Shown in pieces: positions 1 through 64,000 of a stretch of 64,000 bases of DNA (its first letter is position 1; each line of letters begins with the position of its first letter). Made by a program: the position numbers and the translations under genes. Source of the stretch: Isoetes taiwanensis (Eukaryota; Streptophyta; Lycopodiopsida; Isoetales; Isoetaceae); assembly GCA_021234155.1 (NCBI GenBank), contig JAJEKV010000027.1, positions 4,772,623 to 4,836,622 on the forward strand. Direction: 5' to 3'. The notes beneath the pieces are model-generated. The model saw only the letters and a program-made list of their open reading frames with translations. It did no database searches and was not told the DNA's origin.

Positions 1-175
1 AGTAGCCTAGTCAATCCAACAATTACATCATACTAGGCTATGCATCGTGGACCAAAAAAAAACCCGGACAAAAAACCTTTTAGCATGGTGTTTCTAAGGG
101 TTCAATGAATAGTAGCCTAGATGTGCAAAGGCAAGGTTTTCAAGGTTAAACAAAGTTTCTAAGGAACAGTAAACT

Positions 176-227
176 TTTTAATTCCAAGTGAACAGTGCGG
201 CCTTTTAATTCCAAGTGAACAGTGCGG
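176..227. repeat. Tandem duplication, unit 27 bp
   Basis: The unit that starts TTTTAATTCCAAGTGAACAG is present twice head to tail with no mismatch. It is one of several two-copy duplications of 20-45 bp scattered through the window. Confidence 0.8.
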
Positions 228-326
228 AACGAATAGCTCGATTCTTTTTGTGCGAAACATTATAGGTTTCATTCAATCGATCAAAAACATGCTCTCTGTA
301 TTGTATTCCAATCGCAGAAAACATAG

Positions 327-393
327 CTCAGGCCTCAAGCAGGTTGCCGAGCCACAAATCTCAGGCCTCAAGCAGGTTGCCGAGCCACAAATC
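327..393. repeat. Tandem duplication, unit 33 bp
   Basis: The unit that starts CTCAGGCCTCAAGCAGGTTG is present twice in tandem, without mismatches. Confidence 0.8.
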
Positions 394-916
394 TATCATT
401 TGTTATTCTGAAAATGTTGCTACCAGGTTTTCAAATGTGCCTAATGTTTTGTGACTGTAACGTGAACTATGAACTGTGACTGCAATATTGCTTATGAGTT
501 GCAAATGAACCATTAAAAACCCTGCGACTGTAGAACAACAAATAACAAACGCATACCATAAAACTCCAAACCCAACAAACTGTACGACAAAACTCCAAAA
601 CTGTTATGTTGCATGCCATGTTTCAAACTGGAAATAACCGATGAATTTTTGGTTCCTGTCATCTGTGTATGTCATCTGTGTAACTCCATCTGAACTTGTC
701 CTGATAATTAAACTTGTTCGAATGATAAACCTAAACTTTCTGTTTGTGACGAGAATAGTTCTAGACATACCTTTGTCATTGAAATCTACAAAAGAGAACA
801 CCCTGCAATGCATACAAATAGACATCTTGATCTTTTCTGCAAAGATTAGATGAATCTGAGAAAAACCTGAATCTGAGAAAGTGTCTACAACCTTTCGTAT
901 CCTACTAGAGTTGGAT

Positions 917-1153
917 TTAAGTGCAGCAAGATGCCATGTATTTCACAATAAAGAATCTGCCAGAATCAAACAGATTTTTCGTCAGAGCTTTGAGTACAGC
1001 AAGATTTTCTGCCAAATACATGGCTCTCTCTTCACATTCTGTCACTGCTGCAGAAATGATATTATTCAAATTACAAGTAAAATAACTGAAAATGGCATTC
1101 ATTGAGAATAAAGGAGCAGCTTCTAACACATGTAGCTGATGCAAAACCCACAA
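917..1153 (-). CDS. Possible exon of an unrecognised gene
   Basis: A 78-codon open frame has a protein-like composition with a helical stretch ECEERAMYLAENLAVLKALT. It lies just downstream of, and on the same strand as, the 1172-2401 frame, so it may be its 3' exon. I do not recognise it and no splice pair is firm. Confidence 0.2.
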   Translation of the reverse strand: MWVLHQLHVLEAAPLFSMNAIFSYFTCNLNNIISAAVTECEERAMYLAENLAVLKALTKNLFDSGRFFIVKYMASCCT

Positions 1154-1171
1154 TTAAGCCAAAGCATTTTC

Positions 1172-2401
1172 TCAATCCAATAGATAGTAAAAAGCACGTC
1201 GTCCAATGCCACTTTTTCTAACAGTCAACACCTTTAGAAGACAATCCCAAGACTGCCACCTCTTCTCCTCATAAGATGGTACCAAACATCGTGCTCCTCT
1301 CTTGTTTGTTAAATCCAACCATGTAATCTTCACTTTTTTGTCTTTTTCATTCACTGCATCAACAAGAGCATACCAGCAACCATCAGATGAGGTCAGGTGG
1401 GGTGCAGAACCATGCTTGATAGCTTGAACGGCAACAACATCCTCCTCCAAGGGCCAAATAGGAATATTTCCAGGCTTATGCAGTTGAAGTAGCCTATTTG
1501 GCAATGTCACAGTCTTGGTCTCAAGCGCAATGCTCCTTGTATCCCTAACTGTCCTCATGGGCAAAATGCATATTTCTCGAAGTATGTAGCGTACTGGCAA
1601 GATAGACTCATAATTAAAAGGCTCCATCCCTTCCGCCAAGATGGGCATTCCAGTTGCCTCATCAAGATCGATACTAGCATTTATTAGCTGATATCTATAA
1701 TAATCTGCTGCAAAATACACATTTGTTTCAGATCCTTCTTTATGGGAGAAAACATACCTGAGCTTACCATACCATTGTCCATTAGAAATGTCTTTATTCT
1801 GAACTACCATCGCATCCCCTTTTGTAAATATTGATCCCGCAAGCAAGATACCCTTATATTGTGAAACAGTGGATTGAGATAGAGCATTGAGACCATATGC
1901 CTTCTGAAGGTAAATCTCTTCTTCTATTGTGTATTCCCTTGTCTTTCCACGTCCAATAAGTATGCCTTTGCTGGAAATGATGTTTTCCCAAGCCTCTAAC
2001 TTATACCTTTTGTATGTTGACCATAGCTCAATCGCCATGCTTTGAGAGCTTGCACAGATGATGCCTCCACTTGAGATAGATGAAGTCATAGATGCAAATG
2101 AGTTGCCATCTTCAATACCTACCAAAGCTGACCGCAAATACAATTCAGCACGTTTAGGAGGTAACAATCCATCCATATCCAAAGCCTTCGCACGATAGAT
2201 GCATGTTTTTCTTTTGTAACTAGGATGAACTACAATGGCCAGAATCCATGACAATTTCTGCAATGGACAAGCGATTTGAATCATTGGACAATGACGATGA
2301 TGACTTTGAAGACATTGGAAATGCTGATCCGGCGGTAACCCATGCTGCAAAGAAGCGACGAAGTGATGGTAGTGTGAATTCGGTATGTATCTTGCATCCA
2401 C
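1172..2401 (-). CDS. Unrecognised protein with two BAH-like segments, possibly transposon-associated
   Basis: A continuous frame of about 400 codons; the first ~60 codons overlap the opposite gene at 2248-2382 and are probably not coding. I do not recognise the family with certainty. Two segments look like bromo-adjacent-homology or related chromatin-reader folds: one around WYGKLRYVFSHKEGSETNVY (about residues 207-226) followed by a statement-like ESILPVRYILREICILP (about 263-279), and one around CWYALVDAVNEKDKKVKITW (about 343-362). Such domains often occur in proteins of large plant and algal DNA transposons. The frame is uninterrupted and diverges from the neighbouring + strand gene, an arrangement seen in two-gene transposons. 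The true start is probably in an upstream exon. Function is unknown. Confidence 0.45.
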   Translation of the reverse strand: MDARYIPNSHYHHFVASLQHGLPPDQHFQCLQSHHRHCPMIQIACPLQKLSWILAIVVHPSYKRKTCIYRAKALDMDGLLPPKRAELYLRSALVGIEDGNSFASMTSSISSGGIICASSQSMAIELWSTYKRYKLEAWENIISSKGILIGRGKTREYTIEEEIYLQKAYGLNALSQSTVSQYKGILLAGSIFTKGDAMVVQNKDISNGQWYGKLRYVFSHKEGSETNVYFAADYYRYQLINASIDLDEATGMPILAEGMEPFNYESILPVRYILREICILPMRTVRDTRSIALETKTVTLPNRLLQLHKPGNIPIWPLEEDVVAVQAIKHGSAPHLTSSDGCWYALVDAVNEKDKKVKITWLDLTNKRGARCLVPSYEEKRWQSWDCLLKVLTVRKSGIGRRAFYYLLD

Positions 2402-3480
2402 GTCTCTTAAAACAAAAATCTGAAATCTGAAAATCTGAAATCTCTAAATCTGAAATCTGAAATCTGGAAATCTGAAATCTGAAAATCGGTCTGGCTCAGC
2501 TATGGCACTGCATGGAAGCATATTTAATTGCTGGCACTTGTGATATATGAAGTTAGAACAGAAATATTGAAACAGGGTTTGCCTTGAATAGCAACTCACA
2601 CGCATGTATTCTATGTGTAACCAGTCCACCTCTTAAAACTAACATTTCTATTATGCTATGTGTTCGTTGTAGGTTCCTCAAGAATATTGCAAGAATGAAT
2701 ATGTGTCTTTGCTTTGTGGAAATGAAAAATTTGGTTTAGGGCTGATTCATGAAATAGATCCTGCTGCATTGGCACATGGAATACCAATTGGCGAAGGTAA
2801 TGTTTCTTTAAATATTTATTATCTTGAGAATGGTTCTGAGGAGCTGCCGATGCCATTTCCTATGAGCGAACTTGAGATTCTTAGAGATCTTGGCAATGAC
2901 ATGAAACAATGGTTTGTGCGATGGCCAAAATCAAGGCTTCGTCATGTACCTCAGATTGAAGCGCAAAAAATTTTGTCTGATCTTAACTCAATGAAAGAAA
3001 ACATTTCTGGTATGGAAGATTCAGAGCGGTGGTGATGATTTGCAGGTATGGGATCTTTGGAATTGGTCTTTTTTATGATAGCATCGGATTTCAGATTTCA
3101 GATTTTCATTTTAGGAGTGTGTTTTGCAAATATTTTCTTGAACAATTGCATGTATTGATGCAGGCTATAAACTCAAAGCAGATGAGCATATTGGAAAAGA
3201 TGTCGTCCCTCAAACACAAGACTATTTGCATGATTGCGCTTGACAAGGAGAAGATTGATGATGTTAATGCTGTTGATCTTCTTAAATTGAGCAAAGAACT
3301 GAAGAAAAGACACAAGGCATTTTCTGGTCTATTGAAATCCAAGGTGAGGGGTGCAGATTTGTATAAGCTCTTTGTAATGGCGTGCGTGAAGTGCAATATT
3401 ATGAAAATCTCCAGAGAGGGTTGGAGAACGGGCACTATCAATCATTCTACGGTCACATTGATAAGCTGATCACATTGTGA
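2248..3480 (+). CDS. Unrecognised gene with DUF8039-like domain, 3' end damaged
   Basis: Exon 1 (2248-2382) starts at an ATG and encodes an acidic stretch then KKRR; the donor is GTATGT. Exon 2 starts at 2673 after an AG and continues in frame. It encodes LLCGNEKFGLGLIHEIDP, then AHGIPIGEGNVSL, LPMPFPMSEL and QWFVRWPKSRL. This order (a short strand, HGVPLG-like loop, PVP, then WP) resembles the DUF8039 domain found in plant CACTA/EnSpm-linked proteins. Exon 2 reaches a TGA near 3033; a third segment from 3164 (acceptor CAG at 3161-3163) is a charged helical region that needs a frame change near 3363 to reach a Tyr-rich end at 3480. The gene is probably decayed or mis-split at its 3' end. It diverges from the 1172-2401 frame. 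Confidence 0.45.
2411..2490. repeat. AAATCTG minisatellite
   Basis: Repeated AAATCTG/AAATCTGG units lie inside the first intron of the 2248-3480 gene. A short inverted copy (GATTTCAGATTTCAGATTTT) lies at about 3086-3106. Confidence 0.65.
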
Positions 3481-4860
3481 TCTTGGATAAACTTAAAAGA
3501 CATATTCAACGTATTTGTGATGATATTACATTGAGAATTTTTTAAACTTGCAGTCTGTTTTCAATGTTGATCAATTATCAATGTAATATTCATTGTCCAA
3601 TTACATTCTGAAATCAATCTATCCTTGCTTGGCAAAGTAGCTGTGGATACCATAGTGAACCATTAAAAAAGCATATAAATGCTTTGAGCGAAAAGTAGTA
3701 GTGCTTAAGTACTATTTATAAACCATGTACGACAAAAAAACAGTTGTATGGTTCAAACGGAAAGTAGTAGCACATAAAGAACTATTTTGAAACCATTGAA
3801 GAGACCACTACATTTAACTAGTTGGTTTAGCAATGCTTGGACTGATAAACATTTATGGTTAATAGTCTTAAACCACCAGGCATGCATGCTAGAAAACTAT
3901 GTGTACTACAAATCATAACCATTAGGCATACACGTTAAGAACTATGCATGTACAATTAATAAGACTGCTACTGTTTCCGTTCATCAAACAAAAGTGATTT
4001 AGACCAGAGAGACCTAGTGATTTGTCGTCTTGACCATTGCGTATATGATAGAAGAAACAACTCAATCTTCAACGGAAAGAACACCATTCTTTCTGTGCAT
4101 TAACTTAAGAAGCTTGAGACTAGAGACCATTAGTGGTTTATCATCCTTAACAAGGATACCTTGAATGAAAAGGTTGCCATGCTTTCTATGCATTAATTGA
4201 CACTCTTTATGCTAGAAGCAGTTAGTGAATTACCAAACTCAATAAGTATTGCAATACATAAGAAACCATTCACAATCCTTAATAGTAACTTGAAACGCTT
4301 CATACTACATAACTCATTAATGGTTCATGAATAATAACCATGAACCTAATGCATAAAAAAATCATGTACATTTAGAACAAACAATTACATCTAAGATTGA
4401 AAAGCACATCAATGCTTTAAAACAATAACCTAAACACTTTGACCAACTAAATAATGGCAATTAACAACATATAACACATTGTCAACCATGTGCAGACCAT
4501 GCAAATTAGCATGCTAGTTTACCACAGTAACAAACCACTGTAAATACCACATTATAATATCACATGAATAGACCACTACATTAAGGCACATCCACAATCA
4601 TAATGTTTTACCATATGGACGAACCTTACCATTAAAACATTATAATATACCACATCCATTTAGCGACATATTATACCACTTTGAAATACACTACAAAAAA
4701 GCCATTTTTAATTACCATGCTATAATACCACTCTAACAAATCTTAAAAGAAAACCAAGTAGGTTAGCCCTGTATGGTTTTTAATGATATCAACCCACAAA
4801 GACGCATTGGTTTTGCAGAATAGTTTTCTAGTCATAACTATGGGAAAGACCATGTAGTGT
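3481..4860. other. AT-rich non-coding interval
   Basis: Stop codons are dense in all frames. CCATT and ACCATTA motifs recur, but no gene, clear TIR or RNA gene is visible. It separates the unrecognised gene pair from a gypsy fragment. Confidence 0.5.
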
Positions 4861-4867
4861 TTTATTT

Positions 4868-5548
4868 TTGGGTGCCTTGTGTATGATCAACTACGGCTAC
4901 CAATGCCTAACTCCAAACACTTGGCACAATCCCGTGTCAAAAGTAGAGGTTTCGCAGCAGATGTTGGCCGACATGCAGCAGCTGGTGGAAGAAGTTCGAG
5001 GATATCTTCTGGCAGCAAGGAGTCGACAAAAGAGCATCGCCGACAAGCATCGAACAGTCAGAGAGTTCCAAGTTGGCGAAGACGTATGGCTCAAGATCAA
5101 AGTCAAGCAGGCAAAGCTCCGCATCGGAAATTGTAAGAAGCTTGCTCCAAGGTGGGCTGGACCTTTCAGAATAGTCCAGAGAGTAGGTAATCAATCCTAC
5201 AAGTTAGACTTGCCAGCATACCTAAAGATTCATAAAGTCTTCCACGTGAGTTTATTGAAGAAGCATACTCCCAATCCAGACGAAGACTTGGACACTCCAA
5301 CGTTGTTGGAAATGACGGAGGAGCAGCTGGAAATAGTTCCAGAATTGATTCTTGATAAAGCCTTCAAGAAAACAAGGAGATCGGAGTTTCTCCAATATTT
5401 GGTCAAGTGGAAGCACTTGCCGGTGGAAGACGCGACATAGGTACTTAAGAAGGACCTATTAAAGCAGTACCCACAGTTTATGGAGCAATGGGACGGCAAG
5501 GTCATCTTCGAAGAAATCGGCTCAGGCATGACGATTTGTGTAGATTAA
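4868..5548 (+). pseudogene. Ty3/gypsy chromovirus integrase C-terminus plus chromodomain (truncated)
   Basis: The frame starts abruptly in the integrase C-terminal region (YGYQCLTP, then a helix ending DKHRTVREFQVGEDVWL). It continues through the GPF/Y-type module LAPRWAGPFRIVQRVG and the conserved HKVFHVSLLKKHTP. A chromodomain follows (ILDKAFKKTRRSEFLQYLVKW); such domains in chromoviruses direct integration into marked chromatin. A TAG at 5438-5440 sits where the chromodomain normally has Trp, and homologous frame continues for 35 codons to the TAA at 5546-5548. Everything 5' of the integrase tail is missing, so this is the truncated 3' end of an element whose 3' LTR is at 6440-8018. Confidence 0.85.
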
Positions 5549-6430
5549 TTCTATGTGTAGTTAAGATTAATCTGCGCATGCAACCTATGCTAGGTATGGG
5601 TTGCATGCGTTGTTACTGATGATGAGACCACTATGGTGATCTCTAGGGCGTGGTGTAATGTCAAGGTAGGCATGACCGCGTTCCTCTTGGACGAGTGGAA
5701 GGTAGATTAGGGAGTCTACTTCTGTCCCACGGAAGTAGACGACCTCGAGAGAAAGGAGGTCATTGAGGAATGCATTGATAGGAAAGGCACCTCTAGCCCC
5801 ATATATGCATTGATAGGAGGAATCTGTCCTTCACGCCCCATATACAGGAAGGACCCTATCCTCCACGCTGGGCAACTAAAGGTGTAGGCATGAGCGGCAT
5901 ATAGGCATTATAGGCCGCTGTCTCCACGGCCACGATGGAAGAAACATCCTCTTCCTACGCCGGGAGATTAGCCATGCATTCATGTAGATAGGTGGGGTGG
6001 TCACCATATAACCAAAATTTTACTAATAATTAAAATGGTACTAACGTAGTGTCGACCTGCAGGCCAATAGAGCGCTCCAGAGGGCAAGGAGGTCGAGCTA
6101 CGAAGACTTACAACACAAATTTTGTTAGAATGTGTTGCAAGGAATGAAGAGTACCTCGAACGTTAATTATATATATGAAATATTATAATTTTGATAAACT
6201 AGATTGTTGTGATAAGTGAATTATTGAGTAACTTGTTTTAATGACCTTACGAATTGATAAGTTATTTCATAAGATAATGGCGTAATAATGTTCTAAAAAT
6301 ATTACCTTAAGGTAATCTTAATAAATGTGTAAGTATTATAGTAGTATATTGTATGCATCAGGTTGATTGCAGGTTAGGAAGATTCCAAGGTGGGGAGACC
6401 CACGATGCTGCGGACATCATCATTTCAATG
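5549..6430 (+). other. Non-coding spacer between pol and 3' LTR of the gypsy fragment
   Basis: There is no open frame. The stretch contains partly repeated CCCCATATA(T/C) motifs near 5798-5850. Its position between the chromodomain end and a polypurine tract fits the untranslated 3' region of a chromovirus. Confidence 0.55.
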
Positions 6431-6439
6431 TGGGGAGAA
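6431..6439 (+). other. Polypurine tract of the gypsy fragment
   Basis: TGGGGAGAA lies immediately before the TGTGACG start of the LTR. This is the expected position for the plus-strand primer of a Ty3/gypsy element. Confidence 0.65.
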
Positions 6440-8018
6440 TGTGACGTTCCAACACAGTATACGGTCCCAGGACGTATACTGCACTGCATCGTCACGCGTA
6501 CACGCCACTCTGACTGACGTGTACGCCAACGTGTAGCCAGGCGGGTAGCCCCTAGGGGGCAACTTGCAAGGTATGTGCATTTATTAATGAGCACATTTAC
6601 CAATGTGCACATTTATTAAGGTGCACACCTTTCCATGTAGATACATTTATGCCACCTAGCCATTTAAGGCAAGTGGGCCATTCCCAATTATCCCACATGC
6701 CTAAAGGGATAATTGGAAACCCTAGCCCTAACCCCTTGTCTATTTAGGTAGGAGGAAACCTTAACTTGCCATTTTAGTCCATAGGGTTCTAGAGCTCTGT
6801 TTTGGCTGCCCCAGGAGTCAAAACCGCCTCCCAGACTCTGTCTAAGCGAATTGCACCATTAGTTTTCCTTGATTCGAGCAGTTCAGCAGGATGGTGGAAC
6901 TCAGGACAGGAGGACCGAGCCAGGGATCAGGTATTTGGTCGATTTAATAGCCTAAACCATCTTCCAGTCATTGCATCAGTAGGTTTAGCATATTAAATCG
7001 CCCATAGCAGCCATCTAGATTTCCAGATACCAGACTCTAACTAAAGAACCTAACTCTATGATATAGATGAGATGTAGTTCTTTAGTTCTTCTGTGATGTA
7101 TATGGATGTTGTATCTCTATGAACTCCTTGTATTGGGAAGGGGAGTAGAGGCCCCAAAGCTTGGTAGTAGATGCTCCTAGATTAGCCTCTCTAGCACACT
7201 ATAGATTCGGCCTGTGCATAGGAGCCACACCTGGTTGTGGGTGAAGGGGCCAGACTGGCTTATAAAGAGGTTCGTGTTCTGACTCTTGAATGATCCCTCT
7301 GGTGTGTAAAGTCTGCCGGGGATCACTGTGGACTAGGTCTGATGGCTTGCCACTGCGTGTGGGCAAGGCATGGGCTCGACACCCGTGGAGTGATGCGTCA
7401 CTCTCCAGTGGGTTCAAGTCAAATAAGGGCAGTGGCCCTCTAGTCACCTTGAGTCAGCATGTAGATCTCTGGAGGGAGAGATCCCTACCTGCCCCATCGG
7501 AACTGGGGAGATGCAACCCAGGAATAGCCCCTTTGGCTATGCATCCGGCGGGCTACAGTCAGGTCCCAACACTTTTCAGCCTACTCTGCAAAGTGTGCAC
7601 AGGAGGGGCGGATGGAGTGGACAACCCTGTGCCATGTTCTTATGCCAGCCAAATCCATTGCCATGAATTCTGTCTGCTATGAACTCTGGAGACCCAAGCC
7701 GTCAGTCATCCCTTTGAGTCGGAGCCTTGGGTAGGATTTCCACATGTATTGTGCTGATCTTTGTCTATGCAGATGTTGATGTACCACCCTTCGAGGTGGA
7801 TATGTGATGATATTGTATACTGACATGTATGTTTACGCTTCCGCAGCTAGGTAGGCCCTGAGGGAGACGGGGTAAAATGACCCCTTCACTCTTCCCACTG
7901 GAACTCATTACGGTTGCATTGATATGTGGAGGGCCATGTATCAGCATGGAGCTGGTATGGGGGATGAACTCTTGTTTGTATACGGTGAGTACACCGTATA
8001 TGAGTAGGGGACGTCACA
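6440..8018 (+). mobile_element. 3' LTR of a Ty3/gypsy chromovirus, about 1.58 kb
   Basis: The segment starts TGTGACGTTCC and ends GGACGTCACA, so the ends carry the inverted repeat TGTGACG/CGTCACA with TG...CA termini. It follows a purine-rich tract and lies downstream of a chromodomain pol end. No upstream partner LTR is in the window, so the boundaries rest on the terminal inverted repeat alone. Short open frames inside it have no recognisable product. Confidence 0.7.
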
Positions 8019-10845
8019 ACACGAGAAGCAAAACCTACTGCTCATGATGCAAAAATAGAATAATTTGATGTTAAAAAGAACAACAATGTGCCTCTCTCAT
8101 GATGCAAAAATACAACAATCCAATGGGGAATGCACGCATGAGAGTATGCACGAGAGATAAGTAGCAAGAGAATTGACCCTTATGTAACATTTTTCACATT
8201 GCTTAGATGCATAATGAGCCATTCCCATATGTATAGACCTAGCGCACAACAATTTTTGCATCCCTATATCTTTAGCATCTGTTATTCTTATAGTTAATGA
8301 AGTCCAAAGGTTTTGAGAGCCATTAGGCACAATTTAAACTTGGAGTAATAGAGTACGTGACAACCAATAATAATTTATCTATGAATTTGTCTAGTTATAT
8401 TAGGTTACATGGAGAATTATATTATTATGTAAATAGATAAATCTAAAACATTAGGTACCAGGACTCGAATATTCGAAAGAAAGGCGTGAAAGCTAAGCTG
8501 ATAATAGATGTCAAATCAAAAAGATAATAGAAATCTAGTCAACAGGATGCTTCATGTAGAAGGAGTATAGGATGCGAGCGTACAAAATTAAAACAGTAAA
8601 ATAGATTAAGGGGAATATTAAAGATTGGGGGATGCAAGTTCAGGACATAAAACGAATTAGACTACATGGAAGGCCGGGAGGTGATGCATGTACGAAATCA
8701 ACATCCGCATATACCAGGCACAGGACCATCCGGACACAAGTAGATCTTCTGCATTTAGTTTAATTTGCGAAGATATTCTTATGAAACACTCAGAGTAAAC
8801 GAGGGACGCGATGCAAATGGAAAGCGACATAGCCAGCACATTGGCAACATCTCCAAAAGTGGAGTCGGTATCACGGAGAAGTGTTACAAGTGTAGAGTAG
8901 ATGGACAAGGAAAGAGAATTGTGGAGGCGATAGCTCAAGATGACGGGCCAACTCCTTGGCGTATATATTATGTTACGAGTAGATTTAGAGACCAATGGAC
9001 CAATGTGGCTGCCAAGTCAAGTGCATCTATGGTCTCGGCATCTCCCAAGGAGGGTTCATCATGAGGTCCAAGCATTATTATGGTAAGCCCTACTCATGCT
9101 CCAGAACCTAGGGACAAGAATGCCAACTGAGCAAATGGGTAGGTGTCTGTTGCTGGACTACTATTAGGTTTGACCACTTAAAGTAGGAAAGAAAGGGACG
9201 AGAATGCCAACTGAGAAAATAGATAGGGTGTGCTCTTGGACTGAATCTGACCACTTGAATAGGTCTTCTTGTACCGCTAGGGAGATTATCCTCATGGTAG
9301 CCCTGAGAAGCCATGGGTGGATAAATGTGGAGCATGGGAGGGGTAAGACTCTTCACACCTAAGACGATGCTTGGATTGGGTAACTTACTAGATTTCTTTG
9401 AGGGATGAAACACGCCCAATACCCTGCGCATAGGCAAATGCTAGATATAACATCTATCTATCTATCTATCTATATGGAAAGACGGGATTGCACTTGACAC
9501 ATATACTTACTAATCAGAATACATAACAAACAAGAGTTGATCACCTTACATTGATCAGAGTGCACAAAAGAAAGGAAATCCCTACTTATATGTTATCTAC
9601 TTCTAGATAGATAGAATCTTTAACTTCCGCGAAGAATCATGTTGGAAGTTGAGATTAGGGGGCTAGATGCAAGAGACTAGGGTTCCACTTTTGTCTGCTC
9701 CTCTTCCAAGGCCTTTGAGAATAGGGCCAACATATCACACATGAGGCAAAACTTTGGGCTTTAAGATCGTAATACTCACATACCTATATTTAGATTATAA
9801 GATCTCTACGGGGGAGGAGGGCTATCTAACAGTGCCTGCACAACCTAATTGATAGTACTCAAGTTTATGACCAACCCTCAAAAGGTGATACTGAGGCCAC
9901 AAGTGGGCTTGACTTGGGAGCCGAATAGGGTTCACCTTGATGAGATAATTTTATAAGATTGATCTAGACAAGCTTATAGCCAAAGAGAGTGGTAAGTAAT
10001 GCCCAATGAGAGTAGAAAGTGTCGGCAAGGGGGCTTCACCTTGTGGAAGCTATTCAAACCCATGTGCATGAATGGGAGAGGGTGGTTTTTGACCCTATGT
10101 TGTATGTATACTAGGGGTCATAAGGGTTCTCAAATGTTGTTCTAGTTATACAAAAACCATATGGAAAGAGGTCAACTTTGCCCATCAAAAACACGTATAC
10201 TGGGATTTTTTGGCTACCCTGTGCATGAAGGTGGCATGTCCTGTATAAAAAAAAGTGCATCTTCTGGGAGTATCGGTTTTATTTTCTTTTTTTCAAAAAA
10301 AAAAATCATCAAGTTGCTCGTATCTTTTGATAAGATTACAAAAATGCTCCTCAAATGGAGTGTTTATGGTAAAGATGATATGTAATTTTTACCTCATCAT
10401 ATTGAAATAGGTATCTTCATGAGTCTAGCTTGAACTAAGGTATTTTCAACGAGATTAAATTAATCTAAAATTGAAGTTTCACAAACTATGATTCTTCGAG
10501 CCGTTCGACATTCTTAGAATTCAAAACATTATAACTTGTATATTGCTATTAATATCTTATTCTTTGTAATATTTTTTGTGAAGAGTACTTCCTCATTTGA
10601 TCACCAAACCAAGCACAAACTCAGAAGTTATTGCCCTTCACTTTATGAAAAAGGAGGGACATTTTTTAAATTCAAAATATTGCAGCTCACATTTAACTCC
10701 GCCTCAGATGGCTTTACCGTCACTAGAATCTCAGCTATAACTTCGTGAAGCTTAGCTCGTCATTTGATCATCGAAAATAAGGAAATTATTGCCATTTTGG
10801 TAAATTTGGCTTCACAAACTCTAACCATTAAAAATAACTTAACTA
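8019..10845. other. Non-coding interval without a recognisable gene
   Basis: The interval contains a diverged ~90-bp direct duplication around 9108-9265 (both copies carry GAATGCCAACTGAG) and a short (TATC)n tract near 9452-9472. The open frames, for example at 8765-9064, match nothing I know. Confidence 0.45.
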
Positions 10846-10930
10846 TATAGATAGATAGATAGATAGTATTTTAATGTCATGCCACTAGGCAGCATCCAAC
10901 TGGATATGTATATACATCCTAGCTGTGTTC
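10846..10930 (-). mobile_element. 3' end of a SINE-like repeat with (TATC)n tail
   Basis: On the + strand a (GATA)n run (10846-10866) is followed by a ~45-bp body containing GCAGCATCCAACTGGATATG. The same order, with GCAGCATCCAACTGGACATG, occurs at 27285-27330 next to a long (GATA)n tract. On the - strand this is a SINE 3' end followed by its tail. The copy here lacks the tRNA-like head. Confidence 0.6.
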
Positions 10931-11047
10931 TATTCCTATGGTACATTTCTGCGAGGCCATCTTTTTCCTCCAATATCATGGAATCATCGGCATTCACGGC
11001 TGGATGCACAAGTAAAAAATGGATGGATAGATGGATAGAGTAAGCTA

Positions 11048-11062
11048 CCCAACTGTTATATT
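11048..11062. repeat. Target-site duplication of a LINE, left copy
   Basis: CCCAACTGTTATATT here is repeated exactly at 12152-12166. The two copies bracket LINE coding sequence, as expected of target-primed reverse transcription. Confidence 0.85.
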
Positions 11063-12151
11063 TTCATTTCTTTGTTGAAGGACGTCAGACTTTATTTATC
11101 AAGAAGTTAAATACAAGTAAAGATGCAAAGACAAAGAAAAAAATCTCAGAGGATAAACAGTGACCCACTGAGTGAAGCAACTGGCCTATGCATAAGAGCG
11201 CACAATCCAGAAACTCCTGAAAGATCAAGCGCCTCTTATGAGAGACAAGTGAAGAACAATGATAAGACTTAGCAATGCTACCTTGAGCATATTGAATAAC
11301 ACATTCACTTGCCACATCAGGCCTTTGAAGACTACCAGTCTTTATCTCTTCTAGATAGTCCAAAGCAACCAACCTGCTGCTAGATGAAAAGCCTGGCTTG
11401 TAACTTTGTCTGGGTACTTGGATAAATTGTCAAAAGCACTTGTTGACTTGTTAGTGAGACCTGAAAAATGGAGAACAACCAATCCCATACATGTCTGAGG
11501 TGGCCACACATGAAAAAGCAATGCTCAATGGCCTCAGATCCACGTTTGCATACTGAACACAGATCTGATATTCTAGGATCGAACTTGTGGACACACACAT
11601 TAACCCGAAGACATCTATGAAGAACCTGTCACCAAAGTATTGCCACTTTAGGATGAAGTAGCTTATCCCATGCCCAAGTCCACATCTACTGCCATTGAGG
11701 AGGAAGGAGTTGAAGGGCCACTTATTAGGGAGAATATCAATATCAAGCAAGAACTTATAAATAGACTTCACAAGTCTGTGCTCCTTAACTTCCTAATGCC
11801 AAATCGATACCAAAATATCTTCTTGTTGTGGTAGAATAAGCTGTAGATTGTTAGCACTTTTTGGCAAAGAGCTCTATCCCGTTGTCCCAACAAAAACATT
11901 AACTGAAAAGCCTCCCATGTCAACAAATGATTTGAGTCATACAGTGTTGCAATTGTTAAGACTAGCCATTTTCCAACGTCTTTGAGTCAATGGATGCACT
12001 GTAAAGCAAAGTGGTGCATTGTCAGCCAAGGGAATCCACCAACAAGGTGCAATCAACTGAGCACGAGCGGTTGGGTTAAAGTGAAATAACATTCTGACTG
12101 TGTGCCAGGAATCTAACAAGCTCTTTAAAAGGGAGAAGCATTAGGATAAGG
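11063..12151 (-). mobile_element. 5'-truncated LINE insertion (reverse-transcriptase 3' part, zf-RVT)
   Basis: The segment between the two 15-bp duplications encodes, on the - strand, the last part of a plant L1-type ORF2. The region near 11937-12119 (DSWHTVRMLFHF...PLADNAPLCF) is the post-RT region. The zinc-binding zf-RVT motif at about 11500-11560 reads DLCSVCKRGSEAIEHCFFMC followed by a Trp-rich HVWDWLF. The frame is broken several times. It lacks endonuclease and the RT core, so it is a dead-on-arrival copy of about 1.09 kb. Confidence 0.85.
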
Positions 12152-12166
12152 CCCAACTGTTATATT
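12152..12166. repeat. Target-site duplication of a LINE, right copy
   Basis: This is an exact copy of the 15-mer at 11048-11062. Confidence 0.85.
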
Positions 12167-13376
12167 GTAAGGGTAATATGAATCAGTCCCCCATTTTGGC
12201 ATGGCAGAGGAGCCTTCTCTCCACTGTCGCCAGTCAGAACCCCTCTACGGGGCTAGAATGGGATCCTAATTGTCTTACCCCTACATTTTAACCAAATCAT
12301 AGAAATGAGCTTTTGTGAACCTTATCTTATTATAGTTTCCATAAACCTCCAATGTTCGAGTTTGATATTTGTGAGAGGGTTTTCTCGCATGGTTGGGCTA
12401 AGATTCCTGTGGCGTATTGTATAGAAAACTGTATTTTGTTTCATGTTTGAGGAGCTTGTTTGCAATTAAAGGTCAATCTTCCTTTTTTGGCTTGATGTTC
12501 TTTTTTGTCGATGCTATGCATGGTATGAAAAAGGAAAGGGTCGAATGCGCACATGGGCAGATCTCCTGGGTGGACAGGTATTCCTGCCGTGCCGTTTCTG
12601 TCGGGTTTGGAAGGCTCTGCAGATTTGGAGCGATATGGTAAGTAGATGTTCTTCATCTGGAGGTTTCAATCCTCCGAGTCCTTTTTTGTTACTTATGTTA
12701 TTTATGAGTTTAGAGGATTGCTGCCACCGTGGATCCAGGGCTTCAAAGATGCTATAGAAAATCCGGGCTGTTTGGGAAGCGCCGATTCTGTTGCAAGGGG
12801 GTTGCTTGATTGGCCTGTTCCGGTTCTTGCTTGGTTGGGTTGTTCTGATGAATCCAGGAGAGGCGATTTTGCTGCTTGTGCCGTATTTGAAGGCTATAAG
12901 GAGGCGGCGTCATCCTGTTGTGGTTGGGTGCAGCAAGAGAAAGGCCCCTGAATAGGCTCTTCTTTGGTCTTCCTTGTCTTCTGTTGAGTCTATGCTATTC
13001 TGTAATAATCTTCAGTAGTCTCTGCGCAATCATCTCTTATAGTGAGTCTCCTTTTGTCGTGTTGTGTAATCGTATATATAAGTCGCTTAGTTGTGTTGAC
13101 CATGCCATCTGTAAATCCATGAGTTTGAGACCATGGTTATGTAAAAATCCTGTGTTCATTATAGAAATGCTGTTTTTAGACCATATGTTCAATCGAGACC
13201 ATAGGAAATGGTAAGTTCATTTCCTGCCAAAATGTTTATAACCATGGATCTGGCATGATGCCAGGAATATGCCACCAATCAATGGCTCCCAATGAACGAA
13301 AGATAAAAAACCCATAAACCTCCAATAATTATCTATACAAGTGATATTTTGAAGAACCTTACCAAATTGCAACATT
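12167..13376. other. Non-coding interval
   Basis: Several 60-100 codon frames on both strands overlap each other and none resembles a known protein. GTAAGGGTAA near 12166 and its near-complement TTACCCCTAC near 12280 could be the ends of a small element, but the match is too short to call. Confidence 0.4.
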
Positions 13377-13588
13377 AAGGTAAGGTTATCGGTCTGGCCG
13401 AGGCTGATAACCAAAAATGCGTGACCGAGGCTGTACGTCCGAGGCCAGATATTTGCACGTAAGGCCGAGGCCCGCTAGGGCCGAAGGCTGGGCGGAGGCC
13501 TCACGTGCAAATATCTGGCCGAGGACGTACAGCCGAGGCCACGCATTTTTTGTTATCAGCCGAGGCAAAAACCGATAACCACCTTATC
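13377..13588. mobile_element. GC-rich foldback (hairpin) element, MITE-like
   Basis: Two arms of about 85 bp (13377-13462 and 13503-13588) are inverted copies of each other. Both contain CAGATATTTGCACGT, GCTGTACGTCC, AAAAATGCGTG and GGTTATCGG in matching inverted order. The ~40-bp loop is itself rich in GGCCGAGGC. Transcription would give a long, near-perfect hairpin. The structure fits a foldback/MITE insertion; a small-RNA precursor is the alternative. Confidence 0.8.
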
Positions 13589-13771
13589 GGGCTAATAACT
13601 AATTATCTCCTAGTACTATAACTAATTATCACTCCGGAGTGATAACTTAATCATGGGACTCTCCCCAAAACCCCCAAACCCCCAAAAGGTGCTCTGCCCG
13701 CGTTTTTGAGTCCCCAAATTGGATTCTAAGCACCCTTTCCGCAGCCAGAGACCCCTCAAACTTTGGAAGTC

Positions 13772-15380
13772 ATGGCCACAGAAGATGGGCAGCTGGAAAC
13801 CCAAGGCGAGGGCGCCCGGCAAAACGGTCCCGATCGGCCATCACGACGGGGAGAGTCATCCTCCATGAAGAAGGAGGCTCGGGCTAAGGCTAAGGCCCCT
13901 CAACAGGCCAGCCCGCCGGAAGGGATCGATTGCTCGCACCACATAGGAACTCCCCGCCTCAGAGGATTGGAGCCACGTCAAAGCGGGAGTGGAGGCTAAC
14001 GGTGCTTTCGTGGATTGAGGCTAACAAAGCGTTCGGCCGGGTTGGCATGACAAGGAGATGGAGTCCTCGGATCCCATGTGCTCAAAAGGCAACCGATGGT
14101 CGAAAGAACCGCATCACAGTCTGAGACCCAACGACGGCCGCGTGGAAGATGGCCTTGGCCCGCACACTTCGGCAGCAACAAAGCCGTGCAGAGGTCGGTC
14201 CGACATGCGGGCCGCCTGAACTCGTGGTTCATCACTCTAGACACCATGACGCAGAAAGGGAGCCCCGCAATCACGAGACGATGGTCACGCGGTGTCACCG
14301 GCTTCCGGGCGAGGTGGAGGCAGCCACCACCATGGCATCTGGAGCGCCAGGCCGCTCTTGCGCATGCCCGCATACGCCTTCGGGATCTTCGTGAGTAAGA
14401 TCGAACAGCAAGCCCGCCCCTGGATGCCCGTGTCTTTGGGGCTCGAAAGCACGCCTCGCTACTCGAGCACGGAGCTCCGTGGGTTGCGGGCAACCATCCA
14501 TAAACCCGAGCCGGGATCTCCCTACCGAGGTTCATAGTCACCGTGTAGCGGTCGCGAGGCGAGAGATGGCCAAGCGGCCAGCCGAGGCCACGCAAGAGCT
14601 GTGCTCCCGACTTCCGCGGGGCGAACGCGGCTCGGACCGCTACCCGCCCACGGCCTCCGCGCCGGCAATGAGGCCCCCCTGACTTTGCCCGCACTCCAGC
14701 CACTCCCGCCATCCCGGCCACCACCACCACCCCGGCCACCCGGCCCTGCCCCTCGCCCACCTTTGACCTGGACCCTTGGGAACTCGGGGCCTTGGCGGAG
14801 AGGCCCCTGTCGGTAGTTCGAGGCATGCCGAGCGGCCCGGGGGAGTTCGTCCACAACATCCGGCGACATTCTCGATCGGATGACATTCCCGGGCGGTTCA
14901 CATTTCTCGAGCAGCCCGTCATGGGGCTCGGTACCGGTCGTGACCGCATTGTCATATTCACGGTTGCGGATGCAATGTGTCCGTGATGCCATATTGCGCC
15001 CGGGGGCCGAATCTTTGAAGGGGACATCCATGTCGTGGGCCACCGACCTCACACCCGTGCAACGGAGGCACGCAGACGGGAGCTTGTCGGGGAGGCATTA
15101 CCGCCACCGAGGGGTGCCGCGGGATTGGTTCGAGGCAAGATGCACATTTTCCGGCTGACTGCTCTGCTGCGGACCCGCCCGACTCCAGCGGCCCCAACCG
15201 CGGTACGCACGGGCCCTCGCCGCTTCTCCTACCACTCCTGCTCCTACTCCTGCTCTCTCACGACCCACACCCTCTCAGCCACATGCTGCCTCCGCTCCAT
15301 CTACTTCTCCCACTCGGCCTCTGCTTCCGTCCTCCCCAGACTTCGAGTACAGCGCATACCCATGCCTGGCCCGACAAATA
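13772..15380 (+). pseudogene. Putative ORF1 region of the GC-rich LINE
   Basis: A start ATG at 13772 opens a basic, Gly/Arg-rich frame (about 75 codons) that breaks at 13999. Fragments in other frames continue to about 15380. Position before the endonuclease fits ORF1, but no RNA-binding or zinc-knuckle motif is recognisable. A long open frame on the opposite strand is compositional. Confidence 0.4.
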
Positions 15381-15384
15381 GGAA

Positions 15385-16215
15385 TTGTGCCTCCGGGTGG
15401 TCTCATGGAATTGTCCGAGGCTTCCCTTGGCGAAGGGGCGATCCCGAACTCCATGGCGTGCGATATGGATCTCATCTTTCTCATGGAGACATGGGAGCAT
15501 CTTTGAGCACGAGCTACGATCCTGGGGTTACCAACATTTCTCGGTCTTCAATACACATGCGGTGACGAGGAGGGTCATGGTGGAGTGGCTTGCTACTACC
15601 GGACAACCTTGGCACATTCCGGTTACCCTCTAGAAGACGACCCGGACACAACCGGTACTTGTGGGTTCGTGTGCATAATACCAGTGGCAACCCTCTTTTT
15701 ACGGCCGCTGTTATTTCCCTCACGCGAGCACCTTCTATCGCAGCCACCCCGTCGCGGATAGGATGGACCCTTATGTCGATCTATATGATGACATACGGCA
15801 GACACCAAATAGGTTGGGTAGGGTCGTCCTTCTTGGAGATTTCAATGCACGACGGGGAGTAGAGCAGCCCATGCGACTTGACCCCCACGACGATGTCCTG
15901 CGGCTTCTACGCTCGAAGCAACCCTCGCCACGAGGATCGGATGACGGCCGGTCACTTTCGCTTTGGCGAGCATTGCTCCTGCTATGTGGTATTTTTTACT
16001 TCATAATTTGCAATGGCACATCCACAAAGGCCCGATTCTCGCAAGTGCACATGCATGGGACAATCGGGGGAGGGTCTAGTGTGGTGGACTATGTGCTCGT
16101 AGTTGCGCCAAGATATGCATCTCATCGGTCGTTTCCTCGGTGAGCACGCAGATTTCGGGATGAGGAGGTCGACTCGGATCACCTCCCACTTTATTTGGAC
16201 CTGCTTTGGCAAGCC
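15385..16215 (+). pseudogene. AP-endonuclease domain of the GC-rich LINE (frameshifted)
   Basis: LINE endonuclease motifs appear in order but in changing frames: RVVSWN at the start (15390s), VVLLGDFNARRG near 15823-15860, SSVVDYVLVV near 16076-16105, and DSDHLPLYLDL near 16171-16203, matching the SDH catalytic motif. The enzyme nicks target DNA to prime reverse transcription. The frame changes mean this copy cannot make an active enzyme. Confidence 0.75.
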
Positions 16216-16669
16216 GCTAGAACCCCCACTATGACAGCCCCTCGCCGTCCTCAGTTGAGACTAGATTATGAGCAGGCAGAGGACTACGCCGAGATGCTCA
16301 TGGGCGCCCTCCCGGTAATTCTGCGGACCTCCACACTAGAGCAACGTGATGCACTACCGGTGACCGCTATTACGGGATGCGGCGGACATGTGCTTTGGGA
16401 CCCCCTCCCGTCGGCGCCGCGGTCAACAACATTCCCGCAGAACCGATGGTTTGATGCGGTGTAAAGAACGCATGGCGGCGGCTCCGTCACATTCGGATCC
16501 GTGTGTATTGGCTTGTAGGCCACCACCGCGATCAGCGCCCATCCGGAAGGAGACAAAGGCGCGGTACCTTGCCGTGCATCGGGGGGAGATGTTCACCGGC
16601 TGACACTCATCCTCGAACCTTTTGGCGCAGAGTGCTTGAAAGGCCCGGACCCTACGGGGGATATCACAC

Positions 16670-17545
16670 CCGGTGGGAAACGATACTTGCGGCGGCTCTA
16701 TGACCCACCAGGGGGCCAGACGCCCATACCCCACCGGGATGGCCCCATTGGTTCTCGTGGAGGAGGATGTTGTGGACGGCCCGCAACGGTGGGCTAATGG
16801 GAAGGCGGTGACCTCGATGGTATGCGAGGCCGAGTTACTCAAATGGGCGGCGCGTAGCTTGTGCCGGTCCTCACTACCACGCTCAACGAGCATTGCGGGA
16901 AGGTTTCCCAGACAATGGACCATAGCGGGGTTGTTCCCATTCACAAGGCGAGGCGACCCAATTTGTCCGACCAATTACGGACGATCATGGTCGGCCAAGA
17001 TTTGCCAAACCGCTTGGGGGCATTCTCGGCAGCGCCAGTTGACTCGGCAGAGGCGGCCGGATGTCGCGAGCCCTCACCGCAGGTAGGCTTTAGACCCCGC
17101 CACTCAACGATTGACCATATCTTTACACCTGCTTGGCATCGATTGAAGACACCGGAATCATCGGCGAGGACTTGTATTGTTTGCTTTGTGGACTTCACGG
17201 CTTTTGATACGGTTCCGGGGAAAAAGGCGTAGGCTAGATCAGCGTCAATCGGGCTCCCGCCGCTGTCGCGAAATGCCATATCTGGGTTGTATGAGAGTTG
17301 TTTTGGCATGATCGTGCGGCCGGGCGGGCATTTCACCCGGTAGTATCGGGTCCCAAGCAGGGGTTGCCCCTCTCACCAACACTTTTTTGGCCTCTACATT
17401 GATCGGTAAGAGCCCCGCTTCTCGAGCATGGGGATGGCATACAACTTTTGCACTGTGTCATCCGCCCAAAATCATCTATGCGGGCGATGTTGGCCTTTCT
17501 TTGCCCACACCCCGGCTATCACGCCTCACTTGGATGCCCTAGACA
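16670..17545 (+). pseudogene. Reverse-transcriptase domain of the GC-rich LINE (frameshifted)
   Basis: Conserved LINE RT blocks follow the endonuclease: GVVPIHKARRPNLSDQLRTI near 16927-16987, QVGFRPRHSTIDHIF near 17080-17125, a domain-A-like CFVDFTAFDTVP near 17181-17216, and GLPLSPTLFGLYIDR near 17362-17406. The catalytic YADD is degenerate (IYAGDVGL near 17478-17500). Stops and indels separate the blocks. Confidence 0.75.
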
Positions 17546-19147
17546 CATTTTGTCGCTCTGACGACATGCGCCGTGAATCGGCCAAGACCGGGGTGGTTCT
17601 CATATCCTCTTCATCGTCACCCCATGCCTCCTGCACTCACATATCGGGATGGCTGTGGACGTCACGCCCACCTACAAGTACCTAGGGGTGGAGTTCCCCT
17701 CCTCGCCTCTCTGTGGAAGGCCTCTATCCGCTATGGGTGACGGTAGCCGGAAAGCGCTTTTATACCATGCGGAGAACAAATCACCGTGCGAGCTCTATGA
17801 TTGGGGCCATCGGTCCACATCTGTTTTTCGCACCGGTCGAGCCCGTCCCTTCAGACGGTCGAGGTTTGGGGCGGTCATCTCTTTGGCGACACTGAATGAC
17901 TTGGGCAGTCGTGAAGGCATTTTTTGGCACGGGCACTTGGGGTGAAACCCTCGAGTCCCCTATTAGATTCTCGGCTGCGAAACCGATTCTTGCCGCTCAC
18001 GGGCCCTTGATAGACACATCGCCTATTTTTGTAGCGCATTACTATGAGTGATGCTTTCGGCTCCGCGACGGCTTACAGCGTGGCAATGGGTCCATAGCGG
18101 CAGGAGCTGTTGGAGGGCTAAGAGAGATCGATGGTTCGCCCGGATGGAACGTCTGAGAACACAATCGTCGCGGTGAACCTGGCCGATCGTGGCGGCTAGC
18201 GGGGAGTACTAGGCGGCTTGCTTCCTTGGCAAGCTCACGGGACCCCGGCTAGAGCGAGTCAAAAGCGGCCCATTACAAGGAGCACATCAACCCCGTGTTA
18301 GCGGGGCCACGGCTCTCGCGTTCCCGCCCCAAAAGCGCGGACTCATTGCCTCCATTCGCCCGCGGGTGCCCACCATCTTCGCGCCAGAGGCAGGCGGTGG
18401 ATTGGGGAGCCAGCGCCAGAAACTCTGTCGATCTTTGTCAAGCGGGTGCCATTGAGGATGAGTCTCACACTTTTGAGTTGCCAGCGTTCGGTCGGTCCCG
18501 CCAATCACGCTCCCTTAGTACGGCCGGACTTGCCCTTACATTTGCTGATGAACACACCGCCGAGACGTGCCACCGGGTCGTACATTCGAGGGTGCTTTCG
18601 ACCATGGTCACCTTTGCCCCACTGGCTGCCCGATTGGGCACTACGGTGCGGTGCATGACTCAGATATATTTGGGTGTTTATATGTTAGGGCCGGTTTGTC
18701 CAGGCCGATTGATTCTTTGCCCGCGGTTTTTCCCTCGAAAACTCTTCGGGGCGGGGTTTTTTTAATCCGGGCAGTAATCCGCTTGCTGCGTTTTTGTATT
18801 GGGTCCCATAGACCGATTGGTCTCCGTGGACGATAAAAATACCTTCCTTCCTTCCCACAATAGAGTCCGATAAGGTTTCTAATAGTTTCCTTTAAAAAGT
18901 TTCTTAAGTAAAACTGGCGTTCTTAATTATTAGGTGGTGGAAACGTGCGAGTAAAACCAGACTAAAGTACTGCGACGCCGAACTCCTTTTGGTTGCATTC
19001 CGGCCTCATCAGCTTAAAGGTTTGTTTCGTTGCTTAACCAGCGCATTTTCTTAAAAACAGCTTCTCTGACAACTTTAATCTCTCCATTTTCCGAGGAATG
19101 CAAGTAAAATCTTTGGTTATGTGAGGTTTTTGCATTTTTGGATCGGG

Positions 19148-21987
19148 ATGGATACTTCAGGATTTATCACCTCTTTGATGACTTCTGCTATTATATTGGT
19201 TCTATTTTTTCTTGTATATTGGTGGGTTTCCAGGCGTCCAAGTAATTTTGTGATCTACTATCCGGCACTTATTTTAAATGGGGTGGGGGTACCAGAGGAC
19301 GCGCAATATAGAAGTCCCTGGCAATGGATCGTAGACGCATGGCAGGTTTCTGAAGAGGAGATTGTGTCTTTTGCTGGTCTAGATGCTGCAGTTTATTTGA
19401 ATCTGCTTGACACAGGTAAACTCTCTTTTTATTTGACAAGAAACTAATGCTCTGTTCATTAGAACGAATTGGAGATATTTTCTGTTTTTAGACTGCTCTT
19501 CTGTTCATTAGAACATATATTTCTGTTTTTTAAAATCATCTTCTTCTTCGTAGATGTTGTTGCATGGAGTAATTGATATTTAGAGTGGTAGATATTTGTA
19601 GCTCTAGCTTTTCAGCAGGATGTCTAGGAATAGGACCATCTTTGTGCTTTCCAATGTTGAGGGAACATTTAGATGTTTTCGCGTAGGTTAGGACATGATA
19701 AGCATAGCCTAGGGTATGCTTGTCTGCTTTCTAGCTCTTCTTAAAAAAGAACATGAAGGATGTCGATATGTTGTCAAAATTATACCAATTTGCAGCTTTG
19801 AAGATTTTGGGCTGCACTGCAATATTTGGCATTCTGGTGCTTCTACCACTGGCAGCAACTGGCAACCAATTGAAACAAAGATCTAAAGGAACCACAAGCT
19901 CTGCAAATAATTCAACAAGACGCACCAATGTCAATTCTACCTTTAGTGGCTTTGATGCACTGGACATGGCCAATTTGAAGGTTGATGTTGTGATATTATG
20001 GATTAATTTTCAATTTATTGAATTAAGACATTGATCCTTATCATATTTTCTTGCCATCTTGGTGCAGCAAAAAGATCCAAAAATGTGGGCATTTATTGTT
20101 GGTGTTTACTGGTTGTCCATTGCATGTTATATGGTGCTCTGGAGGAAATATAAACATATCATCCTACTCAGGAACAAGGATCGTTCTTCTCTGGAATCTA
20201 AGCCAGAACATTACACTGTGCTAGTGAGAGACATACCACCTGTTAAGGACGGTACATTCATGGAACAAGTTGATGCCTATTTCCAAAAGATTCATCCACG
20301 AACTTATGAAAAATCGATAGTCGTGACAAATTTCAAAAAGGTAGCTTTGGAGATTGTAACTTGTTGCAGACCTTCCTTTTATCTTTTAATAGGGTGACCG
20401 TATTTTAGGCTTTTAAATGTTGGGCAAAATTGGAGAAGTATAAAAAGAAGTTAGCCCATGCAGAAGCAATCTTTGCAGAATCTAAAACTAAGCGAAATCC
20501 AGAAGGTATTCGTCCTTGTCATAAGACAGGGACTTTAGGACTTTCAGGTCAAAGGGTGGATTCCATGGATTTCTATCAAGATAAGGTTAAGAAGTGGAAA
20601 TTGAAGTATGAGGATGAAAAGAGGAGGACCTTATCTAGAGAGCAACAATCTTCAGCATTAGCTATCTTCAATAACAGGATGAAAGCAGCTGCTGCAGGAC
20701 AGTCTGTGCATTCACGATTTACTCAGCAATGGTCCACAAGTATAGCTCCTGAACCTCGAGACATCATTTGGGAAAATCTGGCTATCCCATTTTACCAGCG
20801 CTTGATAAGACAAGCAGTGGTCCACACACTTGTTTTTCTGACAATTTGTTTTTCCATGATTCCCATCAGTTTTGTGTCTGCATTGACAACTCTAAGTAAT
20901 CTTCGAAAGACCCTTCCCTTTCTGAATCCTATTGTGAATATAAGTGTTCTACATTCTGTACTGGAAGCATACCTCCCTCAGCTGGCCCTTATCACCTTCT
21001 TAAATTTTCTGCCAACTTTTCTTCATTTCCTATCAAAGTTAGAGGGAATTTCCTCCCAAAGTGACCTGGTATGGGCTACTTCCGGGAAGTTCTTCTCTTT
21101 CATGATCTTTGTTGTATTTCTGGGTGTTGCACTCACAAGTTCATTGTTTAACACTCTAAAGCAAATTGAAAAAGAACCGAGCGGCACCGTGAGCCTTATT
21201 GGTAAATCTCTTACAAGTGCATCTTCATTCTTTGTAACGTTTATTGCTCTCAAGTAAGTGCTTTTGTCTGGCAAATACTGCAAAAAAATTGTTTGTCTTA
21301 ACCTAAAATATAAGGATGGAACAGGTTTTCAGCTGGCTATGGATCAGAAGTGTTACGGCTTGTGCCCCTTTTAATGTATTATCTTAAGCGTAGGTATATT
21401 TGCAAAACTGAAGACGAAATTCGAGAGGCCTGGGAACCTGGCTCCTTTCAATATTCCACAAGCGTCCCGAATGATCTTCTAATACTAACAATTGCTATTT
21501 GTTATGCTGTGATTGCACCCATGGTGCTTCCATTTGGATTGCTCTACTTTGGTCTGGGCTGGATTGTTCTTCGAAACCAGGTGTGTTTCTGTTCCCTCCA
21601 AATCTTTCACATTTTTTTGTATGCTGATTTTTCCAATTTTATCAGGCCCTAAAGGTCTATGTACCAAAATTTGAAAGTGGTGGCAGGATGTGGCCACATA
21701 TACATAACCGAATTATGGCAGCACTCTTGGTTTCCCAAATTGTAATAATTAGTTTCTTCACAGTAAAAGAATTCATGTATACCATTTTCTTGGTGCCACT
21801 TCCTTTTGCAACGGTTACATTTGGATATGTCTGTCACAAAACCTTTTATTATGCATTTGAAGTGACTCCACTTTCTATTGCAAGTGTTGAAACGACGGAA
21901 ATGCCTGTAATCTCTATGATTGTAGAGGCTTATACCCCTACATGCTTATCTGCAGAGGATGATGAATTCAAAGATGCTGAAGTTTGA
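19148..21987 (+). CDS. CSC1-like / OSCA3-type osmosensitive calcium-permeable channel (ERD4 homologue)
   Basis: Six exons with GT-AG introns join in frame: 19148-19415, 19796-19980, 20068-20340, 20409-21253, 21325-21580 and 21646-21987, giving 722 codons and a TGA stop, almost the length of Arabidopsis ERD4 (724). The family consists of plasma-membrane, mechanically gated cation channels of the TMEM63/OSCA/CSC1 group. The N-terminal transmembrane segment (IILVLFFLVYWW) precedes a second one in exon 2. The cytosolic RNA-recognition-like domain carries YTVLVRDIPP, and a charged helical region follows (KLEKYKKKLAHAEA). The C-terminal half holds the RSU1/DUF221 helices, including VSALTTLSNLRKTLPFL, YFGLGWIVLRNQ and GRMWPHIHNRI. 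Motifs and exon phases match the ERD4 subclade rather than OSCA1. I chose the ATG at 19148 because it aligns with the ERD4 start. The gene appears intact, the only multi-exon gene in the first 60 kb that does. Confidence 0.93.
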
Positions 21988-22369
21988 AGATGCACATTTC
22001 AACATGCATCTAGAACCACCCAAACATCACAAGCATAAAAGACAACTTAACGAGGGGCTTGTATAGAGTTTTAACTCTTGTACTGAAGATTCTTTAGATG
22101 TCAATTCTTTGCTCAGTACAACGTGATGCAACTTCTTGATTGTAACAGAGACAAGGAAGGTAGAGACAAGGAAGGTTGAATTGTTTTTCATTTTTTGGGA
22201 GGTTTGCCAAAATGGCTTTGTAATTTTAGGATCTTCTTACAAAATAACAGCTGCTTTGACATTTGGTAAATCTGAGGTATTTCCAAGTAATTTTGTGATC
22301 CCAATCGTAGTTCTGCCACTTGTCATGTGGATGGCAGATATCCAACGCATGGAATTCGAAGCAGTATTT

Positions 22370-22457
22370 GGCAAGATGTTTGGCAGGAGTTGTGGTTTGT
22401 GTATTTCTTGGATGGCAAGATGTTTGGCAGGAGTTGTGGTTTGTGTATTTCTTGGAT
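22370..22457. repeat. Tandem duplication, unit 44 bp
   Basis: GGCAAGATGTTTGGCAGGAG and the following 24 bases are present twice without mismatch. It lies downstream of the CSC1 gene. Confidence 0.8.
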
Positions 22458-22499
22458 CTCTTCGGAAGGATTAAATTAAGTGGAGAACGTCACTAATGA

Positions 22500-22910
22500 A
22501 GCATCTACCTTACTATCTCTAACATATAATTATAAAAGGGCAGTTTCTAGAATGTTCTATTATTAGATATTGAACCGAGATTTTTGAATGGTTGGTATAA
22601 GGAGAAGCTACTAGACGAGGCATTTCTAGAAGCCGTTGTGGAGGGTGTCGCGGAGTTTCTGGAAGGTAACCAGAATGTTTGGGGGCTTCTGGAATGATCT
22701 GGAGAATGCTTTGTTTTGGTATAAAAGAGAGGAGCGGCCGGTAGGTTTAACCCATTGCGCCTTGTGGCGGCCATAGGTTTAGGGAAGGGGGTTTCTGGAA
22801 AGAGACGACGGAGGCTGTAGGGCGCCTGTTCTGTTTTCCTTCCGCTTTTCTTTTTATTCCAGTTTCTGTGTTGTTGACGCCTTCGGCATCAGGGGTAGTA
22901 TCAAGTGTGG
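22500..22910 (+). mobile_element. LTR-like promoter segment with TATA box (tentative)
   Basis: Repeated TTCTGGAA-type motifs precede a TATAAAAG box at 22720-22727. They are followed by a leader-like T-rich stretch and, near 22893-22905, a sequence (GGGGTAGTATCAAGTG) loosely like a retrotransposon primer-binding site. The layout resembles an LTR with the start of an untranslated leader. No second LTR copy or coding region is present, so the call is tentative. Confidence 0.3.
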
Positions 22911-25880
22911 GTAGCGATGCAGATTCAAGCAGATATCTGGCTGTTCACTTGCGTATAAAACAGGTAATTATTTATTCCTTTGTTCAGGGTTGTGATAATA
23001 GATACTGTAGTGTTCTTGCCAGGGAAGCCTCTGTAGAAGCATCCTCTGATATGAAAGCATGGGCTTCGACTCTAGAACCTCATCGCCACTACACCAAAAT
23101 ATAACTGCGGTAAAGAGTACCAAAAAGAATAATAAAAGGCTTCTCTGTTGGCTTCTCTCTAGTACCCGCAGAACAGAATAACCACAGCTCTGGTTTTACT
23201 ATATTCTTAAAAGGACATGGATTCTTAAAACACATAAATTCTTTTGTCGTTTTCAAAAAATATATGCATACTACCCTTGATTCTGCCTGCTCCAGTTTCA
23301 AGCTTTTGGGGCATCGAGATTTCTATAAAATTGGAGCTTCAGTAGGCCGATGGTGGAACAGTCAGGTTATTTGGTTAAATCAGTTGGTATTGCCCCACAG
23401 AGATTTAACGTTCTCTGATATCGGAGCTACCGTCCTAGAGCAGTAAAAAAAAAACCAAGGTAATACTTCTTATGAAACAGAAAAAATATGTCTTGTGCCT
23501 CTGGACTATACAGGTACATATTGCAGCATTTTCAGGAGGTATCTTGGCTAAAAAAGCCTGTATTTGAGAAAGCAAGCAAGCAAGCAAGCTTAATATCTTG
23601 ATGCTATTATGCAGAGGTAAAGATTGGGCATGAGCAAGGACCTGGCAAATCTCTGGTTTTTTTAACAATAATATATGACAGGATGAGTAGTGAAAAGTTT
23701 AAGGCTTGCTTCAAAATTTAGAAAACCGTAGTGAAAAGTTTGAGTCTTGCTCTTCATCTTCCATGTTTCAAATCTACTTCACCGAATTGTGGCAACAAAT
23801 TTGTCAGCTCATTACAGACATGGTTATGGGAGGCGGTTCAACAATTTGCTATTCAAAATTATTCCTCTATTTCTATTGTAAGGTAAGGGCTGCTGGTATC
23901 TGGTAAGAGATCTCAATCTACGAAAATGGGAATCAATCTGCAAAAAAATGGCTTCTAACTTAACATGTCCCAGGTGTTATTCTCATTTTCCATACTCCGA
24001 ACTCTAAAATGCAGAAGCACCATTTCTGAGTTACAGAATCCTCAAATATCACCCGCACACAAATCTACTCAGCCTGCCATATTGAGCCCAGGCTCTTAGC
24101 TATCTACGAATGCACATCTATCTGCAACTACATAATTGGCACATGAAATCGTGCCATTCTCAGAAGTAAAGCAAAAAATAAGAAAATCATAACTAGAAAT
24201 ACTCGGAATGAGGCCCGACTCCATCTCATGTTATCACATTTCTCTAATAATTACCTCAGGACTTTTAAGGCAAATTCCTTGCGCACGAAAGCCACAAACG
24301 GATCAAATGGATTGCAAAATTGAACCAGCCGGACTCTCACGTCGCTGTTGCACCAGGCATCCAATATGGACGATCTCTTATCTAAGCGCAGCCAAAATTT
24401 AACAACCTAATAAACCTTCTGTCGGGGCATTTTTCGACATTCGTTCGATTAGCTTCCCCGACACGTCCATGTATCTATCTATCTATAAACTTCCCTGTTT
24501 TTTGTTTTGTATTTGGAATGCAATGGTGTGGAGTAAGATTTGGCTGGTGTAGAGTATGGGAAACCGTATATTTTAGGCGATTTGAGCAGCTTGTTGGCAT
24601 TTAGATGTCTAATTTGTAATTTCGAACTGGTTGCAAGCTTGTTGTTGCCATATGGTTGGCAAATTTTCATTGTGGATAGCGTTTCAGGCCAGTTTCTTTT
24701 CCAGCAGGTGCAGCGGAGCAGAGCGGGGGCAGCCATGGTTTCAAGGGCGCTGTTACAGGGGGATCTCTACTGTAGGTCGTGCCTGCAGCGCCCAGCGGAT
24801 CTGCCTCAACGCCCAGCGGACCTGTACGTGAAAAGGAATCTTGGGTCTGGAGCGGCAGCGTGGAAACCACTTGGGATTTGGGATTTGGAGCGGCAGCGAT
24901 AGCCGGCTTTGGGGTTTCTTATCCGGATTTGGGGTTTGTTGTCAGCATGGCGGCACAGGGGAGGGGCAACCACACAGACAGAATTTGCAATCTGTTTGAG
25001 CAAGAAATTTGCTTCAAGATTCAAAGCCATAGAGGCCGGAATTGGGGTTTGAGCAAAAAATATTGGCCAAATCTTCAGATTTAAAGCCGCACAGGCCGGA
25101 TTTTACAGTCCGTGGCCTTGAGCAAAAAATCTCACGAAATCTTCAGATGTCCAGGGGCCCAAGAGGGCGGATGGGTGTGCCATGGCAGGACGGCGATGCG
25201 TGTAGGATGGCAGGACAGCTTATACTATGCCGGGACATGCCATAGCTGTGGTTCCTTGAGCTATGGTTCCTTGAGCTAGGAGCTTGGTTTTTTTTTGTTT
25301 TGTCTGTACCATGGGTGTGGAAGTGACCTTAGAAAGTGGCGAGGAATTTTGTTGCCGAAGAGATGTTAGCCGTTGATGTAGTACGATGCTTTGGATATGC
25401 TGGAGATCAACGGTTCATATTCAATCTGAAAAACAAATCCCATAAACCCTTGAAAAAGCAATGACTCTTAACATGCCAATATCTAACCCCCATTATCCCA
25501 ACGGTAGAGATTACCCAATCTCTAATTGCAACAATGAAGATTCAATCCCCAACTGCAACTCCTTTTTAACAATACTCATCTCCACTTGGCGGCTAGGATT
25601 TTACCCTCTCTCGATGCAATGGCTTACGGGGGCATCCCCCCATGCATGCCCCCATGGAGATCTAGTGGTCGCAACTTCGCCACCTTGCAGCCTTTCCAAC
25701 AAACGGCCTAGATTTGTTTGAGTATATAGACAATCTATATGATGGGGGTATATCCAAGATGCAATTAAAAACATCCAAAATGTTTTACATTCTTCTAATA
25801 TGTATATTCATTCCTTATCTTTACATTTAACACAATCGATCTTCTTAACAGTGCGCACATGGAGCAAGTCAACCAATCAC
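22911..25880. other. Non-coding interval
   Basis: No gene is recognisable. The interval holds AGCAAGCAAGCAAGC near 23570-23590, a short (TATC)n near 24473-24485, and several two-copy duplications such as GGTTCCTTGAGCTA near 25240-25275. Confidence 0.45.
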
Positions 25881-25883
25881 AAA

Positions 25884-26620
25884 CTATTCCCATCCATCCA
25901 ACATCGGATCGACCCACCAACAAACGGATATGCCCCCTAGCAGGAATTGCACCCTTATCAAGTCAACTGGACCATCAAAGCTCGTGTAACAAACAGGGGT
26001 CCTTTGTGAACATTCAATAAACCACATGCCGAAGGCAAAGTTTTTACGGTAGAACTCACAGACAAAGATGTAAGCTTCATTTTGCTTCCCTTCCAAATAA
26101 CCTTTCAATACAACTTCATACTCTTAAGCAGTGCTTGGACATCAAACATACTTCTCAATAAAACAACTCAAAATAAAACAAATGTACGCGGCAGCCTTGG
26201 CCGCCGCGACAAACTTCTTGTAATGTTTAAAGACGTTATTATGTATCAATTTTACATGCCACAAAAACATTATCTTGCTTTTAGCATAAACATACCTTTG
26301 CGGCAAATGAATGCCAAAAAGAACACCATTGAAGAGGTTGGCATGATACAGGTCAGAGAAAAATGACTACATTGAGCTTCCTTCGGAATGAAAATGCAAC
26401 CCAAATTGATTAATATAAGCTAGCGAGCAGAATGAAAATGCACCCCAAATTGATTATTCTAACCTGGTGAGCATGGGAAACTTCTGTTGAAAAGGTATAT
26501 TTGTCATTTGGTCCAACAAGAAATGCCTGTGTAGAGAGAACACCATCATGGACAAACATATATCTAATTCCACATACTATTGTACTGCCCAAACTCTGCT
26601 TGAGTTGCCAAACAGCTAAA
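25884..26620 (-). other. Possible exons of an unrecognised gene
   Basis: Two protein-like segments lie on the - strand. One (about 26470-26600) reads STIVCGIRYMFVHDGVLS then FLVGPNDKYTFSTEVSHAHQ, bounded by an AG upstream and CAG/GT downstream. The other (about 26010-26110) reads GKQNEAYIFVCEFYRKNFAF then GMWFIECSQ. Both look like conserved coding sequence, but stops separate them and I do not recognise the family. They could be remnants of one broken gene. Confidence 0.3.
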
Positions 26621-27040
26621 TTACAAGAGAAATGAAGGTTATTTTACAACATTCATTAATCAATAGCATGTGGATACAAAACTAGAGCCATTTCAATTTC
26701 ACGAGTTAATCCACTGCAACCTTAATTGTCAACTGCTAGAGAGAATGTGCCAAATATCTCTACCTATGGTACTGACGAGTTTCCTGCATTATCAAACATC
26801 AAACACAACTCAAAAAATTAACAATGGTGATTTGTAATTTGTAAACTGAAGCAGTATCTCCAACATGTAAAAGTTAAAAAATACAGTTTCTAGGTGATAA
26901 GAACACCAATGTCAAATCCATCCTCTGCGTGTCAAAATATATTTGAAGGTGGCTTAATAGGTTTCAGTCATACCTAGTTAGATAGACATTGGAAGAACAA
27001 GTAATGATGTCGAAGCCTTAAAAAGCTACAGCCAATGTAT

Positions 27041-27284
<244 letters not shown>

Positions 27285-27480
27285 TTGTTTTACTGTCACG
27301 CCACTAAGCAGCATCCAACTGGACATGTGACCACACACCACACTCTCGATTGGATTCATCACTCTACATTGCATCTGTGGGATTTGACGTCCAACAGTTC
27401 AGAGTGCAATTCTGGGTGGTCTCGAATTCGAGACCTGTAGTTGCTAGAACTAGTGTGTTACCACTAGACCAAACACCCAG
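27285..27480 (-). mobile_element. tRNA-headed SINE with (TATC)n tail
   Basis: Read on the - strand the element starts near 27480 with a tRNA-like head. A good polymerase III box A, TGGTCTAGTGGT, lies at 27460-27471, and a box-B-like AATTCGAGACC lies at 27418-27428, about 33 bases downstream. The body runs to about 27285 and then passes into a (TATC)n tail. The 3' body is shared with the copy at 10846-10930. Such elements are transcribed by polymerase III and moved by LINE enzymes. The element is about 196 bp without the tail. Confidence 0.75.
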
Positions 27481-28118
27481 AAGAAAACTCATGACACTAA
27501 AGTTCGAATGTCAACCAACTAATAAAATGTACCTGCCTACACCATAGTTTTCTAGTGTGCCTTTGTGCTAGATTTATTTTTTTCTCAAAATACGTGACAT
27601 AAAGTAGTTTTAATCCTCTACAACAAAATGACTCCCAATCTTAGCCTTCTTACAACTTCTTGAAGTTTATGCCCTGCATAAATTCTTGGCATGTCTGTTT
27701 CTCGATGATCAACCCACAATGAGTTAGCACATTATTTTCAATTATTACCATTGTGGAATGTTTGTCTATAGAGCCACAATCCATTGTAGCAATGATCGTA
27801 GCAACAAAATGGTACTTTCGACAAAGAAAAATAAAATACATTTCTTAGTGTTTTCACTCTCATTGTGTTTTTTTTTTTCTTTTTTTTTTTGAAGGTGACA
27901 TTGTATTTTTCTATTAATAATGATGTACAGTACAAAGAGTCCCCACAATGGACAGATAAAAGAATTATAGCCAATGTTATGGATCCCTATACATCAGTAC
28001 TACGTGTACTTTAGGAACTCTTCCACATTAGCAAGATGAGAGGGGGAAACCATATATTCTTAGTTATTCAGATTGTTTCCACAACTTGTCTCAACATTTG
28101 GGGCTAGGTCCTCAAAAC
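27481..28118. other. Non-coding interval
   Basis: AT-rich DNA with a T-rich run at 27868-27890. No gene is recognisable. Confidence 0.4.
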
Positions 28119-28625
28119 TTATCGAGTGGCATTTAAAGTAGCTATAGGACCCTTCATCTTGCCAATTCTGTCCAGTCCCTTATGGTGACTCACCCCCATC
28201 CTCTTATGATGGGACAAAGCCATCAAAGCTACTTCCATGTTAAAGTAATTCTTTATCTTGTCAATAGAGATGCTTTGACCCTCCAGAGCCACATCACAAC
28301 GATGGCTCCAAATAATCCAAAAGGTCACACTAACTAAAGAGACAGCAATGGAGCATGTGTCTGAGATCAGTATAACACTAGGCCACCCAAGTTGCTATAT
28401 GTCTAAACTAGGGACATGATATACCCAGTTCCAGAACTCAATAATCTTACGACAAAAAAGGATGTATGAAAGAGATTTATTCGTAGCATTGTAACATGCA
28501 TCACCTAATATACAGTAGTTTCCCATTTTTCCAGATGTAAATTTGGTGCAAGCAGATGTTCTCTGAAATAGTGCCCAATCATGTGTGCTTCCTGCCTAAC
28601 CAACATCGTAATCCCATATCAGACA
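28119..28625 (-). pseudogene. LINE ORF2 C-terminal fragment (zf-RVT region)
   Basis: On the - strand the frame reads DWALFQRTSACTKF, then a zinc-binding arrangement C(ILGDA)C followed by SLSYILFC, then FWNWVYHV. Further on comes the Trp-rich end FWIIWSHRCDVALEGQSISI. This is the order of the plant L1 zf-RVT segment and the W..IW..R tail. One in-frame stop interrupts it. It abuts a PIF/Harbinger transposase fragment, which it may have interrupted. Confidence 0.6.
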
Positions 28626-28639
28626 TTGTAAAAGAATAG

Positions 28640-29196
28640 AATGAAAGCCCTTCATATGTAATAATCAGGAACATGTTCTATAGGAGCTATTATGGGAATG
28701 TGACTGCCATCCACTGCACCAATCACATTGGGAATGCCATGCTTGGCCTCAAACCCAACTGTATATTTCTTACAAGTACTCATGGAGGGCCAAATAAGAC
28801 CGCAATGTAGTCCTTCCCTCTTTATTTTAATTGCCTGACAAAATTCTATAATGCATCTATAAACTGTAGTGATACCAATTCCATATAATTCTGCTACCAC
28901 GGGAAGTGTTGAACCACTTGCAAGACGAGTCAATGCAATAGCTACTTTTTTTTGGAACTTCCAAAGCCAACCTTAGGTGCATGTCCTTCCTCACTAGCAC
29001 TGGATGTAAGACACCGCCCAACCATTCAAAAGTTGCCTATGACACCCTCATCTTTTGATGAAACATTATGTCTGTATGAGTGCAAGACAAGATGTTTTCA
29101 TAGTATCCTTCTATGTGCTTATACACCCAACAATTCCTTTGAACAGAGTTGCATTTGAAACGGGAGTGTTGCACAACTCCCGTTTCAAAGATTCCC
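28640..29196 (-). pseudogene. PIF/Harbinger transposase fragment (DDE_Tnp_4)
   Basis: Reading from 29196 downward, a GGGAATCTTTG terminus and a hairpin precede an N-terminal segment that becomes clear at KVAIALTRLASGSTLPVVAE followed by GIGITTVYRCI, the helix-turn-helix part. The nuclease start GIPNVIGAVDGSHIPI carries the first catalytic Asp of the DDE triad. The frame reaches HVPDYY and then stops near 28650. The second Asp and the Glu are absent, and a LINE fragment follows. The N-terminal half contains an in-frame stop. Confidence 0.8.
29154..29189. repeat. Short palindrome at the end of the PIF fragment
   Basis: TTTGAAACGGGAGT (29154-29167) and its exact inverse (29176-29189) flank an 8-base spacer. 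It lies just inside the GGGAATC terminus at 29196. Confidence 0.8.
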
Positions 29197-29477
29197 TGTA
29201 AAAAACACAACATGATCCAGAAAGTGATCTTTTTGGGCAGAGGTTGAGATTCTTCAATAGTTCAATTTTTTTTACCCTAATTTTGGCACCTCATGCAGGG
29301 GAGAACTTGTTTTTGTAAAACAACATACTTGAAAAGGGCAAATTTTAGAAATGCAATGTAAATCTATCAAAGTATTACAAAAAAAACCATCAATTGTGGA
29401 ATGAAAAAAAATATATATTTCGGATATTTTGGTAACACATCAAATTTGAGTGGTGTTGTAATGCTAACAATAATTTA

Positions 29478-30560
29478 TTAATCAGTTTTGAATTCAAAGG
29501 TCCAAGATATACTCGTCATCACCCTTCTTGCTTGTCTCAGGCTCTTCTTTTGATGTCGATTTGTTTGCTTGTCCGGTGAATCAACCCGTTCTTCTGCAGC
29601 TTTGTCTTCTGGATTAACAACTGGAGCAACTTCTTTTAGCTCTACAAAAACAACCTCTTCGTCAACAGAGCTCGTGAGAGGTGGCTGAATCTCTGATGAT
29701 GTCATCTTGGCATAATCAGATGAGGATTTGGCGCCTAGCTCTTGATTCTCATCAGGAAGGTTTGGTAAGACAACCAATCTCATCTTAATGAAGCTCACAG
29801 CCTCCTTGTCTATGTCCACGGCCACACAATTTCGGCCCTTCTTGAGTGCACATGCAATGGTGGTACCAGAGCCAGAGAACGCATCAAGCACCCAATCTCC
29901 TGGACGAGAAAACATGTCAATGAGATGGTTGATGAGTTTTTGGGGCTTCTGATAGTGGTTCACAATTCGCCTTTGTGCACTCGGGTCTTGCGACTTACAG
30001 AACAATGCGAGAAACTCTAAAACATTTGAGAAGTCGGTCGCGGTGTATGTTGAAATGCTCCATGGTCCTCTTGCCATCGAAGCTCCAGTAACCAACGTGC
30101 AGATATTCCACTTTGCTTAACAGCCTGGGGCCTCCACCATGATAATTTATATTCGTTTTGTACCTTCAAGAGAAAGGTCAATGGTCAGCAACAAAAGAAA
30201 ATAACAAGTAGTGTATTCCAGAATACGAAGCGTACCAGACTAAGTTCTCGTAACCAGCTTGGTCAGGAGATCCAAAGTGATTTTTAAAGCTGACTTCGAC
30301 AAGACCAGCTTGCATACTGGAGTGAAATACCACTAGCCGCCAGTGTCTAGCTGTAGTGATCTTCATTAAGCCTTTTATGAATTCATTGAAATCCGCATGC
30401 TTAAAAGGGATGTCATCGTATCGACTGTCTTTAATCTTGAAGCCGTAGGGAATGTCAGCAATGATTAGCATGAAATCTTGTGGCTTCATACTCGCTACAA
30501 GCTTGGTGCAGTCCCCATGTGCAATTGAGTAGAGATTGTTTTGGTCGAATAAAGTAAACG
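29478..30560 (-). pseudogene. Beta-class amino DNA methyltransferase domain (N6-adenine or N4-cytosine)
   Basis: The domain has the permuted beta-class order. First comes SIAHGDCTKLVA and the catalytic motif IV in IIADIPYGF (a D-x-P-Y variant of DPPY), at about 30430-30530. Then comes a substrate region ending ENLVW; a GTACGC donor near 30234 joins the AG near 30166 to give WYKTNINYHGG and HVGYWSFDGKR. Last is the S-adenosylmethionine motif RPGDWVLDAFSGSGTT (about 29860-29907) followed by CVAVDIDKEAV. A Lys/Arg-rich tail ends at 29478. Established: PF01555-type enzymes methylate exocyclic amino groups in DNA and are mainly bacterial or phage. The frame changes near 30065 and cannot be spliced cleanly in at 30555-30600, so this copy seems broken. 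Whether it makes 6mA or 4mC cannot be told from sequence. Confidence 0.82.
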
Positions 30561-30634
30561 TTTCATAGTCCGTTTACTATGACCTCTACAACCGACGCTC
30601 TCCCAAAAGTTCTTTATTCCCGAGCAATCCTTAC

Positions 30635-31420
30635 CAGGTGCATGAAACCTTCTGGTAGGTCCTTGTTTTTCTTCTTACTCTGCAAATCCACAAAATAATT
30701 AGAACATTTACAAATCTACGCTACCTAAACGCCCAAAGCAGGCTTACCCAGCCTTCAAACTTTGGAGCGTACTGAACAATTCTCTCGTCAGATGTAGCAA
30801 TAGGATAAAGCTCCTTGCACCGTTCCCATGTTTGCACATTCAATTGTTCCATCAAACATGTTTGACATGTAATGACGTTCTTCTGGCTGCAACATCCAAA
30901 CCAAGAATTACATCAGGGACACGTCTACAGAAGAACTTTAACGCAATCACAAAACAACACCACATCAAACAAGAAAATCCAAAGTGTATTCCGGAATACA
31001 CTTTGGCTAACGTGTAAAGCCAAAGTGTATTCCGGAATACACTTTGGCTAACGTGTAAAGCCAAAGTGTATTCCGGAATACACTTTGGCTTTGCTTCAGT
31101 TACTCAGCGTTGCAGACGGATTCGTAAGGCTAAAGTTTCCGGACTGTACAGAGCGTTGACACAAAAGACTAAACTTTCTAAAAGACTTACTTGTGCAACT
31201 CCTTCGACATTTCTTCTAAAGTAAATTCCTTGTCCACAACCTTTTGCAGTAACATTTCTAATAACGGAATGTCTGTAAATCCTTGAAGCTCTCTCCAGAC
31301 AGTGATAGTCATTTCTTTTTTTGGAACATCGGATCCTTTTTTCTTGTCTGTCACTTTGCCCTTACTTTTGAGGTCTTCGCGCTCGAACATATTAAAAATT
31401 TCGTTTTGTAAATCCCATAT
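30635..31420 (-). pseudogene. Linker exons between ParB-like and methyltransferase domains
   Basis: Three exons join in phase by GT-AG splicing: 31420-31191 (starts IWDLQNEIFNMFEREDLK, ends in a Glu/Lys-rich helix), 30886-30748 (QKNVITCQTCLMEQLNVQTW to FEGW) and 30679-30635 (SKKKNKDLPEGFMHL). The CxxC in the second may bind metal. The intron between the first two contains three tandem copies of the palindromic repeat. These introns make bacterial contamination unlikely. Confidence 0.65.
30979..31089. repeat. Three tandem palindromes in an intron (41-bp spacing)
   Basis: Copies at 30979-31006, 31019-31048 and 31060-31089 are perfect inverted repeats with core TGTATTCCGGAATACA and AAAG/CTTT extensions. 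They are separated by CTAACGTGTAAA, so they form a 41-bp tandem array. They lie in an intron of the ParB-methyltransferase gene. Confidence 0.92.
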
Positions 31421-31506
31421 CTAAACATGGTAACAAGTGGCGTTAGTACAATGTATTCTGGAATAGAATGCTGGGACTAGCTACTTGAACTAAAATGCGG
31501 ACATAC

Positions 31507-32346
31507 CCTTCCTTCTCTAAAAGCAAGCTGGAACCAGTTGTCATGGGCAATAAGAGAGGTCCTTTTGTTGTCCTCGTCGTACTTTAGACAACACTCTATG
31601 GCACACGCCTCTTTGAGCTCCAAGGACTATGCTGGCTTCTTTAGGTCTTCGCCATATTTTTCTTTAAATATAAGAAATTCTCTGTGCATAAACCTGATTT
31701 TATCCACGAAGCTCATCTTCAATTTGTACTCGTTGTCCGCATTGTGGGTGTTGGCAACGATCTTAGCTTCTTCGTCGGTAAGGCCACAATATACTGCACA
31801 AAGAACCGTCAGATACCTCGCGTTGAACTTCTCCTTGTACAGTTGCCTCCTTGCTTTAAAGCTGTGGTTCCCCCCTAACACATAATGCGTGTAGGTATTT
31901 TCCTTGTCATACTGGGCGGGGTCAATGCACTGTTGCCTGTCAACTAGCACAACTATAGGAGCTACATGAGCATACGGATTGCTCCTGATCCTGTCCTTCA
32001 AGTTCCTTAAATGATCTGCATAGATCTTCCGAACTTGAAGAGGTCTCTCACCGTTTTCGTTCTTTGGTGGCATTTCCCTATTTATTGCTACCATTTTTTC
32101 TGAAGTCTTGTCGACCTTCTTTTCTTTAATAGCCACACCAGGGGCTTTGTTTTTTCCTCTTGCCTTTTTTTGTTTTGGTTCTTCTTCTGGCTCTTCCGAT
32201 ACCACTAATGCCTGAGTTCTCTTCTTAGCTGGCTCTTTAGCAGCAACAGTGTTTCGTGGCACTGGCCTTCGTGGCTCTTGCTCCACAAAATCCTCTTTGC
32301 TCCCTTCATTACCAGATGGGCTGCTAACTGATTGTAAAGTCTTCAC
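31507..32346 (-). pseudogene. ParB/sulfiredoxin-like domain of the ParB-methyltransferase gene
   Basis: The exon opens with ~100 charged residues (several Lys/Arg-rich runs, possible nuclear-localisation signals). A ParB-N fold follows: RPLQVRKIYADHLRNLKDRI and HVAPIVVLVD, then the signature-like loop VLGGNHSFKARRQL, then LTDEEAKIVANTHN (about residues 100-235). ParB domains bind DNA at parS palindromes or act as CTPase or nuclease modules, and in phages and mobile elements they are often fused to DNA methyltransferases. A TAG at 31627-31629 interrupts the frame, which continues open to a GTATGT donor near 31508. The stop may be inactivating. Confidence 0.8.
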
Positions 32347-32409
32347 TAAACGAAGAACTTACAGTGTGTACAATGGACAACAGTGTTTGTTTGTTTATAT
32401 AGTGTGCCA

Positions 32410-32790
32410 CATACTTGTAAAGTGGATTTGGGTTTACCCTAGTCAACCTCAACATAGCCTCATCAAGAACAAACATCCCCTGTGATGTACTAAATGACAG
32501 CCTACCGCGCTGTCCAGACTGCCCAGCAACACTGTCAACACTCTTTATATAGCCCATGCACTGGAATTCGACGTCGTCGTAACGTTTCTGTCCTGGACTC
32601 TTACAGGCGTGCAGGAATGTGAGTGTGGAGCACTTGCCTCCATGGCCTCTAGTAAAGAACCACTGAGTTTGGAAACATTCGTAGACAGTTGATTCAGATG
32701 GGCCACCCAGACTCTTCGGCGGCTGGTGCTTCTTTGTGACAAGCTTCACGATCTTCTTAGCAGGTTGCTTCTGGGCAGGGTTTTGGCTGT
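32410..32790 (-). pseudogene. N-terminal exon of the ParB-methyltransferase gene, unknown domain
   Basis: An AG acceptor near 32790 opens a frame rich in Lys (KKIVKLVTKKHQPPK) followed by a compact segment: ECFQTQWFFTRGHGGKCSTL, then FQCMGYIKSV and GRLSFSTSQGMFVLDEAMLR. It ends at a GTATGT donor near 32410. I do not recognise the domain. Joining to the ParB exon is not clean in phase, so the splice is uncertain or mutated. Confidence 0.45.
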
Positions 32791-32928
32791 AGTAATGGTG
32801 TCATTAGCAAACAGAAACTAGAGCAGGATAATCAGCTAAAGTAACAAAAACGGAGAAAAAACAAGCATTTCGACACTTAAAACAAGGAAAAACATTGCAA
32901 TCCTTGACCTCTAAAGCCCTAAAAGTAA

Positions 32929-33289
32929 GCAAAAGTGTATTCCCGAATACACTTTTGCCGCACAAAGTAAAGCAAAATGTATTCCCGAATACACTTTTCC
33001 TTAGACTGTTTAGCCAAAATGTATTCTGGAATACACTTTGGCTTTCACTGTTAAGCCAAAGTGTATTCATACACTTTGGTTTTTACTGTTAAGCCAAAGT
33101 GTATTCCGGAATACACTTTGGTTTGACGGGATTGCCAAAGTGTATTCCCGAATACACTTCGGCTTTTGTTGGTAGGCAAAAGTGTATTCCGGAACACACT
33201 TTGGCTTACCAATGAAAGCCGAAGTGTATTCGGGAAACACTTTTGCCTACCAACGAAAGCCGAAGTGTATTCGGGAATACACTTTGGCT
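32929..33289. repeat. Array of nine palindromes in the divergent promoter region
   Basis: Copies lie at about 32929, 32972, 33013, 33055, 33093, 33133, 33175, 33218 and 33259, spaced about 40 bp. All have the form AAAGTGTATTC-SS-GAATACACTTT, with the centre varying between CCGG, CCCG, CGGG and CTGG. The copy at 33055 lacks part of its centre and that at 33218 has a single-base change in one arm. The array fills the gap between the two divergent genes. Confidence 0.92.
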
Positions 33290-33547
33290 AGACAGAAGGA
33301 CAGTACGTCTAACTTGAATGATTAAAAGCACGTACAAATGACAAGTCGCACTAACCTGTCCATGGTAAGCCTATGCAAATCGGAATACAGCTCGAGCGGA
33401 AATTTGCGGAGGCGCTGGGTCTGGCGACTGGAGCTGCGGAAGTCGAATAGAAAAATGAGGGCGCATTTTTTTCCTTTTAAAGATACGCTGACACGTTTGT
33501 CCAAGTTCTATGTGAAATCGAATACAATACATTGTGTGGGCCAATCA

Positions 33548-33637
33548 CTGTGTATTCCGGAATACACTTGCAGTTTCTTTTTGTCTTCTCTTTTCCTTCC
33601 CTTCGCTGCACAACTCGATTTGTATTCCCGAATACAA
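33548..33637. repeat. Two further palindromes in the 5' leader of the + strand gene
   Basis: Shorter versions of the same palindrome occur at 33548-33570 (TGTGTATTCCGGAATACACT) and 33620-33637 (TTGTATTCCCGAATACAA). Weaker copies lie at 30210-30229 and about 31450-31465. Confidence 0.85.
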
Positions 33638-33695
33638 AATGCACACCACTTCTGTGTTTTACTTACGTCTAACAAATGTTTTGCAGCTTCGTAAG

Positions 33696-35192
33696 ATGGT
33701 TAACCGCGTGCTGAACAAGCTACCACCACCTTTTGTAGTATCTAGTTCGTCCAGTTCGGAGGGAGCCCTGGTCCAGGACGTTGTTTGTCATGATACCACC
33801 TCTTCTCCATCTCGTTCCTCAGCAACCTCCTCGTTGCTCGTCTTCGACACTCCGAGTCCAGAAACAAACAGGTTGCCACAACCCTTCCAGCCGTCGCCAA
33901 GTCCTGTACAAAACAGACTGCCCCCTCCATTCATTCCATCACCACCTGTACGTAACATGCTTCCACTACCCTTTGTTCCTTCCCCCGAAAGTGCACAGGC
34001 TCCACATGCAAAGGTTACTCGGAACAGGCTCCCTCCACCCTTTGTAGTATCTCCATCACCAAATAGAAGTGCAAGGTCTGCTGCACGGTTTGAAGAATAC
34101 GAGATTCACCACAACTTCTCTCAATATGACTTCAACACAAATGAGGATGATGTTGCAGCTTCAACACCTCGACACACAAATATTGTGACACATGGGTTTG
34201 CAGAGTTTCAAAGTGCAGTAAGAGATATGTTTGCAAGAACTCCTCAACAAGATGCTGCCACAACATCTGCTACCACAACAGGTTATGGCCCATCTCCTAC
34301 ATTTAACACCGTGCCTCTGCCTTTTCCGGGAACAGCTTCACGAGGCCTCTTTTCCTCTAGAAACACACCAATGAGGGTAGAGGAGGCCACTCCAAGAGTA
34401 GAACTCTCGTCCAAAGATGAAGGCAACAACGGCCAACAAGATTACATGTTCTCCAGCCAAACTACCCAGAAATTCAGGGTGGATTATGGATTGAGAGCAT
34501 GTTCATCTGTGAGAAGGAAAAACCTTATGGACGAGAACAAATTGAGGAGAATTCTAAGAACTACTAGATGCTGCTCATTGGGTTGCATCACCAAATTGAA
34601 CATGGCTAAACTTCGTGAAATTAGAAACAGGTACAGTTCGATGACATTATCAGATCAAAATGCCTACTTGGCATACAGTGTAAGGCCAGACCGCAAAACA
34701 TTCTTGCACTACATTAGAGGTGAACAAGTGTGCCAGAAATGTTTTATGGTTGTTCACCGTCTAGGGTCCACTAGAATCTCTCGAATACACCGAAGATTGG
34801 ATAAAGTCCCTGCAATTGATGATCACTGCGGGCTAGGAAGAGTTGTAACAATGCACGCCTTAGGTGCTGTAGCTTGGATGGAGAAATATTTTAGAGAGAC
34901 ATGTGAAAAGCTGCCAAACAGTAAAATGTATCATTTGACAGACAACATCACAAAAAAAGATGTCTTCAACCAGTACAAAGAAACATGCACTCAGTCTCAA
35001 CACATCTCTTACTCTCACTTCACTAGTCTGTGGAAAGTTCAGTTTGGTCTTGTGAAAATTCCCCGAAAATATAGATCGGGTCATGTACCTCGGGCCAAGA
35101 CGCAAAAATGAGCATGCAGGTAATATCACAGAAATTACCAAAGGTATGTTGATTGCTACTCCAACTGAGGACGATGATAAAGGGCGACCTTT
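33696..35192 (+). CDS. Pro-rich, Cys-containing transposon-type protein (N-terminal part)
   Basis: I start at the ATG at 33696 because upstream sequence is palindrome array and leader. Residues 1-130 contain five degenerate repeats of N-x-L-P-x-P-F-V-x-S-P. The conserved part begins near residue 270 (FRVDYGLRACSSVRRKNL). It continues with TRCCSLGCI, LREIRNRYSSMTLSDQNAYL, GEQVCQKCFMVVH, and FRETCEKLPNSKMYHL, and ends in SHFTSLWKVQFGLVKIP. From memory, this CC..C / VC..CF / W..F...IP arrangement is the N-terminal module of uncharacterised transposase-like proteins in several eukaryotic lineages, usually before a DDE-type region. The main frame stops at 35109. A +1 shift at an A5 run continues to GMLIATPTEDDDKGRPFWIA (near 35180), so a one-base indel is likely. 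Any catalytic part is missing. Confidence 0.6.
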
Positions 35193-35331
35193 CTGGATAG
35201 CAAGCCACCCATTTCTCCCTATCTTTCCCTAAACCTCTCTCCTTTGATACCCAGCTTAACCTGATCAGTTTTCCTGACCGTAAGACGCCAAATGCACAGC
35301 TAGGAAGTTTAGTCCCAGATGCACACCCACC

Positions 35332-35484
35332 ATGGTAGCAGCAGTAGCAGGCCCTGGCAAGAAGATCCTGGAGCTCCTTAAGCCCGGGAGGGAGGAGGAG
35401 TCGTCGAGTTCGACCGACGACACCTACCACGCCTCCCAGGAGGAGAATCAGAGTAGCTCCTCGGTGGAGACAACGGATGGATGA
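35332..35484 (+). CDS. Acidic/Ser-rich leader frame upstream of the H3-like protein
   Basis: The ATG at 35332 opens a 50-codon frame (GPGKKILELLKPGREEESSS...). It stops at 35482, but a frame rich in Gln and Glu runs on to about 35590. The composition matches the acidic N-terminal extension that follows at 35644, so this may be the original N-terminus, split by small indels. Confidence 0.35.
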   Translation: MVAAVAGPGKKILELLKPGREEESSSSTDDTYHASQEENQSSSSVETTDG

Positions 35485-35643
35485 GACCGTCACCTTTGGC
35501 CATCCGTCCGACCAGGAGGAGCAGGAGCACCAGGAGGAGCACCAGGAGGAGCAGGAGCAGCAGGAGGAGGACGAGCAGGAGAAGCAGTAGTAGCAGGAGG
35601 TTGGCCCTTCCAAGAAGAGGAAGGGCAAGGAGAAGGTAGCGGA

Positions 35644-36417
35644 ATGGCCGAGGGAGAGGGCCCAGAGGAAGACGAGGGAGAGGAAGAAGGAAGCGCGGAG
35701 AAGGGAGAAGCGGTCCAAGAGGGACCAGGACTGCCCAAGAGGGACGGTCAGGAACCTCGTCGGGAATCTACCGACGAGGGGGAGGAGGAAGAGGAGAGTG
35801 AGGGAGCCGGCCAGACGGAGGATGAGCCCGAGGGAGACGCCGGGGAACCCTCGAATCCTGACGCCCGCCCACCATACTCTAAGTGCCCTAAGCCACCTAA
35901 GGTCATAAAGAAGCAGAAGGTGGGCGAGCGGGAGTTCACGTTGAAGCAAGACCGTGAATTCCAGCGTTGGAAGAAAGTATACCAGGAGTACCTCTGGAGG
36001 TGGAAGAGGTACAATGACTGGTATTGTAAGCAAAACGTACAGAGGTACGTTAAAGGCGGGCGGCCGAAGAACCAGCCCAAGCCACCGCCACTATGGCCGG
36101 AGCCGTCGAAGAAGGTCCACCACGGGCCCAATTCAAGGCATGCCCGTGTCTTCAAGGAGATTAGGCACTTCCAACAGTGCACTAATCTCCTTATCAGGAA
36201 GGTGCCCTTCGAACGGCTCCTCCCGGAGATAATGCAGGACTTCCGGACCAATTATAGAGTGACACCCTTGACGGTTCGAGCCCTGCAGGAGGCAGCAGAG
36301 GCGAAGCTCATCCAGCTTTTTGAAGAAGGTAATCTCTGTGCAATCCACGCCAAGCGGGTGACGATAATGCCCAAGGATCTGCACTTGGCGAGGAGGATCC
36401 GCAAGGTGAAACCTTGA
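35644..36417 (+). CDS. Histone H3-fold protein with long acidic/aromatic N-terminal extension
   Basis: An open frame of 257 codons. Residues 156-257 align with histone H3 from the KKPH region before the alpha-N helix to the C-terminus: [20 protein letters not shown] (alpha-N/alpha-1), QDFRTNYRV (loop 1), [18 protein letters not shown] (alpha-2) and [15 protein letters not shown] followed by ARRIR (loop 2 and alpha-3). The last block is identical to canonical H3. The H3-H3 contact residues equivalent to C110, H113, R116 and D123 are kept, as is R83; K56 is Gln, K79 is Arg and R72 is Pro. Loop 1 has canonical length, unlike CenH3. The ARTKQTARKS tail is missing, so the K4, K9 and K27 sites are absent. 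Instead there is a Glu/Gly/Ser-rich acidic region (1-75) and a Trp/Tyr/Lys-rich region (about 85-140). The frame is GC-rich compared with its neighbours. It lies just downstream of the transposon-type gene. Confidence 0.88.
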
Positions 36418-36599
36418 GGAGCTCCATTTTTGTACATAAACTAAAATTATATATATATATAAACTTTTGTCTGTATAATTCTATTCCATATCTATATAAA
36501 AGTTTTTTTTTCCTGTAAATTAATTTCTTGTTTGATATAAAAGTGTTTTTGTATTGCAGTAGAATCTTTTGTATCATACTTAGAATACTCCTAATTGCT

Positions 36600-37135
36600 T
36601 AAATTGCATAAAATTTTGACCCAAAAATCAAAATTTGGCTCGAAGTCAACCCACTATGGCCGATTCATGCCAAAGCCCTCTGCGTCGCGAATGCAGATCC
36701 CTTTCACGCGAATGGACCCAAGTCACTTGATTTGGGGCAAAATTGATCCAATTTTTGTACTAAGAGATGTTACAATGCCTAAAATTCGTCTAGAAATGCA
36801 GTGTAGCACTTAATTTTAGTTAAAAATATCAAAATCAAGTCAAAATTGGCTCACTCGGGTCGATTCGAACCAAAGCCCTCTGCATCGCGAACGGAGACCC
36901 CTTTCGCGCAAATGGACCCGAGTCACCCAAATTTCCACTTTTAGATATCCAATTAGCATGAAATAAGTTGCTAATTAGTTTAGAATTGACCCAAATAGGC
37001 ATGTTAGCATTTTATAACCCTTAGAAATGTTTAATTGTGAGCAAAATCAGGCCACTCGGGTCGATTCGCGCCAAAGCCCTCTGCGTCGCGAACGTAGACC
37101 CCTTTCGCGCGAATGGACTCGAGTCGACCAACTTT
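36600..37135 (+). repeat. Three ~200-bp tandem repeats
   Basis: A block containing CCAAAGCCCTCTGCGTCGCG and then CCCTTTCGCGCGAATGGAC occurs three times, starting at 36670, 36870 and 37071. Spacing is 200-201 bp; intervening DNA is more diverged. The array lies upstream of a TATA box, as enhancer-like repeats do in some LTR U3 regions. Confidence 0.85.
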
Positions 37136-37300
37136 GACCACGACTTGCCCAAATTTGTCCCATCAAACTGCCATATAGTGTTTCTTGATTTGTTTTGCTT
37201 AGATTTGCACTTCATGGTACCTCATTTGGAGATCCATAGCCTTAGAACAAAGGTCTGTTCGATCAAGAACCCTTGTGCATGGAAGCCGAGGCAGCCTTAG

Positions 37301-37310
37301 TCTATATAAG
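37301..37310 (+). promoter_or_regulatory. TATA box
   Basis: TCTATATAAG is followed ~110 bases later by an ATG (37421) that opens a retroelement-like frame. It lies downstream of the 200-bp repeat array. The combination fits a retrotransposon or plant gene promoter. Confidence 0.5.
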
Positions 37311-37420
37311 GGGGCCTCATTTGCCATTTCCTCTTCGCCAAACTTGCTCTCACCCTCTTACGCGATTTTCCAGGCGTTTATCAGTTCTTCCAAGCCATTT
37401 TCTACATCTATCTCTGCTCA

Positions 37421-38970
37421 ATGGCACCTACCAACTTCGTTCAATGGTACGACAGTGCCAACCACATCCGTGATTTCCCTGCTGAAGAGGCCTTCCATGT
37501 GTTTGATCATCTCTTCGACCTGCATGCAACCCTGACTAGAACCCCTTACTACACTGATATAGTTTGCCAGCATGACAAGCAAATCTTACCCTGGGAAGTT
37601 AGCCTTCCCCTAGGGGAGGGAAGTGGATATCCTTAGAGTCGCTGAGCCAAGCCATAGGGAAGGATCTAGAGTCAAGAGGCAGCTGTGGGACAGGACGAGG
37701 GACATGTCTGACTATATGACTTGTAAGGCTCACAGGCATAGGTATATTTCGGCACAGGCGGCTCTCTCTTTATACATGTAGTATAGGGCAGTCAACAAGG
37801 TGGGGGAGCCTTCGATCCAGCCTTTGGACCTAGCGCCACTCAACACAAGCATGGAGCAAAGCCAGATACAAGAGATTGAATCCTCGGAGTACGTGTACCA
37901 TGGCACAACATCAGGGACACTGCAGATTGAGCAGAGCTATGAGAAACTTGGGGAAGAAAACCCAGATTAGGAGAGCAGGGAGGCAGCAAGAATGGAGAGA
38001 TGCATAGCAAGGCATGATGATAACATTAGACGGGCCACAGAACCACCAATCGACATCACAACTCTATCGCCAATAGTAATCGAAGGTGAGGAGTACATTT
38101 TGGCAAACGATATCCTCAACCTCCCATACTGCGAAGAAGAGGGGCTCAGGATCGACGAGCTCTTAGGCTTGATTGCAAAGGAGCAGCAGAGCGACTTCAT
38201 TGACTACTCCTATCAGGAAGTCCCAAGAGAAGTAGCAGAGCGGCACTCCTACGCCGGCGAGACAATGTCTGACGTCGCCGCCTATGAATATATAAGAGAA
38301 ACGTACCAGCGGCAACAGCCAGTCATCCCAAAAGAGGAGTTCCAAGTCATTCAAAGCAGGTTATACAAACCAGGGAAGGCCGGAGCTCCAGCCGAACCGT
38401 TCGATCGTGAAGTATGCGCGAGGGGTCCAGCAGCATCAATTTGGAGAGCGCAACCACCATGTGGAGGGACCATGAAGAGTCTACGGTGGAGTAGCTCAAA
38501 TGAAGGGCACAGGATCGCAAGAAGCGGGGCATAGGGGAAGAGCGCTCCGATACTATCTTCCAGTCCTCAGTCAAGGATAAATGATAGTCTTCCACAAGGA
38601 GTTTAGCCCACGAGGAGAGGAGGCCGTGGCGCTCTTAATATCACTCTCAGGTTTTGGGCAGCATGCCAAGTTGCACAGCAACACGGATCACATCATCCTC
38701 TTCAAGAGATCCGTGGTACTCTACAACCTCGACTTCGCCAGGGGCCACTTGAGAGACGCACCAATGACGGTCGTCACGGCAACAACGCCTCCACTTCCTC
38801 CACCTCAAATGGCTCGAGCTCTCGAGGGTGGGTCAGCGAGAAACATCCTGTGCAACGTCGGCAAAGGCCTTCGACTTAAAGATGTCAAGAACTTCTTCAA
38901 ATCAATGCCAGGAACACCGGTTCAGGATATCAAGGCCAGGGCCGACAGCAACTGTGGCAGCCAAGGAACT
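37421..38970 (+). pseudogene. N-terminal gag-like region of a Ty3/gypsy element (broken)
   Basis: From the ATG at 37421 a 71-codon frame (MAPTNFVQWYDSANHIRDFP) breaks near 37636. From about 37800 another frame resumes, crosses a TAG near 37968 and runs to 38534 (DITTLSPIVIEGEEYILAND and so on). A further piece covers 38581-39003. These pieces lead directly into recognisable gag. I do not recognise the N-terminal part as a known domain. Confidence 0.45.
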
Positions 38971-39960
38971 TGTTCGGCCGCGAGCAAGACGACGACCAAG
39001 ATATGACAGTTGAAACAGTAAATGCAAGCTTGGCTCAGATGAGGAATCAGATGCAGCAGTTACTACAGTGGGCAACACCACTAATGCATGCCCAAGAGTA
39101 TGGACCTCCACCACTGCCTCCACCTCCAAGGGGTCTTGACGGAACTCCTCAACCAGAGGGGAAAGAAGCCCAGGCTCCCGAGAAGCATAGGAAGAGAAAA
39201 AGAAGGCATAGGATGAGCCCATCTCCTTCCAGCTCTAGCAGATCAGAGACTTCAGACAGTGGATCCGGAAGTAGCTCCGAGAGTGAGTTAGACACGTCGC
39301 ATGGCAGAGATAAGGACAGAAAAACAGATGACTACCAAAAGAAAGTAGACAACGCAATGAGTAATGTGTGGAAGATAAGAAAGCTAGGCCAATTCTCGGG
39401 CAAGGACAGATCAGGTATGGAGGCAGAAGCATGGCTGGATGAGATGGAAGAATTCGGAAACTCTTATGGAATGAAAGATAAAGATATAGGCAAGGTGGCA
39501 ACAACAAACTTGATAGGGCCAGCCAGAATATGGTGGAAGGGTTATGCAAAATCAAACAAGTTGAGAAGAAACAACTGCAGGTTTAGGACATTCAGCGAGG
39601 CATTCCTAAGCATTATGTCCCGAGATCCCATACCAGCAGACAAATACAACAATTCTATAGGTTGGATCAGGGTAATTTATCCGTGGCTAAGTATAGGGAG
39701 GAGTTCATGAGGTTGAGATTGAATGTTCCAAGGATAACGGAAAGACAAGCCGTAGATGGGTATATCGAGGGCCTCAATAGCAACATCAAAAGGCTAGTGA
39801 GGGCAATAAATCCGAGAACAGTTGGGGAAGCAGAAGATAAAGCTCTCAGCTTAGAAGAGGCACCAGTGACCCCGGCACAGAAACAACTTCCATATAAAGG
39901 AAAGGCAGCAGGGCAATATCAGGCTAGACAGGCACCCTCTATTCCAGCAGGAGGCTAGTA
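38970..39960 (+). pseudogene. Ty3/gypsy gag core (retrotransposon gag domain), frameshifted
   Basis: A Pro-rich and Ser/Arg-rich leader precedes the capsid-like core. The core reads KLGQFSGKDRSGMEAEAWLD, then MEEFGNSYGMKDKDIGKVAT and ARIWWKGYAK. A frame change near 39655 joins to LDQGNLSVAKYREEFMRLRL and GYIEGLNSNIKRLVRAINP. This is the typical retrotrans_gag order; gag forms the virus-like particle. Confidence 0.8.
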
Positions 39961-40890
39961 CCAGGGGAAAGCTCGGGGGAAGCCTTATGGGGAACGCAAG
40001 CCACAGGAAAGATCAGGGGGCAAGTCAGTTAGATTTCTCCTAAACAGCATCCCAAAGGAGAAAAGACAGGAATGCATTGAGAAGAAATTGTGCTTCAGGT
40101 GCTTCCAGACCGAATGCACAATTGCCCTTTTGTTATACAGGCGGCATTAGCTGAACTTGTCGATTGGGAGTCACCAGCCGAGGGGGATGACGAGGAAGGA
40201 GACCAACAGGAACCCCAAGACTTCATAGAAGGTGAGTGTAAAATTTGTGCAGCCATTGAGTCAGGGGAGGTTAAGAATCAGTCTACAATCATCTCGGCAG
40301 AAGGAATCATAGATAGCAAGCCATACATAGTCTTGATAGACACAGGTAGTTCCCACAAATTTGCCTCTCCAAGGCTAGCTGCTTTCATGAGGAATAAGAT
40401 CTTGAAGTCCAAGCCCAGGCAAGCGGCGCTATCTGCCACATTAAGGGGAGGAGAATTAGTTTTGACATAGACCTTAGTGGAAGCAAGTGGCCGATGGGTG
40501 CGAAAGTGATGGACATTGGGAAATATGACCTCATAGTAGGAATGGAGTTCCTCAGACCAGCAACGAGATCTCTATGACCGCAACGAGATCTCTATGACGG
40601 TGCCAGACGGCAATCGATACATAAGGTAAGAAGGTAACTTCAGCTATGCAATGTATCTCTATGAAGTAGTTGAGGAAAAGCATAATAAAGAATAGGGTGG
40701 ATTATATCTTGAGGCTAGAGGCAGTTGAGTCAAGTCAAGCAAAAGGAAGTGAGCCAAGTGAAAAGTAGTTGCCTAAGCCAATAGCAAGGCTTATAAAGGA
40801 GTTTCATGATGTATTCATGGATGAAATCCGTCACCTACTACCTTACAGGGGTATAGAGTGCGAAATCATGCTAGGGGGTTAGGATCTTGA
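39961..40890 (+). pseudogene. Gag zinc-knuckle, aspartic protease and start of RT of the same element (truncated)
   Basis: After a TAG near 39957, a basic stretch leads to a damaged zinc knuckle (KKLCFRCFQTEC). The protease then has its active site in YIVLIDTGSSHKFASPRLA (near 40324-40380) and the later block YDLIVGMEFLRP near 40519-40560. A short tandem duplication (CAACGAGATCTCTATGAC) at about 40561-40597 disrupts it. The RT start follows, EFHDVFMDEIRHLLPYRGIE near 40800-40860, and homology ends near 40885. Confidence 0.75.
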
Positions 40891-41021
40891 TTTCGGACGA
40901 AAATTGAAGATGCACATACACGTCAGCATGAGAGCGCCATTTTTCTTGAATCGTTTGTCTTTTATGATTCAAACTGAATCTTGATGAAATTCATCAGGAA
41001 CTTTTCAATAGAGTCGGATCT

Positions 41022-41384
41022 GTGATCGAATCCTTTGCTGGTCTTGTAGAGGCCAAGCAATTTTTGAATTCCTTACAATCTGAGCTTCACATGGATGGAA
41101 AATTCTTTGTAATTCTGAAACAGGAGCAGAGAATTACATGTGGTTTTCTTCAAGGCCCTTTCTCGGAGCTTTGGAATTTTCTAATCTTTAAACAATTTTT
41201 CCCGGATCATTTATTTGAAGCTGAATACACCTTCATACCCGAATCAGAAGAATTTGAAGGCCAAATTATTGAATCCTGGGTTCTTGAATTCACAGGAAGA
41301 CACAATATTTCTCCAACAGCTATCTTTCAAGTCTTCTGTGGCTGGGCAGATAACAAGATCACGGTAAAGGTGTTTACAGAATGA
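41022..41384 (+). CDS. Unrecognised 120-codon frame at the LINE 5' side
   Basis: The frame has normal protein composition (ESFAGLVEAKQFLNSLQSEL, later WVLEFTGRHNISPTAIFQVF). It starts where the gypsy fragment ends and stops before the pyrimidine-rich leader of the LINE ORF1. It might be a 5' ORF of that LINE or part of another insertion. I do not recognise it. Confidence 0.3.
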   Translation: MIESFAGLVEAKQFLNSLQSELHMDGKFFVILKQEQRITCGFLQGPFSELWNFLIFKQFFPDHLFEAEYTFIPESEEFEGQIIESWVLEFTGRHNISPTAIFQVFCGWADNKITVKVFTE

Positions 41385-41562
41385 TATCAAGTGTTAAGGC
41401 TTTGGTTTTGTTTAATTCTGGCTTTAATTTGGCTTTCCTCTCTTTCTTCTTGTTTTATCCTTCAATTGTCAGCCTTGTTTTTCCTGATTGTCTCCCTTAA
41501 TTGCTCCTTTAGTCGATCCATATCTTGTTTTCCTTAGAACTCTGCTTTCCCCCCTTCTTTCC

Positions 41563-43335
41563 ATGATGGCTAACTTTACTGAAAATCCAAAAAATTCAAA
41601 TATTTCAAAAAACCTAAATGCCAACTCCCTCATTCTTCTGCACAATTTCATGCTTCTTGCTCCCGACCAAAGAGGCGACCTTCTTAAACAGTTAAGCTCT
41701 TTTCATTCTGATCCTTCAAATGTCTTTAAATTTGGGGATTTTGCTGACTTAAACCTTCTGTCAAAAGAGATGCATCACATTTCCAGAGATGTTCCACACT
41801 AGGACAATCTTTCCAAAGATCCAGCTTTTGATGGCTTCTCGCCTATTCTCGATGCAAATGGGGTGCCCATTCCTTATGGGGATCCAAGACCAGCACAACA
41901 AATTCATTCCAATCACGAGCTTACACAAGAATTTTTCAACCTTCAATATCTGTCCCGGCCTGATCTCCAATTGTTCAAAGGTATTCATCTTAATAACTCG
42001 TCTATTGCTTCCAAAATTGAATCTTTGTCTTCTACTACTGTTGTTATTTCTGTTGATAAAGTTGAGTCAACATTCAACAACTTTGGGATCATTTGCTGAG
42101 ATTAAACAAGGGAATAGTTATAAACTCTATTTACTGGCTTAACTATCCCTATTTGCTTATGGAATGTGGCAATAGCAGAACTGCAAATTTCATGCTCAAA
42201 ATGGGGCATTCGACCTTTAATACATTCCAAATCTCTTTCATTAAATGGAGTCCCTCTCTGTCTATCAATGATTTTGGAAAATTCTTCATTGCATCTGTCA
42301 GCATGAATGACTTATCCCCAATTTATTGGAATGAAGACTGCTTTTCAAAATTTTTTAACTCCCTTGGAACCTACATTTCCTCCGAATATTCTCCATATAA
42401 GCCTCCAAAATGCTATATCCAACTTGATACCTGTTAGAGCCTGAACTCTAACCTTGCAAGAAGGATGAAAAACCCAACACAATCTAACAGAACAAGGCAA
42501 TGCACAACACAAAGAATCATCATCTCCATAGCTAGATCAAGCAAAAGAAACTCTCTCCCAATACACCGTCTCTCTGTTCTTCTCTCTCTGCTCAGATAAC
42601 ACCGTCATGATCATCCCACAATGCATACGTGCAAATATCCTGCACGCGTGCATGTGCGTATCTCCCTCCATATACAGTATACAATCTTCTATACCACCTC
42701 AATAATGGTGAGTGTGGTGAGTGGTGACGAGTGTGGTGAGTGGTGACGAGTGTGGTGAGTGGTGAATGGTGACAAGTGTGGTGAGTGGTGACCACCCTAA
42801 CAATACCACTAAGCCAATTCCTACTTCCATTCCCCTTGTGGATTTCTTTGGTAAACCTATGACTCTAAATCTAAGACGGGTAGGACTGCCAAATTTCTGC
42901 CAGAATTGCAAAGCCAGGCATTTTTTTCACTCACCCTGCAGTCATAAAGACTTCAAAGATTCTGGAAATCAGGTTCAAGGAGATATACAAGGGAATTTAC
43001 ATGGTGATTCAAAAAACACCAATAACTCTCTTTATGCTTTAAAGCAAGGGCAAAGGCAGAAAATAGTACCCCAGAGAAATCAGTTCAACTCAGGAGATGT
43101 GGTTAATCAAAGTCAGCAGGATCAAACTCAGGAAGTTAACCACAACAATTTTAATCTGCAAGAATGGATTCCATACACAAGGATCAATGGCAGCAAAAAA
43201 AGAATTCTCAAAAAAAGGGAACTCAAACAGAAGCAACTGTTGGAAAAAGAAAATAATGCTTCAAGCTTCATGCACAGGAAATTTACTACTTTCAAGCTTG
43301 CACCCTCAACAATCAAAGTTCTAAACAGGGGTGTT
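41563..43335 (+). pseudogene. LINE ORF1, 5' part, split by a solo LTR and then by a gypsy element
   Basis: The frame starts at an ATG (MMANFTENPKN). A TAG at 41800 and a frameshift near 42100 interrupt it. It then reaches WSPSLSINDFGKFFIASVS and SPYKPPKCYIQLDT. A 371-bp solo LTR interrupts it at 42432-42802, after which the same frame resumes with PLVDFFGKPMTLNLRR and a zinc-knuckle-like FCQNCKARHFFHSPCSHK. A GTGTT target duplication at 43331-43335 marks the gypsy insertion, and the frame continues beyond 54263. ORF1 proteins of plant L1 elements bind the element RNA. The gene is dead. Confidence 0.7.
42432..42802. mobile_element. Solo LTR (371 bp) inserted in LINE ORF1
   Basis: The segment starts TGTTAGAGCC and ends CACCCTAACA, giving TGTTAG/CTAACA inverted termini. 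The flanking 5-bp ATACC is duplicated exactly (42427-42431 and 42803-42807). Removing one ATACC plus the segment restores the LINE reading frame, which confirms the boundaries. Its 3' part holds a GTGAGTGGTGACGAGTGTG minisatellite (about 42708-42790). No internal coding region is present, so it is a solo LTR or a tiny non-autonomous element. Confidence 0.9.
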
Positions 43336-45798
43336 TGTTGCCCATTTCTGGCAACATGGACTAGCATCTATTATCAAAAACTTTTGTTTCATCCATATTT
43401 CCTCTAAGGAAAAGTTTCAGGCTATTGTGATCCCATTAGAGTTTGGAAGACATTTGACCAAGTTTGGAAGGCATTGGGGATCTCCTTTTATAGCCTAATC
43501 TTTTCCTTGAGGTAAAATACCTTTTAGACACATTCCCATTTGTTTAACATTTTCCTTTGATTTGAAGACCAGGCAAAGGCTATAGCAAGATTATCAAGGA
43601 AGCACAAGATGTTTTACCAAAGCTCAACCTTATGAAGCTTGCTTGAGTTTCATTAGTAGTTTGAAGTCACACATACAAGGATGCCATCTTGGAAGTGAAA
43701 CATGCTCTTATTCTAGCCTTGAAGTTTGGAAGACCCTTATAGAAGTTTGGAAGACCCTTAGGCTTTGAGCAAATGTATCTTAAACTCACGAGGTATGATT
43801 TGAGCATTAGAGACAATCTGAGATGAAATCAAGTGCTTCTGAGGGTACCCATCTTGTCTTCATTCCATATCCACCTTTTTTATGTCCTATGAACCTTTTA
43901 TAACCTTTCTCTCACCATGTTTTTCACTTTTGAGACCTTTTCCCATCATTTCACTACCCATTTTTTTATTGATCCTACCTTCAATTGAGAATTGCCCCCT
44001 AATGATCTTGAAAAACTTCAAAGGCAAGAAAACTCTTTTCTCATTCTCATTTCATCTTCCTAAACCCTAGTATAGCCTATTTACACCCTTTTCCCATCTT
44101 TTTCCCATGACTTTTTCACCATCCCTATGTTGCAATATTTATTGACCATGGGTCAAAATGGACAAAAATTTAAATGTTTCAGTTTGACCTGAAAACCTTC
44201 TAGATGGAAAGCTTGGCAAAAAAGAGCTAACATAGCCTTTTTAAATTTGAAAAAAACCTTTGGGAAGGCCTTCAAAACTGGATTCTTGGGATGCGTGCCA
44301 AAAAAATAAAAAACCTATTCTAGCCTATCTACCCTATCTATTTCTGCATAGTTCCGGTCACCCCCAATTTTTCCACGTGGGCGGGGGCGGGGCGGTTTAA
44401 CGGCTGGGTGTCCCCTCTCGTGGCACGTAAATTTAATAGTGGGGTCAACACTATTCCTTATATCTGAGAAAGCTGCCGGACTTCGTTTATGCCCGTGGGA
44501 TATATCACCCTTAAGAATTTTCGATGAACCCTAAGAAATGGGAGAACACGCTAAATCCGCCAATTAGGTGCCTAAATTTGATTGAATCCCATGCCAATTT
44601 TCCCCGAGATCAACTCCCCGAACCTTTTCCGAGACCTTGGGGACCCTCTGTGGCACTTGATCCGTGAGAAATTGCTCAAATTTGGCCTTAAATCACTTTC
44701 GGCGAGAGCTAGTTTTGTGAGAAGAACGGTTCTTAAACCGGCATTACAGATCAAATCGGGGCGCCCCTCGGAGATAGACCTCTGTGATCTTGGCATTTTG
44801 ATATTCGATATTATCTTGCTCGCTCTATTCAAAATTTGCTCTGCTTTCCCGCTTTCGTGATTGAAAGATCTCGTCCCAAAGTGACTTGTTCGACAAATTG
44901 AGGCACTTCAACTACAACTCAAAAATCATTTCATTCGGCTTCATTGGTAGTTCTGAGATTCACTAAAGGCTCAGACAGACCTGGATTTTACTTTCAAACA
45001 CTATTATATGTTTGAATTTGGTAATGCCTTGCTAACACTATCAAATTTCTTGTGTTACATTTCTATAATGCATAGTCTTTGCCTGGAAAGTTGTTGTCAC
45101 CATTGTATATTCATCTTTTGTAATCCTGCATTGTGCTTTTAAAGCTAAAAAACTAAAAACAAAACCCAAAATATTTATTCCAAGCTATATTCTTTTCAGA
45201 TAGTTGCATTTCATCTTCATAAAAACCTTAGAAACCTACACATTCAAAGAAAACACATAAAAAGACCTTTTTTCATAAGCATCCACGAGTTTGTTCTTTT
45301 CACGAGGCCTCGGCTACTTACAGAGAAACCAAAACTCTCTTTTGCTATTTAAACCCTATGCACATGATCTAGGGGTTATTTTGAAGTTGCCTGCCCAGAT
45401 CCCAACTCAAGATTCCTTATCAAACTCCATCTGCAAATTTTGGCCCTCTGTTTTGGCACTGGCCAACTTTTTGACCTGACTTTGACCTACATTTTCTCAA
45501 CCTTCCCCTATTCAAATCAAGTCAAATCTCCACCCCCAGTTTCCTTTGCTTGTTGATCATCTATACCACCAATCACATCTCAAAAAATCTCACAAGGTGT
45601 TAATGCGCAAGGCCATTTTTTGCTCTGACAGTTTTTTCAGTTTCAGTGACTTTAGTGATTTTGGAAAAACCAATATTCCAAAATGACTTTTCTCACTTCA
45701 TATGTCAAGGATTGATCACCCTAAGTGATCTGGAGGTCCTAACCATTTTGTTTGAGCTTCCTTAAGGTTAGAGTAAAATTCCAGGTTTTAGGCTAACA
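43336..45798 (+). repeat. 5' LTR of the 10.9-kb gypsy element
   Basis: 2463 bp, TG...CA ends. It is nearly identical to 51808-54258 over its whole length, with differences clustered in short GC-containing patches (for example around 44360-44420 and 44740-44890). Confidence 0.95.
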
Positions 45799-45801
45799 TT
45801 T

Positions 45802-45820
45802 TGGAGGTCCTACCGAGATT
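45802..45820 (+). other. Primer-binding site, complementary to tRNA-Gln
   Basis: TGGAGGTCCTACCGAGATT lies 3 bases after the 5' LTR. It matches the complement of the 3' end of a plant tRNA-Gln (CTCGGTAGGACCT plus CCA), as I remember that tRNA. Confidence 0.7.
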
Positions 45821-45840
45821 TTCACCTGGAAGTTGAACTC

Positions 45841-47150
45841 CATGGCACCAAGAAAGACTGCTGAGCCTGCTGAGCAACCTGAGGTAACAGGTCAACCAGA
45901 TCTAGTAGGGGTAAGCATGAAAGTGGCTACCAGTTCCACAAAGAAATGTTACAAATGTTTACGCTTTGCCTTTTCCTCCACAAGCTCCTTACCAATTTGA
46001 GCTCACTATACCGTTTCTTCCCTTGTTATGATTCTTCCATGAATGCCAACCATTTCTTGAAGAATTTTGAAGAATATTATGAGGAGCATGGAAAGAAGAA
46101 AAGTACCAGGTTTCTTTGAGTTTATCAAATGCATGAAAGGTGATGAGGCCGGATCCCGGTTGGATTTCGAATCGTCGATAGGTACTAAGTGGGATGAATT
46201 GGAACAAAGGTTTCATCAAGGTTTGGTAAGACTACTTCACCCCAGGACCTTGTTTTTGAGCTCAATTCCTTTTCTATTAAATCTGGTGAAAGTGTGAAAC
46301 AAAGATGTGGAAAGATTTAACTCTTATTTGCTTTGGTGTGTAATAGGAACCATGTTTCCCACCCAACTTTGCATCCGTTTGCTTCCTTTATCGAGGTTTG
46401 ATGTCCAGCCTAAGATTTATAGAAAGTTATTAAAACTTCAAAAGTTTGGTGAGCTAGATTCAATCCATAAGACATTTGTAAAGGCTGTAGATTTAGTAGA
46501 AATGCTAAGCTATCTCACGATGATGAAATCGAGATCCATTCTACCCTCCTCATCATGATCTTGAGCACGAGTCACACTATGCTAATGCTGCCCCTGTATG
46601 CAGTTCGGAAGGAAAAGAAGAAGCCAAAAGTCTGAAGAGCTAGACCCTCGGGTTTTGAAATGAAATCTGAGATAAGTAAGGTATCCTGAAGCTCTCTTAG
46701 AAGTTACCAAACAACTCATGGAGTTAAAAAATAGTAATAATGCTCCTTCTTCTAGCTCACCATACACGAATGCACAAACCGTGGTAAACCCTATCATAGG
46801 GCTGAAAATTGCTTTGCAAAATCTTGTCCTAAATGCCACAAAAGGGGCCATTTTGGTAGAGAATGTCTGTTTGTTCTTTTGCAAAGAGATAGGTCATGAA
46901 GAGAAGTTCTGCAGTGTCAAGAATTACCTTGCAAAGCAAGAAAAAGGTAAAAAATTGTCCAATATTAGTTTTATTGAGACTTGTGCAGCAGAAGAACAAG
47001 AAGAACAAGATGTCATGGTTGTGCAAACACGTGCTAGGCTCCATTCAGGTACATCATCGCAAGTTCTGTCCCCACCGTGTAGCTCGTAAGGTAACATTTC
47101 AGCCAAACCCTCGGGGATATAGCTCCTCCCCCCGCTCAAAGGTATAAAAT
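45841..47150 (+). pseudogene. Gypsy gag with two CCHC zinc knuckles (broken)
   Basis: An ATG at 45841 starts a short frame (MAPRKTAEPAEQPEV). The capsid-like part is at 46067-46560 in two frames (SIGTKWDELEQRFHQGLVRL). Near 46825-46866 a CX2CX4HX4C knuckle reads CPKCHKRGHFGREC, and a second follows (FCKEIGHEEKFC) in another frame. Frames change several times. Confidence 0.7.
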
Positions 47151-47275
47151 GAAAAGATTCCGAGCTTGATGAATTTGAATTGCTTATGAAAAACTCCAAG
47201 GTTACTGTAGACTTACTAACTTTACTAAGGATTGCACCATCATCATAGGGGAAAAGCTCATCAAGAATACCCAAA

Positions 47276-47740
47276 ATGTTGAAGAAATTGCTGCGAAAAC
47301 TTGCAACAACATTTCTCAGAGCCTTACCTGAGCACACTGAAGATCCGGGTGCTTTTATTTGTAGTGCTACTATAGGTACCTCCCATTTAGATAAGGTTTT
47401 GTTGGATGGAGGTTCCTCCCTAAATGTCATGCCTTATCATGTTATGAAGACACTGAATCTCAAAGTAGAAGACAACACTTCTATTGTTCTAAAATCCTTT
47501 TCCAATGCTAAGGTAGTACCAAAGGGAGTGGTGAGAAATGTGTCCGATTATCTGGGGGAATCATTGTCTTAGCTACATTTGTGGTTGTTGACTTTGAGAA
47601 TGTTAATCATGCTAACATTTATGATTTATTGTTGGGAAGAAGGTGGATGAAAACAGTAGATGCTAGGCCTATATGGTCTGAAGGTATTTGCACTATTTCA
47701 AATGGAGCAACTTCCATTAAACTGTAAACCAAACTGACCC
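47276..47740 (+). pseudogene. Gypsy aspartic protease region
   Basis: The active-site motif appears as KVLLDGGSSLNVMPYHVMKT near 47394-47455, preceded by GAFICSATIGTSHL. The D-G-G/D-x-G-S-S form with following NVMP resembles the protease of Tat/Athila-type plant gypsy elements. The frame ends at a stop near 47570, and YDLLLGRRWMK-like sequence follows near 47620-47650. Confidence 0.7.
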
Positions 47741-48426
47741 ATACGCTAACATTAGATTCATAGATGTGGATATATTTTGCAGGAAGAAGAGTTAGGAGTT
47801 TACAGGTTTAGGTCTAGATGTTGATATAAATGCGAGTTATCAACTTTGCTCATGTAGAGTTCCCCTGATCCAAAAGAAAACAAGGCCTACCTCTGGTTTT
47901 GATGGAGGTATGTCTAAGAAATTAGGGATTGCTTCTTCCTCACTGCTATTCTCAAGGATGCAGATCTTAAGCTGATGACTAAGATAGGAGAATTCATCCT
48001 AATATTTCTTCTAATGCAATGTTTTGTAATATAGGGCCCTCATTGCAGCCCTCTGAGGAAGCAAGGTTCATGAATATATCTCCCATATTGTTATCTATGG
48101 AGACTCACAACTTGTTTGCAAAACAGATTTTGGGAGAATACCAAACAAAACATCAAGATATGGAGGATCTGAACACACAAGCTCGAGAATTGCTAACTTT
48201 TTTTTGATCATTGGGAAATTTATCATATTCCAAGGTCTAAAAACTTTGAGGCTGATTCTTTGTGCAGGGAAAACACTCTTAGAGCATCTCTCCGAGGGAG
48301 CTATCAAGGAAGATGTCCTAGATGAAGATGAACTCTCTCTCGGTTTCATCCTATCTTGACCATCAACCTAGCACAAGAGGAATCACACAAAGAACTTGAA
48401 GTACACAAAGGAGGTATGTCCGGACT

Positions 48427-49830
48427 TTGCAAATGGGAGATCTATATGATGAAGATTGCAAAGGTAAAATGATTAAGTACTTTGAAGATTGGGTGGATGT
48501 TTTTGCATGGGAATATTCAGAATTGAAAGGGGTTGATAGGAGCATTTGTGAGTTTGAGATAAAAGTTCGTGAAGATACTAAACCTGTCATGCAGAGATTG
48601 AGAAGAATTAATTCCTCACTTTTAGATCTTATCAAGCGGAATTATTCAAAAATGCGAGGAGTCGAGGTTTGATAGTTGACATTGTGAACCCTTCTTGGGT
48701 TTCTTGTATTGTTCCAGTTCTAAAAAAGAATGGTTCTCTAAGAATATGTGTGGATTATAGAGATCTAAATAAAGCTACTGTCAAAGATTGTTACCCTTTG
48801 CCTTTTTTGGAAGAAATACTTTATGCAGTGGCTGGCAAGTCTATGTACTCATTTTTGGATGGTTTCTCTGGTTTTAATCAGATTAGCATCAAAAAGGAAG
48901 ATCAGCCAAAGACATCCTTCATTACTCCATGGGGAACTTATGCAATGAAAAGGATGCCTTTTGGCTTAATGAATGCCCCTGCTACATTTCGAGAGAGCTA
49001 TGGATCTTGTCTTTGCAAACATGACTCCTGAGCAATTCAGAGTTTATCTTGATGATTTATGCTTAGGTACTGGTACAAGTGATCATATTTCAGAGCTAAC
49101 AAGGATATTTACATTGTGCAGGAAAACTGGAGTTAATCTAAACCCAAAGAAGTGCATCTTTTTGGCATCCAAAGGCCAGCTCTTAGGCCATGAGGTTTCT
49201 GCTAAAGGCCTTCAAGTAGCTGAAGAGAAGATCATAGCTTTAAAAAAGCTTCAAACACCCAGGACAATTAAAGAAGTCAAGGGATTTATGGGAATGACCT
49301 CTTTCTTAAGAGTGTATGTGCCTAATTTCTCTCACCTTATTAGTCCTATCTCTAAGTTGACTAGAGTAGGCCAAGTTAGTAAAAGAGAAAGTAAATATAG
49401 GCCTGTTGTTTGGACTGATGAGTGTGAAAAAGCTTTTTTGCAGATCATAGAGGCTATTTGCCATTCTACACTTTTAAAAACTCCAGACCTTTCATTACCA
49501 TTTAAAGTTTACATAACTATCACTAAAAAGGCTGCTGGAGTTGCCATTTTGCAGGGTAGACACCCTATTGCTTTTGCAAGCAAACAATGGTCTCAAACCA
49601 AGAGAAGTATGCTAAGATAGAAAGGAGTCTTTCAGCTGCTCTCATCTTTTTGATCGAGAGACAGGGTCATCTTTTACAAAAATCCCAAGCCACTATCTAC
49701 ATGCAGAGAACCCCATGCCTTTTTTTTGTATGGTAAGAAATTAGAAAACCTAAACTTCATAGGTGGGCTTGTAGGCTTCAATCTTATGATTTAAAGGTAA
49801 AGGTTATTCATGTATTGAACAACCCGAAGT
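48427..49830 (+). pseudogene. Gypsy reverse transcriptase and RNase H
   Basis: The RT starts near DVFAWEYSELKGVDRSICEF, shifts frame at about 48665 and shows the classic blocks: WVSCIVPVLKKNGSLRICVD, YRDLNKATVKDCYPLP, SFLDGFSGFNQISI and KRMPFGLMNAPATF. After a second shift near 48990 the catalytic motif is VYLDD. Thumb and connection follow (LNPKKCIFLA, LLGHEVSAKGL, VKGFMGMTSFLRVYVPNF), then RNase H from about 49490 (LPFKVYITITKKAAGVAILQ, the first Asp apparently replaced). A stop at 49618 ends the frame. Confidence 0.88.
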
Positions 49831-49999
49831 TTATACTTGCCTGCTTTGCCTACTTTGAACATGAGGAGTTGATACAAGAAGAAGAAATGACTAACCTTGT
49901 TGTAAATGAACAGGACTTGTCAACTATACCAGCTCAAGGTTGGCAACAACCTATTAGGAGGTTCCTTCAAGATCGGGGAGATACCTTCTGAATTTTCAA

Positions 50000-50950
50000 A
50001 AGCCAAGCTTACAAGTTTAAGTTAAAATGTTTGACTTACTCCTTGGTTGGTGACATCTTGTGCAAGGTAAATAGGGATGGTGTACTCTTAAGATGTGTTG
50101 ATGAAGATGAAGTCTGCCCCGGTACTTGCTGAAAATCACAAAGGTGTTTGTGGTGGTCATTTTGCAGCCAGACACAACTGCCAAGAAAATATTGAGGTCC
50201 GGTTATTTCTGGCCTCATTTATTTAAAGATTGTTATGATATTATAAAGACTTGTCATCAATGCCGGATCTTTGGCAAAAGAATCTTGCATCCCCGCTCCT
50301 CTTACAGAATTGTCTCCCCGGTCCATTTCAAGTTTGGGGATTGGACTATGTTGGCCCTATCAATCCCCATCCTCAGCCCAAAGATGAATACATTGTTGTG
50401 GCTACAGATCTGTTCACTAAGTGGTCGAAGCAAACCTTTTAAGGAAAGCAAATGCCCATACTAATGCTAGATTTTTGCATGAGAATATTTGCTCTAGGTT
50501 TGGCATTCCTTTTAAAATTTTGACTGATAGAGGCTCTACTTTTATTAATGAAGTTATTAATTTCCTTGTTTCAAGCCTCAAGATCAAGCATGTGAAAAGC
50601 TCAGCCCTATTATCCTCAAGGAAATGGCCAAGCTTGAGTCTACTAACAAAGTGCTTAAGGGTATTTTGCGTAAAAACAGTTTGCCAAAACCAAAGGGATT
50701 GGCACTTGAAATTATATGATGCTCTTTGGGCTCATAGAATTACTTCTAAAGTAGCTACTAATGCCTCACCTTTCAGTTTTAGTATATGGAGTAGAAGTCG
50801 TTATTCCAAATGAAGTTAGAGATACCTTCTCTAAGGATGGCACTCAAGCTTGAGTTGGAGTTTTCTCAAGCCTTGAAGCACGTGTATGAAGTTCTGTTAA
50901 AATTAGATGAAGAAAGGTTTGTTGCAGAGAATTACAATTTGGTTTGAAGA
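50000..50950 (+). pseudogene. Gypsy integrase (broken)
   Basis: The HHCC zinc domain is readable as GGHFAARH, YFWPHLFKDCYDIIKTC and HQCRIFGKR. The catalytic core appears as WGLDYVGPINPHP, VVATDLFTKWS (first Asp), RFGIPFKILTDRGSTF (second Asp) and ESTNKVLKGILRKN (Glu) in alternating frames. The end reads LKLYDALWAHRITSKVATNA. No chromodomain is visible downstream, unlike the element at 4868-8018. Confidence 0.8.
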
Positions 50951-51807
50951 AGGCTAAGAGTGCAGGCAGACTTTCAAGGCTGCTCACAAACCTCATGAGA
51001 CAAGTTTGCACCTATGGAATTAGTTTTAAAGTGGAATGCTGCAGGTGAAGGAAAGCTTTCAAAGTTTGAAAACCCCTGGGAAGGCCCTTATTAGATTCTA
51101 GGAGATGCTGGCTGCTCATCTTATAGGTTGGCAGATCTTGGTACAGGATTAGAGCTGCCAAATCCCATTAATATTCAACACCTTAAAAGATATTGGCCTC
51201 AGCATGCCTGCTTGAGCCTCTTCACTTCTATATAAGCATTTGTTCTAGCTTAGAATAGGTTAGTTTATAATTTCAAAGTTGAGGTTTTAATATTTCTTCT
51301 GACTAGCATATTTCCTTTGAGGTTTAATATGGTGTTTTCTGGCCACAAGGGATAAAGGCTTTGATTATTACCTATTAATGAGTTCTATGTTGTCATGACA
51401 GGGCCATTTGTCAAAACATTTCATCTGCTTTTCATACTGGCTTATTCTTCATGAGACCTTGCTTCTCCATTGGAGTTCTAGAGTGCTATCCATATATACT
51501 TTTCCACATTTCGTTTAGCACTCATGCTAACCTTGATTTACTGTCATATGCAGGTTCATTCTTCTCTCCTCCATTTTCATCTGCCTATAAGTTGCCTTAC
51601 ATTCCATTTCAACCTTCTATCCTTTTATTTTCATTCCCTACAATGCTCTGCACCACATTTCCACCATAGCAGAGTTCATATTACACTCATACCACTCATT
51701 TCATTACTCTACATCATTCTGTCACCTGCACCAGTATTTGAAGATCCTCAGTCTAAGTCTACATCTGTTAGGCTGAGGGGACCAACCTATTCTTTCCTTT
51801 GAGGAGA
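50951..51807 (+). other. 3' untranslated region of the gypsy element
   Basis: No conserved frame is present between the integrase end and the 3' LTR. A short purine run, GAGGAGA, precedes the LTR at 51801-51807 and is the likely polypurine tract. Confidence 0.55.
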
Positions 51808-54258
51808 TGTTGCCCATTTCTGGCAACATGGACTAGCATCTATTATCAAAAACTTTTGTTTCATCCATATTTCCTCTAAGGAAAAGTTTCAGGCTATTGT
51901 GATCCCATTAGAGTTTGGAAGACATTTGACCAAGTTTGGAAGGCATTGGGAATCTCCTTTTATAGCCTAATCTTTTCCTTGAGGTAAAATACCTTTTAGA
52001 CACATTCCCATTTGTTTAACATTTTCCTTTGATTTGAAGACCAGGCAAAGGCTATAGCAAGATTATCAAGGAAGCACAAGATGTTTTACCAAAGCTCAAC
52101 CTTATGAAGCTTGCTTGAGTTTCATTAGTAGTTTGAAGTCACACATACAAGGATGCCATCTTGGAAGTGAAACATGCTCTTATTCTAGCCTTGAAGTTTG
52201 GAAGACCCTTATAGAAGTTTGGAAGACCCTTAGGCTTTGAGCAAATGTATCTTCACTATGAGGTATGATTTGAGCATTAGAGACAATCTGAGATGAAATC
52301 AAGTGCTACAGAGGTACCCATCTTGTCTTCATTCCATATCCACCTTTTTTATGTCCTATGAACCTTTTATAACCTTTCTCTCACCATGTTTTTCACTTTT
52401 GAGCCATTTTCCCATCATTTCACCCCATTTTTTATTGATCCTACCTTCAATTGAGAATTGCCCCTAATGATCTTGAAAAACTTCAAAGGCAAGAAAACTC
52501 TTTTCTCATTCTCATTTCATCTTCCTAAACCCTAGTATAGCCTATTTACACCCTTTTCCCATCTTTTTCCCATGACTTTTTCACCATCCCTATGTTGCAA
52601 TATTTATTGACCATGGGTCAAAATGGACAAAAATTTAAATGTTTCAGTTTGACCTGAAAACCTTCTAGATGGAAAGCTTGGCAAAAAAGAGCTAACATAG
52701 CCTTTTTAAATTTGAAAAAAACCTTTGGGAAGGCCTTCAAAACTGGATTCTTGGGATGCGTGCCAAAAAAAATAAAAAACCTATTCTAGCCTATCTACCC
52801 TATCTATTTCTGCATAGTTCCAGGTCACCCCCAATTTTTTCCACCACGGGCGTGGGGGCGGGGCCAGACACGGGCTGGGTGTCCCCTCTGCGTGGCACGT
52901 AAATTTAATAGTGGGGTCAACACTATTCCTTATATACAGAAGCTGCCAGACTCGTTTATGCCTGTGGGATATATCACCCTTAAGAATTTTCGATGAACCC
53001 TAAGAAATGGGAGAACCTGCTAAATCCGGCCAATTCGTGCCTAAATTTGATTGAATCTCGCCAATTTTCCCCCGAGATCAACTCCTGAACCTTTTCCGAG
53101 ACCTTGGGGACCCTCTGTGGCACTTGATCCGTGAGAAATTGCTCAAATTTGGCCTTAAATCACTCGGCCGAGCTAGTTTTGTGAGAAGAACAGTTCTTAA
53201 ACCGGCATTACAGATCAAATCGGGACGTCCCCTCAGAGATAGACCTCTGTGATCTTGGCGCATTTTGATATTCTGATATTATCTTGCTCTGCTCTATTCA
53301 AAATTTGCTCTGCTCTGCTCGTGATTGAAAGATCTGTCCCAGTGTGACTTGTTCGACAGCTGAGGCACTTCAACTACAACTCAAAAAATCATTTCATTCG
53401 GCTTCATTGGTAGTTCTGAGATTCACTAAAGGCTCAGACAGACCTGGATTTTACTTTCAAACACTATTATATGTTTGAATTTGGTAATGCCTTGCTAACA
53501 CTATCAAATTTCTTGTGTTACATTTCTATAATGCATAGTCTTTGCCTGGAAAGTTGTTGTCACCATTGTATATTCATCTTTTGTAATCCTGCATTGTGCT
53601 TTTAAAGCTAAAAAACTAAAAACAAAACCCAAAATATTTATTCCAAGCTATATTCTTTTCAGATAGTTGCATTTCATCTTCATAAAAACCTTAGAAACCT
53701 ACACATTCAAAGAAAACACATAAAAAGACCTTTTTTCATAACTGTCACAGAGTTTGTTCTTTTCCTGAGGCCTCGGCTACTTACAGAGAAACCAAAACTC
53801 TTTTTTGCTATTTAAACCCTATGCACATGATCTAGGGGTTATTTTGAAGTTGCCTGCCCAGATCCCAACTCAAGATTCCTTATCAAACTCCATCTGCAAA
53901 TTTTGGCCCTCTGTTTTGGCACTGGCCAACTTTTTGACCTGACTTTGACCTACATTTTCTCAACCTTCCCCTATTCAAATCAAGTCAAATCTCCACCCCC
54001 AGTTTCCTTTGCTTGTTGATCATCTATACCACCAATCACATCTCAAAAATCTCACAAGGTGTGTCTGCAAGGCCATTTTTTGCTCTGACAGTTTTTTCAG
54101 TTTCAGGGACTTTAGTGATTTTGGAAAAACCAATATTCCAAAATGACTTTTCTCACTTCATATGTCAAGGATTGATCACCCTAAGTGATCTGGAGGTCCT
54201 AACCATTTTGTTTGAGCTTCCTTAAGGTTAGACTAAAATTCCAGGTTTTAGGCTAACA
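51808..54258 (+). repeat. 3' LTR of the 10.9-kb gypsy element
   Basis: 2451 bp, nearly identical to the 5' LTR, and followed at once by the GTGTT target duplication. Confidence 0.95.
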
Positions 54259-54263
54259 GTGTT

Positions 54264-55481
54264 TTCATTGACACTGAGAACAACAAAGATTTGGCTACTG
54301 GAATTTCAACTAAAAAGGATGTCATTAGCAGTGGTCAAAATAAATCTGATCTTAAGGGTAAAGCTCCAATCCAGCACTCATCTCACACTCAACAGATTGA
54401 TTTACATCAAACCCTCAAGAATATTATGCTGGATACTAAAAAGGTTGCAGCTGAGAGACATGTTGGGATTAAGATTCATGATAATCCCAAATAAACTCAC
54501 CACTCGACTCTTGGTTGCAAACCACAGACTTCAAGGGATAAAGAAGAGCCATTAATTATAGAAAACAATACTTCAGATATGGTTAATTCTGAGAAGGCAG
54601 AATCTCAAAGAAAAATTCATTGCTCTAATAGCTTTGGTATCTTAGCTCATCTTAGCAATGATACTGTTGCAGACACTCTTGTAACTCCATCATCAGTTGA
54701 AATCATGGACTCCTCATTGCCTATTTCCATTCATCCTTTCACTCACAATCCCCCCTCTGTTCAACCCCTTATCGACCTATCTGACCCTCAAATTCTCCCT
54801 ATCAATCCTGCTCACCCTGAAAATCCCAGTTTTTCTAGTTCAATCTACAACCAAGTAGCTCAACCGCTTGCAGAGTTGCATGTGGAAGTTGATGGTCATG
54901 GTTTCCTTAACAGCAGCTTTGAACCTCAAGATGTGATAGATGGATATGAAAATTATAGTAAGGAAATGCAGTTCAACAGATCTGGGAACTTGGATGATGG
55001 AATAGAGCAGACAATAGGGCAGATAAACAATGGGAATAAGTTGCAAGATGAGGTATTTGTTCAGAAAGCTCAGGAATCTGCAATGAGCAAAAATGATGAA
55101 GTGGCATTCTCCAGGCAAGTTCTAAACCCTATTGATAATAATTTAATTTTATCCACTGCTGTTGATGTTCATGTAAGCTCAAATCCAAGCCCTTGCTGTG
55201 GATCTAAATTCTGGAGCTGTTCCCATCTACCAAACCAGGTAAGCTCTGACATTGATATTTCTGATAAAGAAAATGAGATTAATAATAGTGCTTTAAATAT
55301 TGTCAATAATGGCTCCTGGGAGGATGACTCTTACCTATTAATTCCTTCAACCTGTCCCAAATCAAAAAAAGGGAAGTCTAAAAATAAGGCAAAGATTAAG
55401 CATTCTAATAGAATTCTTAATAATCTAGGTACCCCTGCAAATAATACCAGGAATAAAGCCAAAGATAACTTCAAATCCTAA
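54264..55481 (+). pseudogene. LINE ORF1, 3' part (continuation after the gypsy insertion)
   Basis: The reading frame left at 43335 resumes directly after the target duplication. It contains one in-frame TAA (54492-54494), then runs open to 55481. It is Ser/Asn-rich with a C-terminal basic stretch (PKSKKGKSKNKAKIKHSNR). It precedes ORF2 by about 30 bases, as in plant L1 elements. Confidence 0.75.
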
Positions 55482-55513
55482 TTTCATTTTCTTCTCATTT
55501 TCCTATCTATCAT

Positions 55514-57989
55514 ATGAAGATTTTATCTTGAAATTTAAGAGGAATTAAAGGTCCCCTTAAGAGAAGGAGGGCTATATCTCAGATTAGGGAATACAAGGCT
55601 GACATTATTTTGCTGCAAGAGCTGAGACTCCCCAACTTTAAATGTTCCAACCTGGCTGACTGGATTGGTCCAGGCCTGTCCTCTATCTGGATTGAGGCTT
55701 CTAACACTTCAGGGGGGGCTTTGTATAATCTGGAGAAATCTCACTCATTCTACCCTATATAACAGTCCATGTAATAGATGGCAAGTTGTGATCTTCAATT
55801 TCTCAAATTCCTTCTTTGGAATTATCAACATCTATGCTCCAACCAACTCGAGGGATAGAGAGTTAATCTGGCCTCAAATTAATAACTGGCTTCAAAATCA
55901 CAATTCTGTTTCTTGGATCCTAGCTGGTGATTTCAATAACACGCCCTGTGCTGATTTTAAATCCAACAACAACTTTAGTATGACTGTCAAAGAGAAGGAA
56001 AATTGGGAATCTTTGTTAGACGCACATCTCCTCAGTTATATTCCTTCTTCTACTGCTAAATTCACTTGGTCAAATAAACAGGATGGTCACTCCAGAGTTT
56101 ACTGTGCTTTAGATAGATTTTATGTTAAAAATTCTGAGTTATCTTTTTGGGACAATTGTGTTGTTTCCAGTGATGAGAGCACCTCTATTTCTGATCATCA
56201 GCCACAGTTCCTTGAGACTAAACATTCTCTGGGCATTAAGAGACAAGGAAATATTCCTTTTAAATTAAACTGTTCTATTCTGAGCAATGAAAAGTTCTGT
56301 GCTGACTTTAGTATGTTCTATAGCAACCTCCCGAGAAATAATGGTAATTTCTCAATGAAAGCTTTTTATTCCAAGATTAAGGCTGCCAAATCCTGGATCA
56401 AAGGTTGGTCCAAATCTTTGCATGCTCAGAAGAATGAAACAAAAAATAAGCTTTTCATTGCCATAAAAGAGGTCAGACCTAAGTTGCAGACAGATCCCTT
56501 AAATCCTTCTTTGCATCATATGGAGGATGATCTGGAGCATGATATTAAGAATATTGAAGAGTATGAAGCCAAAGGGGCTGCCATGAAAAGCAAGATTAAA
56601 TTTCATAATGACATGGATAATTGCAATTCCAAATTCTTTTTTAGAATTGCTAAGAACAGACTTCTCAAAAAGCAGCTCACTTCCATTCAAGATGACAATG
56701 GCACTATTCTTAATGATCCAAAGGGTATCTCTGATTTTCTTTCCTCTAAATACTCCTCTATTTTCTCTGATCAGCAAAATATCAATTGGGATACGCCTGA
56801 GGCTAAAAGTTATCTGGATATTCTTAACTCATTGCCTAATAATATTGTTGATCCCCTATGTGATCAAATTCTTAGAATTCCCTCAGAGGAAGAGATTAAG
56901 CAGATCCTAAATAGCCTGGCTAAAGGAAAAAGTCCTGGCCCTGATGGACTTCCTCCTGAATTTTACGTCAAATTCTGGGATCTCATCAAACAAGATTTGG
57001 TTCATATGGTTAATGGTTTTTGGTTATCCAGTCATTTGCACCCTGCTCTGTCCTCTGGATTTATTTCTCTTATTCCTAAAATTGACAATCCTGAGGCTTT
57101 TAGTGACTGGAGGCCTATTTCTTTGACCAACACTACTTATAAACTTTGTGCAAAAATCATAGCCAATAGAATCAAAGGTTTCCTCCAAAAAAATATTAGC
57201 CTGCATCAATCTGCTTTGTTATCTAACAGGTACATTCTTGATAACTATATTGCAGCCATGGAGGGCATGCATTGGGCTAAACTCTCGAACCAAAACTGTG
57301 TTCTATTGAAGCTTGACTTCTCTAAAGCCTTTGATACAGTCAGATGGGACTTTCTTACCCTCTCCCTTCAGAAAATTGGCATCCCAGCCAAATTGATTGA
57401 TTTGATTATGGGACTTAACATAAGAGCTCAGTCATCTATTCTTATTAATGGTTCATGAAGCAAGTTCTTTTCCTTGAACAAAGGTGTTAAGCAGGGGTGC
57501 CCTCTGGCCCCCTACCTTTTTATTATTGTTGCAGAAATGCTTACAAGGGTAATTCAGCACCATCAGCAGGAAGGAAACATTGAAGGTCTGTTGCTCCCTG
57601 ACAATGAAAACCAGCTATCTCTTATGCAATATGCTGATGACTCCTTCAGCTTCCTGAGGAATGAGATAAATAACATTGAATTTTTCTTGAATACCATTAA
57701 AGGATTTAGTGTTGCTTCTGGCATCTATCTAAATCAGCAGAAATGCACTATCTTAGGGGAGTCCAATCGACCTGATATTCTTGGCATCAAATGCTTTGGT
57801 TTTGACCATTCCTCTACTCTTCTTGGTATGCCCCTCTCTTTGGATACTTCTACTTCCCAACAGACGCAATGTAAGGTGGTTGGGGGCAGGGCCCAACCAA
57901 GCAATGTAGTGTGGTGTGTGGTAAGGTGGTGTGACGTTAAAACTACTATCTATCAAAAATCTCTGGTCCCCCATTGTTTCCAAAATTAG
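55514..57989 (+). pseudogene. L1-type LINE ORF2: AP-endonuclease and reverse transcriptase (inactivated)
   Basis: The frame starts MKILS; a TGA at 55529 replaces the Trp of the endonuclease motif SWN. A G7 run near 55710 causes a frameshift. Endonuclease motifs follow: FFGIINIYAPTNSRDRELIW, SWILAGDFNNTP and SISDHQPQFL. RT blocks are KGKSPGPDGLPPEFYVKFW, SGFISLIPKIDNPEAFSDWR, RPISLTNTTYKLCAKIIANR and LLKLDFSKAFDTVRWDF. A TGA at 57456-57458 interrupts before KGVKQGCPLAPYLF, and the catalytic motif is QYADDSFSF. The protein ends soon after LLGMPLSLDT, where a GTGGTGTG-rich insertion (about 57868-57945) disrupts it. RNase H and zf-RVT parts are absent. Confidence 0.9.
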
Positions 57990-58013
57990 AAGGAAGCTTA
58001 ATAATTATGGAAG

Positions 58014-58265
58014 TTGTCTATGAAATCTGACAATCGTTTACGCCAGAGAACAATCAATTTACTTAAGAAGGCATGTAGCTACGAGGACGAAGATGAAGAA
58101 GAGGGTGGTAATGCTTCAGCCTCTGTTGACAGTGACGAGGAAGATAACTCAAGCACTTCCTCAAGCGACAGCGAAAGAAGCGAAGGTGACGAAGATGGCA
58201 TAAATGAGGATGAAGATGTGCTGGATCCCTCTGTGATCGCTCCTCACACTTTTGTACATAACTAA
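58014..58265 (+). CDS. Acidic Ser/Asp/Glu-rich C-terminal fragment, unrecognised
   Basis: The frame starts with a basic helix (NRLRQRTINLLKKACS) and then has a long acidic tract (DEDEEEGG, DSDEEDNSSTSSSDSERSEG) before ending PHTFVHN and TAA. It starts just where the LINE homology ends. It looks like the last exon of some chromatin or transposon protein, but the family is not recognisable. Confidence 0.35.
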   Translation: MSMKSDNRLRQRTINLLKKACSYEDEDEEEGGNASASVDSDEEDNSSTSSSDSERSEGDEDGINEDEDVLDPSVIAPHTFVHN

Positions 58266-58566
58266 GTCTTGTAAAAAGACTGTAAATTTTGTATGTGAAT
58301 GTGAAGATTTTGTCTTCAATTTTTGAAAATACTACAATTTCAGTTGTAAACTTCACTTAAAGTTTTGGTTAAAATATATGTTCCCTCAAATTAGAGGTTT
58401 TCTCTAAAAACATACTTCATCCAAATTCTTATTGCTAGAAAAGTGTCACTTTGAAATAGCTAATTCTCTCATTGCACAACAAAATTAGTGATTTTGGGGG
58501 GGTCAAGATACAGTTTTATGTCTTTTTTTTTTTAAACCTCATTTTAGCCTTTTTTTTGAAAAAAAA

Positions 58567-58640
58567 GGGAATCTTCGAGGAATATTCCTTTTGATCCCGT
58601 TTCAACGATCCCCTCTCGTTTCTATTGCAACTCTGTTTTT
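58567..58640 (+). repeat. Terminus similar to the PIF fragment end
   Basis: GGGAATCTTCG at 58567 and, further in, CCCGTTTCAA and GCAACTCTGTT occur in the same order as on the - strand from 29196. This suggests a second, diverged PIF/Harbinger-type end. Confidence 0.4.
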
Positions 58641-58865
58641 GCTGCTTTGTCATGAAAGTCATCTTCTATACCAAGTCCAATACTTGCACACATGCATACA
58701 AATATCTATTTGATGGCAGTGCATCACTGGGCCTTAACATCTCCATTGTTATGAACAAGTGCAAGGTTTCAAAAATTTGTAGAAGACTTTGGCGAACACT
58801 TGGATCCATGGATTTCAAAATCCTGATGAAAAATCAGAATACAAGAACATATTAGATTTCGATAC

Positions 58866-58996
58866 ATGAGTAGATCTATACACACATTAGTAAACAAACA
58901 TGAGTAGATCTATACACACATTAATAAACAAACATGAGTAGATCTATACACACATTAATAAACAAACATGAGTAGATCTATACACACATTAATAAA
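58866..58996. repeat. 34-bp minisatellite, four copies
   Basis: The unit GAGTAGATCTATACACACAT plus 14 bases is repeated four times; copies differ at one position (TTAGT or TTAAT), and the last is cut short. Confidence 0.92.
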
Positions 58997-59335
58997 AGGA
59001 TGCATATACATTACCAGCTTATACACCATATAAAAGGCAGACATATGCAACATCAACCAAATACAATGCTCAGAAGCTTGCATTTAGATTTTGAATGTAA
59101 ATATATTCACCCCTTAACCCTTGCATTCTTAAGTCATTTGGATCTTTGCAGAAGTTGAAAGTTGGATTTGTGTAGCTCTAGAAAAGTTGGATTTAAGCTT
59201 ATGTATCTTTTATAAAGTTAAAAGAAGATCACTAGGGTATGGTTGCCTTCATTCGTGCATAGACCCGCGACCGCTCACCTCCCCTCCTTGAACATATATT
59301 GCAGACCATAAAGATAAAAAAATAATGGCTAAGAT

Positions 59336-59638
59336 TTGATGTCACGAGATAACAGCAACCATCCACCACCATTTACGAGCCCATCCACCACTATTTATAG
59401 ACTCCCGACTAAAAGTGTCATAATTTTCTTTCCCATCTATGTTTATCACACAGACATCTGTGTGATAAAGATAAATAGCTATTTGGAAGGGCTTTTTGAG
59501 GATGTAGACATCTGTCATGCTTGCCTCTTAAATATCTTGAAAAGCGTCGAAGAAGAGGATGGAGACCCCTTGCATAGTAGGAAGGAGACCCGCCTCGTGA
59601 AGGGGGCCATCAAAACCCTCCTCTTCCGCATACTCTAG
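59336..59638 (+). CDS. Unrecognised 100-codon frame
   Basis: The second half has a protein-like, charged helical composition (YLEGLFEDVDICHACLLNIL, then KSVEEEDGDPLHSRKETRLV). No start context or splice site decides its extent, and I recognise no domain. Confidence 0.2.
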   Translation: MMSRDNSNHPPPFTSPSTTIYRLPTKSVIIFFPIYVYHTDICVIKINSYLEGLFEDVDICHACLLNILKSVEEEDGDPLHSRKETRLVKGAIKTLLFRIL

Positions 59639-59760
59639 TTTTTTGTAACTATGCCAGAATAAGACAATATTTTGTTCATGTGAAATGCAAACAAGTGAGA
59701 TATCCAGAGAAATATGTTTTTAACCAATTTTGACTTTGAGTCTATATTAGCTAGTTGTTA

Positions 59761-59782
59761 CAACAACAACAACAACAACAAC
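59761..59782. repeat. (CAA)n microsatellite
   Basis: Seven CAA units in a row. Confidence 0.9.
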
Positions 59783-60015
59783 ACTAATAATGTATTAATC
59801 ATGCCCACGTTGGATCTTGAAGATTATGGGGCAAATATTTACAATTGATTTATTTTCAGAAGTAAGTTATGGTGAGAGTCCACTGGCTTTATGTAAAGAC
59901 CAAGGTCAAGTGGCCTCATGCCAAGGATAGTGTCTAGGTTTGTTTCTTCAATTCCAAAATTCTCCTGAATATCTGAGTATGCAGGACAATGTATGAGTAT
60001 ATGGTATTTCATCTT

Positions 60016-60980
60016 CTAATGCTTGGTGGTCACAGAAATGGCAAATCCATTGGAAACCCCTACCCATCTGCTTGTCTCAATACCAAGATGATGTGAACTT
60101 GTCCTGTATCTAGCAATCACTTGCTTGAGGTTTCTTGAGATATTGGATTTTAAATACTCTTGCTCAACATATACCAGCATTGAATTAATGTCATCTATGT
60201 ATTTTGTCATTCTACTACCTCGTACTGACCAGAGGCGTTCTATTGCATGAGTCTGCAATAAATCCTGAGCTCCTAGCTCTGAGCCCGGCAAATTTTCAAC
60301 TGTGACTCCCCCACCTATTCGCCCATTCCATAAGATCATGATGCCATCCTGATGCTCGTGTGAGCAAGAATGCTTGTTTAGATGGTCTATGGTCGGGCTG
60401 CAACTGAACTCTATTGGCAAAGTTAATTGCCTGGTAAAGTGCTTCCATCTCCAATGGGAACATGCCTGCCCCTGCTAGCATGATAGCAAAGGGCGTTTGA
60501 GTTTTCAACCCTAGTTCTTCTCTAAGAAATATCTTCAAAACCATCTCGATCTGTGTCCATTGCCTACATGATATATTAGGTCCCCAAATAGGAGAACCAC
60601 ACAGCACAACCGTCTGGACCAAGGCTTCGAACAATTCAAGCACCAGCTATCAAGATTAGCTTTCCTACATTTGGAAAGCATACCATAAAGCACATTTTTC
60701 CCACCTGAAATTCATTTTTGGATGCATTCCTCCATGAATATTTCGTTGCAAATTCTAGTCCCATGTATTTGTATGTGTTGACTATCTCCAATTCATGTCT
60801 CATATAGTTGAAAGATGGACGGTCTATGGTTCCTATTACCATGACTTTAGATTTTGATAAGTTAACCTGCATGTTTTTTTCATTACAAAATGATGTCAGA
60901 CTGTCCAATGTTATAAGAAACATTAAAATGTTTCCTACTACACTTTCGCAATACTCATTATCAATTGTGTCAAAAGTCAT
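60016..60980 (-). pseudogene. LINE reverse-transcriptase 3' half (different family)
   Basis: On the - strand, from 60980 down, the frame follows the region just after the RT catalytic motif: LDSLTSFCNEKNMQVNLSKS, KVMVIGTIDRP, then HELEIVNTYKYMGLEF. This FC....L.VN..K.K and Y.YLG pattern is typical of LINE RTs. The next piece (60643 down) reads VQTVVLCGSPIWG, EMVLKIFLREELGLKTQTPF and a further stretch to 60016. The palm core upstream is missing, and frames change near 60640 and 60300. The family looks unlike the L1-type copies elsewhere here. Confidence 0.75.
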
Positions 60981-61743
60981 TCCTCAAAAGTCATTCCTGA
61001 CCAACCTCATTGGTCCAATAAGGGCCACTCCATTATATGAATGTCCTTTAAGCTTGCGACTATATCCCGCACCCAAATGTAAGACCTGAGTTGGGGTTGC
61101 CGGTTATGCAGCTTGAGCTTCAAAGCCCGTTCAAAATTGATCCAATTTGGCAACATTATCACATTACATTAACAGGAACATTTGAGTCCTCCCCATAGCT
61201 TCTTATAGACATTACTAGTTTTAAACATTACTATAGTTTTGTTTTCATGAGAGCAAAACCTATAAAAACTAATAAATGTTTAGACAAGACCTTGGGTGTT
61301 ATGTTTCTCATTATTTGTTCTAAACTATTAGAGGATACTCCATAGTGGGAATATTATGGTTGTTATGAACCGAAACTCCATATCTAATAGGCACCAGAAC
61401 ACAAGCAATAGTTCGCAATTCAAATCTTGCATCTTTCTAAACTGACATGCGTCCATTATTACTAGGCATAATTAGAATCGTTAAGTGGGTCAATGTAGAG
61501 AATTGTTCGTTTGGGCGCCATCTCTATACAAACTCACTTTCTAGATGTAGGGGAGTCGGGAAAAAGAGAAACAAGGCCGCCGCGATAAATTTCTTGTATG
61601 CCTCGATAAATTTTTTGTATGTATAGAGGACATTTCTTCTGATGGAAACAGGCGACGGGTAAAGCAACCCTCATTAAACAAAAGACCAACCCCGGTGTCG
61701 AGTAAAAACCCTAACCCGACAATTTGTGAACCCTAGCCTGGCT
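60981..61743. other. Non-coding interval, upstream region of the methyltransferase gene
   Basis: No gene is visible. A duplicated AAAGTCATTCCT lies near 60975-61000, and a two-copy repeat of CTCGATAAATTT...TTGTATG near 61582-61622. GGCCGCCGCGATAAATTTCT here is close to GGCCGCCGCGACAAACTTCT near 26199, so a dispersed repeat is likely. Confidence 0.4.
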
Positions 61744-62690
61744 ATGGCGACGGTGGCCAGCAACTACGACGACCAAAATGACGAAGACGTTCCTACTTTG
61801 AGTGCTCATGCTCTTGCTGCCCTTCAACAATTTGCCCAAGAGCAGCAGCTTTTGCAAAGCGTGGATGTGGGCACAGCTATGGTGCCTGAAAATTGGGGCA
61901 TGAGCCAGTTTTGGTACGATCCTAACACATCTCAGGCCTTGGCCAAGGAGGTTTATCATCTAACTAATGAAAGTAGCGGCAACGGAAAAGTGGCCTGTGT
62001 TTCATGCCCCTCTCTTTTTGCCCAGATCAAGGTTTGTGCCAGGCGTTTTGTAATATATTTTTCTTAGGTTTTTGTTCAATTGCACACTTTGCATTGCTTC
62101 CCTTGTCAAACTATGTATTCCTTTTCTCTGATAACATAGGAGAATGCAGAAAGATTATCCTGCAATAGATGCCCGGTTGTTGGAGTATGACCATAGATTT
62201 GCTAGGTATGGTTCAGACTTCGTGTACTATGATTTTAATTCTCCAGAAGATCTGCCTCATGAATTACAGCATTCTTTTGAGGTGGTGATTGCAGATCCTC
62301 CTTATCTAGTGAGTCGATGGTCATACTTTGAAATTTATGACATGTCTTTTGTTTTTTTTTCTCACATCTAAATTTCTTTCTCTTTGTCAGAGTGAAGATT
62401 GTTTAAAGCAAATATCTAAGACCGTGAATTTCCTCTCTAAGGACATTGTTCAGTATCCTGTCCTTTTGCTAACTGGTATATTTATTATGTTTTTTTGCAC
62501 GTAACATCATTCAAACAATTTATTCTTATTGACTCTCATGCAAGCAGGAGCTGTCCAACAGGAATATGCCTTCAAACTTCTTGGATTACGGCCCACTCTT
62601 TTCAGACCTTCCCATCAATGCAAACTTGGCAATGAGTTCAAGTTATTCACCAACTATGACCCTACAAGAAGCCTAGGAAGCTGGGAATAA
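61744..62690 (+). CDS. EEF1AKMT1/EFM5-type eEF1A lysine methyltransferase (N6-adenine-MTase-like fold)
   Basis: Four exons join in frame: 61744-62031, 62150-62308, 62391-62475 and 62548-62690, giving 224 codons and TAA. The second acceptor is GCAG at 62146-62149, chosen because it keeps phase and gives [20 protein letters not shown] as in plant homologues. The N-terminal helix [17 protein letters not shown] is family-typical, followed by [13 protein letters not shown]. The motif I region is [10 protein letters not shown], the acidic loop LLEYDHRF, and the catalytic DPPY appears as [13 protein letters not shown]. The end is [15 protein letters not shown]. The family was first named N6AMT2 but the yeast and human members methylate a lysine of elongation factor 1A in the cytoplasm. 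Length and motifs suggest an intact gene. Confidence 0.9.
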
Positions 62691-64000
62691 AATAGACAAG
62701 TCTGGATGCTTTGTAGACCATCACAAGTATAATGAGATTTATACAGCTCTGGTTCATTAAAGATTGAACGTGTGATCTGGTCTCATCTCAATTTGCAGAT
62801 TATTGATCTAGTTAACTGTAGAAAGTTGGTCTGGCTAGTTTAGGTCGCCATGTGGTTCGGTCTACTATAATAAAATAACAAAAGTTAGTTGCTGAATTGA
62901 CTAACCTTCTGTCAAAGATGGCAGTCAAGGGACTGACTATGGTTCAAACCTTTAGATTTTTTTTATTGCTAGAAACTGAGACATAACAATCTGCAATTGT
63001 TTTTGAAGCCTGGGGACAATTTCCAGAGTTTTGAAGCTGTTTAAATATTCTATAGGAGCATCTTAGAGCCTTGACACAGTTCGGCCAATTAAATGACTTC
63101 GTTTGGAACAGATTATTGTTTAGCAAGAGGCATCCTACCAAAATACTTTGGTGGTACTAATATAAATCCAACGGGGCATTGCGGTTGCAGTCAGGGTGCA
63201 TCCCCATTAAGATGTTCCAGGCACTTGCATCCCCATTAAGATGTTCCAGGCACATGCCTCTGCCATGTGACAAAGGCAAGGCCAAAATTTTTATATACCA
63301 AGCTAATTCAAGCTAATAGCTAATATTATAAGACTCATAATTCACCACCAAAATCTCGGTGTAATTTAGCTATTCGGCAATGGTTTTGGCCACCTAGAGT
63401 TTTGCGACCAAGCTACAGAGATCAATATGGATAAGCTCAAAGTATAAGTTACCCTTGCTGTAATAAGTTACTCTAGATTTACAAAAATTTGATGCGGGAT
63501 ATGGCCAGCCCATTTGGATTCTTTCTATTTTACTCACTACATGGCGTTGGCAAGGAAATCGGTGGCAACATATGGTGTGAATACATATATTATATTGCCA
63601 CGTCACTGGCATAGAGCAGCATGTACACAACAACCGTATAAAGTTATACCCTAAAAAATGACCATTGGAACCATTGACATATGCCTGTAACCATTGCCGC
63701 GTGGCAATAACAGGGAATAAATTACTAATCGCATATTTTTTATTAGCCTGAATAACTTTAGCTAAACTTGCTCGATATTAATCCCAAAACTTTCTGTGGT
63801 TTAGCTAAACTCTACACATTTTTCCTCTCATACTTTCTAGCGTTTAGCTAAACTAACCCAAACATCATCCCAAAAATTTCTATGGTGTGGCCAACAGAAA
63901 ATATTAAACCAAATTACTATACTTTTTTTCAATATATTCCACTTATTTTTAGTCATTTTCTTTGTAAAAACATTCTAAATTAATGTTAACTAGCAAAGTC
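62691..64000. other. Non-coding 3' flank
   Basis: No gene is visible. The stretch holds a 29-bp two-copy duplication (63198-63254) and repeated GTTTAGCTAAAC palindromes at 63799-63810 and about 63842-63853, with a partial copy near 63757. Confidence 0.45.

Follow-up and report, generated by a model that had tools for sequence, protein, structure and literature searches.

The genome of Isoetes taiwanensis harbors a lineage of chromodomain-bearing Ty3/gypsy LTR retrotransposons that carries a histone H3 gene between the primer-binding site and gag. Purifying selection across the element lineages has kept the start of the H3 tail, a module of a long insert, and the histone fold. In the window, by which we mean the whole stretch of 64,000 nucleotides analyzed, an open reading frame (ORF) of 257 amino acids at 35644..36417 (+) is, by sequence comparison, a damaged copy of this extra gene. 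Transposon silencing works largely via histone H3 marks. Can mobile elements resist this silencing, or divert it, by providing the nucleosome themselves? A lineage that has long kept an H3 of its own allows this question to be tested directly.

A lineage of Ty3/gypsy retrotransposons carries a histone H3 gene

The window ORF had been described in an earlier note as an H3 variant whose tail was replaced by an extension of ~155 residues. The ORF list and a tblastn frame comparison confirmed that the open frame is real, and a Pfam search, which that note had proposed as a check, matched its residues 141-253 (36064..36402, +) to PF00125 with an E value of 8.5e-29. H3 chains of the PDB matched at 2e-30, and the 15-residue stretch reported as identical to H3 was recovered in them. 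Using tblastn with three intact relatives, we found that the ATG at 35644 is not the start of the family and that the frame first read differs from the family frame over ~35485-35750; because the frame there is not that of the family, the ATG and the first ~37 residues of the window ORF are artefacts of decay. Thus, the extension exists in the family as an insert, but its first ~37 residues as originally described do not belong to it. Upstream of the ORF, the same relatives and a three-frame translation revealed what is left of the H3 N-terminal tail (from K4 through K9 and on) at 35290..35484 (+), which begins with KCTARKFSPRCTPTM at 35290 and ends in a stop at 35482-35484. The tail is therefore gone only from the broken window ORF. 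An H3 variant that has lost its tail is ruled out, since the relatives keep an ARTKxTxRK start. A Pro/aromatic module of the insert, common to both element families described here, lies at 35866..36144 (+; alignments and comparison with copy L012, ends set by eye).

A translated search of the genome (1,658,258,908 bases in 1110 contigs) with the 257-aa protein matched at least 148 places, a lower bound given that 148 were scored among 13,243 candidates. All had E < 1e-96 and all reached into the extension. Inspected by eye, 72 of the 148 stretches contained internal stops and 76, including that of the window, did not. The copy number and flanks of the paralogues, which the earlier note had named as worth determining, place them in an LTR retrotransposon. 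The window copy taken alone, with its artefactual start, could be read as an ordinary H3 pseudogene joined to other sequence by a chance frame, misassembly, or read-through. The insert and the fold occur together at all of these places, inside LTR elements, and we give such an origin next to no probability; neither it nor the absence of an H3 match, both of which the earlier note had allowed for, holds. A lone host H3 variant or fusion pseudogene is ruled out by the same copies.

Ten copies, picked for open frames, were fetched with stretches on each side. In seven of them, homology to the other copies sets in abruptly ~2.4-2.9 kb ahead of the H3 match, and in L011, L023, and L027 it begins nearer to the match; in most it continues, though interrupted, for several kb past the ORF, and the outer flanks bear no relation to one another. 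The element order is LTR, tRNA-iMet-type primer site, H3 ORF, second ORF, gag, pol with chromodomain, and LTR. One copy of 13.2 kb (L025/L026) displays this whole plan, with 96.9% identity between its 5' LTR (L025 6543-8180) and 3' LTR (L026 8339-9978), the primer-binding site TGGTATCAGAGC, a G-rich purine tract before the 3' LTR, and a 5-bp target duplication (AAACA) flanking both sides; not all of its coding frames are intact. In L013/L014 the LTRs are 83.9% identical and the target duplication is ATGGA; the stretches of the other eight fetched copies yielded no LTR pair. Pfam matches in L026 follow the Ty3/gypsy order of gag, protease, RT, RNase H, integrase, and chromodomain, with Retrotrans_gag and RVP_2 in the ORF at 3015-4439 and, at the integrase C terminus, PF00385 (6.6e-11) behind PF24626. 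This chromodomain seems to lack the aromatic cage, whose residues, read by eye with HP1 numbering, appear to be L, W, and L. Among 39 loci with a match, picked mostly for open frames, a primer site was present upstream in 31 when one mismatch was allowed (in L023 only at a distance of 8.5 kb), and in the copies seen the H3 ORF was the first ORF after it.

Blastn extents against other copies delimit a decayed H3-bearing element at 35204..40874 (+) of the window, with its 5' LTR and primer site missing and pol truncated; neither an LTR nor a primer site was found for this copy. Sequence comparison and RNA folding revealed three direct repeats of ~200 nt between H3 and the next ORF (36580..37135, +), one copy of which folds as a hairpin (z score of -3.47, with 1 of 200 shuffles equally stable). 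Remnants of the second ORF, between H3 and gag, lie at 37421..38534 (+; ORFs and conservation), and the interval 37001-38500 is conserved in 7 of the 10 downstream stretches of the fetched copies. Gag/protease remnants follow at 38880..40874 (+; blastn to L026 2632-4644). The 3' end of a related element copy was identified at 4838..7844 (+), comprising an integrase C terminus (PF24626), a chromodomain-like stretch (weak PF00385), and LTR pieces (matches at 7127-7226 and 7462-7844). The transposon setting reported for the window ORF is thus correct, but the ORF is itself part of a transposon. The suggestion that its open frame reflects retained function applies to the family, but not to the window copy, which is decayed and has lost its frame and start.

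The Isoetes element shares with chromoviruses the LTRs, the primer site, the gag-protease-RT-RNase H-integrase order, and the chromodomain, and differs from them by adding the H3 ORF and the second ORF before gag. The chromodomain aromatic cage that marks the Tcn1 clade seems to be missing. Tcn1 elements mostly have no tRNA primer site (PMC6317226), whereas the Isoetes element has one of tRNA type. Orchid Gypsy elements with a 2-ODD domain likewise combine an extra conserved domain with copy-number expansion, in an account that surveyed 121 angiosperm genomes, with lycophytes outside its scope, and listed 15 extra domains in LTR elements; the nine named in its section 12 include no histone (PMC9289625). 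The word "histone" is absent from the available part of a review of additional ORFs in plants (PMC7264820) and from the main text, as available, of the Isoetes taiwanensis genome paper (PMC8566536), and appears once, for chromodomain binding, in the available part of a large survey of plant LTR elements (PMC6317226). The word "retrotransposon" is absent from the corresponding part of a viral histone review (PMC9145170). No retroelement-encoded histone was found in the literature within reach, which included few subscription papers and no bioRxiv preprints. To judge from these sources and the gene content described above, chromovirus-type elements with an H3 gene appear to be new, a kind of gene in no report found.

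In a protein collection, the window ORF gave 5856 matches at E <= 0.001, and the 120 listed were largely H3-like; four of these that we examined were tandem H3 models. The window's own protein was absent among the 120 listed, and the collection seems not to contain the source genome. Residues 62-180, most of the extension, yielded 36 candidates in this collection, none at E <= 0.001, and an alignment of 13 inserts yielded none at E <= 1 among 7993 candidates scored. For the insert in viral contigs, 57 pattern matches were obtained and none was confirmed; NCBIfam gave no match for two proteins. The earlier statement that no plant H3 of this build has been described agrees with the searches made.

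Tail, insert, and fold of the element H3 protein

In ten copies a single frame of 373-417 aa runs from the H3 start to the C terminus. These proteins begin with MARTKQTARK, MARTKQTYRK, or MARTKCTARK, with the exceptions of L011 (MTKTKCSARK) and L013 (MARTKCTMKN). The H3-like start persists in full-length copies, so the extension interrupts the H3 tail as an insertion and does not replace it, contrary to what had been proposed. A tail start, defined by at most 4 substitutions from MARTKQTARK, was found in 33 of the 39 loci (missing from L001, L008, L025, L037, L038, and L045), and it shares an open frame with the matched ORF in only 11 of the 39. Among the 33, A1, T3, K4, and R8 are each kept in 32, R2 in 31, and T6 and K9 in 30. 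At position 5, Q is retained in 15 tails and replaced by C in 16; at position 7, 18 tails have A, 10 have Y, and 5 have M. Tail subtypes were apparent, with Tyr at A7 accompanying Q5 (L017, L021, L023, L044) and Cys at Q5 accompanying A7 or M7 (L002-L006, L032).

From residue 10 to the alpha-N helix we counted 275-319 residues, compared to ~38 in H3. The insert of ~240-280 residues consists of Ser/Gln/Glu-rich sequence, a KKKGKEKV-like basic stretch, an acidic tract, and the Pro/aromatic module, which is predicted to be helical and has invariant aromatic residues. After this module comes a KK-containing stretch like K36-K37 and then the H3 fold. No counterpart of the K14-K27 tail segment or of S10 was seen in the element H3 proteins.

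The fold was compared in 31 cores of the main family. Among the residues of the four-helix bundle, C110 is conserved in 29 of these, H113 in 30, R116 in 27, and D123 in 31, in agreement with what had been noted for the window ORF; R63, R69, R72, and R83 are conserved in 29, 29, 25, and 29. Departures at the conserved Arg positions often lead to Trp, Gln, or His, as expected from methylated-CpG decay in silenced copies. Position K56 carries Q in 26 cores and M in 5, and position K79 carries R in 23; another sequence takes the place of the alpha-2 chaperone motif. PF00125 also detects the H3 fold in L027 and in L012, which represents a second element family. Over 87 residues, five relatives align to H3.1 with no gap, so that loop 1 has canonical length as stated earlier; identities are 55-59 of 87 for L027, L047, and L025, 49 for L045, and 47 for L012. 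Two AlphaFold models of the element H3 protein were of low confidence (mean pLDDT of 53.5 and 55.0).

Could the element H3 derive from, or act as, a centromeric H3 that steers the element to centromeres? Resemblance to plant CenH3 is seen in the motif EIRHFQ..TNLLI and, for L012, in LLIP.APF and RVTLMRQD. Against this, loop 1 is canonical and has no insertion, and all 31 main-family cores score higher with H3.1 (median, 269; range, 240-292) than with rice CenH3 (median, 199; range, 163-218), in a comparison that used two non-host CenH3 sequences. For L012 the scores are 236 with H3.1 and 225 with CenH3. These results fit the earlier view that the protein is not an ordinary CenH3; a centromeric identity or origin is disfavored, and we consider it quite improbable.

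Rates of substitution were then estimated from copies at the top of the match list. Pairs of H3 cores from 32 main-family copies (443 of 496 pairs usable; 53 with undefined dS) had a median dS of 1.30, a dN of 0.075, and an omega of 0.058, values that are rough because Nei-Gojobori counts saturate at these dS. The insert module gave an omega of 0.083 in 26 copies (272 of 325 pairs; those with undefined dS or dS <= 0.1 were left out), and the tail start a pN/pS of 0.23 at a pS of 0.73 in 33 loci. The median omega of the core fell from 0.127 (18 pairs with dS up to 0.3) to 0.044 (dS > 1.5), as would be predicted were drift also at work in recent copies. For RT of five elements, omega was 0.017-0.21 in the 5 of 10 pairs with defined dS; in the three pairs with both values defined, RT gave 0.212, 0.073, and 0.068 and the H3 core 0.084, 0.068, and 0.049. 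The copies were mostly picked for open frames, which may hide broken codons, yet this bias would not yield a low omega at such dS.

These data bear on whether a host H3 gene or fragment was captured by one retrotransposon and is a mere hitchhiker, useless to the element. Plant LTR elements are known to capture host genes, as stated in the available part of a review (PMC7264820), and the internal stops in 72 of 148 stretches (by eye) fit hitchhiking. However, the core omega is as low as that of RT from the same elements, the tail start is retained though synonymous sites are near saturation, and the H3 gene is carried by two element families. A useless passenger is accordingly highly improbable, and the H3 of this retrotransposon lineage is very probably a functional, element-specified histone, as judged from its pattern of substitution.

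Possible roles of the element H3

The tetramer positions and most DNA-contact positions are kept, which argues for pairing with H4 and wrapping of DNA, and we consider the element H3 protein likely to be nucleosomal. Our preferred reading, held tentatively and with nearly as much chance of being right as wrong, is that the lineage encodes its own nucleosomal H3, with the tail start split from the fold by the insert, and that this H3 is deposited with host H4 and sets the chromatin of the element's own copies. The element H3 would pair with host H4 and enter nucleosomes, which would carry K4 and K9 and escape part of the host silencing code. With no counterpart of the K14-K27 segment, S10, K56, and K79, part of the host marks would be impossible on such nucleosomes, and the change in the alpha-2 chaperone motif suggests that loading by another route may apply. 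The benefit to the element that we favor, though with somewhat less than even odds, is that the protein keeps element chromatin expressible or marks it, as a means of anti-silencing or self-marking.

Alternatively, the element H3 could act outside host nucleosomes, or as a tether that binds chromatin or H4 and guides integration, or it could aid packing or import of the DNA copy. The position of H3 as the first ORF behind the primer site in the copies seen, the conservation, within the insert, of an aromatic module and of basic and acidic stretches, and the altered chaperone site would all suit such a role. Most main-family copies, however, retain the nucleosomal contact residues. Furthermore, the integrase chromodomain seems to be without an aromatic cage (by eye, with HP1 numbering), which leaves a simple K9-methyl link unsupported; for this reason we do not propose that the integrase reads the element H3 via K9 methylation. 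We regard a role of this kind as rather unlikely.

Another candidate role is that of a decoy, in which the fold is only a carrier for an ARTKxTxRK end that would titrate H3K4 and H3K9 readers and writers or recruit them. K4 is kept in 32 and K9 in 30 of the 33 tails, and viral proteins that mimic histone tails have been described. Yet the fold is constrained at least as strongly as the rest, and substitutions among the 33 tails, of A7 by Y or M in 15 and of Q5 by C in 16, might hinder some readers. A decoy is improbable.

Parasite-encoded histones provide the closest parallels. As described in the available part of a review (PMC9145170), DNA viruses (xenomavirus, phycodnavirus DSLPV1, Sylvanvirus) likewise encode a lone H3, in some cases with a tail longer by 35, 53, or 68 residues, and bracovirus histone H4, captured from a host, has an altered tail and is incorporated into host nucleosomes. 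The Isoetes H3 differs from the former in that its carrier is a retroelement, its addition lies inside the tail behind an ARTK start that is intact and is far longer, and it is old enough for near-saturated dS; the bracovirus protein is H4 and not H3, a virulence gene of a wasp virus, with no retroelement involved. A retrotransposon lineage with its own H3 would extend histone capture from DNA viruses to retroelements. If the preferred reading is true, a retroelement would write part of the host histone code, and H3 would have evolved independently inside mobile DNA. The many diverged copies also form a natural series showing which positions of the H3 tail and fold matter.

A second element family and other features of the window

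Behind copy L011 lies a member of a second family, L012 (reversed coordinates), with an LTR at 618-2300, a primer site, an H3-like ORF of 417 aa counted from MARTKQTARKPRRR, a 532-aa ORF, gag, and pol; its gag-protease-RT part was identified in Ty3/gypsy order (Pfam). The second ORF between H3 and gag (L012 3519-5114, -, 532 aa; window 37421-38534, +) has no Pfam match. The H3 protein of L012 is 37% identical to that of the main family over 253 aa, insert included, and has lost R63 and K64 (P and W). Between the families, RT is 82-83% identical and H3 cores 52-59%; 83% is also the identity of the two RT sequences farthest apart inside the main family. Since RT is about as distant within the main family as between families and H3 cores are far less alike between them, the histories of H3 and RT differ. 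One family may have changed faster, or the H3 part may have been exchanged. In a tree with bootstrap values not settled and with H3 and CenH3 reference rows, the 31 main-family rows grouped at 99/97, and their link to L012 was weak (87/37).

Palindromic repeats lie on both sides of the L012 H3 ORF, at (reversed) 2519-2787 and 4373-4639. The hairpin or palindromic repeats by the H3 ORF, in the window as in L012, may represent an RNA or chromatin boundary element.

Scans of the 64-kb window with Rfam (gathering threshold) and for tRNAs found nothing. Immediately upstream of the truncated H3 element, and ending ~90 bases before it begins, is a 525-aa open frame at 33534-35111 (+) with repeated NRLPPPF-like motifs and a Cys/His-rich end; it has no Pfam match and was not found in other element copies. 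Broken ORFs of a bacterial-type DNA methylase (PF01555, 2.3e-17) occupy 29478-32800 (-), together with an ORF upstream of them that matches DUF6551 weakly, below the cut-off. Palindromic tandem repeats of 41-42 bp (30975-31090 and 32927-33289) bracket this region, which is unusual for a plant and is perhaps another mobile element. Finally, a frame at 20409-21257 (+) matches a calcium-dependent channel family (PF02714, 6.7e-30; PF14703) and is likely a piece of a host gene.
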